From positions 434,001-498,000 of the forward strand of contig JAIQDT010001094.1 of NCBI GenBank assembly GCA_021521415.1: DNA of 64,000 bases. The letters are read 5' to 3'. Below the pieces are notes generated by a model. It saw only the letters and a program-made list of their open reading frames with translations, was not told the DNA's origin and made no database searches. The DNA comes from Bidens hawaiensis (taxonomy: Eukaryota; Streptophyta; Magnoliopsida; Asterales; Asteraceae). The position numbers and the translations under genes were made by a program. This document shows positions 1-64,000 of the stretch, piece by piece; position 1 is the first letter of the stretch, and each line of letters starts with the position of its first letter.

Positions 1-3000
1 TTATACCGCTGCTACAAGCCAGGTTTGTTGTGCTCTTTATATTATATAAATAGTCTTGTAGTTTCTGCTTTTGTGGAATGAAGATTCTGCAAGTTTTTAT
101 GTACTAGGATCCAACTACTTCAAAATAAGACTGAGGAAGTGATATCATGTTTGTCTTCTACGGTATCATGCAATTTGTTTGGTTTGCAGTCTGATTATTT
201 ACGGAAGATATCCTTGAAGATGCTGACTATGGAGACCAGATCACAAAATCCGATGTCAGACGCCATGCAGGCAAACTCTACCGGTAATAGTGTAAACCCA
301 TCAGATCCAGGTATTTCATGATTCACTATCATTCAATGTTTGTCATTTGTTTTACAAATATAACTTTTAGGAATAAGTTTATTCCAATTCTTCTAGTAAA
401 TTATATGATGTTACTCCAATGAATAGGTTCTCAGGTGATGCAACAAGTGAACAACCAAGGGCAACAACTTCCCATTTCTGTGCCATCCAATAATATCCAA
501 CAAGGACAACAAATGATGTCTCAAAGCATGCACAATAACATTGGTTCAAATGGAATGCAAGGCTCTTCTAGTTTATCATCTGGATTGCCACCTGGCAGTG
601 GCTTACAACAACCCCCCATCACAAATGTTGCTGGCCAAAATACAAACTTGCAGAACATTCAGAACATGTCTAATGCTCAACAAAATACTGTAGGAAATAC
701 AATGGGGAACAGTAATTTTGCAAATCAAAGGCAAATTCCAGGACGACAACAACTTGTTCCGCAACAGCAACCGCAGCAACAACCACAAGCTCAAAATTCA
801 CATTATCTTTATCAACAGCAGTTGCAACAAATGGCAAAACAGAAACTGCAACCACCCCCGATGCAACCACACATTCAGCAGCCACAGCAACCGCAACAGA
901 ATATGTTACAGCAAGGTCATCTGCAACCGTCTCAACAATCTGTTATGCAACCCACAATGATGCAAACATCTTCTCTCTCTACAGTTGTACAAAATCAGCA
1001 GCCTGCAGTACCACAGTCGTCACAACCGTTAATGAACCATCAACAATCGGTTCTAAGACAACCAAGACAGCAACAAGGACAACCAATTCAGCAGCAAGTA
1101 CAACCAACACAACAGAATCAAATGGGGCAACAGACAAATGCTACAAACATGCAGCAAAACCAGCTTATGGGACAACAGAATAACTACTCTGATATGCAGC
1201 AACAACAGCAGAGGCTGATAGGCCAGCAAAATAAGCTTTCAAGTCTGCAGCAGCCACAACAGCAGTTAATTGGTCAACACAACAATCTTTCTGGCATGCA
1301 ACAACAATCATCTGGTCAACAGCAACAATTGCTTGGAAATCAATCTGGTAACACCAGCATGCAGACCAATCAGCATTCCGTGCAACAAATGTTACAATCT
1401 AATAAGATGCCAATTCAGCAACAGAATCAGCAAAGTTCAGCCAATATGTTGCCAACACAAGTTCAACAATCACAACCACAGTTACAGCAGCAGGTGATGC
1501 CACACATGCAATCACAGCCTGGCCAGTTGCAGCAGCAACAGGTGGGTATGCAACAGCCAAATATGCTGCAAAGGGATATACAACAAAGGCTTCCAACAGC
1601 AGGTGGGTTCCAGCAGCAAAATGTGATTGATCAGCAGAAACAGCTATTTCAGCAACAGAGAGCTATGCCAGAGGCCTCATCAAGTAGAGTTTTTATTTTT
1701 TTATTTTTTTATCTATTACTTTAATATTGAACAATATTTTCAAGGAGCTAATGCTTGAAATTTCTGCTGTATTGTAGCATCATTAGATTCAACAGCTCAA
1801 ACTGGCAATCCAAATGGTGGAGATTGGCAAGAGGAAGTGTATCAAAAGGTGCATTAAGTTTGTTTTTCTTCACATTATTATAAAAAATATAATTTATTTG
1901 AGTAAAAATATCGTTGCTGATAAAATATCAATTGTGTGTACACACGGGTTTTTGCTAGTAATCGTTCCTGCGTTTACATATTTTGTTTAATACTAGGTTT
2001 TCAAATTAATACTATTTCATTTGAATAGCGATGTCACTATTATGACCTGGAGTTTTTTTTATCCTGGTTACAGATAAAAGCTATGAAGGACTTGTATCTA
2101 CCTGATTTGAGTGACATGCACCATAAAATTCTTTCCAAGTTACAGCAGGTAAGTTGGTGTCTCATATTAAAGTTAGGAATCTTTTCAGTGTAAAAACATG
2201 TAGAACAATTTATAAGATAATATGTAATCTTGCAAAAGCGTACAGCTAAAAACAATCATTTATTTCTCGATTTAATAAAAACCTTTTGTTTTCCAGCACG
2301 ATTCTCTTCCTCAGCAACCAAAAAATGAGCAACTAGAGAAGCTGAAAGTATTCAAAAATATGTTGGAGCGGTTTATGCAATTCTTACAAATTCCTAAGCA
2401 TGGAATATTAGCTAATTATAAAGACAAGCTGGGTACTTATGAAAAGCAGATTATCAATGTCATCAATTCAAATAGGCGGAAACCAGCGCCACCTCAGCAG
2501 CAAGCACAAGCACTTCCTCCACCACATATGCAATCTATGCAGCAATCACAACAAACACATTCTCAATTGACACAAGTTCAACCACATGAAAATCAGATGA
2601 ATTTACAGGGTTCCATGGCACCAATGCAACCAAATAATATGGGAAATATGCAGCAAAATCCCTCCGTTTCTCTCTCAGGGGTTTCAAATGGGCAACAAAA
2701 CATGATGAGTTCCATACAACCTGGTTCTAATCTTGACCCGGGTCAGAATAACAATATGAACTCCTTACAACAGGTGTCTAGTGGCTCTCTACAACAAAAT
2801 GCAGTGAGTGGGGCCCAACAAGTAAACATAAACCCATTGTCACTTCAGGGAAACTCCAATATGCTCCAACATCAGCATATTAAACAGCAGGAACAACTGC
2901 TTCAAAACCAGCAACTGAAGCAATTACAACAACGACAGTTGCAGCAACAGTTTCTTAAACAGCAATTTTTGCAACAGCAGCAGCAACAACAGCAATTTCA

Positions 3001-4843
3001 CCAACAAACAAAGCAGCAGCTTACTGGAAATCAGTTATCTCAGCTTCCTCAGATAAGTGACGGTGGCGATGTTAAACTTAGACAGCAGATGAATGTGAAA
3101 CCAGGTGGTTTTCAGCATGCCGCCGCCGCCCAGCGGTCGGCTTACCACCAACAACTAAAGTCAGGTGCTCCATTTTCACCTCAGCTCCTTTCGGCTGCTT
3201 CTCCACAAATGTCACAGCATGCATCTCCTCAGATTGACCAGTCAAACATGTTCAAATCTGCCAACTCACCATTTGCGGTACCTTCTCCTTCAACTTCCTC
3301 TGCATCTCCTTTACCAGGGGATTTTGAGAGAATAAATGGTGTTTCTTCACTATCCAATGTTGGAAACATTGGACATCAACAACAACCGTCTTCTTCGGTC
3401 TTACCTAATCAAATTGGTACACCTGGAATATCTGCATCTCCTTTACTTGAGTTCACTAGTTCAGATGTAAACAATGGTCTTGTGCCATCAATAGGACCCG
3501 GAAAGTCCACTGTTACAGAACAACCTCTAGAACGCTTACTCAAAGCGGTCAGTTTTTAAACTACACTTTTTATATATAAAATAATAAGGTAAAACTGTAA
3601 GTCTCAACATCTTGTAACTGCTTATCTTTATAGGTAAAGTCGATTTCGCCTACAGCTTTGAATGCCTCAGTTAGTGACATTGGGTCAGTTGTGAGTATGA
3701 TTGATAGGATTGCTGGGTCAGCACCAGGTAACGGTTCAAGAGCTGCAGTTGGGGAGGATTTGGTTGCCATGACAAAATGTCGTCTTCAGGCGAGAAATTT
3801 TGTTACTCAAGATGGAACAAATGGCATCAGGAAGATGAAACGGTTTACAAGTGCAATGCCATTAAATGTTGTTTCATCTGCTGGCAGTGTAAATGATAGT
3901 TTTAAGCAGTTGAATGTTGAGACTTCAGAACTGGATTCAACTGCATCCTCTGCTGTCAAAAGGCCTCGAACTGAGGTACTATCCTTGCAACAACTTTGAG
4001 CTTGGTGGTCATATGCACATCAAGGCTTTATTTCTCAATGCTAGAGATGATTTTTTTTTGTGGTACAGACTAATCATGCCCTTTTGGAAGAGATAAGAGA
4101 TATAAACCGGGGACTCATTGATACTGTGGTAGCTGTTAGTGAGGAAGATGTTGATCCAGCTGCAGCCACTGCGGCTTCAGAGGGCGGTGATGGCACCGTG
4201 GTTAAATGCTCCTTTAGTGCTGTAGCTCTCGGTCCAAACTTGAAGTCACAATATGCTTCAGCACAAATGGTATGTAAAATATATGTTATGTTAATATTCT
4301 ATGTTAGATTGTATACTGTATTTCTTTCCATGTTTCATGCATACTAACATTTATTCTCAATCAATGTATAGTCACCTATCCAACCGCTAAGGCTGCTTGT
4401 TCCTGCAAATTATCCAAATTGCTCCCCGATGCTGTTGGATAAGTTCCCTGCTGAAGTCAGGTGATAACCAACTTCAGTTATTATTTGATGCAAATCTTAA
4501 TTTTATCTTTTTAAAGCATTTCGTGGCCTTTAACATCATTTATGATGTTAGTTTTGTCACACAAGATCTTTGTGGGACGAGTCAAAAGTGAGGGATATAA
4601 TTGTCTTTTGACATGCTTGATTTGACTTTTCTTTGCAGCAAGGAGTTCGAGGATCTTTCAACAAAAACCAAATCAAGATTCAGTATTTCTTTGAGAAGTC
4701 TTTCACAACCAATGTCACTTAAAGAAATTGCGAGAACTTGGGATGTGTGTGCACGTGGTGTCATCTCCGAGTATGCTCAGCAAAGCGGTGGTGGTACCTT
4801 CAGCTCTAAATACGGTACCTGGGAGAACTGTTTAGCTGCTTGA
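1..4843 (+). CDS. MED15A: Mediator subunit 15a, canonical copy (5' end outside window)
   Basis: Mediator tail subunit; MED15 binds activation domains through an N-terminal KIX and relays the signal to RNA polymerase II. The exons I read are 1-22, 190-310, 427-1683, 1778-1848, 2074-2148, 2297-3547, 3634-3975, 4069-4269, 4372-4460 and 4639-4843. All join in frame with GT-AG borders, giving 1210 codons plus a stop at 4841-4843. The window opens at the end of KIX exon 2 (YTAATSQ); the next exon supplies the last KIX helix ([19 protein letters not shown]). A long Gln-rich exon follows, then the [10 protein letters not shown] exon, the [12 protein letters not shown] exon, and a second large exon (HDSLPQQ, then [20 protein letters not shown], then Gln-rich). 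After that come the conserved plant MED15 C-terminal blocks ([69 protein letters not shown]). Nothing in it is broken. It is the likely donor of all the partial copies downstream. The first KIX exons and the start codon lie upstream. Confidence 0.93.
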
Positions 4844-6600
4844 TCTTGTTATCTTCCTTGGAACCCTAGCAACAAGTATAGTTGTTTATCATGCTCTTAT
4901 TTAAACTACATATCATGCATATTCAGCAAAAACGTATTCAAATTATCATGTTGTATGATAAAACCATAATATATGCTTGTAACTTTAATCCAGTTTCCAT
5001 TTTTTTTTTCCGGGTATATAATTACTTGGGGGATGTATAAGCATTTTGCATCTAGAGTGTTTGGCTTGTCATGAATATGAAATGTTTGTTATAACCTTTT
5101 GGGAAAGCTTTTCTCATTAAGGAAATTTTGCTTTATATCTGTCAGTCTATCACTAACATAGTTTGTAATTCACTTGGCAATTTAAGGACTGATATTCGTA
5201 ATTGTTGTGTTTATGTTGGAACGAGAAAACCAAACCGAGTAACAGTTGATTTACTATGAAATTTACAAAACAATGCAATTACGGATTATGCACAATGCAA
5301 ATGTTTTGTCCAAACTTGACCCAACTCTAATACACAATCAAATTTTTTACTTCATCTCCAAAATAATGTCACGTAAGTGATGCTATGCGTGCACCACCTC
5401 ACATATCATATGATTCGTATGAGGTCATACGAGCTTTGTAAGTTCTGCAAATGTTGTACGACTTGTATAACATTTTCATTAAATCCGAATTGACAATATA
5501 AGAACATGTTAATTGTATAACTAGCAAACACTATTATAACCAAGAAAACTAACTCAAAAACTTAGTTACATTGGTAAACCATAACTCGGTTTAAATAGGC
5601 TAATCTAGACTCAGTATGCTACAATACCAATAGCTATGATATAGGATTTAACCAACTTTTTATAGGCCAACTCAAACACTGCCAACTTTTTGCTAAGTGA
5701 ACGGGAAATTACCAACATTTCACATATCATGATGCCAACATAAGGGTGGACAGAGCGGGTGAAAGATGGAGCTGCATTGATCGGTACCGACAGGAACACC
5801 ACCCGTGAGTAGTGGTACCAAAGAAAATTTAACCCTTCTTGGGTTTAGAAGCTGAACATCCCGCTTCCTTTAACGGTAATATGGTTATTATGGTCATTAC
5901 AACGGTAATTTTTTTTAATAATTATGAAATTTCAACACTATAAATAACCAAACCTACTTCAAAAATTTTACACACCAACTTTATTCCGTTCTCTCCTACA
6001 TCACTCCGATAGATCTTTAAAATTCCATCATCTAGCTTGTGCTCATCTAGTGGTGAGAGTTCATTGTCCAATGGTACAAAGATCGACACCACACAATTTC
6101 TTGCTGTAGTTGCAAAAAAAGGTGTCAAATCGAGAGTTTTGAAACACACCAAAACCAAGAGTTACGGTAAAGAGAGATCACGAAGCCGCACATAAACCTC
6201 TAATGATAGATTACTTTGTTATAGTTCCAAAATTTAACGCCAAGAAGGTTCCGTTGTCGAGGGAACTACTTTAACGAACTGTTGCCGACATTGAGACAAA
6301 CTTTGTGTATTTCCAACAATGTTATGATGCTAGATTGAGAAAAAAAGTTTTCACTAATAAAACAATACACATCCGTAATACGTAAACTAGCCTATGAAGC
6401 CGTTAGTAACACTTACGATGAAGTAGTCTTGTATCAACTCGTATAAAATCTTATTTTGTTTTTGTGGGTTGTAAATTTTAGTTGACCTTTAACATTATAT
6501 AAATCAAAATGTTTCATTGGTCGTGTCTTTCAAAAGTCATTACTTTATTATGGCGGTGGTAATTACAATAATAATATAATATGTGCGTTACGCTTCTGCC
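4844..6600. other. MED15a 3' UTR and spacer
   Basis: The first 250 bases or so are the 3' flank of MED15a; a diverged version recurs behind several truncated copies. The rest is AT-rich spacer with only short unsupported reading frames, for example a 78-codon minus-strand frame at 5922-6158. I recognise no gene or complete transposon here. Confidence 0.5.
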
Positions 6601-6695
6601 GCTTCATACCACTCCAGTCAATCACAATCGACAAATCAAATTGCGGTTTCGACGACGACTACAAAACCCTAGGTCCGATAGATAATTGGACACCG
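6601..6695 (+). promoter_or_regulatory. Probable 5' leader exon of unit 2
   Basis: A GC-richer stretch ends at a good donor (CACCG/GTATGTATCG). A similar leader with the donor CACTG/GTATGTAATG stands ahead of unit 6, the closest relative of unit 2. The leader intron would run to 7793, where TTTTAG precedes 40 bases of leader and the ATG at 7834. The transcription start is not identifiable from sequence. Confidence 0.45.
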
Positions 6696-7833
6696 GTATG
6701 TATCGTATACAGTTTAATTCACTTTATTCATCATCAAATTGCTGCTGCTTTTAGATCATTAGCATACTATATGGCCTATTCCTCGTTGACCAATTTTATT
6801 CTGCAATCCTACTTGAGTTTTATAACTACGCAGTCGTAATTTTTGTGTTAAGGTATCGTAAAAGAGCTAATTTAGTGTCTGATTTTGATATGATCAACTT
6901 CTATTGTGACGTCATCTTCCACAAATACAAATTATGAAGTCATAATTATTACATGATGATTTTGATTGAATGATAATCATTAAAAGAATTATGTCATAAC
7001 TAAATGATGATTCTCAGGGCAGAGGATTTAAATACCTCTCTGACTCGAAATAAAAAGGTCCGTAGGCCCTAACGAAAGCTTTGGGCCCAATAAGTATGAG
7101 ATGATCAAGGTACTGGTCCAGTTGTATTTTATAAGGTTTATATTTTTAAATATATAAATTTTGGCCCCTTAAAATTACTGGCTGAATGTCCGGCTCGCAC
7201 TGAGTGGATGAAATGGCTATTTTGGTTATAGAGAAGACTTAGTTGGGTAGGCAAAATAGCAGTGTAGGTTATACTGCGTGTACGAGCCTGTTCTTTCACT
7301 TTAACATTTTGCAAACTAACAAGTTAAGCTTATAATCTGTTTTGCACGAAACGTTAATATCATTTAATATTTAAATTTCGGTTTGTACTAACTAATATAT
7401 CGAATATTAACTTGTTAAATAATCGCACTGAAATGATTCTAATTTAATTTCGCATGCCTATAAGTTATTTCAAATAATTTATTTAAATAATAATAATAGT
7501 TAATATTGTTATCGCGTAACTAAATATTAACGTGTTGTATAATCGTTTTAAAGTGCGAGTTTACTTGACTCAGCTGGTGGAGATAAGAGAAAAAATTCCA
7601 TCAAATCATAATTACTTGGACAGCGTGAATAAGAATTATTTTTGTCTTGCTATATGCATAAGATATCCAAGTGTTTAAAATTGCTATCTTTTTGTTGGTG
7701 TTGGAGTCCTTTGAATGCTTGAAAGTTGAACTGAAAATGATTAAAGTAGCTTCTAATTTTATTAGTTAGTGTCTTGTGATAATTTCATTTTAGACTGTTG
7801 CAATAGGATTGAAAATAAATCGTCGTACAGAAG

Positions 7834-10800
7834 ATGGATACGTGCAATTGGAGGCCTGCTCAGGGTACAAGTAATGCCATGGAATTTGGTGATTGTAGGG
7901 CTCAACTGCAACGGAAAAGGACTGTGAATAAGATGTATGACTTATATTATTCTTTTTGCAAAATGAGGTTTTTTTTTTCTGAAGTTTCTGCTAAATGTTT
8001 GGATTGTTTTGACTGACAAATGCCAACGTTGTGCAGACTGGATACCTTGAAGAAGCATCTTCCGTTCACAGAATATGAGAGAGTACAGGAACTTAGGAAA
8101 ACAGCTGAGAGGGTTGAAAAGGAGATTTATACTGCTGCCACAAGCCAGGTTTGTGTGCATTTATATTATATTAATAGTTTGTATTTTGTATTTTTCATTA
8201 TTTATTTATTTTTTTGTGGAATGAAGATTTTGCAAGTCTTCAGGACAAGGATGTGATATCATATTTGTTGTACATGGTAAGGTATTGTGGGATCTAAAAT
8301 TGATTTGGTTTGCAGTCTGAATATACACGGAAGATATGCTTCATGATGCTGGCTATGGAGACCAGATTACAAAATCCCATATGGTCTAACTCTGCTAATA
8401 GTTCAGTACCATTAGAAAATGGTGGACATTGGCAAGAGGAAGTGTATCAAAAGGTGCTGCATATTATTATCTTGCATTCCTTCTAAATGAACTATGAGTG
8501 GGAATATTAATCTCGTTCCAGTTACAGGCTTCATGACCTTGATTTTTTTCTTCTGATTACAGATAAAAGATATGAAGGATCTGTATCTACTAGAAGCTGG
8601 TGATTGGAGGGCTCAACTGCAAGCAAATTCACGGGAAAATATAAGAAACAAGATGTATGGTTATTTATTTATTTGTCTAGTCTCTTAACCGCTCTTAATA
8701 CTTGGTTATGCTCACCTGCTTGTGTGGTTGGTTCTCCACACTTTTAATTTAAAATGAAGTCTTTCTTCTGACATGATTTTGACCGACATGTGTTGACCTT
8801 GGGTAGAATGGGTACCTTGAAGAGTCATCTTCCATTCTCTGGAGATGAGGGGCTACGGCAGCTTAGGAAAATGGCTGTGAGGTTTGAAGAGAAGATTTAT
8901 ACTGCTGCTACAAGCCAGGTTTGCTGTCTTCTCTGTATTATATTAATATTTTTATAATTTTTGGCAATTTTGCTTTTGTTGAATGAGGAGAGTCTGCTAG
9001 TCTAGTAGTCTTTATGTACAGATGATCCAGGCACTTCAAAATAAGAGAAGGAAGTGATATCATGTTTGTTGTTTACCAGTGTAGTGTATTGTGTGGCCAA
9101 AAATCATGTAGTGTATTTGGATTGCAGTCTGATTATTTACGGAAGATATCACTGAAGCTACTGACCATGGAGAATAGATCACAAGATCCCATGCAGTCAA
9201 ACTCGCCTGCTAATAGTGTAAACCCTTCATATCCAGGTATTTCATAATACACTATCATTCAATATTATGCGTGCTGTTATGTTTTCTGTAGGAATAAGTG
9301 TATATCTGCAAGGAGAAACAAGATGATGGAATATGTCTATTTATATTGTATATATTTTGATAGAGGGGACACCAAACCGAACTGAAAGCCAACGAAACCG
9401 AACCGTAATTAACCGATAACCGAATTAACCGAAAAGCGATTATCGGTTATTTTTATATCCTCGGTTAACCGAAATTAACCGAACCACTCACATTTTCATA
9501 TATTTCTAGCGTGTATACCTCCATTTCATGTATTTCGTGTTTTATACCTCCATTTCATGTATTTATACCACGATTTCATGTATATATATCTCTGTTTCAT
9601 GTATTTATTTATACATGCATTTCATGTATTTATGCATCCGTTTCATTTTTTTCCAAGTAAATATTTTATTTTAGTTATTAACCAAAATTAACCTAACCGA
9701 ACGGAAACTGAAAAATTAACCAAGTAAACTGAATCGATTAACCGAAAACCAATTGGTTAATTTGATTGAGGCTATTAACAGAACCGAATCGTGCACACCC
9801 CAAGGGGACATGTATATATCGAGGGGGGACTTCCTCCAAACTAAACTATAAGACCCAATGTGATGCATAGTGTGCTAATACATAATCTAATACACACACA
9901 CATATGCATTGATAATGACAAGCTTGTTACAGATACACATGTTTAACAATTTCCAATGCTTTTTTTTAGTAAATAATTTTTTTTTTACCATTGGATAGGT
10001 GGTTCTCAGGTGATGCAGCAAGTGAACAACCAAGGGCAACAACTTCCTATTTCCGTGCCATCTAATAATATTCAACAAGTAATGTCACAGAGCATGCACA
10101 ATAACATTGGTTCAACTGGAATGCAGGGCTCTTCTAGTTTATTGTTTGCATTGCCATCTGGCAGCAGCTTACACCAACCCACCATGGCAAGTGGTGCTGG
10201 TCCAAGTTCAAGCTTGCAGAACATTCCAAACATGTCTAGTGTTCAACAGAACCAGCTCATTGGTGACACCAGCATGGAATTGGATGATTGGAGAGATCAC
10301 CTGCAATCAGATTCACGAGAAAGGATAAAATACAAGATGTATGTGTTTATATTATTCTTTCTCTCATGTTATAAATATTTGATTATGCTCACCTGGTTGA
10401 GTGTCAAGTGTTTGGTCTTACTGATTCTCTTACACTCGTTTTTTTTTTTTACAAAATGATGCTTTCCACCTATAATTTCTGCCAACTATTTGCGTTATTT
10501 TGTGTAGATTGGATACCTTGAAGAGGCATCTTCCATACTCTGGAGACGAGGGGCTACAGGAGCTTAGGAAAATAGCTGAGAGGTTTGAAGAGAAGATTTA
10601 TGCTGCTGCTACAAGCCAGGTTTGTTGTGTTCTTTATGACTTTTTATTATACTTCAATAGTTTTGTAGTTTTTTCTTCTGTGGGTTGAAGATTTGGCAAG
10701 TCTTTATGTAAAATGATCAAAATACTTGAAAATAAGAAAGGAAAGTGATATCATGTTTGTCGTATACGGTTATGTATTGTGCGATCTAAAATCATGTCAT

Positions 10801-10923
10801 TTATTTTCTTTGCAGTCTGATTATTTAAGGAAGATATCCTTGAAGATGCTGACTATGGAAACTAGACCGCAATATCCCAATCCCATGCTGTCAAACTCTG
10901 ATGGTAATAGCATAAACCCTTAG
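7834..10923 (+). CDS. Triple-KIX MED15-derived protein (unit 2)
   Basis: Nine exons join in one frame: 7834-7934, 8037-8148, 8316-8453, 8563-8654, 8807-8918, 9128-9236, 9999-10338, 10508-10619 and 10816-10923. They total 1224 nt and encode 407 aa. Three KIX modules are visible: KIX1 at residues about 20-95, KIX2 about 130-206 and KIX3 about 318-395. KIX1 ends in SEYTRKICFMMLAMETRLQ, followed by a short WQEEVYQK segment. KIX2 starts inside a hybrid exon (IKDMKDLYLLEAGDWRAQLQ). A Gln/Ser-rich linker, a shortened version of the MED15a Q exon, joins KIX2 to KIX3. In KIX1 the conserved GDW is GDC (Cys21). The frame ends at TAG 10921; compared with the copies at 301 and 37221, one base is missing just before it. 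The MED15 C-terminus is absent, so the protein should bind activation domains but lack normal Mediator docking (inference). A hAT-like element sits in the intron before the linker exon. Expression is unproven. Confidence 0.72.
9371..9801. mobile_element. hAT-like MITE in an intron of unit 2
   Basis: A 431-bp insertion flanked by near-identical 8-mers (GAGGGGAC at 9363 and AAGGGGAC at 9802). The body is built of AACCGAACC-type motifs in inverted arrangement around a core of short CATTTCATGTATTTATAC-like repeats. The right end reads GTGCACACCCCA. A reverse-oriented relative with the same core lies at 55683-55987. It has no coding capacity. Confidence 0.6.
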
Positions 10924-11460
10924 ATCCAGGTATTTCATATTAGACTATCATTCAATATTGCGCCGTTAATTTTTTATAAATATGATTTTTGCAGGCGTAA
11001 GTTTATAAAAAAGTACAGTGAGTGGGCTCTTAACAACTGCAACTTGATATTCTATAATATTTTGGGAAAGCTGCTTAATGTTGTTACCTTTGAAGCTATG
11101 CACTTATGCTACCGTGACAAGAAGTATAGATGTTATCTTCCCTGATTGTACATTTGCATATTTGAACGTAAATTTATGAATCAATTATCTGCACTTCCAT
11201 GTTCTACGATATCTTGTGCAGTTACATAATGAAAATTACAATCTTTATGTCGTGTAGATCTGTTTGCATTATATATAGTGACATCTAATTGCCATATTGA
11301 AGGTTGATTAAAGGCGAGGCTCATTTATGAAAGGTCACTCGGGTTGTATGTCAAATTGTTGATTGCTTTTTATGTGTACAACATGTAAGTTGTGTTATGT
11401 CTAAGCGGTAAATTGCCGTACAATGTTGAGATTGTTGATTGTGGGAACTATTTTCATTCA
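10924..11460 (+). pseudogene. Truncated MED15 3' end behind unit 2
   Basis: After the stop, a patch like MED15a around 2800 (ACAGTGAGTGGG) runs straight into a version of the MED15a 3' flank. The sequence between, covering most of the second large exon and all C-terminal exons, is missing. The same junction and the same further downstream flank (TGTTGAGATTGTTGA at about 11421) recur behind unit 3 at 15130-15600. This shows that these units copied an already deleted template. Confidence 0.6.
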
Positions 11461-12112
11461 ATTTTACCAAACATACAACAATACAAACAATGGTTCTGTC
11501 AAGGAAGTATTGCAAAATAGCATTCAACATGTCTTTGATTTACTACTTTCGGACTTCCCACTGCCAAATCAATATAAGCTAATTTTACTATTGTTGCTGC
11601 AACAAAGAGTTAGGCTGGAGACGTTCGAGGGTCTCACACTTATAACCTTCTTTGCTTGTTATGCAACATGAAAGAACTGTTAGAAAGGGCCAGAGACCGG
11701 GGTCTCTGGATGACCGGACAGCGCTCTGACGCTCAACACTAGAATTTGCTCAATATGAGTATGTAAGTAAGCAGACAATAGGTATATAGATACATGCATA
11801 TAAAGTTATAAACACATGAGATGTGAACAGTTCAGAGACTTTTTCGGTGGTGAAATGCCTGCAGTATGTGTATAGAGAGAAAGTAGAGAGGAATAGATTA
11901 GAATTTATAGGCATGGCGCATCAGAGCTTTCTCAGCTGCAAGTAAAGACTAGTGAGTGAGACTTCAACCTGCTTGATAGCAGATGAGACTAACTTAAACC
12001 ACGTGCTACAATGGACCTTCTGTCCTATCAATATAAATGCTCTTGATCATTTAACCATTTAAGCCTCGTAGATGGCTGGTGGGCTTAAGTACTTTGTCTT
12101 TTTGTGATGAGT
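11461..12112 (-). mobile_element. Candidate LTR fragment
   Basis: The part from about 11680 to 12050 is GC-richer than its surroundings. On the minus strand it carries a TATA-like CCTATAAATTC near 11910. Its general layout resembles the candidate at 15790-16860. I see no primer site, polypurine tract or coding sequence, so this is a weak call. Confidence 0.25.
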
Positions 12113-12120
12113 CCGCCTCC

Positions 12121-12781
12121 TAGGGCTATTCACGAGCCGAACCGAACCGAACCGAACCAAGCGAAGGCTTGCTCGTTGCTTGGCTTGTTTACAACCAAAC
12201 CGAACGACTGAAATTTGAACTGACCGAAAATCGAAACGAGCCAAAATCGAATCGAGCATTTATCGCTCGAACATCGACGATTTTTGAACATCGAAAATCG
12301 AATCTATTTCTTTTTCACTCTAAAGATTTCAATTTGAATGCTGTAAATAATATATTTTGTAAACAAATTAGTAGTTAGATAAACATGTAATAGACTGTAA
12401 ATCTTTAGAAGAAATAAGCTTGAAGTGAGATATAATGAACATACAAACAAACTTATAGTATTATGAAAACTTTAATCGAACTAATGAAACTATAAATTTG
12501 ACGGAATATGAACAATTTAAAAGACTTTAAAAAATTGTATTCTTATATTTTATGTGTGTTGTCTATATAATTATATATTTGTTCATATATAAAATAAATT
12601 AAAATTATTCGAGCCGAACCGAACTGAGGCAAACCTTTGCTCGTTGCTTAGCTCGTTTACAAACCGAACCGAGCAGAGCGACTCGTTCACAATCGAGCGA
12701 AAAAAACGAGCGAGCATATTCCGAGCAATTTTCGAGCGAGCGACATGATAGTTCGAACGGCGAGCGGTTTGGACGGCCCTA
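12121..12781. mobile_element. hAT-like MITE, 661 bp
   Basis: Flanked by perfect 8-bp duplications CCGCCTCC (12113-12120 and 12782-12789). The termini are inverted: TAGGGCTATTCACGAGCC at the left and TAGGGCCGTCCAAACCGC when the right end is reverse-complemented. The arms consist of CGAACCGA and GAGCGAGC motifs around an AT-rich core. It has no transposase and is non-autonomous. Confidence 0.8.
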
Positions 12782-12789
12782 CCGCCTCC

Positions 12790-13194
12790 GTCATCAACTA
12801 TCATTACATTTCTAAAATACTAATTTTATTTATAATACATACATACGTATCCAACAACTAGAGTTAAAAAAAAGGTAATAAAAAATACACCGACTTGGGT
12901 AGTGTACGAAACCGGTCATTTTTCTTTTCTTTTTTTTATTATTAAATCATAAAAAAAAGAATAATAATATTTAATTAATTCTGACTATTTCATTTCATTC
13001 TGTATAAATGCTGCCCGCTTCAATCTTCGTGTCAGATTATTCATACGCTGACAAGTGTACATCTGATATGTATTCTCTGCTGCTGACTCATTTTTTTCCC
13101 TATTTTTAGAATCATAAAGATTCAATAATACTATTCTTGCGTTTGCGTAATTTCTCTAAAAAGGTTAAAGCACAAAAGGCTTTTGATAACCGTA
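12790..13194 (+). other. Spacer with possible TATA box upstream of unit 3
   Basis: AT-rich spacer. A TATA-like element (CTGTATAAATGC at about 13000) is followed by pyrimidine-rich leader-like sequence, and could be the core promoter of unit 3. Nothing else is recognised. Confidence 0.3.
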
Positions 13195-13202
13195 GCCCTA
13201 AG

Positions 13203-13526
13203 TAGGTGTAAACAAGCACATCCGCTCATGAGCTACTCGAAATCGGCTTTTAAAAACTCGAATCGAGAAGCTTAAGCGGGCTCAAGCTTTTATTAATATT
13301 AATATAATTTCTATAATAACTATTATTATACGATAAAAATCATTAAATAATATATATGAAATTTTAATTCTAAATGTATATATGTAAATAACTAAAAGTT
13401 TTATTTTAAATAAAATACCTATATAGTTAAATAAATAATAATAAACGAGCCGAGCCAAGCTTGAGCTTTTAAAATACAGCTCTAAACAAGCCGTGCCTAG
13501 CTCCACTTGGCTCGTTTACACCCCTA
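13203..13526. mobile_element. hAT-like MITE, 324 bp
   Basis: Perfect 8-bp duplications GCCCTAAG (13195-13202 and 13527-13534) flank inverted ends: TAGGTGTAAAC at the left and TAGGGGTGTAAAC reverse-complemented at the right. The arms contain CTCGAGCC-like motifs and the core is very AT-rich. Non-coding. Confidence 0.8.
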
Positions 13527-13922
13527 GCCCTAAGGCCTATGTTTAGGAGTATAACTTCTCACCTCTAGGTGATTTTGATATAATGATAATCACCAAAAAG
13601 GAGATGAAAATTACCTCTTAACCATAGGGCATGGGATGGCCTTTAGTGCTATGGATATTAAATCACATATATAATTATAATAAAGGGAGGAGAGTATATT
13701 TTACAAACATGGTAAAGACAATGGCTGCTTTGAATTAGATGGTATGAGGTGTTTCTATTAATGACTAAGCAGCATCCATTTCTGGTTTTGGAAGCCTTGG
13801 AATACTTTAAACTTTAACTGAAAATGATTTAAGCAGCATCCATTTCTATTCATTTTTGTCATTTTTAGACCGTCACAGCAGGATTGAAATTCAACCATCA
13901 AACAGAATATGGATACCTCACC

Positions 13923-15074
13923 ATGAGATTTGGTGATTGGAGGGCTCAACTGCAACGGGAAAGGATCGTGAACAAGATGTATCAACTATCAACTTATATT
14001 ATTCTTCATCATAAATATTTGCATTATTATGCGTCGTCCTTGTGTAGAATGGATATCTTGAAGATGCATCTTCCTTTCTCTAGATATGAGAGGTTACAAG
14101 AACTACAAAAAATAGCCGAGCGGGTTGAAAAGGAGATTTATACTGCTGCCACAAGTCAGGTTAATTTGCCAAGTTCTTTATATTATACACAATAGTTTTG
14201 TAGTTTTTGCCCGTACGATATTGCCTTTACTGGACCTAAAGTATGTAGTTTTTTTTTGTTCGCAGTTTGAATATTCACGGAAGATATGCTTGAATATGCT
14301 GACCATTGAGACCAGATTACAAAATCCCATCCCGCACACCCTGCTGTCAAATAGCAGAGGTTGGCAAGAGGAAGTGTAGCAAAAGGTGTTGTACATTATT
14401 ATTATTATTATCTTAATTCTTGCATTTCTTGTAAATCACTGAATAGCTTTTGAGTTGCATAGCATTGACATTATGACTGAAAATGATAAGCAACTAATCT
14501 GTTTCTAATTACAGGCTCTATGACTGCGATTCTTTTTCTTCTGGTTACAGATAAAAACTGTGAAGTACCTATACCAACTAGATTTGAGGCATCCAGTGTG
14601 TGCAACTGGCTCTGTTGGTGAATCTGGTGATTGGAGGGCTCATCTGCGAGCAGGTTCGCGCCAAAGGGTCGCGAACAAGAGGTATGTCTTTATCTTATCC
14701 TTTTTTATTTCTTATTTTTTAATTCAGAAAATGATGTTTTCCTGTCTGCTAAATATTTGCATTATTTTGACGTCCATGTGTAGAACAAAACACTTGGAGA
14801 GGTGTCTTCCATTCTCTGGACACGCGGAGCTGCAGGCTATGGCAGTGTGTTTTGAAGACAAGATTTATAATGTTGCAGCAAGCAAAGTTTATTCTGTTCT
14901 TTATATTATTATGTCATTAGTTTTGTAGTTTTTATTATGTACAGTGGGGCCTAAATCATGTAATTTATTTTGTTTGCAGGATGAATATTTAAGGAAGATA
15001 TCCTTGAAGATGATAACAATGGAAAATATATATATACCCAAGCAGTCAAACTCTTCTGAAACTCTCGGATCCAG
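13923..15074 (+). pseudogene. Double-KIX MED15 copy (unit 3), disrupted
   Basis: The exons match the KIX modules: 13923-13978, 14048-14159, 14266-14385, 14551-14681, 14784-14886 and 14980-15074. The usual start position (ATG at 13910) now reaches TGA after five codons. The next in-frame ATG is 13923, just before RFGDWRAQLQ. KIX1 is otherwise complete (FEYSRKICLNMLTIETRLQNP). TAT has become TAG at 14377, in the VYQK motif. Exon four is a hybrid in which IKTVKYLYQLD runs directly into a full KIX start (SVGESGDWRAHL). KIX2 lacks three residues of its second helix and ends [18 protein letters not shown]. The frame at the last border differs from its paralogues. It could at most encode a single-KIX peptide. 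The preceding intron end is shared with units 2 and 6. Confidence 0.75.
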
Positions 15075-15600
15075 GTATTTCATAACACACTGTCATTTAA
15101 TGTTATGCCATTAATTTTTATATGTATGATTTTTGCAGTGAGTGAGCCCGCAACAACTGCGCTTTCATTTTGTATGATATCCTGAGAAAGCTGATTAGTT
15201 TTGTTATCTCTGTTTGAAGTTCTGCTAATGGTAAGAAGTATAGTTGTTATTTTCCCTTTGTTACATTTGCATATATGAACAAAACTTATCATTCATTTAA
15301 ACTTTCATATTGTATGATATCTTGGGTGTACATAATGAAAGTTACAATATTTATGCCGTGACGTAGATATATTTGCATTCTTTATCGTGGCATCCAATTG
15401 CCAAATTATAGCTTGGTTTAAAAGTTAGGCGAATCACCACTTGGGTTTTATGCTCAAATTCTTGGTTTTGCTTGTTATGTTTAAACCATTCATTGTCCCT
15501 ATATAGTGTTGTGATTAAGAGGTAAATGGTTATTATAATGTTGAGATTGTTGACTGTGAGAATTGCTTTTGTTCAATTATAATAGTCTCGAAGCTTTTTT
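15075..15600 (+). pseudogene. Truncated MED15 3' end behind unit 3
   Basis: The same internally deleted 3' end as behind unit 2: GCAGTGAGTGAGCCC near 15136, then a version of the MED15a 3' flank, then the duplicated downstream flank (TAATGTTGAGATTGTTGA at 15537). It marks the right edge of the duplicated unit. Confidence 0.6.
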
Positions 15601-15779
15601 AGTGATTTTAATTCGATCACAGTCATACAAAATAACATTCAACTATTTTTTGGTTACTACATTCAAACTTTATCACCACCATCGTACGCCCTAATGCCCT
15701 ATTGCTGCCACCAACCTGACTCACCCATCACATGGCGAATATATACGCTCGCATATTTCGAAAGTAAAACTAAACTGTA

Positions 15780-16860
15780 GTTTGATTATTGAAGAAACAC
15801 TAATTGACCCCGGGCAGATTACGGATAATCTGGGAGTTAAATAGATGTTTCCCACGAGGGGTTAGGTCCGGCAAAGATGGTTCTTCTGATGACCTGCAAA
15901 ACAGACACCGTGAGCTCGTCACTGAGAAGGGGGGTACCTCCTTGTGACCACCCTCCAGCGTGAGAATCAGACTAGATTGCTCTTGAATATAAGTGTATAT
16001 ATTGAGAGATTGCTAGAGAAGATAAGATGATGAGATAATAATACCATTCCAAGGTGTTAGAGTATTTATAGCCGAAGGTAAGTTTCCAAGAAGGTACAGC
16101 CGGCTGAATAGTATTCCTGTTCTGCCAACTGTGGGCTACGCACATGCCATGCTGGTGGTTGGTGGGTAGGCAGCGGCTGATAGTGACCAGGCCGGCTGTG
16201 TACTATTCCTTTTCCACCAACTGCAGGCTATGCACGTGCTATGACAGGTTGGTGAGTAGGCAGCGGTTGATAGTGACATTAAGTAATAGAGCATGCTGCT
16301 CGTTGTACTGTTGTCAGTGAGCTGTCGCAGCTTTGGTCAGATCTTTTGTCCATACCTCGTCAGGTACAGTACAAAAGATCCTCCAGTAGCGTACGGACTG
16401 GCTCATTTGGGCGGGAGTTTTCCCGACTTTGGGCGGGAATATTCCCGGCTTGCTCACTCCTTCTTCAGGTGACATTACTGAATTATTTAAGAGTTAAGTG
16501 CCTTGTGCGTGTAGCCTTGCTGCGCGGGTAGCCTTCCCTGATGGCTAGTATCCGTTGCTGCGGGAACAGGCGGAGTACGTCGACCATTGGGAGGCTTTTC
16601 CTGCGGGAACAGCTTGCGTACTGCGCGTAAGGACGTCACGTCTCTGAGCATGGTGGGTCATGCGGATCCAGTTGGTTTCTGCGCAAACGTCTCTCTTCAA
16701 GGTGAGTCTTGCGAGTTTAGCCTTTGCGCAGACGTCCCTGTTGAAGGTGAGTCTTGCGGGTTCAACTGCGCAGACGTCCCTCTTTGAGGTGAGTCTTGCG
16801 GGTCCAACTGGGCTCTGCTGGAACCTACCTCTTCAATTATGGTACAATGCGAAATGAGTT
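15780..16860 (-). mobile_element. Candidate solo LTR with internal tandem repeats
   Basis: A GC-richer island between AT-rich spacers. On the minus strand it has a clear TATA box (GGCTATAAATACTC, about 16062-16075). It contains two roughly 90-bp direct repeats (about 16098-16187 and 16190-16280) and a three-unit minisatellite (16681-16809). Retroviral coding sequence, PBS and a second LTR are not seen. A solo or truncated LTR is my best guess; the ends are approximate. Confidence 0.35.
16681..16809. repeat. 42-45 bp minisatellite, three units
   Basis: Three consecutive units begin GCGCARACGTC and contain AGGTGAGTCTTGCG, at 16681, 16726 and 16768. They produce overlapping Cys/Ser-rich frames that look like small proteins but are repeat artefacts. 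Confidence 0.8.
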
Positions 16861-17740
16861 GAGCTGCCTAAGCTCAACTCGTTAAACCCTAGAGGGCTCA
16901 AGCTCTCAATTCTAACTCTAGAGGGCTCGGTTCATTTTATGCTCCATGTAAAAATCTCGAGCGCGTGAGTAATTTTACATATCAATTAAAATAAAAAAAA
17001 TGATGTATTTGAAAGGCTTGTGACTTGAGTGAATGATGACTTTATTAAAAAAAAAATGAATGATTAATTTAAAATGTATCCATATAAAAATATGAGAAGT
17101 TTCAACGAGTTAAATGACTAAAGTTTTGGATTAGTTAAACTAAAATAAATTAAATAAATTATCTTAATTCATAAATAAATTTTGTAGATAAGAGAGATTT
17201 AAAATATTAGTACCCATTTTAAAATGGATCTAAAATGAAAAACTAAAATAATAAACCAAAGGATTTAAATTGAGAGAAACTGCTAATTCTGAAACATATG
17301 TATACAAAAAAAATAATAAAAAAAATTAAGAGCTTGGAATTATAAAAGATGAATTTTTGTTTATCTATATATTAATTGTAATGCAGATTGAATAGACAAA
17401 AAGGTAATTTTGATACCCCTTATAAGATACCAGATACCGTTAAATTAAATTCACTCTAGCGAATTAAACACATTGCTTGTTACCAGCATTAACAACATTG
17501 TCATTTATCATCCTCCACTTGTGACGCTTCCATACCCCTACATGTGCATGTATAAAAGATAAAAAATAAAAATAAGGCATAGATCTAAAATGAAAAAAAT
17601 AAATAAATAAATAAAAGCATTTAAATTGAGAGGAAATATTAATTCTGAAAGTTATATGTATGTATACAAAAAAAATTTATATTAAGAACTTGGATTTATA
17701 AAAGATTATTTTTTTGTTTAAATATTCATAAAAAATATAT
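16861..17740. repeat. AT-rich spacer with a direct duplication
   Basis: A block of about 135-145 bp at 17228-17360 recurs, diverged, at about 17584-17735. Both copies read through TTTAAATTGAGAG, TATGTATACAAAAAAAA and TATAAAAGAT. The sequence is otherwise low-complexity and no gene is seen. Confidence 0.5.
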
Positions 17741-18235
17741 TATTATTACTATATATATTTTGAAACTTTGGTGCCACAAGACCCTATTAGGCCACCTTGC
17801 GGCACGTTAGAGATGGAAAAGATTTTGTGTTTTTTTATTTTTTGTTTTGATTTTTATGTTATTGTTTTGTTGTAGTTCCAGTATCGTAACGAAAACTAAC
17901 TGAATGCCGATTTTCTTTGTTTTAGTTTTGGTACTGTAAAGAACGTCAGAGAAACCGGCTGAATTTACATAGACTGATCGCCTTAACGCCTGGGATCAAC
18001 AACGGTCAGGGTTTACCAATGCTTGGGTTTTACTGACCAACGCTGCCTCATTGATCCACCTTAATTTTTATAACTTTTGTTTTATTTTTGGTTTTTATAC
18101 CGACACAAAAACACAAAAATGCGCGTAACCAAAATCGACTGAATTCGCATTGACTTACCACCTTAATGTTTAGGTTTTAACATCGCCCGATTTCTACCAA
18201 CCTATCCCGGCGCAACGTGCCGGGTAGAAAACTAA
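17741..18235 (+). mobile_element. Helitron 3' part
   Basis: The right end has the Helitron hallmark: a hairpin CCCGGCGCAACGTGCCGGG (18207-18225), a short spacer, and a terminal CTAA before T. The body resembles the sequence at 31.4-32.5 kb, with Helitron ends of the same hairpin type. The 5' TC end is uncertain; one candidate is TCTATATATTAAT near 17364. Non-coding. Confidence 0.55.
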
Positions 18236-18293
18236 TTAGTTTACAAAAAGAGAAGGTTGGTATAGTTAAGGGAGCAGAGTCAACACGCTGGGC

Positions 18294-19378
18294 CAGTGGC
18301 GGATCTAGAAAAAAATCTCAGGGGTAACCTAATTTTTTTAACCGAGGGGCGATAGCGGACCATAATTATTTTCATAGGGATTAGATATTTACTCTATATG
18401 CATGTCTAATAAACTATTTGGATTGGGTCGGGTCGGGTCGGGTCGAATCATATTTTTATTTGTATCATTGAGGGCCCACAAACCACCGATCATATTTTGT
18501 TATTTTTTCGAACGGCTATTTGGATCATTGACCGACCACGGGTGGGTCGAATCATATTATTATCACATATAATCATTTGTTCATCTAGCTTTTTATTTCA
18601 TAAAAAAATATGTTTATATATTATAAACCTTATTTCTATACATGGTAAGCGTTAGGAAAACGTCACTAAATATTCATAAATTATCAACTAAAAAATAAAG
18701 CAATAAAAACGAAAGTAAAAATAAATAAATTCAACCCATAAAGAAACCAAAATTTGGTTTATTAATCTGTATCTAATTTGACTAGTCAATTATCTCTAGT
18801 CCAAGTGATTAGGACGAGTCACTCAAATATTTCGATTCTAATCTATAGACAGGTTTCCTCCTAAAGATGGAATGAAAACAATCTAGTGGATCAGTGGCCT
18901 ATCAGTAATCCAAATTAGACGTTAAAAAAAATTATTTTAACTAATATTAATAAGAAAATGTTAAATTAAAAAAAAAAACATAAAGTTGACCATTGATAAT
19001 ATAGGCCTATATCAACTTTACTTTTAAAGCTACACTCCCTATACTTACCTTTTATTTATTTATTACTATATTTAATTCATACTTTTAAATATGATCTTCT
19101 CCAACCTCCAACCCTTCATTTTAAGTTCCTACATCTTCTACAAATACACAGGAAATTTTAAGAGCCCAGCTTCATTTTAGGTTTCCTTTGTCTCTAATGG
19201 TATCCTAATACTTACTCAGGGATAACCTGTACATAAAACGGAGAAAAAAGGAAAAAAAATTACACTAATTTTATAAAACGGAGAAAAAAGGAAAAAAAAA
19301 TTACACTAACTTTATACTTCTCTGACAAAGCTGAGAGGTAACCTGGGTACCCCTAAGCCTTATATAGATCCGCCCCTG
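18294..19378. mobile_element. hAT-like element, 1085 bp, upstream of unit 4
   Basis: Perfect 8-bp duplications CGCTGGGC (18286-18293 and 19379-19386) flank inverted ends CAGTGGCGGATCTAG and CAGGGGCGGATCTAT (right end reverse-complemented). There is a (GGGTC)n run near 18425 and no transposase frame. The duplicated promoter of unit 5 (23105-23130) has the same flanks joined without the insertion, so the empty site is visible. Insertion therefore followed duplication of the promoter. Confidence 0.85.
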
Positions 19379-19386
19379 CGCTGGGC

Positions 19387-19554
19387 CGGGTCAACTCAGC
19401 CCGTCTTTGGTTCTTCAGTTGATTTCGTTTCCTAAATTTGTTCCAATTTAACTGCCGACATAATAATTATTATTATTCAAGCAAACCCTAATCACTTTCT
19501 GCCTTATTATTTTATTCTACTTTTACTTTTCTTTCTTTTGTTCCAACGATTCAG
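19387..19554 (+). promoter_or_regulatory. Promoter and 5' leader exon of unit 4
   Basis: Similar to 23101-23316 ahead of unit 5: a GGGTCAACYCA block, then GATTTYGTTTCCTAAATT, then AAACCCTAA. It ends in a donor (GATTCAG/GTAATC), so the leader exon should end at 19554. The leader intron would run to about 19787. Duplication of promoter plus leader suggests that whole transcription units, not just coding pieces, were copied. Confidence 0.5.
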
Positions 19555-19790
19555 GTAATCGCCGTTTCTTAGTTTTTAATTTTTTATATATAGATCACAT
19601 GCATGTTCAATTCATATGTCTGGATTTATGTATGTAATTTTATATGACACATGCATGTATTATTTTAAAAAAAAAAAGTATTTGTTTTTAAGACGTCACT
19701 GAATTTGTGATTCTATGCATGCACTTTTTATTTGTATTGAATGATGTTAACTATTTGCACACTAAAAATCAATCATGTATCAAACAGACG

Positions 19791-20296
19791 ATGGACTTGA
19801 AGCCTATTCAAGATCCAAGTGGTGAAACCACCGTGGAATCTGATGATTCGAGGGATCAACTGCAACCGTATACACGGGAAACCATAAAAAACGCCATGTA
19901 CTATATTCTTTCTGCTCTTAATATTTATTTGGTTATGTTTTTTCTAGTAAAAGTATCTTTTAACAACTTTTTACATATAAAAAACCAATATGCTTTCTAT
20001 TTACCCTGATTATTTTGCACAAAATTTCTCCACTTGTTAAATTTGAACAAAATCGTGATTTTTTATACTTATTATAGGGATGTAAATGCTGAACCCTAGC
20101 TCGAGCTGAACTCATAAATTATATTTTCAAGCTCAAGTTTGGCACGGGCTCAGCTTGTTAAAAATTTATAAACAAATGAATTTATCGTTATTATAATGTA
20201 ATTTGTAAAATAATGTTTTAATGATTTCATCCAATTATAATTAAGATACATATTTTTATTATTATTTTTTTCTTTTTTCAAATTTAAATTAAGAGA

Positions 20297-20339
<43 letters not shown>

Positions 20340-21833
20340 ATAATTAATATTGTTTTTTTATGTGCAAAATATTAAGGGATTTTTACGAGCAAAAATGGTT
20401 TTTTTTAGTGTTTGACCTTTGTAAAATGTTGTTTTCCACCTCCTTTCTAAGTGACACGTGTTGACTTCGTGTAGAGCGGATACCTTGAAGAGGCATATTC
20501 CATTCTCCGGACACGAGGAACTACAGGAACTTAAGAAAATAGTTGAGAGGGTTGAAGAGGAGATCTATAATGCTGCCACAAACCAGGTTTGTTGGCTTTT
20601 GTATATCCTGTCGTGCAGCCCATTGTAATTTCGTAAGGTATTGTTGGACCTAAAATGCAGTTTGTTTGGTTTGCAGCCTGAATATCATAAAATGACGTTC
20701 TTGAATTATTCGGCTATGGACACGAGATTACAAAATATTCGCATGTCGGATCCAGGTATTTCATAATACACCATCATTCAGTGATTGCCAAATATGACTT
20801 TGTAGGAATAAGTTTATTCCAATGCTTTTTAGTAAATTATTTTATGTTTCTCCAATTGATAGGTTCTCAAGTGATGCAGCAACTGAAAGACCTAGAGCAA
20901 CATGTTCTTATTCGTGTGACATCCGAAAATATTCAACAAATGATGCCACAGATCATGCACACTAACATCGGTTCAACCGAAATGCAACAACCCCCTATGA
21001 CAAATGTTGCTGGTCAAAATTTAAACTGGCAGAACATTCATAACATGTCTAGTGTTCAACAAAACTATCTCAACGGACAACGATATAACTACCCTTACAA
21101 CGTTCACCCGAGGCTGCAACAACAGAGTCTGATAGAGCAGCAAATGAAGCTTTCGAGTCTACTGCAGCAATCACAACAGTTACTGCAATCACAACAGTTG
21201 CAACTGATACAACAATCACAGCAGTTAAATGGTCAAAGTTTAAATATGTCTAGTGCTTATAGAAACCAGCAATCACAACTGTTAAATGGTCAAGGTTACA
21301 GCAATCACAACAGTTTCGGTTACGGCGCTTACATACAGCAGCTGCTCCAGAACCTTAGAATGCAACAGCAGGGGTTGATAAGTCAGCAAAATAGGCTTTC
21401 GGGTCTACAGCAGCCATCACAGCAGTTAATTGGTCAAAATGTAAACTTGCAGAACCTTCAAAATATGCCTACTTATCAAGGAATGCTGCTGCAATCTAAT
21501 AAGATGCCAACTCAGCAACAGAATCAGCAGATGTTGCTTTCAAGTCTGCAGCTATCACAACAGTTAATTGGTCAAATTTTAAACTTGCAGAACCTTCAAA
21601 ATATGTCTATTGATCAAGGAACACTGCAGTCTAATAAGATGCCAAGTCAGCCACAGATACCGCAGAGTTCAGCAAATATGTTGTCAACACAAGTTCAACA
21701 ATCGCAACAGTTACCACAGCAAGTGATGCTACCTCATATGCAAGCACAAGTTCAGCAATCACAACCACAGTTACCGCAGCAAGTGACGCTATCTGAGATG
21801 CAATCATCACAGCTTGGCCAGTTGCAGCCGTAG
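19791..21833 (+). CDS. Single-KIX plus Gln-rich MED15-derived protein (unit 4)
   Basis: The exons 19791-19897, 20475-20586, 20677-20755 and 20863-21833 join in frame (1269 nt, 422 aa). The KIX fills about residues 18-95: ESDDSRDQLQ, LKRHIPFSGHEELQELKKIV and EEIYNAATNQPEYHKMTFLN. The conserved Trp of GDW is Ser20 and the final helix is diverged, so KIX function may be altered. The rest is a Gln-rich region like the MED15a Q exon ([29 protein letters not shown]), with internal duplications of QQSQQLIGQ-type segments. The frame stops at TAG 21831, where a deletion has fused GQLQ sequence to the end of the exon. A relic of the next exons follows. The frame is intact over 422 codons, which argues for recent or continuing selection. 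It lacks all MED15 C-terminal blocks. Confidence 0.72.
20297..20336. repeat. (TA)n microsatellite in an intron of unit 4
   Basis: About 40 bases of TATATA. It lies in the first coding intron, next to a fragment of a CTCGAGCT-type MITE (about 20079-20160). A small minus-strand frame reading YIYIYI here is an artefact. Confidence 0.9.
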
Positions 21834-21839
21834 GTGGCT

Positions 21840-22060
21840 TCATCAAGTAGAGTTTTTATTTTGTTTATATCTGTTTGATTTTAAGTATTGAACTATATTG
21901 TCAATAAGCTGATGACTCACTAATATTTTCCATGAACTTATCTAACTTAATTTTTTGTTATTCTAATTACAGGTAAAAGCTATGGACATACATCTCTAGA
22001 TTTCAATGGCATTCACCAGAAGTTTATATTTACATTTAGAACCCTTAATCGTTACAGTTT
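21840..22060 (+). pseudogene. Relic of W/I exons behind unit 4
   Basis: CATCAAGTAGAGTTTTTATT matches the end of the MED15a Q exon and its donor. At 21973 an acceptor precedes GTAAAAGCTATGGACAT, a decayed version of the 75-bp IKAMKD exon, with TAG soon after. The W exon itself is gone. This supports a longer ancestral MED15 copy that was cut back. Confidence 0.6.
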
Positions 22061-23100
22061 CTATTTCTATCTTTTATGAGTCGGGTATTTCGCATCTTTA
22101 GTGGTTTTCTTGTCACGATTGTTGCGTTTATAATGTCATATTTAAGTATTTTTTCTATTTTTTTGGTTTCATGTGTCATCTATTGCCACTTGTCGTTTAG
22201 TAAAAAGAAGTAAAGATCTTATACAACCCACTCACCATCACCAACATGACTATCACATCACATGAAGAAGATACCATCTAACATCACGCAGTGGTGGAGA
22301 TTGGGAAGTAGGTGAGGGGATTTTGTAACGTAATTTATGAAAAGTATTAACTAGGATATATCCCACACGGGTGGTTAAAAAAATACATTAAAAAAGTTAA
22401 TTTAATAATATACGTTTTTAGTACGGTGATTTTTTTGTATTTAGGATACCGCACTCTCCAAAAAATGATTAAAAATATGATTAAATTTAAAAATATATTT
22501 TGATTATATTGATATAAATACCCGCAAAATATATTTGTAATGAAATATGATCTCCATTTTTTTATTAAATCAATTTATAAACACTTTTGAGTGTAGGATA
22601 TGATTGTGGTAAAATTTAATAAACGATATTTATAAGTCTAAGTTGATAAAGGAAAGAAGAAATTATGAATGGATAGCAAATTTATTTTCACATATTTATT
22701 TAACCTCCGTAGATCTATAAAGTTTTCTTCCATCTCTTTCAAAACTGTAATACAAAATTGTATTTTATTAATGCTAATTTTATATATGATGTTCTTTTTT
22801 ATGTAATTCCTAACGAAACATTTTATCATCTTCTGTTAGAATTTGTCATTTTATTAATACATATATATATATATAATTACAACTTATAAAATCAGTAGGT
22901 GCATCTTTCTTGTGATTACGAAGAAATTGCATGAATACATACCGTATTCGTACGAATGTTCCATTAGAAACTATAATTTAAACTTATTAAACCGTTTAAT
23001 TATAAAATATAGTTTTTTAAACATTAATCATTTAATTTATGTAAATTAATTGTATTTATTTTAAACATATAGGTGTTTAAATTAAAAAAAGGATAGAAAT
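22061..23100. other. AT-rich spacer between units 4 and 5
   Basis: Low-complexity AT-rich DNA with a short (AT)n run near 22860. No gene or delimited transposon was recognised. Confidence 0.5.
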
Positions 23101-23316
23101 GTAGATCAACACGTTGAGCCGGGTCAACCCAGGTCTAGTATTTCCACGACCCGCCTCTGTTTATTCTTTCACTTGATTTTGTTTCCTAAATTAATGCAAC
23201 AATCAAGTCCCGATTTCACCGTTGCCGATATTATTATCTTTTTAAAGTAAACCCTAAAGAGTACACACTCTCTACACCTTATTCTGGTTGCCTTTAATCT
23301 CTTTTCTTCGATTCAG
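23101..23316 (+). promoter_or_regulatory. Promoter and 5' leader exon of unit 5
   Basis: A paralogue of the unit 4 promoter, without the hAT insertion. It runs from GATCAACACGTTGAGCCGGG to the donor CGATTCAG/GTAACC at 23316. The KIX exons that should follow are absent. Confidence 0.5.
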
Positions 23317-23618
23317 GTAACCATTTTAATAGCCGTTTATTATATTTATTAGTCGTATACATGCATGCATGATCCTTATATTAGTTGGTGTAATTTTACA
23401 TGTGAACCAGCAGCAATAAGCAATAGTTCACATGTGAACCGGATTTTTATATAAGCTAGAATTAAAAAAAAAGGACAACAATGGGTTTTTATGGTATAAT
23501 TTGTCTCATTAAAATATTTTGCATAGTTAAAATATTTTTATTTATAATAACACATTTTCTTTATGGACTTTTTAAGAGCATCTCCATGGGTGTGCTTCGC
23601 GTTTTCTAGGGTAACGTG

Positions 23619-23722
23619 TAGAGGTGCACAAAATACTCGACTCGATGTACCAGACCTGGTTCTAACTTTTGTTGACCATACCCGGTTCCCGTTCTTAAAA
23701 TTACCCGGTTCGTGGACCTCTA
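23619..23722. mobile_element. Short hAT-like MITE, 104 bp
   Basis: Perfect 8-bp duplications GTAACGTG (23611-23618 and 23723-23730) flank the inverted ends TAGAGGTGCAC and TAGAGGTCCAC (right end reverse-complemented). It shares its terminus with the larger element at 40011-40588. It lies in the leader intron of unit 5, inside what may be an older degraded element. Confidence 0.8.
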
Positions 23723-24108
23723 GTAACGTGGAGTTTGTTCCCAATTTTTGCTATTGGGGTGCTTTTGGATGGGGCTGTTTTTAGGGTCATGTTTTATATT
23801 AATAAAAGTGTGTTTATTAACAAACTCATAAATATCAAAGCTTTCAAAATTCTTCCCAATTTAATAATAATTAATTATATTTTTTAAGTTATTTTAAAAA
23901 TAAATAGCTGGTTATTGAAAAATATAAAAGAGGTAATGATGGGGTTATTTCTTTTAGGCGTTTTTTGAATTAACTAGAGAGGATAAAGTAACAACTACTA
24001 GGCGCACAACCTTTACATAACATTTTAATGGATGTTCCCTGTTGTGTGTGCGTATATCTATATCTAATGAGACGATTTCGATTTCTTTTTTAGTAAAGTA
24101 TTTGATGT

Positions 24109-25552
24109 AATAATATTCAACAAATGACATCACAGAGTATGCACACTAACAATGGTTCATCCGCATTGCCACCTGGCAGCAGCGCCTTACAACAACCCAC
24201 CATGACAAATGTTTTTGGCCAAAATCCGAACCTGCAGAACATTCAAAACATGTCTACTGTTCAACAAAATACTGTAAGAAATGCATTGGCAACTCAGAAA
24301 CTGCAACAACTTCTTCTGCAGCGGCGATTGGCGAAACAGAACCTGCAGCAACAGAATATGTTGCATCCAGCTTGTCAGCAACCGTCCCAACAATCTGTTA
24401 TCCAGCCGACATCTTCTCTCTCAACAGTTGTGCAAAAACAGCAGCCTGCAGTACCATAGTCATCACAAGTGTTAATAAACCATCAACAGTCGCTTCTAAG
24501 ACAACGAAGAGAGCAACTACTACAACAAAATGTTACTGGTCAAAATCTTAACTTGCAGAACCTTCAAAAGATGTATGGTGTTAAACGAAACGAGCACATT
24601 GCGCAACAAAAAAACTGCTGCGAGCCGCAGCTGCAGCAGAGGTTGATAGACCAACTGAAGAGTATGCAACAAAGACTTGCAAAAACACAGCAAAATGTGA
24701 CTGATAAGCAGGAACAGATATTTCAGCAACAGAGAGATATGCCAGAGGCCTCATTAAGTAGAGTTTTAATTTTTTTTTAATTTTGTTATTATTTCTGTTA
24801 AAATTTAAATATTTGACTATATTTTCAATGAGCTAATGCTTTTTTGTAGCATCATTAGATTCAACAGCTGATGGCAATCCAAATGGTGGAGATTGGCAAG
24901 AGGAAATTTATGAAAAGGTGCTGCGATTATCTTACATTTCTTCGCACTGATTTGAAATCAAAATATAAAATCTCTTTAGTAAAGTAATCGTTACTGATAC
25001 AATTCATAAAGAAATTAAATGTGTTACATGTACTTTTGTTAATATTATCTATGAACTTTTGAGTGAGAAAATAAATTAGTCTATTTCCAGTTATAGGCAA
25101 CATGACCTCAAATTTTTTATATTTTGACTACAGATAAAAGCTATGAAGTGCGCGCTTCTACAAGATTTAAAGGACATTCACCAAAAATTTGTTTCCAAAT
25201 TGCAGCAGGTAAGTCAATTAGTAGTTCATATCAAAATTGGATATCTTTTCGGTTTAAAAGCATGTCAAGTCATTTAAAGATAATATGCTATTTTTCTGTT
25301 GTCCAGCACGATTCTCTTACGCAGCAACCAAATAACGAGCAAGTTGATAGGCTGAAAGTATTTAAATATGCGTTGGAGCGTTACATGCAATTCTTACAAA
25401 CCCCTAAGCATGAAATATTAGCTAGTTATAAAGACAAGCTGGTTACCTATGAGAAGCAGATTATGAATGTCATCAGTTCAAATAGGCGGAAACAAGCGGT
25501 GCCTCGGCAGCAAGAGTACTCTCATTCACTTAATAATCAGGAAAACTATTAG
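24109..25552 (+). pseudogene. KIX-less MED15 copy (unit 5) with one nonsense codon
   Basis: Similarity to the MED15a Q exon starts abruptly at about 24109 (TAATATTCAACAAATG). It continues to the donor at 24757, then exons 24850-24917 ([20 protein letters not shown]), 25134-25208 (IKAMKCALLQDLKDIHQ) and 25307-25552 (HDSLTQQ to SHSLNNQENY, stop). All are in one frame except for TAG at 24457, where MED15a has CAG. The first ATG in frame is 24124. No KIX exons exist between the leader at 23316 and 24109; that interval holds degraded transposon sequence. A 111-codon Gln-rich peptide, or readthrough, is possible, but a pseudogene is more likely. Confidence 0.72.
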
Positions 25553-25753
25553 CTATGTTTTTGCAGTTTCTTTTTCTTTCTTTTTTGAGTCTGAAATTTC
25601 GCATAAGCCTTTCGCATCTTTAACGGTAGTCCTTTCATGAATATATGTTGCGTCGTGTTTTTCATGATAAGATTGCTTTATGTAGTCTATTGAATATGTG
25701 GTCATTCAAAATGATGCAAATTTGTTGATGCATATAAATTATATATTGTTACA

Positions 25754-26721
25754 CTAGTTTAAGGCCCATGTATTACACGGCTAATTAATGAACAATCAAC
25801 AAAAATGATTATATAATGTTAATAAAATTGCAATTTACATTAAAATAACATAAATTGCACAACTAAGATTACATAAATATGTTGCAAATAAGTAAAACCT
25901 TCATTGTATACTACATTTATGATTGTATTGGTCGGTATACACTGTTTATCAAAAATCAAAATCTTTAGTCCATTTCTGTTTGTAACTCTTGATAAGGTAA
26001 CAAATAGGCATGCTTATAACTCTTCAAGTGCATTCCAACCCTAATAAATGATATTGAATCCATGAAACCAACAAAAAAATATCCATGCACATAAATATCA
26101 TACCTTTTAATTAATTAATATGATTTCGTTTGAGATCATCTGCTAATGAATGAATCGGTTATGATTTACATTTAATAAAAAATATTGAATTCATATATTG
26201 AAATGACTTAAAGAATAATGACTATATATTAAAATGGGTTGAAAAAAATGTGAGGATAGCTATGAGATTGACAAGTGTCAAGAATATGTAGTCTTTTATT
26301 AGAGACGGCGGTGGGGATGAACGGCGGTGGGAATTAGGGTTTGTTATTTGGGTTGGGTGTGCGTTATGAAAAGAAATTGACAGAATAATAAAAGGATCCG
26401 AAAACTATTATTTGAGCGGGTTGACCCGAAATAAAAACCATTTATTGAATACGGGTTAAAAAAAGTGAGGAGTGATGAGAGCTTGACAAGTGGCACAATG
26501 AAGTAACCTTTTATTAGAGTAGTAAGATTAGGGTTTGTTATTTAGGTTGGGTGTGTGTTATGAAAAAAAAATGGACAGAATAATAAAAGGATCCGGAAAC
26601 TATTATTTGGGTGGGTTGACCCGAAATAAAAACCATTTATTGAATATAGGTTAAAAAAGTGAGGAGTGATGAGAGTTTGACAAGTAACACAATAAAGTAG
26701 CCTTTTATTAGAGTAGTAAGA
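25754..26721 (-). mobile_element. Non-autonomous Helitron, 968 bp, with 194-bp internal repeats
   Basis: On the minus strand the element begins with TCTTACTACTCTAATAAAAG at 26721. It ends with a small hairpin (CCGTGTAATACATGG) followed by CTTAAACTAG at 25754, with A and T flanking the two ends as expected. The 5' part is tandemly repeated with a 194-bp offset: GTGAGGAGTGATGAGAG occurs at 26465 and 26659, with a diverged third copy near 26251. Non-coding. Confidence 0.6.
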
Positions 26722-27161
26722 TACTATTGTTAGAAACCTAAAATTAATAAGTTGGTACCAAAAAGAAGTAAAATCTCTACCAGAATTAACACAATGTGCT
26801 AATTCAATAATAATCAATAATATAACACATTTATGGCTGATCTCTTACTAACACATATCAATACACCAGTAGGGATGAAAATTCACTTGCTAATTCAAGA
26901 AAATACACGAATTTGGCAAAAGATTTCGAATATTAATGAATTGCCGATCATGTGGTTTATGAGTGTCGCCAATTATCACGTGCATCGAATTCTTGGAGGC
27001 CTAGAATTAGTTAAGGACTTTTACGAAGAATTTATAGTTTTTTTTGTTAGATCTAAGGCATTCTCTTTACTTTTTTTGTCACGTGCCACTTTGATATTTT
27101 CTTTGCATACAACCACCTCCAAGCTTTTCTATTTTGTTGTTTGTTCTTATCATTTTTAATC

Positions 27162-27200
<39 letters not shown>

Positions 27201-27409
27201 TGCCTTACCTTAACTCCTTTATGTGTTTATCTATTTTTATAGTGTTAAATGATAGACTATTTTAATATTTTGTTATAAGTTATTATTGTCTCTCTATTAT
27301 TCGATACTACTATCACTACTTTGTGGTAGCTTTCCAATTATATAGTTTTAAGTCCAATTGTTAACACAATACCAATGTATATTATTGATACTATGCTTTA
27401 TATGCAGGT
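26722..27409. other. Spacer with (ATT)n microsatellite
   Basis: AT-rich spacer. An (ATT)n run occupies about 27164-27200. A 108-codon plus-strand frame at 26833 matches nothing I know. Confidence 0.5.
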
Positions 27410-27560
27410 TTTGTCTAGAGCCGAGGGTCTCACTAGAAGCAATCTCTCTATTATTAAAAAAATGGTATGGTTTACCTACATTCTATCCTCCCCAAACCCT
27501 ATCACTAGATTTGCTACTAGTGGGATTATACTGGGCATGGATGATGATGATCTAATAAAA
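27410..27560 (+). mobile_element. RTE-type LINE 3' end fragment
   Basis: A characteristic 3' UTR: GGGTCTCACTAGAAGCAATC, then a TCCCC-containing block, then GTGGGATTATACTGGGCATG, ending in a GATGATGATG tail. It is a 5'-truncated insertion related to the minus-strand copy at 28933-29486. No coding sequence is retained. Confidence 0.55.
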
Positions 27561-27599
27561 AGAAAGTGAAAAGGTTGATACCAAATCAAATATACCCCA

Positions 27600-28340
27600 A
27601 TGGTAATGGGTTTGGATAAGAAAGATTCAGACTAAGTCGGATTCACCCACGTCGTTTCCTAAATGGATTTAATATTGCATTCTTAATCGTATGTTTGTAA
27701 GGCTAAAAATTGTGACTTGCGATATTAATGTGGCGAAACTTGTTAAATATATTTTGGTTAATCAAATAGGTAAAGTTGTCGAAAATTCCAAATCCGAGAC
27801 AAGAGCTTCGGTGCACGCATTTATCTTGAACGGAGAGAAAGCTTCTAGATTACTTGTGTTTTTGCTATAAACAGGGAATATTAGTCATATGCATGCGTGT
27901 GTTTTTCATGGTGCAATCAACCACCCAAAGGAGAGCTCATCTTGGGCGGGATCAGTTCGTTTAATATATTACATCTTTTATTACCGATTACGGAATCGTT
28001 CACTATCCATGTTATCTTTATGTTATTTGTTCGAACGTTTATTTGTTTATACCACAGCCGTTACGATCGCTTATCAAGAACAAATTTGTTCGTTTTGTGA
28101 GATCCGGATATAAGGACCTACAAGTGGTATTAGAGCGGGTCGAATTAATTGATTCAACTTTGTTCTTGATATTCGGGTTCTAATTCCGCGATTAGCTGAA
28201 CCGAGACGTTAATTTCTTGAAGTTTTTGAAGAACCTTTGAAGCTTTGGAAATAAAGTTTGAAGATTTGGGAAAATAAAGATGCTCGAAGTTCGTCTTGTG
28301 CTTGTAGATATGGATTCGTAGTTGTTTACGGCATGAAACA
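27600..28340 (+). mobile_element. LTR retrotransposon fragment with primer site
   Basis: TGGTATTAGAGC at 28125-28136 closely matches the initiator-Met tRNA primer site (TGGTATCAGAGC). Upstream is LTR-like sequence with a GCTATAAACAGGG TATA box near 27867. Downstream is leader-like sequence, broken off near 28340, where another LTR-like patch (CTACACCCCAAAATG) begins. No gag or pol and no partner LTR were found. Limits are approximate. Confidence 0.45.
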
Positions 28341-28524
28341 TAAAATAACAATAAAAATTTGTAACGTACTACACCCCAAAATGTTAAAAGATGAAAAAGG
28401 GGTTATGAAAACTCACATGGTAAAGTTTAAGCGAGCAACAAAATGAACTAAGTAAATAAGCAAGTTGAACAGGACAAGTTCGGTTCGACAAGCGATCCTA
28501 GAAAATATTGCTATTATTATTTTT

Positions 28525-30860
28525 TGGATTTTGGGAAATTATTTATAGACGTTTGTATTGGATGTTTGGATTGAAATGGTGGTTTAAGTCACAATTTTTG
28601 GATTATATTGTTGCTTTGTTAAACGTTCGGTTTAATAAAAATTATAATTATATCTCATTGTTATATTCATATTTTTAGCATTTTTATGTTGTATACTTAA
28701 ATGTTTTATAATTTCAATAAAAATAGTTGTTATAACACACTATGTTACAACATCTAGCTTTATAGTTTACAACATATGATTTCATTAGATGATGAAGTTT
28801 TAACTATGTCTTTTTGTTTTATGGTATAAGTTAGAAATATGTAGCATAACATAGAATTATGTTTTAAGTTGTTACTTTTCTCTATTTGTCTTTGTATGTT
28901 AGGTTCTTTTAATTAAAGTAACAATGTGATACAACAACAATCATACCCAACATATCTCACAAATAACCAAAGCTATCTGTAGGGTCTGAGGAGGGTGAGA
29001 TGTAGACAAACCTTACATCTATCCCTAAGGATAGAGAGGTTGCTTCCAGTGAGACCCCCAGCTCAAAAATATAAATAGATAGTGTGTGTGTGTGTGTGTG
29101 TGTATAATATATAAAAGAAAAGAAAATAGTAGTATATTAATACTATATACTAGAAACAATATACTAGTGGTAGCATTTAATCAACATTTATAATAGATAT
29201 GCTAAATAATAATAATAATAATAATAACCCTAAATAGGAAATGAAAACACTAATAATGAGAATAGTATAATAAAAAGTTATAACGAGAGATAATCCCTCC
29301 TCCTACTGGTCCTTAACCTTAATTCTATGTCTCCAGGAAGTCCTATCCTGAACCATGTCCTCAGAGAGGTGCAAATCTAACAAATCATACCTAATCCTCT
29401 CGTCCCAAGTCAATTTGGGTCTACCTCTACCCCTTCTCCCCTCTACAAATATAGTTTCCACTGATCTCACGGGAGCCGTTTGTTGTCTTCTTTTAAAGTA
29501 ACAATGTGATACCTTATAATAATCTTGCTATACTATTAAAGCAATACAAGATTTTCACATGGCATTCAACTAGCATGTTTACATAGGCTTCCAACTCATC
29601 AATTTTCTATTTATATAATTTACACATGCTAATTTGAACGTTAATCTTATACATAAACTCCTAGGTTGAAGAAAATTTCAAAATAAATTGTTATAATCAT
29701 CATTTATTGAGTAATAAAGACAATTAATTGTTTTCAGTGTTATTTTTTAAAATTTTGAGACTTTTTTATTATTATTTTTTGGATTTTGAGAAATTATTTA
29801 TGAACGTTTGGACTGGGTGTTTGGATTGAAATGGTGGTTTAAGTCACGACGTTTGGATTATATTGTTTCTTTATTAAACGCACGGTTTAATAAAAATTAT
29901 AATTATATCTCATTGTTATATTAATCTTTTTAGCATTTTTTATTTTTTGTACTTAAATGTTTTATAATTTCAATAAAAATAGTTTTTATAATACACAACT
30001 TATGTTACAACATATACATGTTTACGTTTCATAGTTTACAACATATGAATTTAGTATATGATGAAGTTTTAACTAATATGTCTTTTTTGTTTCATGGCAT
30101 AAGTTAGAAATATGTGGCATAACTTAAAATTATGTTTTAAATTATTATTTTTCTTTGTATGTTGGATTATTTTAATTAAACTAACAATGTGATACCTCAT
30201 AATAATCTTACTATACTATTAATTTTCACATGTTAATTTAAACATTAATTTTAACCGTTAACTCCTAAGTTGAAGAAAGTTTCAAAATAAATTGTTATAA
30301 TCATCCTTTATTGAGTAATAAAGACAATTAATTGTTTTCATTGTTATTTTTTTTTAAATTTTGAGACTTAGTTATTCTTATTTTTTGGATTTCGATTTAT
30401 GAATGTTTGGACTGGATGTTTGTATTGAAATAGTGGTTTAAGTCATGATGTTTGGATTATATTGTTGCTTTGCTAAACGTGCGGTTTAATTAAAACTATA
30501 ATTATATCTCATTTTTATATTCATATTTTTAGCGTTTTTTGTGTTGTCTACTTAAATGTTTTATAATTTCAATAAAATAGTTTTTATGACACACAACTTA
30601 TGTTACAACATATACATGTTTACGCTTCATAGTTTACAACATATGACTTCAGTAGATGATAAAAATTTAACTAATATGTCTTTTTTATTTCATGGTATAA
30701 GTTAGAAATATGTGGCATAACTTAGAATTATGTTTTAAATTGTTATTTTTCTCTATTTGTCTTTGTATGTTGGGTTCTTTTAATTAAAATAACAATGTGA
30801 TACCTTATAATAATAATGCTAGATTATCTGACGTTTACAATTCGTTAAAATGTATCTGAC
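28525..30860. repeat. Three ~600-bp direct tandem repeats, the first split by a LINE
   Basis: Repeated landmarks include TTTTTGGATTTTG, TTTGGATTGAAATGGTGGTT, CGGTTTAATAAAAATTATAA, TTATGTTACAACAT and TAACAATGTGATACCTTATA. Copies start near 28525, 29775 and 30380, about 605 bp apart once the LINE is removed. The repeats are AT-rich and non-coding. A Helitron-like terminus (ACACGGGATCTAAGCTAG, ending at 30947) follows the last copy. Confidence 0.7.
28933..29486 (-). mobile_element. 5'-truncated RTE-clade LINE
   Basis: On the minus strand a frame ending at 29303-29305 reads GRGRPKLTWDERIRYDLL, then LSEDMVQDRTSWRHRIKV. This is the typical C-terminus of plant RTE LINE ORF2. The 3' UTR follows and a short TTG tail ends it near 28933. 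A target duplication of about 25-28 bp (TTCTTTTAA...AAGTAACAATGTGATAC) lies on both sides, at 28904-28932 and 29487-29512. The insertion splits the first ~600-bp repeat. Internal (GT)n and AATAAT runs are present. Confidence 0.78.
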
Positions 30861-30947
30861 ACATGCGCGTGCCCCCTCCCCCCCCCCCCATATATATATA
30901 AATTCTTATATATTTTTCATCTATGTGTAACACGGGATCTAAGCTAG

Positions 30948-30976
30948 TAATATTGTAATTTTTTTCATTATATACA

Positions 30977-31013
<37 letters not shown>

Positions 31014-31682
31014 GGGATTCAAATCCCCTCATAAAGCTGCTGTTCATTTTATTATTCACTATTTTAATATTTTGTTAGTTATAACCACTAAATTATTATC
31101 CATAATTTCACAATTAAAATGATGGATTTTATTTTCTTTATTTTATTTTTTGTTTAAACTAAATAAAATACTTCACAAACTATATTTTTAAACACTAAAC
31201 TTGAGTGAGTGTCGGCTTTACATATTTTATTTGTCGGTTAAATGGTTTATTTAAACTTTGCTTTCATATTTTTTATAGTCTGTCTTTACTATGACCGAAA
31301 AGTTTTTCATAATTTAAAAATATCCCATCGTCGCATGGTTTTATATCCGCGTTTCAATGTTTGATACCACGCCTTTAAAATACTTTTTTTTGGCTTACTA
31401 ATTTATGTTTACCGATTTGTGTTGGTACCATTGATAGTAACCGAATTTGTGTTGATTCGCAACTGTAACGCGCCGGTTTTTTTGGTTCTACATATGATAT
31501 AATTTGTTGTATTTTGACATTGACGGCTTTGTTTCTTTTGTTTAGTTTCAATGTCATAACTTGATACAGAATAACTTCGCGCTAGCAATGAGTTTATAGT
31601 TTAACTTTTTTACGTATGTTTTTTTGTTCGATTTAACAGTCCCGTCGCGAAGAGCTTGTCCTAGTTTCTAGTTATTAATTAA
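30948..31682. other. AT-rich spacer with degraded Helitron ends
   Basis: An (AT)n run near 30983-31007, then unassigned AT-rich DNA. CCCGTCGCGAAGAGCTTGTC followed by CTAG near 31666 looks like a mutated Helitron 3' end on the plus strand. No gene recognised. Confidence 0.4.
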
Positions 31683-32580
31683 CTAGGAAGATTCCCGGCG
31701 TGTTGCGCCGGGTTGATGTATTGACAGTCATACCCGTACAACTTATCAAATTGTGTAGTGCGTCTGCGAGTCGAGGTGAATTCAATCGGTGTGGGGGTAC
31801 AAAACCACTAATAAACCCCACCCCCCTCCAACCGGGGAAAAATAAAAAAAATCAACTTTGTTAACGCAAAAATCTAGCAAATTAACATAACAAAACAAAA
31901 CGTGTGTTGCGGTTACGAACCGATAACATTTTGGTTGGTATCTAATTACGAAGCCAAAAATAAAGCAAACCATAAATACGTCCACATCCAAATACAACAA
32001 TTAACATATTTAAAATATATTAAAAATGTGGCAAACAAAAAAACACGAGCATTGTAGTTGCGAACTGATACGAATTCGTTGATTCTGGAATCGAGGGACA
32101 AAAAAAAGTGATAAAAAAACCTGCATGTTGCGTTTGCGAACTAATGCGGATTCGGTCGGAATCGAAGTTGTCGGCACTAAATCATACGCAGAGAACCATG
32201 TGTTGTGGGAATGAACCGACACGAGTTCGGTTGGTATCAGGTTACGACACCGAAATTAAAGCAATAAGTTAATTCGTCAACACTCAAAATACAACAAATT
32301 AACATATTTACATAAAAAAGATCGTGATGAAAACCAAAAATATATGCGCGTTGTGGCCGTGACCTTACGTGAATTCGTCTAGAATTGATGGACAAAAAAA
32401 AATTCACGGGAAAAAAAACCTTAGGTTGCGATCGCGAGCCGACGCAAATTTGGCGGGAACAATTTGACGGTATCAACGGTAAAAAAAATACTATATTTTA
32501 CGGCAGCGAGCCGACACGAATTTAAAATAAAAAATCAAATAAAAAGGCCAACAAACCAGGTAATACAATGTTTACGTAGC
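31683..32580 (-). mobile_element. Helitron fragment, minus strand
   Basis: Read on the minus strand, the end at 31683 has a perfect hairpin CCCGGCGCAACACGCCGGG, then AATCTTC and a terminal CTAG before T. The body has repeated CGAACCGACACGAATTCG-like segments. It is the same family as the element ending at 18235. Its 5' end is not found and may be interrupted by the Helitron pair that starts at 32604. Confidence 0.5.
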
Positions 32581-32603
32581 CAAACTTCTTAATTATTATT
32601 ATA

Positions 32604-34221
32604 TCTATAGTATATATAATACATAAGTCATGGGCAAATTAAGACACCTCTTTTTTAAGTAATTTATAACTTATAATGCATAATGCACACATTATATAGC
32701 ATGTAAGACAAGGACAAACTCGTCCATTAAAAAATATGCCTATAAATAGTTACAACTTACCCCGTCAACTTTACTCAACTTTTGTAAATTTAAGAAATAG
32801 TTACAACTTTGGACCTTCATATTTACCTATATATTTCTTTTAAATTTAACTGTTAACCAACTTCCCACCAACGATTTTCCAACGACCGTAACTTTTTCAT
32901 ATGTTAATATTCTTTTAAGAAAATTACACCATAAAAATGAGCATTTTATTGTCTATAATTTGGGTATGGTATTGCTGTAGTTTATTCCAATTAAAATTAG
33001 GATGTTACGTATGGGTGTTCACAATTCGGTTTTAACAGCTTCTAAGTTAAACAATAAGTCAAACCGCCGGTTCATATTTTTTCATTGAAAACCGAAACTG
33101 AATCGTTGAAAATTCAAACTGAATCGTTACTAATGGTTTGGTTTTACACATTGATCTTCAATAATAAGTTTACCGACCGGCCCGGTTTTATATGGCCAAT
33201 TTTCAGTATAAAGCATAAACCAAACCGTTTGCTATGGTTTGAACATTCTGAAACCAGCTGACCAAAAGTGATGATCTGTTTAAACGTTTTTAAAGTTTCA
33301 AACGAACCTTGAACATCTGTAATTTTTACATGATTACTAGAATTTTCGTTCCCCGCCGCATCGTACGACCATCCGCCTTTACTATATATAATGTAGCACC
33401 CATGGGCAAATTAAGACACTAGGTTTTTAAGTAATTTACAATATTCAAAGCTTTATGTACACCCTATAAAGCATGTAGCATAGAGGCAAAGTTGTCCACT
33501 ACAAAATATGTTTTACGTAAATTCAATTTGTTAGAAAATAGTTACAAAATTGGCCCTTAAACTTTACTAATCTTTTGTAAATTTAAGAAATTGTTACAAC
33601 TTTTACCCCTCATCTTTACTCATGTATTTGACAGGTTTATATATTTTCTTATTTTTCTTCTATATCTCTAAATATATTACGTTTAAGGAAAAAACAGAGC
33701 TTACCGATGCATCATACTTATTTTTGTCGACATTTCTATATAAAATTTATTCTATAATGAGGTACGGTTTATAATGTACAAGTCACTAAAGCATTATTGT
33801 ACAATTCAAATATGTAAATCAATAAAATATTTAAACATATAAATATGCATTAAAATATAACACATGTTATGTTTTAGTTTATAAATTCGGAAATTATATA
33901 TTTAGTTCTCCATTTATACAACTCACATTACAAAAACAAAGCAATAAAATCAACTCAAATTAATGTTGTACGAATTTATAACGGCTTCACAAAAAGTATG
34001 AAGGCCATACTTAAACCGTGGACATAACCGTTAGCAACGGGTTTTCGTTGAAAACCAAAAACGACCGGCCAGAAGTTAATGGAAAAAATTAACCGTGGAA
34101 TCAAGCCATTGACCAGTTTGAACGGTTTTACGGTTTTAAATCAAACAACAAATACCCATAAACTTGTTATATGATTACCAAGGTATGTGTTTCCCGCTGC
34201 ATCGCGCGGGCATCAAGCTAG
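32604..34221 (+). mobile_element. Two Helitrons in head-to-tail tandem
   Basis: The 5' end is TCTATAGTATATATAATA at 32604. The 3' end is CCCGCTGCATCGCGCGGG, a short spacer and CTAG at 34218-34221, with A before and T after. Midway, near 33352-33385, a decayed 3' hairpin (CCCCGCCGCATCGTACGACC) runs directly into a second 5'-like start (ACTATATATAATG). The two halves share GGGCAAATTAAGACAC and the TTACAACTTT regions. This fits two units joined without host DNA between them. The pair ends about 40 bp before the leader of unit 6. Confidence 0.6.
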
Positions 34222-34256
34222 TATAAATATAATAATAATGTAAGTTAGAAATGTTG

Positions 34257-34379
34257 CTTCACTTCCCTTCGTTCCTTCCTACCATCCCGTCACAAGCAGA
34301 CGCGCCGGAAAAAAACGATAACGTCAAATTGCTTCGTGTCCGCCGGGCTAACTCCGACGATTGAGCACCGGTCTCACTG
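34257..34379 (+). promoter_or_regulatory. Probable 5' leader exon of unit 6
   Basis: GC-richer sequence ends at the donor CACTG/GTATGTAATG and is related to the unit 2 leader. The Helitron pair abuts it, so the original upstream promoter has been displaced or replaced. The leader intron runs to about 35503 and contains a MITE at 35043-35271. Confidence 0.45.
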
Positions 34380-35042
34380 GTATGTAATGTAGTTGCTTTG
34401 ATAGTTAGATCGTCTATTCTTATACTGCAAATTTGATTAGAACTGATTTTGATTTTAATCTGACTGATACAAGTACTAGTAGTGCAAACATTTGTTTGAT
34501 TTTGATTTCACTCTAATACCTAATACTCATTGTTGCAAAATTGATGTGTAAACAAGGATGATGATGTCATAACTACATGATGATTCTGATTAGAATTAGA
34601 TGAAACCACCTGCCTTAAAGATGTAATAATAATAAAAATTAGGGCTACGGATATTAAATCACAAGATAAAAAACGTCTTAAACACGCGTAACCTGATGGT
34701 AAAAAATGCTCGTTACGTTTAAAATTTTTCATAAACCGTGGTGGTCAGGGCTCAAAATTTCAGACAAAAACGGGTAAATTTACACTGCGTATAAAAATTT
34801 CATGACGAAAACACATAAGTTTACACCACTAAGCAAAAAAATGGAACAATGGGTAACAATACAAGCTTCGCCCTTGTGTGCGCATAGCTGGCACCGGAAT
34901 GCATGTAACAGACATTAAACGTGTGTAACCGACACGAGTTTGCCGGCACCGGTACGTGTAACTGGCATGAGACTGCGTGTAACCGACATTTAAACACACG
35001 TAGCTGACACTGGTTACTCGTGCGGAACACTGGGTTAAGCCG

Positions 35043-35271
35043 GTGTTGTAGAACTCGCTAGGCGCTAGTCGGGTGGTAGGGTAAGGACTAGCGATTAGTC
35101 GGGATTAATAGGGATTAATCAGATTGCAATTTATATGTAGTTTTTGAAATATACCAAATTTTATATATAAAATTTTCAATTTTGACTGAGTTTGACCAAA
35201 TAGTGATCGGTAGGGGAGAGACTAGCAAATAATTGGGGATTAATCGGAGCCTAGTCGGGATTTTTACAACA
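35043..35271. mobile_element. MITE in the leader intron of unit 6
   Basis: The ends form an imperfect inverted pair (TTGTAGAACTCGCTAGGC and, from the right, TTGTAAAAATCCCGACTAGGC), with CTAGTCGGGATTAAT-like motifs inside. I could not fix a target duplication. Confidence 0.4.
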
Positions 35272-35546
35272 ATGGTTAAATGCGTACCGGGCTCAGGTTA
35301 CACGCGTCGCGTGGCACTGGAAAATAAAAATATAGTGAGTAGTATTCAATATAAAAAGCATAGCCTTAAGACATCTTAAATTTGTATGTTTTATTTGGAG
35401 TTGGAAGCCTTGGAATACTTGAACTGTTAAAACTTGAACTTAAAATGATAAAAGTAGCATCTGTTTTTATTAGTTTTTGTCTTATAGTAATTTTATTTTA
35501 GTCTGTCACAACAGGATTGCACAAAAAAAAAAGCATCAAATAGAAG

Positions 35547-38500
35547 ATGGATACAAGTAATGAGAGACCTACTCAGGGTGCAGACGGCGCTGTTGGTGAG
35601 CTCACCATGGATTCTGGCGATTGGAGGTCCCAAATGCAACGACAGAGGATCATGAACAAGATGTGTGTATTTATATTATTCATTTTAGTTTCCTTATCTT
35701 TTGTGATGTGTAAAATTTGGTTATGACTGACTGGTTCACTACACTTTTATTTTTAAATTGATGTCTCCACCTGAAATTTGTACTTAATATTTGCTTGAGT
35801 TTGCGTGACATGTGTTGAGGTTTTGTAGTTTGGATATCTTTAAAAAGCATCTTCCATTCTCTGGATATGCGAGACAACTGGTACTAAAGAACATAGCTGA
35901 GAGGGTTGAAGAGGAGATTTACACAGCTGCGACAAACCAGGTTTGTTGTGTTCTTCATATTATATAAATAGTTATGTAGCTTTTGGTTATTACCTTTTTG
36001 CTAATGTGGAATGAAGAGTTTGCAACTCTTTAGGAAGTGATATCATGTTTGTTGTAGATTGAAAGGTATTTCTGGACCTAAACTGATGTAATTTATTTGG
36101 TTTGCAGTCTGAATATTCACGAAAGATGTGCTTTAATATGCTGACTATTGAGACTAGATTACAAAATCCCATGTCAGGCCCCTCAATTCCTCAAACGGAC
36201 AATCCAAATGGCGGAGATTGGCAAGAGGAAGTTTACCAAAAGGTGTTGCATATGATCCTATATTTCTTATGTAGCAGTGGAAGAATGTGGCATCACAAAA
36301 TGCTTTCGAGTTGAATAAAAACATCACCACTAATATTGTTTGTTTGAACAGCAGGGTAATGAGTTAAGTTTATTAGTAAACAAAAGGGGAATCATTTGTT
36401 TTTATTTATGTTTATAATAATCAGTGAGACGGAATATTAAATTCTTTTCAATTACATGCTCTAGCGGCTAGAGTCTAGCCTCTTTGACATTGATTTCATT
36501 TTTTTTTCTGATTACAGATAAAAGCTATGAAGAAGCTGTATGAACTAGAATCTAGTGATTGGAGGGCTGGGTTGAAAGCAGAATTACGACAACGGGTCGT
36601 GAACAAGATGTATGTACCTATATTATTCTTTCCAATTTCCTATCTTTCTTTGCTCTAAAAATTTTGTTATGCTGATTGTCAATTGCTTGGTGTGACTGGT
36701 TCTCCAAACTTTTAATTTTGAAAGTGATGTTTTCCTTTCTGTATTTATGCTTATTATTTGCATTGTTTTCACTGGCACACGATGAACTTGTGTAGGATCA
36801 AAAGTTGGCATCATCCAATCCCTCAGACCCGAGGAACTACAAGAACTTAAGGAAATAGCTGTGAAGTTTGAAGAGAAGACTTATATTGCTGCCACAAGCC
36901 AGGTTTGAAGAGAACATAGTTTTGTAGTTTTTGCTTTTGTTCTTTTGTTGAATGAAGATTTTACAAACCCTCATGTACAGATGATCTAAGTACTTCAAAA
37001 TAGGAACAACAAATTGATATCATGTTTGTTGGTACTGTAATGTATTGTAGGACCTAAAATCATGTAATTTATTTGGTTTGCAGGCTGAATATCTACGGAA
37101 GATATCCTTGAAGGTGCTGAAAATGGAGAATAGATTAAAATAATATCCTTGAAGGTGCTGAAAATGGAGAATAGATTAAAATATCCCATGCTGTCAAACT
37201 CTACTGCTGACAGTGATAACCCCTTAGATCCAGGTATTTCATAATACACTATCATTCTCATTAATTTTACAAATATAAAATTTGTAGGAATAAGTTTACT
37301 CCAATGCTTTTAGTACATTATTTGACGTTTCTACCATGAATAGGTTCTCAGGTGAACAACCAAGGGCAACGATTTTCTATTCCTGTGACATCTAATAATT
37401 TTCAACAAATAATGTCACAGAGCATGAACACTAATATTGGTTCAATTGGAATGCAAGGCTCTTCTAGTTTATTATCTGGATTGCCACCTGGCAGCGGCAT
37501 ACAACATCCCATGGCAAATGTTGCTGGTCACAATTCAAACTTGCAGAACATTCAAGGAAGATGTCTAGTGCCCAACAAAATACTGTAGGAAATATAATGG
37601 GGTACAATAATTTTGCAAACCAAAGGCAAATTCCAGGATGCCAACAACTTATTCCCCAACAGCTGCCACAGCAACAACCACAAACTCAAAATTCACATTA
37701 TCTTTTTCAACAGCATTTGCAACAAATGGCAAAACAAGCACACATTCAGCAGCAACAGCAAATGAGGTCACATATGATGCATAATAACATCGGTTCAACT
37801 GGAATGCGAGGCTCATCTAGTTTATCTTCTGCAATGTCACCTGGCAGCAGCTTACAACAACCACCATGGTAAGTGTTGCTGGTCACAATTCAAACATTCA
37901 AAATGTGTCTCATGTTCAAAGAGGCCAGCTTATTGAACAACAATATAACTACTCTGACACGCAGCAACAGGTAATGTTGCAACAGCAGATACTACAACAG
38001 CAGATACTGCAACAGCAGAAGCTACAACAGTCGATGCTGCAACAGAGGAACGAGTCCAGCAAAATCAGCAGAGGTTGACGCCTACTGAGGGTGCAAGTGG
38101 TACTGTTGTAGACCCCACCATGGAATCTGGTGATTGGAGGGATCAACTGTCAGCAGATTCACGGGAAAAGATATGAAAAAAGATGTATGCACTTATATTA
38201 GTCCTTTTAATATCTTATCTATTGTGCTCTAAAAAATGGTATGCTGGTTCTCTACACTTTTATTTTGTCGAATGATATATTCCACCTGAAATTCTGCTAA
38301 CTATTTGCATTCTTTTGACCGACATTTGTTGACCTTGTGTAGAATGGATACCTTAAGGAGGCATCTTCCGTCCTTTGGAGAACAGGAACTTAACAAAATA
38401 GCCGAGAGGATTGAAGAGGGGTTCTATGCTGTTGCCACAAGCCAGGTTCGTTATGTTCTTTAATATTATGTTAATAGTTTTCTAGTATTTGCTTCTCCCT

Positions 38501-38673
38501 TTTTCCTGTTGTGCATTGAATATGTGGCAAGTTATGTCATGTTTTTCGTATACGGTAATGCATTGTGGGACCTAAAGTCATGTAATTTATTTGGTTTGCA
38601 GTCTGATTACTTACGGAAGATATCCTTGAAGATGCTGACTATAGAGAATAGATCACTAATTCCCATAATATGA
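35547..38673 (+). pseudogene. Triple-KIX MED15 copy (unit 6), decayed
   Basis: Same layout as unit 2. KIX1 exons are 35547-35662, 35829-35940 and 36108-36242, all intact (DSGDWRSQMQ, LDIFKKHLPFSGYARQL, SEYSRKMCFNMLTIETRLQ). The hybrid exon 36518-36609 (IKAMKKLYELESSDWRAG) is also intact. The next KIX2 exon (36796-36902) is 5 bp short and shifts into TAA at 36848. Exon 37084-37233 carries a 41-bp tandem duplication that creates TAA at 37141. The Q exon (37344-38184) has frameshifts near 37556 and 37868 and a TGA before its donor. KIX3 exons follow at 38343-38445 and 38602-38673. A truncated product with KIX1 plus about 50 residues is possible; the three-KIX form is not. Confidence 0.8.
37102..37183. 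repeat. 41-bp tandem duplication
   Basis: Two adjacent copies starting ATATCCTTGAAGGTGCTG at 37102 and 37143, offset 41 bp, inside a KIX2 exon of unit 6. The offset is not a multiple of three and produces an immediate stop. Confidence 0.95.
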
Positions 38674-38930
38674 CATGATGAATTCCTTACAGTGCTTTGT
38701 ATAGTCTTGAGTCTTGTCCTGGGTCAAAGTAGCAGTATGAACTCCTTATGGCAGGTCTCAAGTGGTTCTTGACAAAAAAAAATACAGTGTGTGGGCCCCA
38801 GAATCTGAATTTTCAGATTGTATGATATGTTGGAGTGCTGCCTAATCTTGTTATTTTCTTTTGAAGTTAAGTTACCAAGTATAGTTTTCGCCTTCCATCC
38901 ATACATTTGCATATTTTGAAAAAAAAAAAA
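38674..38930 (+). pseudogene. Truncated MED15 3' end behind unit 6
   Basis: TGAACTCCTTA, then CAGGTCTCAAGTGGTTCTTG, then AATACAGTGTGTGGGCCC parallels MED15a at 2758-2820. It then jumps to a MED15a 3'-UTR-like stretch. It retains more of the exon than the 3' ends behind units 2 and 3 and so helps to place the deletion breakpoint. A poly-A/AATA tract ends it. Confidence 0.6.
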
Positions 38931-39100
38931 AAATAAATAATAAAATAAAAAACTTATTTAAATTCATTTTGTATGAGAAGTCGTTTTATGTTTATAAACT
39001 TTAGTCATTAGACCAAGTGTACGGGGATCCAACCCCATGCCACATCACTTTGTTGGGGCGTTAAACACGTTAAACACCATAACGTGTAGGGCGCCAAGGG

Positions 39101-39449
39101 TAGAGGTGTATAAAACCGGTTTTAAACCCAAACCGAACCGGTTTGGTTAATGGCTGGTCAAAACCGGTTTGACTCAAACCGGTTTGGTTTATAAACCGGT
39201 TTAGACACAAGATAGGCCGACCTGGTCACGTCGGTTCGGTTCGGTTTATAAACCGGTTTTAATCGGTTTAAGCCGGTTTTAAACCGGTTTTTCTCAAACC
39301 GGTTTTGTAGATCTTAAGGGGAACCGGTCCTGAAACTAGCGGTTTGGGTCGGGTTGGGAACCGGTTTGAATGAAACTGGTTTTAAACCCAAACCGGTTCG
39401 GTTCGGTTTGCCTAAAACCGGTCCCAAACCGATTTTTTTTACACCTCTA
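39101..39449. mobile_element. hAT-like MITE, 349 bp
   Basis: 8-bp flanks GCCAAGGG and GCCAACGG (7/8) surround the inverted ends TAGAGGTGTATAAAA and TAGAGGTGTAAAAAA (right end reverse-complemented). The body is dense in AAACCGGTTTAAACC palindromes. An 86-codon frame across it is an artefact. Confidence 0.75.
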
Positions 39450-39457
39450 GCCAACGG

Positions 39458-40002
39458 TATGAAGGGGCATGTTAGCTTTTTCTTTTTTTATTTTAAATTT
39501 AAATTCACAATGCTGTTTGATTTGTTTCATGAATATTCTAATCTAAGTTGTATTGAAAAACCGAGTTGGTTTCATAATAAAGTGAAGACAATGCCTATGG
39601 TCTTCACTCTTTAGCAACTTAACCGAAACCACTTTTTACTTAATAATTATAATTTATGATTATACTTTATTATATTAATATAGAAATAACAAAATTAAGT
39701 AGCTATTTCAAGACAAATAAATTATTTATTTTAAATATACAAATAAACAAAACAAATAAAATTGGATAAAAGTTATTTTTGTTACTAAATACGAAATCAA
39801 AAGAGATAAGTAAGAGTTAATATTATAGTATGTATAGAAAAATGAAATATGAATATTTTTATATAATTTTTTTAAGCAAGCCAACATGATCCTAGCTACC
39901 TTTATAAACCAAAAATATAGTTATGCTGACATTTTGGAAAATTTAAACTATTTATGATAAAGGGGAGGTAGTGAGATCCCTTGCCACTACAATATGCCCA
40001 CA
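39458..40002. other. AT-rich spacer
   Basis: No gene or element ends were recognised. Confidence 0.5.
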
Positions 40003-40010
40003 AGTTCATT

Positions 40011-40588
40011 TAGAGGTGCACAAAAAACCCGAACTCAAAACTGGACCTAAAAAAAAATATACGAAATCAGTTTTTTTATACCCGGGGTTTTAATACCGAA
40101 ACCCGTACCCGACCCTACCCGTAGGGTATGGATAGGATATGCATTTTAGTACCAAAACCCAACTCGGAACCGTACCCGATTTATACCCGGTAATATCCGA
40201 AAACCGGAACCGGTTCCATACCTGGAACCAGGTTTTTCCAATACCCGAAACCGGGTTTTTCAAATACCCGAAATTAACCGAAAAATACCTGGAAAATACC
40301 CGAAAATACCCTTAAAAATTGTAACCCCTTAAAAAAATCCAATCTATACCGAAAAAAGCCCCCTAAAAACCCAAAAATTAGCGTTTTTTCAATACCCGAA
40401 ATAGGGTATTCAAATACACGGTTTTAGAATACCCTGTTCAATACCCGACCCAAACCAGATGCATAGGGTATGGTTTTTAGAGAGAATATCCAGATCCGAA
40501 CCCGACCCAGGTATTGCCAATACCTGATTTTTCAATACCTGGTCATACCCAAACCCTGGTATTTGAAAACCCGATTTGTGCACCTCTA
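40011..40588. mobile_element. hAT-like MITE, 578 bp
   Basis: 8-bp flanks AGTTCATT and AGTCCATT (7/8) surround the inverted ends TAGAGGTGCACAAAA and TAGAGGTGCACAAAT (right end reverse-complemented). The body is made of AATACCCGAAACCGG motifs. It belongs to the same terminus group as 23619-23722. Confidence 0.8.
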
Positions 40589-40611
40589 AGTCCATTGATG
40601 ACAACTTTTTT

Positions 40612-40948
40612 TTTGAACGACGACTTTCCTGTGTATTATAGGTCATCACACTTCTTAAATTTGGAGAGCTTAGTTGTTCCACTTTGGTCATAATATGTTG
40701 TCTTAACCGGGCTCACCCTTGCTTCCAGCGTTTGGCTTGAGCGTTCCTCAGAAAACCATACCGCCGGCTGCCACAAGATTAGACTCTCTGGCGTAACACA
40801 CGGTGGGATGAACACCCAGATGGAATTGGGGTTCAGACTGGCAACCTTTACACAAGGCAGCTAAAATCATTTATTGTCAATGTTCACCCAAAGTGACACA
40901 AATGAGAATCAAATTTGGATCTCCCGTAGGAAAACCAAGTCTCCTACC
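40612..40948 (-). mobile_element. Probable tRNA-derived SINE
   Basis: A 14-bp direct repeat ATGACAACTTTTTT flanks the insertion (40598-40611 and 40949-40962). On the minus strand it starts GGTAGGAGACTTGGTTTTCC, followed by a B-box-like GATCCAAATTTGATTC, and ends in a short A-run (the T-run at 40608-40614). These are the features of a SINE with a tRNA-related head. I cannot name the family. Confidence 0.5.
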
Positions 40949-40962
40949 ATGACAACTTTTTT

Positions 40963-42124
40963 AGATAGATAATTTTATAATCTTAGAATAAAAAAACTAA
41001 TTTTAAAAAATGTGTATTGGTTTTTATCAATCTCAACTAGCATCGTTTTGTCGTTGTCGGTCCCAACTAACGAGCTGGATGCTGATAGTCCTATCTTTTA
41101 ACGTATTTGTTCCCAACAGTCCGCGACCAACAAAACCCTAACGCCGTTACTTGTAGGTCGTCGGAAAAACGTTTTTTTGACTGGGAAAAGTCACATTTTT
41201 TACCAGGAAACTTAACCTGAGTACCATCACCACCAACTGACTTACCACCAACCAACCACCAACACTTGAGCACCACCAATTGATTCCAATGATGGTTATA
41301 GGGTTCCGTTGACCTCAATAATTTTGGGCTTTTACGAGAAAAAGGTTCCTAAAGGTCCGATCTAAGGTTACAAAGATGTTTGAGACGAAAACGTTGGGTT
41401 TTCCAAAAAACAATGTGAGTTTTCCGGCCAAAAACGTTTTTCAGACGACCTGCAACTAACGACATCAGAATTCTGTTAGGCACGAACCGTTGGCAACAAA
41501 TATGATAAAAGGTATGATCGTTATCAGTCAATTCATTAGTTGGGACGTGCATCGACTAAAAGATTAATAAAAACCAAGGTTAGGTTAAAATATAAAGTAA
41601 ACAAAAAATGAAAAATACAAAAAGTAATATAATCAATTCGAGTTTTTTACCATTTGGGTGTAGATACAAAACATATTTACCATATTAGTGTACTTTTAAA
41701 AATATTTACTTATATGGGTAAAAAAATTTTTTTGTCGTATTTCATACAATGTAAACGAAAAAATAGAAACACAATACTTGGTATGCAAATTTCTCATATT
41801 CGGTTTTTGAAAGCTTGAAGTCGAGTCATTACATGTTCTTTTACTTTATTGAACGTTTCTCTTTTGACTGCACAAAAGCAATGTTCAAATACTCATCACC
41901 TATTTGCTTATGCAAACCCCGTATTGGTAAGCTTCATTTTAGAAAAACATATTTCAATGGTTGTGGTTCTAATTGGAAAAACCAACGCTAGCCATATTCG
42001 ACAAATCAAAGGAAAAGTGGTGTGCTTTCTGGTTTCCACCATTACAAGAGCAAAGTCACACATTAATTCAATTTTGCAAATTTATCATCTTCCTTTAAAG
42101 TGTGATGAAAGGTTGTACGATCAT
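40963..42124. other. Spacer left of the gypsy element
   Basis: AT-rich spacer. A 99-codon plus-strand frame at 41849-42148 runs into the LTR and matches no family I recognise. Nothing else is supportable. Confidence 0.4.
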
Positions 42125-44797
42125 TGTCACACCCTCAAAATCCACTAACGGAGTTTTACCGTCAGGATCGGAATCGTTAGTTATAATCAAACCATAAAAC
42201 AAAGTTTCAAAACCATGAAAACGTTTACGAGTAATTAAATGCGGAAGCGTAAAAACCTTTAACCAAAAGTTGCGTCACGCAGGACGACTTAAAACCAATG
42301 ATAACTGTTAAAAATAAGTTTGCATAACAAAAGCGTTTTCAAGCAATGCATGTTCCTAAACTGCGCGCCCGCCTCGACTACCTGAGAATAACATACTAAA
42401 AGTGTCAACACAAGGTTGGTGAGTTCACAAGTTTATATAAAATAAAGCGTTTAGCGTTTGCGTTCAGCGTTTTGCGTTAAGCGTTTTGCGTTACAGCGTT
42501 TTGCGTTACATCGTTTTGCGTTACCAGATAGTGTTATGTCAATTATATATCTATAGGTAGCTAGCCTATAAAACAAGTATCACCAAGTGTTCGACACCGA
42601 AGCTGACTGTTTATCATTTGCCTTGCCACCAGGTCATCCAGACCATAGTATGTGTTTAGCCAAGATTACACCCACTCGACCTCCAGTCGAGTTTAGCGTT
42701 GGGTGGGGTTTGTCAAACCCAGTAGTACTACTCAACAATGACTCGCTATTATCCAATATTAAACGGTTCGATGTGAATGAAGGACTTTAGTTAACGCGTT
42801 TGCCACTTAGTCTTTACAAGTGATATATAATCTATATTAACAAAATCTTAAATGCGTTTCGGAGTATGTTATCTCCCCCAAGTGAACAGCGTTTAAAAAG
42901 TTTAAAAAGGGGAAAGTGAAACTCACTGTTTGCGAAGTAGTTCCCAAATTAAATCACCAAGATGCGCGTCACAGAAAAACTCTCTCTAGCGTTCTAAAAC
43001 AACAAAGAGATTTTTCTAAGTGTCGGAATATTATCGAGTCTCTAGACCCGGCACATAATACCTATGCACATAACATGTTTCGTGTTTCGTTTGTGAATCG
43101 TGTGTGACTTTAACAAGTACATTCGTGATACAATACATGTGTGAACAATTGTTTACGTGTCACGTATTCATAAAGTACATCACTAGAAATTACTCCCCGT
43201 AAGAGCATTTTGGTCAAATCATGACAATTAACTAGCCATTATTCCCCATAAGGGAAATTTGGTCAAAACATAACAATTATATAGCAAGTATCATGTTTCA
43301 TGCATTTTCACAAAACTCAGCAGCTAGTTTCACCGAGACAGAAATTCTACTTGAAAGATTGTACTATTCCACCGATCATAGCATCTCAATTAATTTACCA
43401 AAAATCATCACAGAAGCATATATGTCTTAGGTTTCCAGAACATATTTTATTATATTTTTAGTCCACATAGTTTTCTCACAATCATCAAATCATTACAGCA
43501 AACTCATAACAGTCAAACTCATGCGCAACAGAATGTTATTTGCAATTCCCGTTAAACGAAAAATCCAATAAATGCAAGACCACTTGGGTTAGGTTCCTAA
43601 CTCAATAAGTCAACTTCCAGAAGTGGAACCAACCCAATTGGTCTCGTAGTTCATGAGATGTAATATTTACAAAACAACCTAACAGCAGGTCTAACAACTC
43701 AGCTTTGCACAACGTTTTTGTAAAATCATAAAAGTTAAATTTACACGTCCAAAAATTGCAAATTTATATTCTTTAGAAACTAGACTCAACCTAGTTTACT
43801 GTAGTATCAATAATCTCAACCAATTTTCACATTTACACCTCGTTACAGTCACTTAAACATCAAATACACATTCTGTCCAGAAACTGTTTGCATCCAAACT
43901 CAACATATTAACTATCTATGAACTATCATGCATTCATATAACACTCTAGACTCCATAAACACCATCTATGCACATCAATTACACCTTTACATACATGATT
44001 AGGGTTTTTGTTTGAACTCAAATCAAAGACACAAGTAATTAGTATGTAACAATATCAATTCTAGTTATCATATCATTAACAAATCAACAACAATCATATT
44101 AACACAACACCATAAGAAAATCGGCAGCTAGGGTTTGTAGTTAACCCAACAAACATCAAAATCAAGTATAAAGGATGCATAGGATAATCGATTATACCTT
44201 CCTAGCACCTTATTCTTCAATCAAAACACTTGAATTCTTGGTGTATATGTGTGTGTAAGTCGACGGCAGCCAAGGGAGGGGTTTGGGGTTTCCGATCGGG
44301 ATTAGGGAGAAAAGAAAATAAGTTAGGGTTTGTTTATTGTTATTATTTATAGAATACTATGTTACACTTTGGCCCCTCCACTTCTAAGTATTACTTTTCC
44401 TAGCTTAAACTAACTTGTTTACATCTTGAGTTTACGTTTATAACCATGTTATCACATAACACATAAGTCTAACACATAGTTATCACATAATTACTGTTTT
44501 GACGTTTTTCGTTTATTCATCAATCGTTTGCGTCAACTCGTTTGTGTTTCGGTGCAAATCCCGAAAGACTACACATGTAGTGAGTGTTAAGCGTCATTTA
44601 AACCCTAGTTTAAATGTAATGAAGTGTGCGTTATAGATTCAGTGATCTTAAGTTTGAATTGACGGAGTTGAGTTAACGGAGTTAACCTGAAATTGACGAT
44701 TGTCACATCATTCCCATGTTAAAGAATTTTCGTCCCGAAAATTTGAGTCAAGTCGTGATGAGTGTCTGAAAAAGTAAGAAAAATTTTCAGTTTGTCA
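42125..44797 (-). repeat. 3' LTR (left copy), 2673 bp
   Basis: In plus orientation it starts TGTCACACCCTC and ends CAGTTTGTCA, so on the minus strand it runs TGACA...TGACA with TG/CA ends. It lacks the 17 bp AGGGTGTGAACTAACAG present in the other LTR; a CAG direct repeat at the break suggests a microhomology deletion. It contains GCGTTTTGCGTTA-type short repeats (42447-42523) and a minus-strand TATA box (TTCTATAAATAATAAC, near 44340-44355). Small frames at 42587 and 42916 recur in the other LTR and are not genes. Confidence 0.95.
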
Positions 44798-44812
44798 TAT
44801 CATCCCCTAGTA
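44798..44812 (-). other. Polypurine tract of the gypsy element
   Basis: On the minus strand CTAGGGGATGATA lies directly before the LTR start TGACAAACTG, the expected site for priming plus-strand DNA synthesis. Confidence 0.75.
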
Positions 44813-44839
44813 GAAAGAAATTTCGTCCAGAAATTTAAT

Positions 44840-47800
44840 TCATACCTCCGGTGATTTCTGACGGTTTGTCGGGTTTCGCGGTTTTCTGTGTTTGGTCAGC
44901 CCTTCAAAAAGGTGATGATACTTCTTCATCATTTGATCCTCGCGTTCCCACGTGAACTCCGGTCCATGTCTCGAGTTCCAACGAACTTTAACGATTGGAA
45001 TTTTGCTGTGCTTGAGTGTTTTGGTTTCCCAATCCAAAACTTCGACTGGTTCTTCAATGAAGCGTAGCTGTTCATCAACTTGCAATTCCTCCAAAGGAAC
45101 TACTTGGGTTTCATCGGACAGGCATTTCTTCAAATTGGACACGTGGAATACATTGTGTACGTCACTGAGTTCCGTTGGTAGGTCCAGTCGGTACGCCACC
45201 GGACCAATGCGCTCAGTTATTCGGTAGGGACCAACATATCGTGGGTTAAGTTTGTTTCGCTTACCAAAGCGAACCACATCTTTCCAATGTGAGACTTTGA
45301 GTAACACTCGATCGTTCACTTGAAATTCGAGAGGTTTTCGGCGCTTGTCGGCGTAACTCTTTTGGCGATCTCGTGTTGCTGCCATGCGATTTCGGATTTG
45401 AACAATCTTTTCCAAAGTTTCGAGTACCAGTTCTGGACCAGTGATTTGGCTGTCACCCACCTCTGCCCAGCAGAGTGGTGATCGACACTTCCGTCCGTAC
45501 AGCGCTTCAAACGGCGCTGCTTTAATACTTGGGTGGTAGCTGTTATTATACGAAAACTCTACCAAAGGTAAGTGAGGTTCCCAACTTTTTCCGAAATCCA
45601 ACACGCATGCACGCAACATATCCTCCAGAGTCTGAATAGTTCGTTCACTTTGCCCGTCCGTCTGAGGATGGTATGCTGTGCTCATATCAAGACGGGTGCC
45701 TAGTGCGCTTTGCAGCGACTTCCAAAAGTGCGAAGTGAAACGAGAATCTCGATCAGAAATGATTGAGACAGGCACTCCGTGTCTAGACACTACTTCCTTC
45801 ATGTAAACGCGAGTCAGTCTTTCCATTTTGTCCGATTCCTTAATCGCTAAGAAGTGTGCAGACTTAGTCAACCGGTCAACGATCACCCAGATGGTATCGC
45901 ATCCCGTCGGTGTATTAGGTAAACCCGTGATAAAATCCAGTGAGATGTGTTCCCATTTCCACATTGGGAGTTCCGGTTGTTGCAGTAGACCAGATGGTTT
46001 CTGGTATTCTATTTTGACTCTGGCACAAGTCAAGCATTTGCTCACGTAGGTGGCAATGTCGGCTTTCATGTTCGGCCACCAGTAAAGTGCCTTTAAATCA
46101 TGATACATTTTATCTGAACCAGGGTGGATAGAATATCGGGACTTGTGAGCTTCGTCCATCACTAGAGTTCTCAACTCTCCGTATCGTGGAACCCAAATCC
46201 GGTTCTCAAAATATCGGACCCCGTCCGATCTGGTTTCAAGTTGCTTGTTCATGCCCCGCATGAGTTCCGATGGAAGATTGTCATCTTTCAAAGCTTCAAG
46301 TTGCGCCTCGCGAATCTGGTTGGGTAAGTTTGCATGAATCGTGAGTTGCAATGCTCGCACTCGTCTCGGTTTATCTGTTTCTTTCCTGCTGAGGGCGTCG
46401 GCCACTACATTGGCCTTGCCAGGGTGGTACTTGATGGCACAATCATAATTCTTGAGCAGCTCGACCCAACGACGCTGTCGCATGTTCAGCTCCTTCTGAT
46501 CGTAGATATGTTGGAGACTCTTGTGGTCGGTGTAAATGGTGAACTTGGTACCGTACAAGTAATGCCTCCATATCTTAAGGGCAAACACCACAGCTCCGAG
46601 TTCCAAATCATGGGTCGTGTAGTTCTTCTCGTGAATCCGTAGTTGTCGAGAGGCATAGGCTATAACCTTCTCGAGTTGCATCAGCACACAACCGAGACCT
46701 TGTATCGATGCGTCACAGTGTACCTCAAAATTTTCCGTTCCCTCGGGGAGGGCTAGAATAGGGGCGCTACAGAGTTTGGTTTTCAACAGTTGAAAAGCGG
46801 ATTCTTGCGCGTCACCCCAATTGTACTTAGTGCCTTTGTGAGTCAAAGCGGTGAGGGGTTGAGCAATCTTTGAAAATCCCTCGATGAAACGTCGGTAGTA
46901 GCCGGCCAGTCCTAGGAATTGCCGCACCTCAGTCGGAGTCTTAGGTGCTTCCCAGTTTTTGATGGCCTCTACCTTACCGGGATCGACATGGATACCATTC
47001 TCGTTGATCACATGCCCTAAAAAGTGAACCTCGCGAAGCCAAAACTCACATTTCGAGAGTTTAGCATACAGTTGTTCCCTCTTCAATAATTCCAGAATTA
47101 CCCTTAAGTGTTCTTCATGGTCAGCTTCGTTCTTGGAGTAGACAAGAATATCATCAATGAAAACAATCACAAACTTGTCGAGGTACGCCTTGCATACTCG
47201 ATTCATGAGATCCATAAATACGGCTGGTGCGTTGGTTAGGCCAAAAGGCATAACCGAAAACTCGTAGTGACCATACCGTGTTCTGAAAGCCGTCTTTGAG
47301 ATATCTTCTTCGCGTACTCTTAGTTGGTGATAACCAGATCGCAGATCGATCTTCGAGTAGTAACTCGATCCTTGAAGCTGGTCAAACAAATCATCAATTC
47401 GGGGTTAAGGATAACGGTTCTTGACCGTCACCTTGTTCAAATCACGGTAGTCGATGCACATGCGGAAAGTCCCGTCCTTCTTTCGGACAAACAAGACAGG
47501 GGCTCCCCATGGCGATGAGCTAGGTCGGATAAAACCCTTATCCAACAAATCTTGCAACTGAGTGGACAGTTCCTGAAGCTCCGCTGGTGCGAGCCGATAC
47601 GAGGCTCGTGCTATGGGTGCTGCACCGGGTGTCAACTCGATTTGGAATTCGACTTGACGAATATGAGGGAGTCCAGGCAAATCCTTCGGGAAGACTTCCG
47701 GAAAATCTCGCACAATTGGTATATCTTCAATTCGCTTCTCCTCCGCGGGTTTCTCAACAATATGCGCCAAAATTGCCGGATGACCCTTTCGTAGATACTT

Positions 47801-49051
47801 CTGCGCCTTCATGAGGGTAATGACGCTGGTGGTCATGCCGCTTCTCTCACCCCGGATCGAAATGATCTCGCCGGAAGGGGTAGTAATGTGAACTATTTTG
47901 TCATGACATATAATCTCCGCTCGGTTCTCGGATAACCAGTCCATGCCGACCACGACATCGAAACTACTAAGCGTAAAAGGAATAAGGTCGATATCAAAAA
48001 TATGACCTGACAGTTTTAACTTACATCCCGCAAGTACATGAGTCGTTACTATAGTCTTACCGTCAGCTAATTCAACAGGAAACTTAGCATCTAACGGAGT
48101 TGGAGTTAAGTCTAAGAGTTGGCTAAAGGCTTTCGACACAAAACTCCTATCAGCTCCAGTGTCAAACAAAACAGAAGCAAAACAATCGTTCACAGGGAAC
48201 TTACCAGTCACCACGTACGGATCATTGCGGGCTTGACCCGACCCAATTACAAAAGCTCTTCCCTTGCCATTGCTTCCACCACTACTGCCACTTCCATTAC
48301 CTCCGTTGTTGTCGTTCTGTTTCAGCTTGGGACAATCTTTCCTGAAATGACTTTCCTGCCCACATTCGAAACATCCCTTCGTCGTCATAGGTGGTTTAGG
48401 AGCACCCTTTGCCGCAAGGTCTCCTTTACATTCCTTCGCCTGGTGACCCATCTTTCCGCATCTCTGACACTTGACACGGTCACATGGGCCAACATGATGA
48501 TAGTTGCACCTATTGCACTTCGGATATTTCCCAGCAGCATATCCGCTCGAACCCTGCCCGCTACCGTTGTTATTGTTGTTGTGACTTTGATTGTTAAAGC
48601 TCCGAGTGAATTCGGGCTTACGGTAGTGTTGTTGCTATGGGAGGTTCGAGGATGAGGATCTAGTGTTGTCAAACTTTCTCTTTCCGCTGCTCGGGTTGCT
48701 GTTGTTGTTGTTGTCATTACTCGGGTTGTCACGGGCTTTAGCGGTTGAACCCCTAGGTGGTAATGCACCTTGGGTCACAGCCTGATCCGTCAGTTTGTGA
48801 GCTAAACGGATCGCTTGTTGAATCGTGGCTGGTCTGGAAGACGTCACCATGCCCTGAATCTGCGGTGCTAACCCATCGATATACATCTCAATCCTCTTAC
48901 TCGGCGGATCCACCATCCGCGGACACATCACAGCCAACTCATGAGAACGGGCAGTGTAGGCTTCAATTTCTGAGCCCACCATCTTCAGTGACCAAAATTC
49001 TGACTCTAACTTTGAAATCTCTTCTCTCGGACAGTACTCTTCTCGCATCAT
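44840..49051 (-). pseudogene. gypsy gag C-terminus and pol polyprotein, interrupted by two stops
   Basis: One continuous minus-strand frame apart from TAG at 48635-48637 (after SSSNLP) and TAA at 47405-47407 (inside RT, after VKNRYP). In order it has a gag tail (REEYCPREEISKLESEFW), three CCHC-type knuckles (including [14 protein letters not shown] and [14 protein letters not shown]), protease [10 protein letters not shown] near 48160, and RT with [10 protein letters not shown] (residues 76-85 of the last open segment). RNase H follows (HCDAS about residue 225, TDHK), then the integrase HHCC finger (H422, H430, C452, C455) and the DD35E core (D485, D546, E582). The end is a chromodomain-like tail ([10 protein letters not shown]) and stop at 44840. 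All catalytic motifs are present, so only the stops and the gag damage inactivate it. Confidence 0.92.
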
Positions 49052-49071
49052 ATTCTTGAACTCCTCTCAGT

Positions 49072-49812
49072 TCATAGCGTTAGCCAGTTCCAATCCAAGA
49101 ATTTGCACATTTGCACATCGTCTGGGGACACCTCTGAGTGTGCCTCTTCCTCAGCCGGTTCTTCCTCCGGTTCCTCTTCGGGTTCCTCCTCGGGATCTTC
49201 CTCGGGATCCTCCTCAGGCTCTGCCTCAGGTTCCGCTGCGTTCTGAGCAATTTGCATTTGTAAGACATCGCAACGCTCTAAAGTTATCTCTGTTCGGGTC
49301 CTTGCTACTTGGAGTTGCTCTTGCAAGTCTATCATCTCGGCTTGCATCTTTCTCATAATTTTCATCTGTTGATCACTAGCCTCTTGCATTTCCTTCATTG
49401 CCGCTGCCATGCGGGCAATTTCCTCCTTAGTCTCGGTTCCGTCTTTTAACAGTCCGGAAACGTTGGCTCTCGTATAGCGCATGTAACCCACATCACGCTC
49501 CAAACATGAAACAACAGCTGCGAGAACTCGCTCTACAGGTTCGGTTATGGGTGGTAGGGTGTTGGGATAAGCAGGGTGGTTCGGGTGAGGTAACGGGGGA
49601 ACTTGTTCGCGATATACCATACGTCTGATCATGTTAGGGTACCAATCCCAGCTAACGTCGTTTTCGTATATGCCTCCGGATAAGCGGTACCTCTTCGGTG
49701 CGGGAGCTTCGAGTTCCGGGACTACACGGGGTGGCGATGCGGTAGGTAACTGCGGTTCCTTCCCGTGAGCATGAGTCATCGGATCAGATGAGGATGAGGG
49801 TGGCGTCGACAT
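49072..49812 (-). pseudogene. gypsy gag N-terminus, truncated
   Basis: The frame starts MSTPPSSSSDPMTHAHGKEP at 49812. It has a coiled-coil-like stretch (about residues 130-190) and a Glu/Pro repeat (EEDPEEDPEEEPEEEP), and ends KFLDWNWLTL. In relatives a Retrotrans_gag core of roughly 100 residues follows. Here it is gone, and the next gag sequence (MMREEYCPREE at 49051) is in another frame after a TGA. I infer an internal deletion; the element cannot form normal capsid from its own gag. Confidence 0.85.
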
Positions 49813-49970
49813 TCCTACAGGTAAGCCGTGTATGCGCGCGCGTATGAGTGAAAGAGGTAAAGAGATAAGATAACAAAGACTACACTAATCTATGCAGTGC
49901 GCATCATTATTACTAATGGGTCGTCGCGGTTATAGTCTAGTATGCATGCAGCTTCTAGTTCGCTATAACC

Positions 49971-49986
49971 AATGGCTCTGATACCA
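49971..49986 (-). other. Primer-binding site (tRNA-iMet)
   Basis: On the minus strand TGGTATCAGAGCCATT lies three bases after the end of the 5' LTR (GGTGTGACA/GAT). It is complementary to the 3' end of initiator methionine tRNA, the usual primer for plant gypsy elements. Confidence 0.93.
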
Positions 49987-49989
49987 ATC

Positions 49990-52679
49990 TGTCACACCCT
50001 CAAAATCCACTAACGGAGTTTTACCGTCAGAGGGTGTGAACTAACAGGATCGGAATCATTAGTTATAATCAAACCATAAAACAAAGTTTCAAAACCATGA
50101 AAACGTTTACGAGTAATTAAATGCGAAAGCGTAAAAACCTTTAACCAAAAGTTGCGTCACGCAGGACGACTTAAAACCAATGATAACTGTTAAAAATAAG
50201 TTTGCATAACAAAAGCGTTTTCAAGCAATGCATGTTCCTAAACCGCGCGCCCGCCTCGGCTACCTGAGAATAACATACTAAAAGTGTCAACACAAGGTTG
50301 GTGAGTTCACAAGTTTATATAAAATAAAGCGTTTAGCGTTTGCGTTCAGCGTTTTGCGTTAAGCGTTTTGCGTTACAGCTTTTTGCGTTACAGCGTTTTG
50401 CGTTACCAGATAGTGTTATGTCAATTATATATCTATAGGTAGCTAGCCTATAAAACAAGTATCACCAAGTGTTCGACACCGAAGCTGACTGTTTATCATT
50501 TGCCTTGCCACCAGGTCATCCAGACCATGGTATGTGTTTAGCCAAGATTACACCCACTCGACCTCCAGTCGAGTTTAGCGTTGGGTGGGGTTTGTCAAAC
50601 CCAGTAGTACTACTCAACAATGACTCGCTATTATCCAATATTAAACGGTTCGATGTGAATGAAGGACTTTAGTTAACGCGTTTGCCACTTAGTCTTTACA
50701 AGTGATATATAATCTATATTAACAAAATCTTAAATGCGTTTCGGAGTATGTTATCTCCCCCAAGTGAACAGCGTTTAAAAAGTTTAAAAAGGGGAAAGTG
50801 AAACTCACTGTTTGCGAAGTAGTTCCCAAATTAAATCACCAAGATGCGCGTCACAGAAAAACTCTCTCTAGCGTTCTAAAACAACAAAGAGATTTTTCTA
50901 AGTTTCGGAATATTATCGAGTCTCTAGACCCGGCACATAATACCTATGCACATAACATGTTTCGTGTTTCGTTTGTGAATCGTGTGTGACTTTAACAAGT
51001 ACATTCGTGATACAATACATGTGTGAACAATTGTTTACGTGTCACGTATTCATAAAGTACATCACTAGAAATTACTCCCCGTAAGGGCATTTTGGTCAAA
51101 TCATGACAATTAACTAGTCATTATTCCCCATAAGGGCAATTTGGTCAAAACATAACAATTATATAGCAAGTATCATGTTTCATGCATTTTCACAAAACTC
51201 AGCAGCTAGTTTCACCGAGACAGAAATTCTACTTGAAAGATTGTACTATTCCACCGATCATAGCATCTCAATTAATTTACCAAAAATCATCACAGAAGCA
51301 TATATGTCTTAGGTTTCCAGAACATATTTTATTATATTTTTATTCCACATAGTTTTCTCACAATCATCAAATCATTACAGCAAACTCATAACAGTCAAAC
51401 TCATGCGCAACAGAATGTTATTTGCAATTCCCGTTAAACGAAAAATCCAATAAATGCAAGACCACTTGGGTTAGGTTCCTAACTCAATAAGTCAACTTCC
51501 AGAAGTGGAACCAACCCAATTGGTCTCGTAGTTCATGAGATATAATATTTACAAAACAACCTAACAGCAGGTCTAACAACTCAGCTTTGCACAACGTTTT
51601 TGTAAAATCATAAAAGTTAAATTTACACGTCCAAAAATTGCAAATTTATATTCTTTAGAAACTAGACTCAACCTAGTTTACTGTAGTATCAATAATCTCA
51701 ACCAATTTTCACATTTACACCTCGTTACAGTCACTTAAACATCAAATACACATTCTGTCCAGAAACTGTTTGCATCCAAACTCAACATATTAACTATCTA
51801 TGAACTATCATGCATTCATATAACACTCTAGACTCAATAAACACCATCTATGCACATCAATTACACCTTTACATACATGATTAGGGTTTTTGTTTGAACT
51901 CAAATCAAAGACACAAGAAATTAGTATGTAACAATATCAATTCTAGTTATCATATCATTAACAAATCAACAACAATCATATTAACACAACACCATAAGAA
52001 AATCGGCAGCTAGGGTTTGTAGTTAACCCAACAAACATCAAAATCAAGTATAAAGGATGCATAGGATAATCGATTATACCTTCCTAGCACCTTATTCTTC
52101 AATCAAAACACTTGAATTCTTGGTGTATATGTGTGTGTAAGTCGACGGCAGCCAAGGGAGGGGTTTGGGGTTTCCGATCGGGATTAGGGAGAAAAGAAAA
52201 TAAGTTAGGGTTTGTTTATTGTTATTATTTATAGAATACTATGTTACACTTTGGCCCCTCCACTTCTAAGTATTACTTTTCCTAGCTTAAACTAACTTGT
52301 TTACATCTTGAGTTTACGTTTATAACCATGTTATCACATAACACATAAGTCTAACACATAGTTATCACATAATTACTGTTTTGACGTTTTTCGTTTATTC
52401 ATCAATCGTTTGCGTCAACTCGTTTGCGTTTCGGTGCAAATCCCGAAAGACTACACATGTAGTGAGTGTTAAGCGTCATTTAAACCCTAGTTTAAATGTA
52501 ATGAAGTGTGCGTTATAGATTCAGTGATCTTAAGTTTGAATTGACGGAGTTGAGTTAACAGAGTTAACCTGAAATTGACGATTGTCACATCATTCCCATG
52601 TTAAAGAATTTTCGTCCCGAAAATTTGAGTCAAGTCGTGATGAGTGTCTGAAAAAGTAAGAAAAATTTTCAGTTTGTCA
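49990..52679 (-). repeat. 5' LTR (right copy), 2690 bp
   Basis: A near-identical partner of 42125-44797, carrying the extra 17 bp. It drives the element leftwards. The short GCGTTTTGCGTTA repeats lie at 50328-50405. Confidence 0.95.
52222..52237 (-). promoter_or_regulatory. TATA box in the 5' LTR
   Basis: On the minus strand TTCTATAAATAATAAC; transcription would begin roughly 30 bases further left. This is the only strong TATA match in this part of the LTR. Confidence 0.5.
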
Positions 52680-52831
52680 TAATTATCGAAATACACCCTC
52701 TTTATTCATTACCAAAATAATTCAGATACATTTTTGAAATTTCCACCATCATAGATATGTCAAACTTGGAAAACGAATCTCAAGATTTAAACCAGACATA
52801 TTTTCTAACAAACTAGTTGAGATCTCATTAA

Positions 52832-53047
52832 GAGCATGTTTGGGATTGAGTTTGAATTATACTTATTGGCTTTTACTTTTTAAACATTATTAAAAGCCAG
52901 GATTTGGAGCCTTTAGAAAACTGTATTCTAACCCCTTCAAGAAAATTAAAATAAAAAGGATTTTCGTGATTGACAAACACATTTTAACTTATTTCCTTTT
53001 TAAAAAACACCGATAAGCATTTTTCAAACTCAATCACAAACATGCTC
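52832..53047. mobile_element. PIF/Harbinger-like (Tourist) MITE, 216 bp
   Basis: TAA duplications (52829-52831 and 53048-53050) flank an inverted repeat that starts GAGCATGTTTGGGATTGAG; the two 25-bp arms differ at one position. Short, AT-rich and non-coding. Confidence 0.85.
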
Positions 53048-53399
53048 TAATTCTATTTCCAAGTTCTTGAATATACATATCCAAAACCGTATTAAAAATT
53101 TTGACATCAAAATGATCATTCTGCTGAGTCTGTTTCTGTTATATGTTTATCGTTCAAACAAAAGAAAAAAAGGTTATTGGTTTCTATTTGCTTTGGGCTA
53201 TAAATTTGTTTGGGCTTTTTGATTTAAACTTTTAAAAAATGATGATTCTGTTAAGCATGTTTTTGTTTGAGTCTGTTTCTTTTTAATACTTTTCGTTCAA
53301 ACAAAAGAAAAAAATATTAGTTGTTTTTATTTGCTTTGGGCTATAAATTTGTTTGGCTTTTATTTAATTTGAACTTTTTAATTGGTTGGCTTTTAAACA

Positions 53400-53533
53400 A
53401 GTAGGGATAACGCAATATCTTTTTTCAGGGGTAGCGAAATACGAAAATCGACCCAAAAGGAAAAAAATTTACACTGCTGACGAAAAGTTGAGGGGTAGCG
53501 GATGCTACCCCTAAGTGTTAACTACATCCGCCA
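53400..53533. mobile_element. Right end of a hAT-like element
   Basis: CAGGGGTAGCGAAATACG, then GGTAGCGGATGCTACCCCTA and a terminal CATCCGCCACTA resemble the 3' part of the element at 18294-19378. The left end is missing. Confidence 0.45.
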
Positions 53534-53732
53534 CTAATTCCCTCAACCTCTCCGATGTTTGGTCTCCCGTAATCGAACGCAAGTCGCAACCAGATCTTTC
53601 CCATAATCAAACGCAAGTAGCAACCAGATCTCTCCACAGTTCCCTCATTCCCTCAACTATCAGATCCGTTCAGACTTCGGTTTCGGTGTAGAGGACGTTC
53701 GATTCACCCGACAGTTACTGCGATTATACTAG
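53534..53732 (+). promoter_or_regulatory. Probable 5' leader region of unit 7
   Basis: Pyrimidine-rich, GC-richer sequence with a duplicated GCAACCAGATCT motif (two units, about 53588 and 53626). Its position before unit 7 matches the leaders of the other units. The exact exon end is uncertain; the leader intron, with a MITE inside, would run to about 55390. Confidence 0.4.
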
Positions 53733-53932
53733 TTTTTGTTTATTTTGATTACATGTTTGTGCTGTTACTCTTTGATTTTACTTGTGTTGTTTGGCAATCA
53801 GATTTCGAAAAAAAAAAAAAAACGATTTCTAAGGTATGCTATTGATTTATTAATATATGTTTATAATAATATATGTTTCAGATTGTGTAGCATGCAATTT
53901 GTCTTTTTGAGTGGAGTACATAAGCATAGTTA

Positions 53933-54626
53933 GGCTGAGGGGTGTGGGCCGCTAACCGGGGCGCTAGAGCCCCTCCGCTCGCGCCCCGGGGCGCTAACCC
54001 CACATCACCGGGGCGCTAGAGCCCCTCCGCTCGCGCCCCGGGGCGCTAACCCCACATCACCGGGGCGCGAGCAGGGGCGCGAGCGCAGAAATCCAGGCAG
54101 GCGTGAGGCTGGTCGCGAGAGAAGAGAGAGAAAATGGACGTTGGGAAGGTAAAAAGAGCCGTTGGGAAGGGATTAAATTAAAAAAAAAAAATATTTTTTC
54201 CCTAAATAATACCCCATTTCATCTATAAAATACCTCATTTCACCCATATCAATCACCACAACTTCAAAATAAAACCCAAAATCAACCCATCTTCCCAACT
54301 TTTTTTTTAAAAAAAATGTCGTCGTACTCGATGATCTTGTATTAGATTAGTGTTATTATTAAGTATTATTGTTTGTTTAATTTTTAGTATGTTTTTTTTT
54401 GTAATTTGAATTTTAAAAAAAATGTGTGTTTTTTTAATAATTTATAGGTTTTTTTAATAATACGTTGTTTGAATATATTTATAAAAAAATAAAAAAAAAA
54501 TTCGCTGGAGCCCCTCCACACCAGGGCCAGGGGCTCCAACACACCCCTTATCTAGTTTCTCTCTCAGCCACACGTCATAATATTATTGGCTGGAGCCCCC
54601 ATTAGAGCCCCCCACACCCCTTAGCC
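53933..54626. mobile_element. PIF/Harbinger-like MITE, 694 bp, GC-rich repeats
   Basis: TTA duplications (53930-53932 and 54627-54629) flank the inverted ends GGCTGAGGGGTGTGGG and GGCTAAGGGGTGTGGG. Inside the left arm a GC-rich unit of about 64 bp (GGGGCGCTAGAGCCCCTCCG) is tandemly repeated. It lies in the leader intron of unit 7. Confidence 0.8.
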
Positions 54627-55421
54627 TTAGTAGTTGTCTTTATTATAGTTGAGTACCATTTCTTTATCATATTGATTTTATCTCAGGTTGCATCATCATT
54701 TAGGATGAATACGGTTAATTTAATATCAAACATAATTCAAAATGAGGATTTTAACGCGATGTCTCAAATTGCTATTGTAACGGAAAATTGTTGTTTTTTT
54801 TCATAAATTATTGAAAATTTTCTTTTTATTTTTGCAGATTTTTTTAATTTTTGTAGCTTTTTTTCTGAAATTTTCTCTAAATTTGGATGTAGTAAATGAC
54901 AAAAATATGGTAAGCCTTATTTTTGCTTAATATTATGCTTTCTAATTTTATTATATATTGAAAAAAGTAAATGATATATATATAGATTAGTTAAAAACAA
55001 AAAGATTTTAAAAAGTACCCAATTTGGTAAATATGTTTAAAAGTACATCAAAATGGTAAATATTTTTTGTAACTACACCAAACTTGGTAAAAAACTCAAT
55101 CAATTCATTTTTAGATTTGAATGGTTGTTATTAATTTGAGAATAAAAAATGATAGAAAATAACACATGGTCCATATACGGTGAACTTTAAAAACGTTGTG
55201 TTTTTCTTTTATATCATTCATCGTTTGGTCCATGTAGACTATAAATTATGGGAGTATAATTGATTTTTCTTTATATTTTTAAATTTTAATAATTATTTCC
55301 TAACTGACGCAAGCAAGCAACTCCGAGCATCCGTATGACTGGTAGGAAGGTACGTACGCTTTTTAGCATCAATTGTTATTAAGTGTTACAACAGGATTGA
55401 AAATCAATCAGCGAAGAGAGG

Positions 55422-58107
55422 ATGAGGATGAAAACTAGTAATCGTGTGGAATCTAGTGATTGGAACAAGGCTCAATTGCAACGGAAAAGGATCGTCAACA
55501 ACATGTATGCACCTTTACTATTCTCTAATTTGATTTCTTATTCTTTTGTGCTTGGTGGTTATAATGCTTAGAGTGTTAATTGCTTGATATGACTGTTTCT
55601 CTACACTTTTATTTTGTATAATTATTATGTGCTGCCTTTCATGAAATTTTTGTGCATTATTTTAAGTGACATGTACTTTATTCACGGTTCAGTTTAGTTA
55701 TTAGCCTCAGCAAAATCAACCAATCGGTTCGGTTTAGTTAGTTTCGCTTAATAACCAAAAACAAATTTGGGCTAAAATTTTAACTTTGAAGTACATGAAA
55801 TGATGTATAAATACATGAAATGGTGGTATAAAACATGAAATACATGCAACGGAGATATAAAAGCTAGAAATATATGACAGTATGAATGGCTCGGTTATCC
55901 CTAATTGAGTGTGCAAAAATTAACCGATAACCGCTTTTCGGTTAATTTGGTTTTTGGCTAATTTCAGTTCGGTTATTGCTCACCCATGCTTTATTATGTG
56001 TAGAATGGATACCCTGAAGAGGCATCTCCCATTCACCGAATACGAGAGACTGAAGGAACTTAAGAAAATAGCTGAGAGGGTTGAAAAGGAGATTTATACT
56101 GCTGCCACATCGCAGGTTTTTTTGTCTTCTTTATATTGGTAAATGGTTTTGTAGTTGTCGGTCATTGCCTTTTTACTTTTGTGGAATGAAGATTTTGCAA
56201 CTCTTAAGGACAAGTGATAATATGCAATTTATTTTGATTGCAGTCTGAATATACACGGAAGATATGCTTCATGATGCTGACTATGGAGACTAGATTACAA
56301 CTTCCTATACGCTCAAACTCTGCTGTGTTATATAATAATGTAAACCCCTCAGTATCATTAGATTCAACAGCAAATAGCGGAGGTTGGCGAGAGGAAGTGT
56401 ATCAAAAGGTAAGAGGGAGTGGATCATAAGGTGTTGTAAATTATCTTACATTTCTTTTAAAGCTCCTGAGGTTCTTATACCATCGTTAAAAGGTGCTGTA
56501 AATATTCGTTGCTGATACTATATCGATCAAATGTCAAGAGTATATATAAAGTTTTTGGGTGTAATCCTGCATGTATTGTCATTCTTTTTTATACTAGATT
56601 TTTGCGATTTTTTTTGTTTTGAAGTTTTGACTTAAAATGAGAGGAAACTAAAGGGGAATCACGTATTTTTACTAAGGGTATGTTTGGTTGAAGGTAATGG
56701 AATGAAGGGAGAATGGAATGGGAGAAGGAATGGAATGGACAAGGGAATGAAATGGATCATTACTATACCTTTGTCTTGTTTGGTTAACCTTTAGGAATGA
56801 AATCAATTATTAATTTTTATTGTTTGGTATCCAAAAAAATTGTAGAAATGAAATAAAAATAATAAAAACACTCATGTCTCAAAATACTTTTTAACCCCCC
56901 CCCCCCCCCAAAAAAAAAAAACCCCTACAATGACGACGGTGGTAGCTCCGGGGACGAAAATGGCGGCGGCGGTGGCGATGGTGGTGGCGGCGGTGGTGGT
57001 GGTGGTGCCAATGGTGGTGGTGGTGGTGGTTGTTAGGTGGTAGTGTTGTTGAGAAAGTATGGTGAAGGAGGAATGGAATGAAAAAAAAGAAGGGGGGTGG
57101 GAAGGAATGGTTTTGATAGAATGGGATTCCATGTGTAATGGATGATTTCATTCCATTAAGCAACCAAACACCACTTTTTTCATTCCCACGTAATGAATCA
57201 TTCCATTCCTACTGTCATTCTTGCATACCAAACGCTACCTAATGCTTTTTATGAACTATGAGTGGTATTATTAAATCTCTTTCCAATTATAGACCCTATA
57301 ACCTTGCTTTCTTGTTTTTTTTTGTTTTTTTTTATTTTTCTATTGATTACAGATAAAAGCTATGAAAGAGCTGTATCTGCTAGATTCGACAGCTCAGATG
57401 GGCAATCTAAATGGTGATGATTGGCAAGAGGAATTATATCAAAAGGCGTTATATGTTATTGTTATCTTACATTGTTTTAAAGTAGTGAAAGCACAATTTG
57501 CTTTCGAGTTACTTATTTAAACACCGCTATTCTAAACCAAAGCTTACTTTTGCTTCTTCGTTTTTTGGCACTGATTATATCTATTTGAGTTAAAAAGCTG
57601 TTACTGAAAATTTCAGTTAAATGTCAAGAGTGTATTCAAGTTTTTGCAGTCATTACTGTTCTTTTTCTTTTCAAATAGCATCAAACAACTAAAGGCGGAT
57701 AATGTATTTTGAATATCATTTGTTTTCCAACGTTTTACAGATAAAAGCTATGAAGGAACTGTATCTGCCAGATTTGAATGACATGCACCAGGAACTCATT
57801 TCCAAACTGCATCAGGTAAGTTAATGGCTCATATTAAAAATGGAAATCTTTTCAATTTAAAAACATTTGTTGAAAACCTTTTGTTTTCCAGTACAATTCT
57901 CTTCCTCAGCAACCTGAAAACGGGCGACTTGAGAAACTGAAAAAATTTAAAAATGTGGTGGAGTGTTTCATGGAACTCTTACAAATCCCTAAGCATGAAG
58001 TATCAGCTTGTTATAAAGACAAACTACCCACTTACGAGAGGCAGATTATTTTTGCTATCAATTTGAGGCGGAAATCGGCGGCCTCTCAGCAGCAAGCACA
58101 AGCTTGA
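55422..58107 (+). CDS. Short KIX protein with W/I/H modules (unit 7)
   Basis: Exons 55422-55504, 56004-56115, 56244-56408, 57353-57445, 57741-57815 and 57892-58107 join in frame: 744 nt, 247 aa. The KIX is complete: SSDWNKAQLQRKRIVNN, LKRHLPFTEYERLKELKK and SEYTRKICFMMLTMETRLQ, with a two-residue insertion after the conserved Trp. Next come WREEVYQK, a hybrid exon (IKAMKELYLLDSTAQ, then DDWQEELYQK), the 75-bp I exon (IKAMKELYLPDLNDM) and a short H exon (YNSLPQQ, then FMELLQIPKHEVSACYKDKL), ending QQQAQA then TGA. The donor after 57445 is GC rather than GT. Two introns carry MITEs. It keeps both globular parts of MED15 but none of the Gln-rich or C-terminal regions. The first ATG is 55422; 55428 is an in-frame alternative. 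Confidence 0.72.
55683..55987. mobile_element. hAT-like MITE in KIX intron 1 of unit 7
   Basis: Flanking 8-mers ACTTTATT (55675-55682) and GCTTTATT (55988-55995). Unit 8 has a single TACTTTATT at the equivalent place (61581), which is an empty site. The body holds CGGTTA motifs and CATGAAATGNTGTATAAA repeats, the reverse complement of the core of 9371-9801. Confidence 0.65.
56676..57239. mobile_element. PIF/Harbinger-like MITE, 564 bp, in an intron of unit 7
   Basis: TAA duplications (56673-56675 and 57240-57242) flank imperfect inverted ends (GGGTATGTTTGGT and GGTAGCGTTTGGT). The arms are rich in GGAATGGAATG. It encloses a C-run/A-run (about 56896-56922) and a (GGT/GGC)n tract at 56936-57045. 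The His/Pro-rich minus-strand frames here are repeat artefacts. Confidence 0.75.
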
Positions 58108-58500
58108 CCCAGGTTTTACTTTTGACAGCATAATATGACAAGTGGACCCAGCAATTGAACTTTCATGTTGCATGATATCTTGGGAGAGCTACTTATTTTG
58201 TTATCTTTGTTTAAACTTATGCTATCCTGGGAAGTGCATGTATTGCATATTAGTTGTGTGTATATAGAAGAATGGTACACTAGAATGCCTTTTAATGTAA
58301 CTGTAGTCTAATGGGTGGTAAATAGGTTAGTAGGCAACAAGTATAGATGCCATCTTCCTTGCTTTTACATTTGTATATTTGAACTAAAACTTATTTAACT
58401 TTCATATTGTATGATATCTTGGGTATACATAGTGAAATTCGCAATTGAAGCCTTATTTTATTTACTTGTCATGCGTAATTGTGCACAACATTCATGGTCA
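58108..58500 (+). pseudogene. Truncated MED15 3' end behind unit 7
   Basis: After the stop, TTTTACTTTTGACAGCA and GTGGACCCAGCAA lead into the MED15a-like 3' flank (TTTCATGTTGCATGATATC, then TTGTTATCTTTG), as behind units 2, 3 and 6. A second diverged copy of this flank follows at about 58335-58430. Confidence 0.5.
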
Positions 58501-59239
58501 GGTTTTGTCAGGAACCGGTGCCAGGTATGGTTGGGTCCAAGTTTTGATTGGGTAGAGGTGAAACTGGTTCCGGTAACGGTTTGTATGAGAAATTGAAACC
58601 TGGTTCGTACCCGCGGGTTGGGTGCACCAGGTTGATCTTGAGCCTGTTTTGTTTTTTTTTTTTTTTTGCCCCGCCTCTAGCTCAAAGCAAATATGGCTCA
58701 GCAATTATATAATTGTTGCTTAAAACGTGTTTGATCCACTAACTTCCCATGATAGCTTTGAGCGTTTGATTTCATGCAATAATGATCCACAAAATATTCA
58801 AGAAAATTATAGAAATTTCAAGTCTTTATAGTAATTGGAAAGATGCAATTAACATTTTGACCCAAACCAAATTTGGCTATAGCCCATTTTAACTCAAACC
58901 TTATTTGTTAAACCTTATTTAAGTCAGTTTGTTTTGTCAGGTCTAAATCAGAATAATGCTCGGAAAGTTGTATGAAAAGTAGTGCAAAAAGAACCCGGGT
59001 GTTCTAATACCCCAGGGTAAAGTCTACTCGGATATATTGGGTATAGATTTTGGTTAAGTAACCGATCTAGAACCGGTTCCTTCAATACACGATATCTTAC
59101 TTGAAATTTTGAAATCATCCGCAACAAAATCAAAATAATTCCCATAGAAAATGAAGTTGATTTAGTAAAAGAAAATTGATTTCAATGAACATGTACACCC
59201 TACTGCTAATTAACCCAATTTTTTTTTTATTTGTGTTTT
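58501..59239. other. Spacer with MITE debris
   Basis: Sequence rich in ACCGGTTCC and AACCTGGTT motifs (58500-58680), ending in a T-run and GCCTCTAG, resembles a worn TAGAGG-type MITE. The remainder is AT-rich spacer. Confidence 0.35.
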
Positions 59240-59247
59240 CTATCAGG

Positions 59248-59947
59248 TAGGGCTGTAAATGAACCGAACGAACACGAACAAGGCCTTGTTCATGTTCGTT
59301 CGCTAAGAATATAATGTGTTCATGAACGGTTCACGAACACTTACCGAACGAGATTTTATGTTCGTGTTCGTTCATTAAGGAAATTAATATGTTCACGAAC
59401 ACAAACGAACACAAATAAAATCGGCAGAGCCTAGAGATTGAGACCGATGTATTCGTAAATGTGAATAATGAAAGCCTGTAAATGAATCGAATGAACACGA
59501 ACAAGGGAATGTTCGTGCTCGTTCATTTAACTTTAAAAGAACACGGACACTTAATCGAACAAATATTTATGTTCATGTTCGTTTATTTAAAAAGGGTCAT
59601 TTTTGTTCGTTTGTTTAAAATCTAAACAAACATAACTGAACAAAGATAAACGAACATACATAAACAAATGTAAATAAACACAAATAAACATAAACGAACT
59701 TAAATGAAAAAACTTAAATAAACACAAATTAACAAATATAAAACATTTAAGTAGATGACCTATCTTGATAATATTTAATTACTTTCTATTAATACATAAA
59801 CAAACATAAATAAACGAACATAAACGAACGTTCATGAACATAAATGAACGAATGGAACATGTGTTCATGTTCGTTCGTTTAATTAAACGAACATAAACGA
59901 ACTTCCTGTCGAACGGTTCACGAACGTTCGGTTCGTTTACAGGCCTA
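59248..59947. mobile_element. hAT-like MITE, 700 bp
   Basis: 8-bp flanks CTATCAGG and CTATCAGA (7/8). Inverted ends TAGGGCTGTAAATGAACCGA and, from the right, TAGGCCTGTAAACGAACCGA. The body consists of GTTCGTTCG and AACACGAAC repeats around an AT-rich core. Confidence 0.8.
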
Positions 59948-60430
59948 CTATCAGATTCAAGTCCAAAATTAATTTATGATATCTACATTAAGAATAAAGT
60001 ACACTTTCATATGGCTCTAACTCCCACACACACAAAATGTTGTGTACAACCAATCATCAGTTTTCACCATCCATCATTTTCATACAAGTTTTCATCAACC
60101 ATGCAAATTTGAAGTAGGGATGGCCAGGAGACTAGTATTGGTTATCCCAGTTTGTCTTAACCCAACCCAATACCCGTGACGATCGTGTAAACTCGTTAGT
60201 GTTAGCATTACCCGTTGGAATTCCCAAATACCTTTATAACTATTTAGTTCATTTCATCTGAATTTAACAAAAACAATAACAAAAGAAAAACTTATTACTT
60301 TAATTAAAACCTTAGACCCCATATCCGATACTTATGCTAAACCATAGGGACCGTATCGTAAAAACCTCCCATAAAGCATTTACCAAATTAGGTTAAAAGT
60401 AAAACTTGGTAACACTTTTATTTTTAATTT
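59948..60430. other. Spacer
   Basis: AT-rich spacer with no recognised gene or element. Confidence 0.5.
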
Positions 60431-60511
60431 AAGAAACAAAAAAAGGGTTTTGAAACAGAATCATATATTCGATCACCGATCAGTTCGATTCATAAGACCA
60501 TTCGATTTCAG
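60431..60511 (+). promoter_or_regulatory. Probable 5' leader exon of unit 8
   Basis: The leader-like sequence ends CGATTTCAG/GTTTGT, a plausible donor at 60511, about 0.9 kb before the ATG as in other units. The intervening intron includes a MITE-like block (about 60720-61197) ending AACACCCCTA. Confidence 0.4.
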
Positions 60512-61405
60512 GTTTGTTGACATTGTGTCTGGTTTTGTTGGAATACATATTGTTTTTGGTTTATAATGGCACCAAACTTTGTTACGTTATTATAATATAT
60601 TATGAGATGATTACAAAACTAAAAAAAAAAAGTTTAAACAAAAGAATATTAAATTGTTGAAAACTGATGCTGCTTTACTGTTCATGGCATTTTGTATTTT
60701 TGACACTACACAAAAACAGACACGAAATCCGCGGGTTTGGGTTAGTTTCTGGTCAAACCCACGAACATGTTTAGCTAAACCGGTCATGTTTGGGTCAACC
60801 TGGCGGGCTCGTGGCTTGACCTGTTTAACTTATTTATTGTTTATAATATTATATTAATGTTTTTTATGTAATAATTATATTGGTTTGGTATTTTATGGCA
60901 AAGTTTAAAGCTAAAAATGAGATTGGCATAACATTTTATAATTAAAATGAAATTGTTTTATTTAAGATTGTAACTTTTTGTTGTAAAAATATAAATTTAA
61001 AGTATTAATATGTGAAAGCAATAAAATATAAAAAACTTTTGGGTCAAACAGGTGGTGGTCAGGTCAACCCACAATTATGCGGGCTGTGTTCGGGTTCACA
61101 TGTTTTGCAAACTCTTCAGTTCTGGGTCATGTTTAATTTTCGGGTACGTGCCAAGTGGGACCCGTGAATCCGCGGGCACTATCCGTTTAACACCCCTATG
61201 TCTGATCACACACAAATTCCTCTAATTTTTCAAAATACTGTCAAATTTCTTGTGACACACAATCATACTGTGGTTTTAGAATAGTTGCAGCACACTTTTA
61301 TGCAATCATACTACGGTTTCAGCTGCCATTTTTATTAGCCTCGCTTATAACAATTTTATCATTATATATAGACTGTCACTGTGAAGATCAGTCATCAAAC
61401 AGAAG

Positions 61406-64000
61406 ATGGATACGAGTACGTGGATGTATAATCAGGTTGCAAGTTGCGCTGTCGATGACCCTGCATTGGAATATGGTGACTGGATGGCTCAACCGCAACG
61501 ACAAAGGAGCGTGGACAAGATGTATGTACTTATATGGTTCTTTTTAAATAATGTATTTGCATTATGTTGAGTGACATATGTACTTTATTAATTATGTGTA
61601 GAATGGATAACTTGAAGATGCATCTTCCATTTTCCGGATATGAGCGACTACAAGAACTTAAGAATATAGCTGAGAGAGTTGAAGACGAGGTTTATACTGC
61701 TTGTCAGGTTTGCTGTGTCTTTTATATTATTAACTAGCTTTGTGGTTTTTGGTTATTGCGTTTTTTGCTTTTGTGGAACAAAGATTTTAGAAGTCTGTTT
61801 GGCGTACGCATTGGGGTCTTAAAACATGTATTTTACTTTGTTTGCATCTGAATATACACGGAAGATATGCTTCATGATGATGACTATGGAGAACAGATTA
61901 CAAAATCCCACGCGTTCGAACTCTGCTGCTTTAAATAATAGTGTAAACCCCTCAGCAGTTATAGATTTGACAGCAAATGGCGGAGATTGGCAAGAGGAAG
62001 TGCATCAAAAGGTGATGTGTATATATTATCTTAATTTTTTTAAAGCACCCGGGATTTTGTACATTGCTTTTGAGTTGAACAAACTCAAAATGATAGGCAT
62101 TATAACCTTGATTTTTTTTAAAAAAATTTTATTACAGATAGATGCGATGAAGGATTTGTTTCTACTAGAGACGACAGCTCAGACCTACAATCCAGATTTT
62201 AATGATGGGCAAGAGGAAGTGTATCAAATGGTGATGTATATTATCTTAAATTATTATATAAAGCACTTGAGGTTTATACATTGTTTTTGAGTTGAACAAA
62301 ATCATCAAAAGGAACTGTAAATAATTGTTGCTGATAAAATATCAATCAAATGTCATTGAATAGCATTGAAGTTAAGACTTTAAATGATAGATAGGCACTA
62401 TAAATTTGAATTTCTTTTTCTTATAGATTGAATCTATAAAGGATCTGTATCGAATAGAATCGACAACTCAGACATGCTATCATAATGTTGAAGATTGGCC
62501 AGAGGAAGGTGAAGATTGGCAAGAGGAAGTGTATCAAAAGGTGTTGTATGCTATTGTTATCTTACGTTGTTTTAAAAGCAGCGAAAGCGCCTGATTTTTC
62601 AATTTGCTTTTGAGTTGAACACATAGACTAAATGAACTGGTTTTTTTTCTTCTGGTTACAGATAAAAGCTATGAAGGATCTGTATCTACTTGAATTGTGT
62701 GACACTCACCAGAAAGTTCTTTCCAAATTACAACAGGTAAGTTAGTGTCTCGTATCAAAGTTGGAAATTGTTCCAGTTTAAAACCATGTCGAATATTGTC
62801 AAATCGTTTAAGATAATATGTTAAAACTTGCAAAAGCATATACCAAAGGCATTTGATGAATACATATACTGTTGTGCAGCACGATTCTCTTCCTCCGCAA
62901 CTAAAAAATGAGCAATTTGAGAGGCTAAAACTATCTAAAGATAAGTTGGAGCGTCTCATGCAGTTCTTACAAATGCCTAAGCATGAAATATTATTAGCTA
63001 GTTATAAAGACAAGCTGGGCACTTATGAGAAGCATATTGTTCATGCCATCAATGGAAATAGGCGGATACTATCAGCCCAACAGCTGCGAGCACAAGCACA
63101 AGCACAAGCACACGCTCATATGCAATATTTGCAGCAGTTACAACAAACACATTCCCGATTCACGCAAAGGCTTGCAACTGCAACTGCAGTCGGTTTTCAG
63201 AAGCAATATGTGATGGATATGCAGAAACGGTTATGTCCACAAAAGAGAGCTGCACCAGAGCCTTCATCAAGTAGGCTTTTTTTGCTAATCAATCTGCTTA
63301 TTTTTAACTATTCAAACTATATTTTCTGCATGCTAATGCTTAAAGCTTCTGCTCTTCTGTAACATTTATAGATCTGACAGCTCAGACGGATAATCCAAAT
63401 GGCGAAGATTGGCAAGAGAAAGTGTATCAAAAGGTGCTGCTTATTATGTTAAACCAAAGTTTACCTTTGCGTTTCTTCTCACTGGTTTCAAAAATAAAAT
63501 CTATTTGAGTAAAAAGGATGTTACTGATGAAATATCAATCTAATGTAAAAAGCGTATACATGGTTTTTTGTTTGTAACTGTTTTTTTATTGTTCTGAATA
63601 CAGATAAAATCTATGAAGGACTTGTACCTACCAGAACTGAAGGTCATACACCTGAAAATTCTCTCCAGATTGCAGCAGGTAATTAAGTTGGTATATAATA
63701 CTATTTGACAATAGTATTATCTTGCAAAAGCATACAGCCTAAGGAAATTGTTTATTTATAAACCTACTGTAAACATTTTGTTGTGCAGTACGATTCTCTT
63801 CCTGAACAACCAAAAAACGAGTTCCATGCGCAGCTGAAAGTCGTTAAAAAGATGTTGGAGCATTTCATGCGATTTTTACAAATCCCTAAGCATGAAATAT
63901 TAGCTATTCATAAAGACAAGGCAGTTTCTTATGAGAAGCAGATTATTCATATGATCAATGCAAATAGGCGGTCTCGCTCTCGACCACAAAATACAGTGAG
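61406..64000 (+). pseudogene. KIX plus repeated W/I/H copy (unit 8), lost splice acceptor, runs off window
   Basis: The exons read are 61406-61521, 61602-61707, 61847-62011, 62138-62230, 62427-62540, 62662-62736, 62880-63270, 63372-63433, 63604-63678 and 63789-64000 (continues). All phases agree and no stop interrupts the joined frame. However, the acceptor before 61847 reads TTTGCA/TCTGAA instead of TTTGCAG/TCTGAA: one G is missing. Skipping this 165-nt exon would keep the frame but remove the last KIX helix. The KIX has GDWMAQPQ and lacks two residues (YTACQ). Two hybrid I/W exons and an I exon precede an H exon that fuses directly to the end of a Q exon (RLATATAVGFQKQYVMDMQ). W, I and H modules then repeat. 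The last exon ends in NTVS, matching MED15a at the usual deletion point. It could be functional if spliced unusually. Confidence 0.65.

What the first reader, a model, noticed from the sequence alone, without database searches (positions are those of the whole stretch)
7834..10923. Intact three-KIX protein made from MED15 pieces
Nine exons join without any stop into 407 aa carrying three successive KIX modules, two of them fused through hybrid exons. MED15 and CBP/p300 normally carry one KIX, and I know of no described protein of this form. Multiple KIX domains could bind activation domains with avidity while lacking the Mediator-docking C-terminus, giving a possible competitor, scaffold or decoy (inference).
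Basis: partly seen in the sequence, partly recalled or inferred. Interest (0 to 1): 0.88.

Follow-up and report, generated by a model that had tools for sequence, protein, structure and literature searches.

The report
Three-KIX gene beside MED15 in Bidens
Next to the normal MED15 gene of a Hawaiian daisy relative lies a rearranged copy that encodes three activator-binding KIX modules without the rest of MED15; its reading frame is open in three related chromosome copies, but similar multi-KIX proteins are already known from many plants.

Summary
Window 7834-10923 contains nine exons with GT-AG introns that join into 407 codons with three Pfam KIX_2 domains. Three exons are hybrids of MED15 exons. 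The window is Bidens hawaiensis, a hexaploid of the Heliantheae alliance. Two syntenic copies keep every exon, splice site, start and stop, with one in-frame 3-bp indel. At the intron rate 9-20 frame-breaking indels per pair would be expected in the exons; none is seen. So it is most likely a coding gene, but a fast one: dN/dS 0.53-0.78 against 0.15-0.20 for MED15a.

The novelty claim fails. Of the 120 hits listed, 60 carry three or more KIX modules, 56 under a strict cut; a 2017 paper reports up to six in a Brassica protein. KIX1 belongs to a KIX lineage seen in several tribes of the Heliantheae alliance.

No transcript of the full form was seen. Two database models divide the locus: exons 1-5 joined to exons 47 kb away, and a separate 122-aa one-KIX protein. 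The decoy idea is plausible and untested. Verdict: a new member of a known kind.

The parts
7834..7934 (+). exon 1: start codon and first part of KIX1
   Evidence: matches MED15a exon 1, 80/89 aligned bases
8037..8148 (+). exon 2: KIX1 middle
   Evidence: 91/110 to MED15a exon 2
8316..8453 (+). exon 3, hybrid: end of KIX1 fused to the WQEEVYQK exon of MED15
   Evidence: 5' part 56/65 to MED15a 190-254, 3' part 36/37 to MED15a 1812-1848
8563..8654 (+). exon 4, hybrid: IKDMKDLYL exon fused to the first KIX exon; start of KIX2
   Evidence: 5' part 25/28 to MED15a 2074-2101, 3' part 32/35 to MED15a exon 1
8807..8918 (+). exon 5: KIX2 middle
   Evidence: 103/112 to MED15a exon 2
9128..9236 (+). exon 6: end of KIX2
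   Evidence: 94/109 to MED15a exon 3
9372..9801 (.). insert of about 430 bp in intron 6, absent from both other copies, similar pieces elsewhere in the genome
9999..10338 (+). exon 7, hybrid: start of the Q-rich exon fused to the first KIX exon; start of KIX3
   Evidence: 5' part 218/251 to MED15a 426-685, 3' part 48/52 to MED15a exon 1
10508..10619 (+). exon 8: KIX3 middle
   Evidence: 103/110 to MED15a exon 2
10816..10923 (+). exon 9: end of KIX3 and stop codon (same stop in all three copies)
   Evidence: 89/104 to MED15a exon 3
10995..11008 (+). alternative last exon used by the 122-aa database model (donor after 10903); open and in frame in all three copies
   Evidence: the other copies read from the alignment
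7771..7833 (+). leader just before the start codon, with an acceptor-like site ending at 7793; alignable to the MED15a leader
1..4843 (+). neighbouring MED15a gene (begins before the window); closest source of the modules on this contig
   Evidence: end taken from reading the sequence

Best explanation
A tandem duplicate of MED15a was rearranged by exon-internal fusions into a short gene that encodes three KIX modules joined by a helix (WQEEVYQKIKDMKDLYLL) and a Q/S-rich linker, ending before the rest of MED15. Shown: the open frame, its conservation in three syntenic copies, the MED15 likeness of each exon, and predicted KIX folds. Inferred: the protein is made, binds activation domains of transcription factors through its KIX modules and, having no Mediator-docking part, lowers or redirects their access to MED15/Mediator. 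KIX1 is of a distinct KIX type found in the Heliantheae alliance with changed residues in helices 2 and 3, so it may have other partners than KIX2 and KIX3. It belongs to the known class of plant multi-KIX MED15-like proteins.
Against: dN/dS of 0.53-0.78 is three to four times that of MED15a, and the bootstrap interval includes 1 for two of three pairs; single modules give values from 0.13 to 2.44 on few changes, so no module is shown to be constrained on its own. No transcript or protein for the full form was found; database models split the locus. None of the three protein searches listed a full-length product of this locus or of its two copies. No binding or localisation data exist here; the competitor step is inference.
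Confidence: 0.55

Rival explanations
1. The locus is transcribed as separate messages: a one-KIX protein from exons 7-9 (122 aa, alternative end) and a two-KIX or truncated product from exons 1-6, so the three-KIX protein is rarely or never made.
For: P0121, named 'subunit 15a-like isoform X2 [Bidens hawaiensis]' on a contig of the window contig's length, starts at 10184 and splices 10903 to 10995; P0003 uses exons 1-5 exactly and leaves out exons 6-9. Isoform numbering usually reflects read support (recalled, not checked). The alternative end is in frame in all three copies.
Against: Exon 6 donor, exon 7 acceptor and the frame across them are kept in all three copies. P0003 jumps from 8918 to 56244, across a retrotransposon, and looks like an automatic chimera.
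Confidence: 0.3
2. Recent debris of a MED15 tandem array: a rearranged copy that happens to be still open and has no selected product.
For: It sits among partial MED15 pieces; dN/dS is high, with intervals reaching 1 in two of three pairs; exons differ almost as much as introns (7.5% against 8.8% for window versus C9800).
Against: 0 frame-breaking indels in exons of three copies against 18, 21 and 10 in introns; no stops; all splice sites kept in all three copies.
Confidence: 0.13
3. A positive co-activator or scaffold: three KIX modules hold several activators together or bridge them to other factors, rather than competing with Mediator.
For: Several binding modules and a Q/S-rich linker; multi-KIX proteins recur in many plants.
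Against: No further interaction domain was found in the 407 aa besides KIX-type matches (a NikA-like match stayed under its cut-off).
Confidence: 0.2

Closest known systems
Plant multi-KIX MED15-like proteins (e.g. Malus P0006, 408 aa; Deinandra P0001, 703 aa; Helianthus P0014, 336 aa)
   Same: several KIX_2 modules in a protein without a MED15 body: Pfam counts 4, 6 and 3
   Different: module number, linkers and exon fusions differ; the order KIX1 - helix - KIX2 - Q/S linker - KIX3 of Bidens was not seen whole in the 37 proteins whose sequences I printed
Mikania MED15-like proteins P0033 and P0035
   Same: a KIX of the same type as KIX1, the WQEEVYQK helix, a linker with GMQGSSSLSFA like that of Bidens, then an ordinary KIX
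   Different: two KIX modules; the middle one is missing
Another Bidens hawaiensis protein, P0258 (LOC143614552, 409 aa)
   Same: three KIX_2 stretches by Pfam
   Different: from a contig of another length (171,162), diverged modules, different linkers
MED15a
   Same: closest source of the modules on the contig; one solved MED15a KIX chain, 9zjn_C, matches KIX3 at 1.5e-28
   Different: one KIX, long Q-rich body and C-terminal part, slower protein evolution
Tandem-KIX proteins in KIXBASE (PMC5668377)
   Different: no gene structure or selection data seen

Membership tests
plant multi-KIX MED15-like proteins | two or more KIX_2 domains in one chain | tested here: met
   three stretches in the translated frame
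plant multi-KIX MED15-like proteins | KIX modules nearest to MED15 KIX, not CBP or RECQL5 | tested here: met
   the exon pieces align to the neighbouring MED15a at 83-97% of aligned bases; the PDB sequence hit of KIX3 is MED15a, CBP only at E 0.39
plant multi-KIX MED15-like proteins | expressed as one protein | not testable with these tools
   no Bidens transcript data at hand; database models split the locus
MED15 (Mediator subunit) | N-terminal KIX | tested here: met
MED15 (Mediator subunit) | long Q-rich body and C-terminal Mediator-association part | tested here: not met
   frame ends right after KIX3 in all three copies; no such Pfam match
CBP/p300-like HAC proteins | acetyltransferase and TAZ domains beside KIX | tested here: not met
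   only KIX-type matches over their cut-offs in the Pfam scan
RECQL5 | helicase domain beside KIX | tested here: not met
   only KIX-type matches over their cut-offs in the Pfam scan
Heliantheae-alliance KIX type (named KIX-A here) | KIX1 groups with the others in a tree | tested here: met
   clade of 25 rows, 100/99, in a tree of 98 modules from 39 chosen proteins; few columns, bootstrap not settled

The most novel reading that the evidence does not exclude
A MED15-derived, Mediator-free multi-KIX protein family, marked by a specialised first KIX with a changed activator-binding face, has been kept across the Heliantheae alliance and in three homeologous copies in Bidens as a natural multivalent competitor of the Mediator tail.
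Probability: 0.22. Interest if true: 0.6.

Novelty: new member of a known kind. Interest (0 to 1): 0.33.

Why it matters
If translated, it is one of a recurrent plant class of KIX-only proteins derived from MED15, and plants would have repeatedly evolved tunable competitors or adaptors for the contact between activators and Mediator. The three syntenic copies give a clean test of whether such proteins are under selection. The KIX1 type shared within the Heliantheae alliance is the part most worth study.

Tried and rejected
Rejected: 'no described protein of this form'. Rejected: a chance open frame. Not supported: capture of the MED15a promoter. Between window 5000-7833 and the 2.7 kb up to the MED15a start, only the leader itself (52 bp) and one 44-bp stretch at 6891-6934 matched, and a 24-bp match at a candidate first leader exon did not exceed the shuffles (score 26, maximum of 300 shuffles 27).

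Limits of the tests: the three indel counts share branches and rest on one MAFFT alignment; exon 3 keeps its length but its linker part is aligned without gaps and with two 3-codon gaps in the protein-guided alignment. The stop simulation gave transitions half of all changes. MED15a dN/dS rests on four exons, 1010-1019 codons. Of the 60 multi-KIX hits at least P0046 is doubtful: its first module has 16.3 bits and Pfam counts two. The comparison of the two KIX types used 78 of 98 modules; 20 were dropped, namely outgroups and oddly placed rows. The label At for the solved MED15a chain is recalled.

Full report
What was checked. The window is G000:C1094:434001-498000 of a 3.47-Gb, 15,902-contig assembly. 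Database proteins from a contig of the same length (758,629) are named Bidens hawaiensis, and the published assembly of this hexaploid has 15,904 contigs and about 3.48 Gb (abstract and passages of PMC9113482), so the species is as good as settled. Bidens lies in Coreopsideae, Heliantheae alliance.

The gene. Nine exons between 7834 and 10923 join without a stop into 407 codons; all eight introns are GT-AG. Pfam KIX_2 matches three stretches. Aligning each exon to the neighbouring MED15a shows that six exons are plain copies of the three KIX exons and that three are hybrids: exons 3, 4 and 7. Thus KIX1 and KIX2 are joined through two hybrid exons that carry the WQEEVYQKIKDMKDLYLL helix of MED15, and KIX2 and KIX3 through one hybrid exon that carries the start of the Q-rich region. 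The frame stops right after KIX3.

Is it more than chance? Two other contigs carry MED15a followed by the same gene: C9800:23098-26033 and C246:1803444-1806365. Both keep every exon length but one (3 bp less in exon 9 of C9800), every splice site, the start and the stop. Introns of the three pairs differ by 18, 21 and 10 indels not divisible by three; at that rate 16.7, 20.1 and 9.3 would fall in the exons and none does. A neutral simulation gives 4.9 premature stops on average over the three copies and none in 0.64% of runs. dS between the window gene and the other copies is 0.084 and 0.108, close to 0.086 and 0.104 for MED15a of the same contigs, so the copies look like homeologs; dN/dS is 0.78 and 0.53 (0.60 for the third pair) against 0.20 and 0.15 for MED15a. 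The frame is therefore kept, but the protein is loosely constrained: the bootstrap interval includes 1 in two of three pairs, and single modules range from 0.13 to 2.44 on few changes. Substitutions in exons (7.5, 7.2 and 4.4%) are only a little rarer than in introns (8.8, 9.1 and 4.6%).

Novelty. Of the 120 listed hits (of 376) to the 407 aa, 60 have three or more KIX modules by my own profile (45 with 3, 12 with 4, 2 with 5, 1 with 6); 58 if each module must reach 30 bits and 56 at 50 bits. Over the 288 proteins listed by the three searches it is 70. Pfam finds 6, 4, 3, 3, 4, 5, 3 and 3 KIX_2 stretches in P0001, P0006, P0014, P0015, P0016, P0019, P0022 and P0028, and 3 in P0258, a Bidens hawaiensis protein from another contig. 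They come from Asteraceae, Rosaceae, Brassicaceae, Solanaceae, Amborella and others (organism names; families recalled). P0015, with three KIX modules, is an open frame of 335 aa on contigs of at most 1,569 bp; since the KIX exons here are about 100 bases each, such a contig is probably from RNA (inference). [quoted passage not shown] The Bidens gene is thus a new member of a known kind, made by its own set of exon fusions.

Expression. No Bidens transcript was available. P0003 (554 aa, LOC143543244) uses exons 1-5 exactly, then jumps to 56244, 57353 and 62511 in the window; its later parts could be placed only in short pieces. P0121 (122 aa, isoform X2) starts at 10184 in exon 7, uses exons 8 and 9 and ends through a donor after 10903 and an acceptor at 10995. 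That alternative end stays in frame in all three copies (alignment). These models neither show nor exclude the 407-aa product, but they make a one-KIX product from the 3' part a serious rival.

How it most likely works. MED15 KIX domains of plants bind activation domains, for example that of DELLA proteins, and so recruit Mediator (PMC11714745, passages). A protein with three such modules and no Mediator-association part would be expected to bind activators without recruiting Mediator, hence to compete. Shown: modules, predicted fold, missing C-terminus, conserved frame. Inferred: translation, binding, competition, avidity.

Scores. Interest is moderate to low.

Noticed in passing
G000:C246:1588000-1711000 (outside the window): KIX exons recur at 1596669, 1623759, 1650825, 1677900 and 1704988, that is five units of about 27 kb: a large tandem amplification of MED15-like pieces.
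   Followed up: no
window 14049-14928: A further MED15-like gene with two KIX modules seems to follow; a database protein from a contig of the length of C246, P0068 (226 aa, LOC143626229 isoform X2), resembles it.
   Followed up: partly
window 20500-63400: More MED15 pieces at about 20.5, 25, 36-38, 56-57 and 61.8-63.4 kb; much of the window is a MED15 duplication array.
   Followed up: partly
window 44840-49884, minus strand: Long open frames with reverse transcriptase, RNase H, integrase and zinc-knuckle-like sequence, read by eye as a Ty3/gypsy retrotransposon inside the array.
   Followed up: no
KIX1 of the gene (7834-8380) and modules of the same type in Heliantheae-alliance proteins: A separate KIX lineage with shared residue changes in helices 2-3, mostly the first KIX of its protein and often followed by a WQEEVYQK helix; not mentioned in the passages of papers that I saw.
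   Followed up: partly
window 9372-9801: Intron 6 insert of about 430 bp only in this copy, rich in AACCGAA-like words; similar pieces on many contigs.
   Followed up: no
P0258, Bidens hawaiensis LOC143614552 (contig of 171,162 bases): Another Bidens three-KIX protein of 409 aa with strongly diverged modules.
   Followed up: partly
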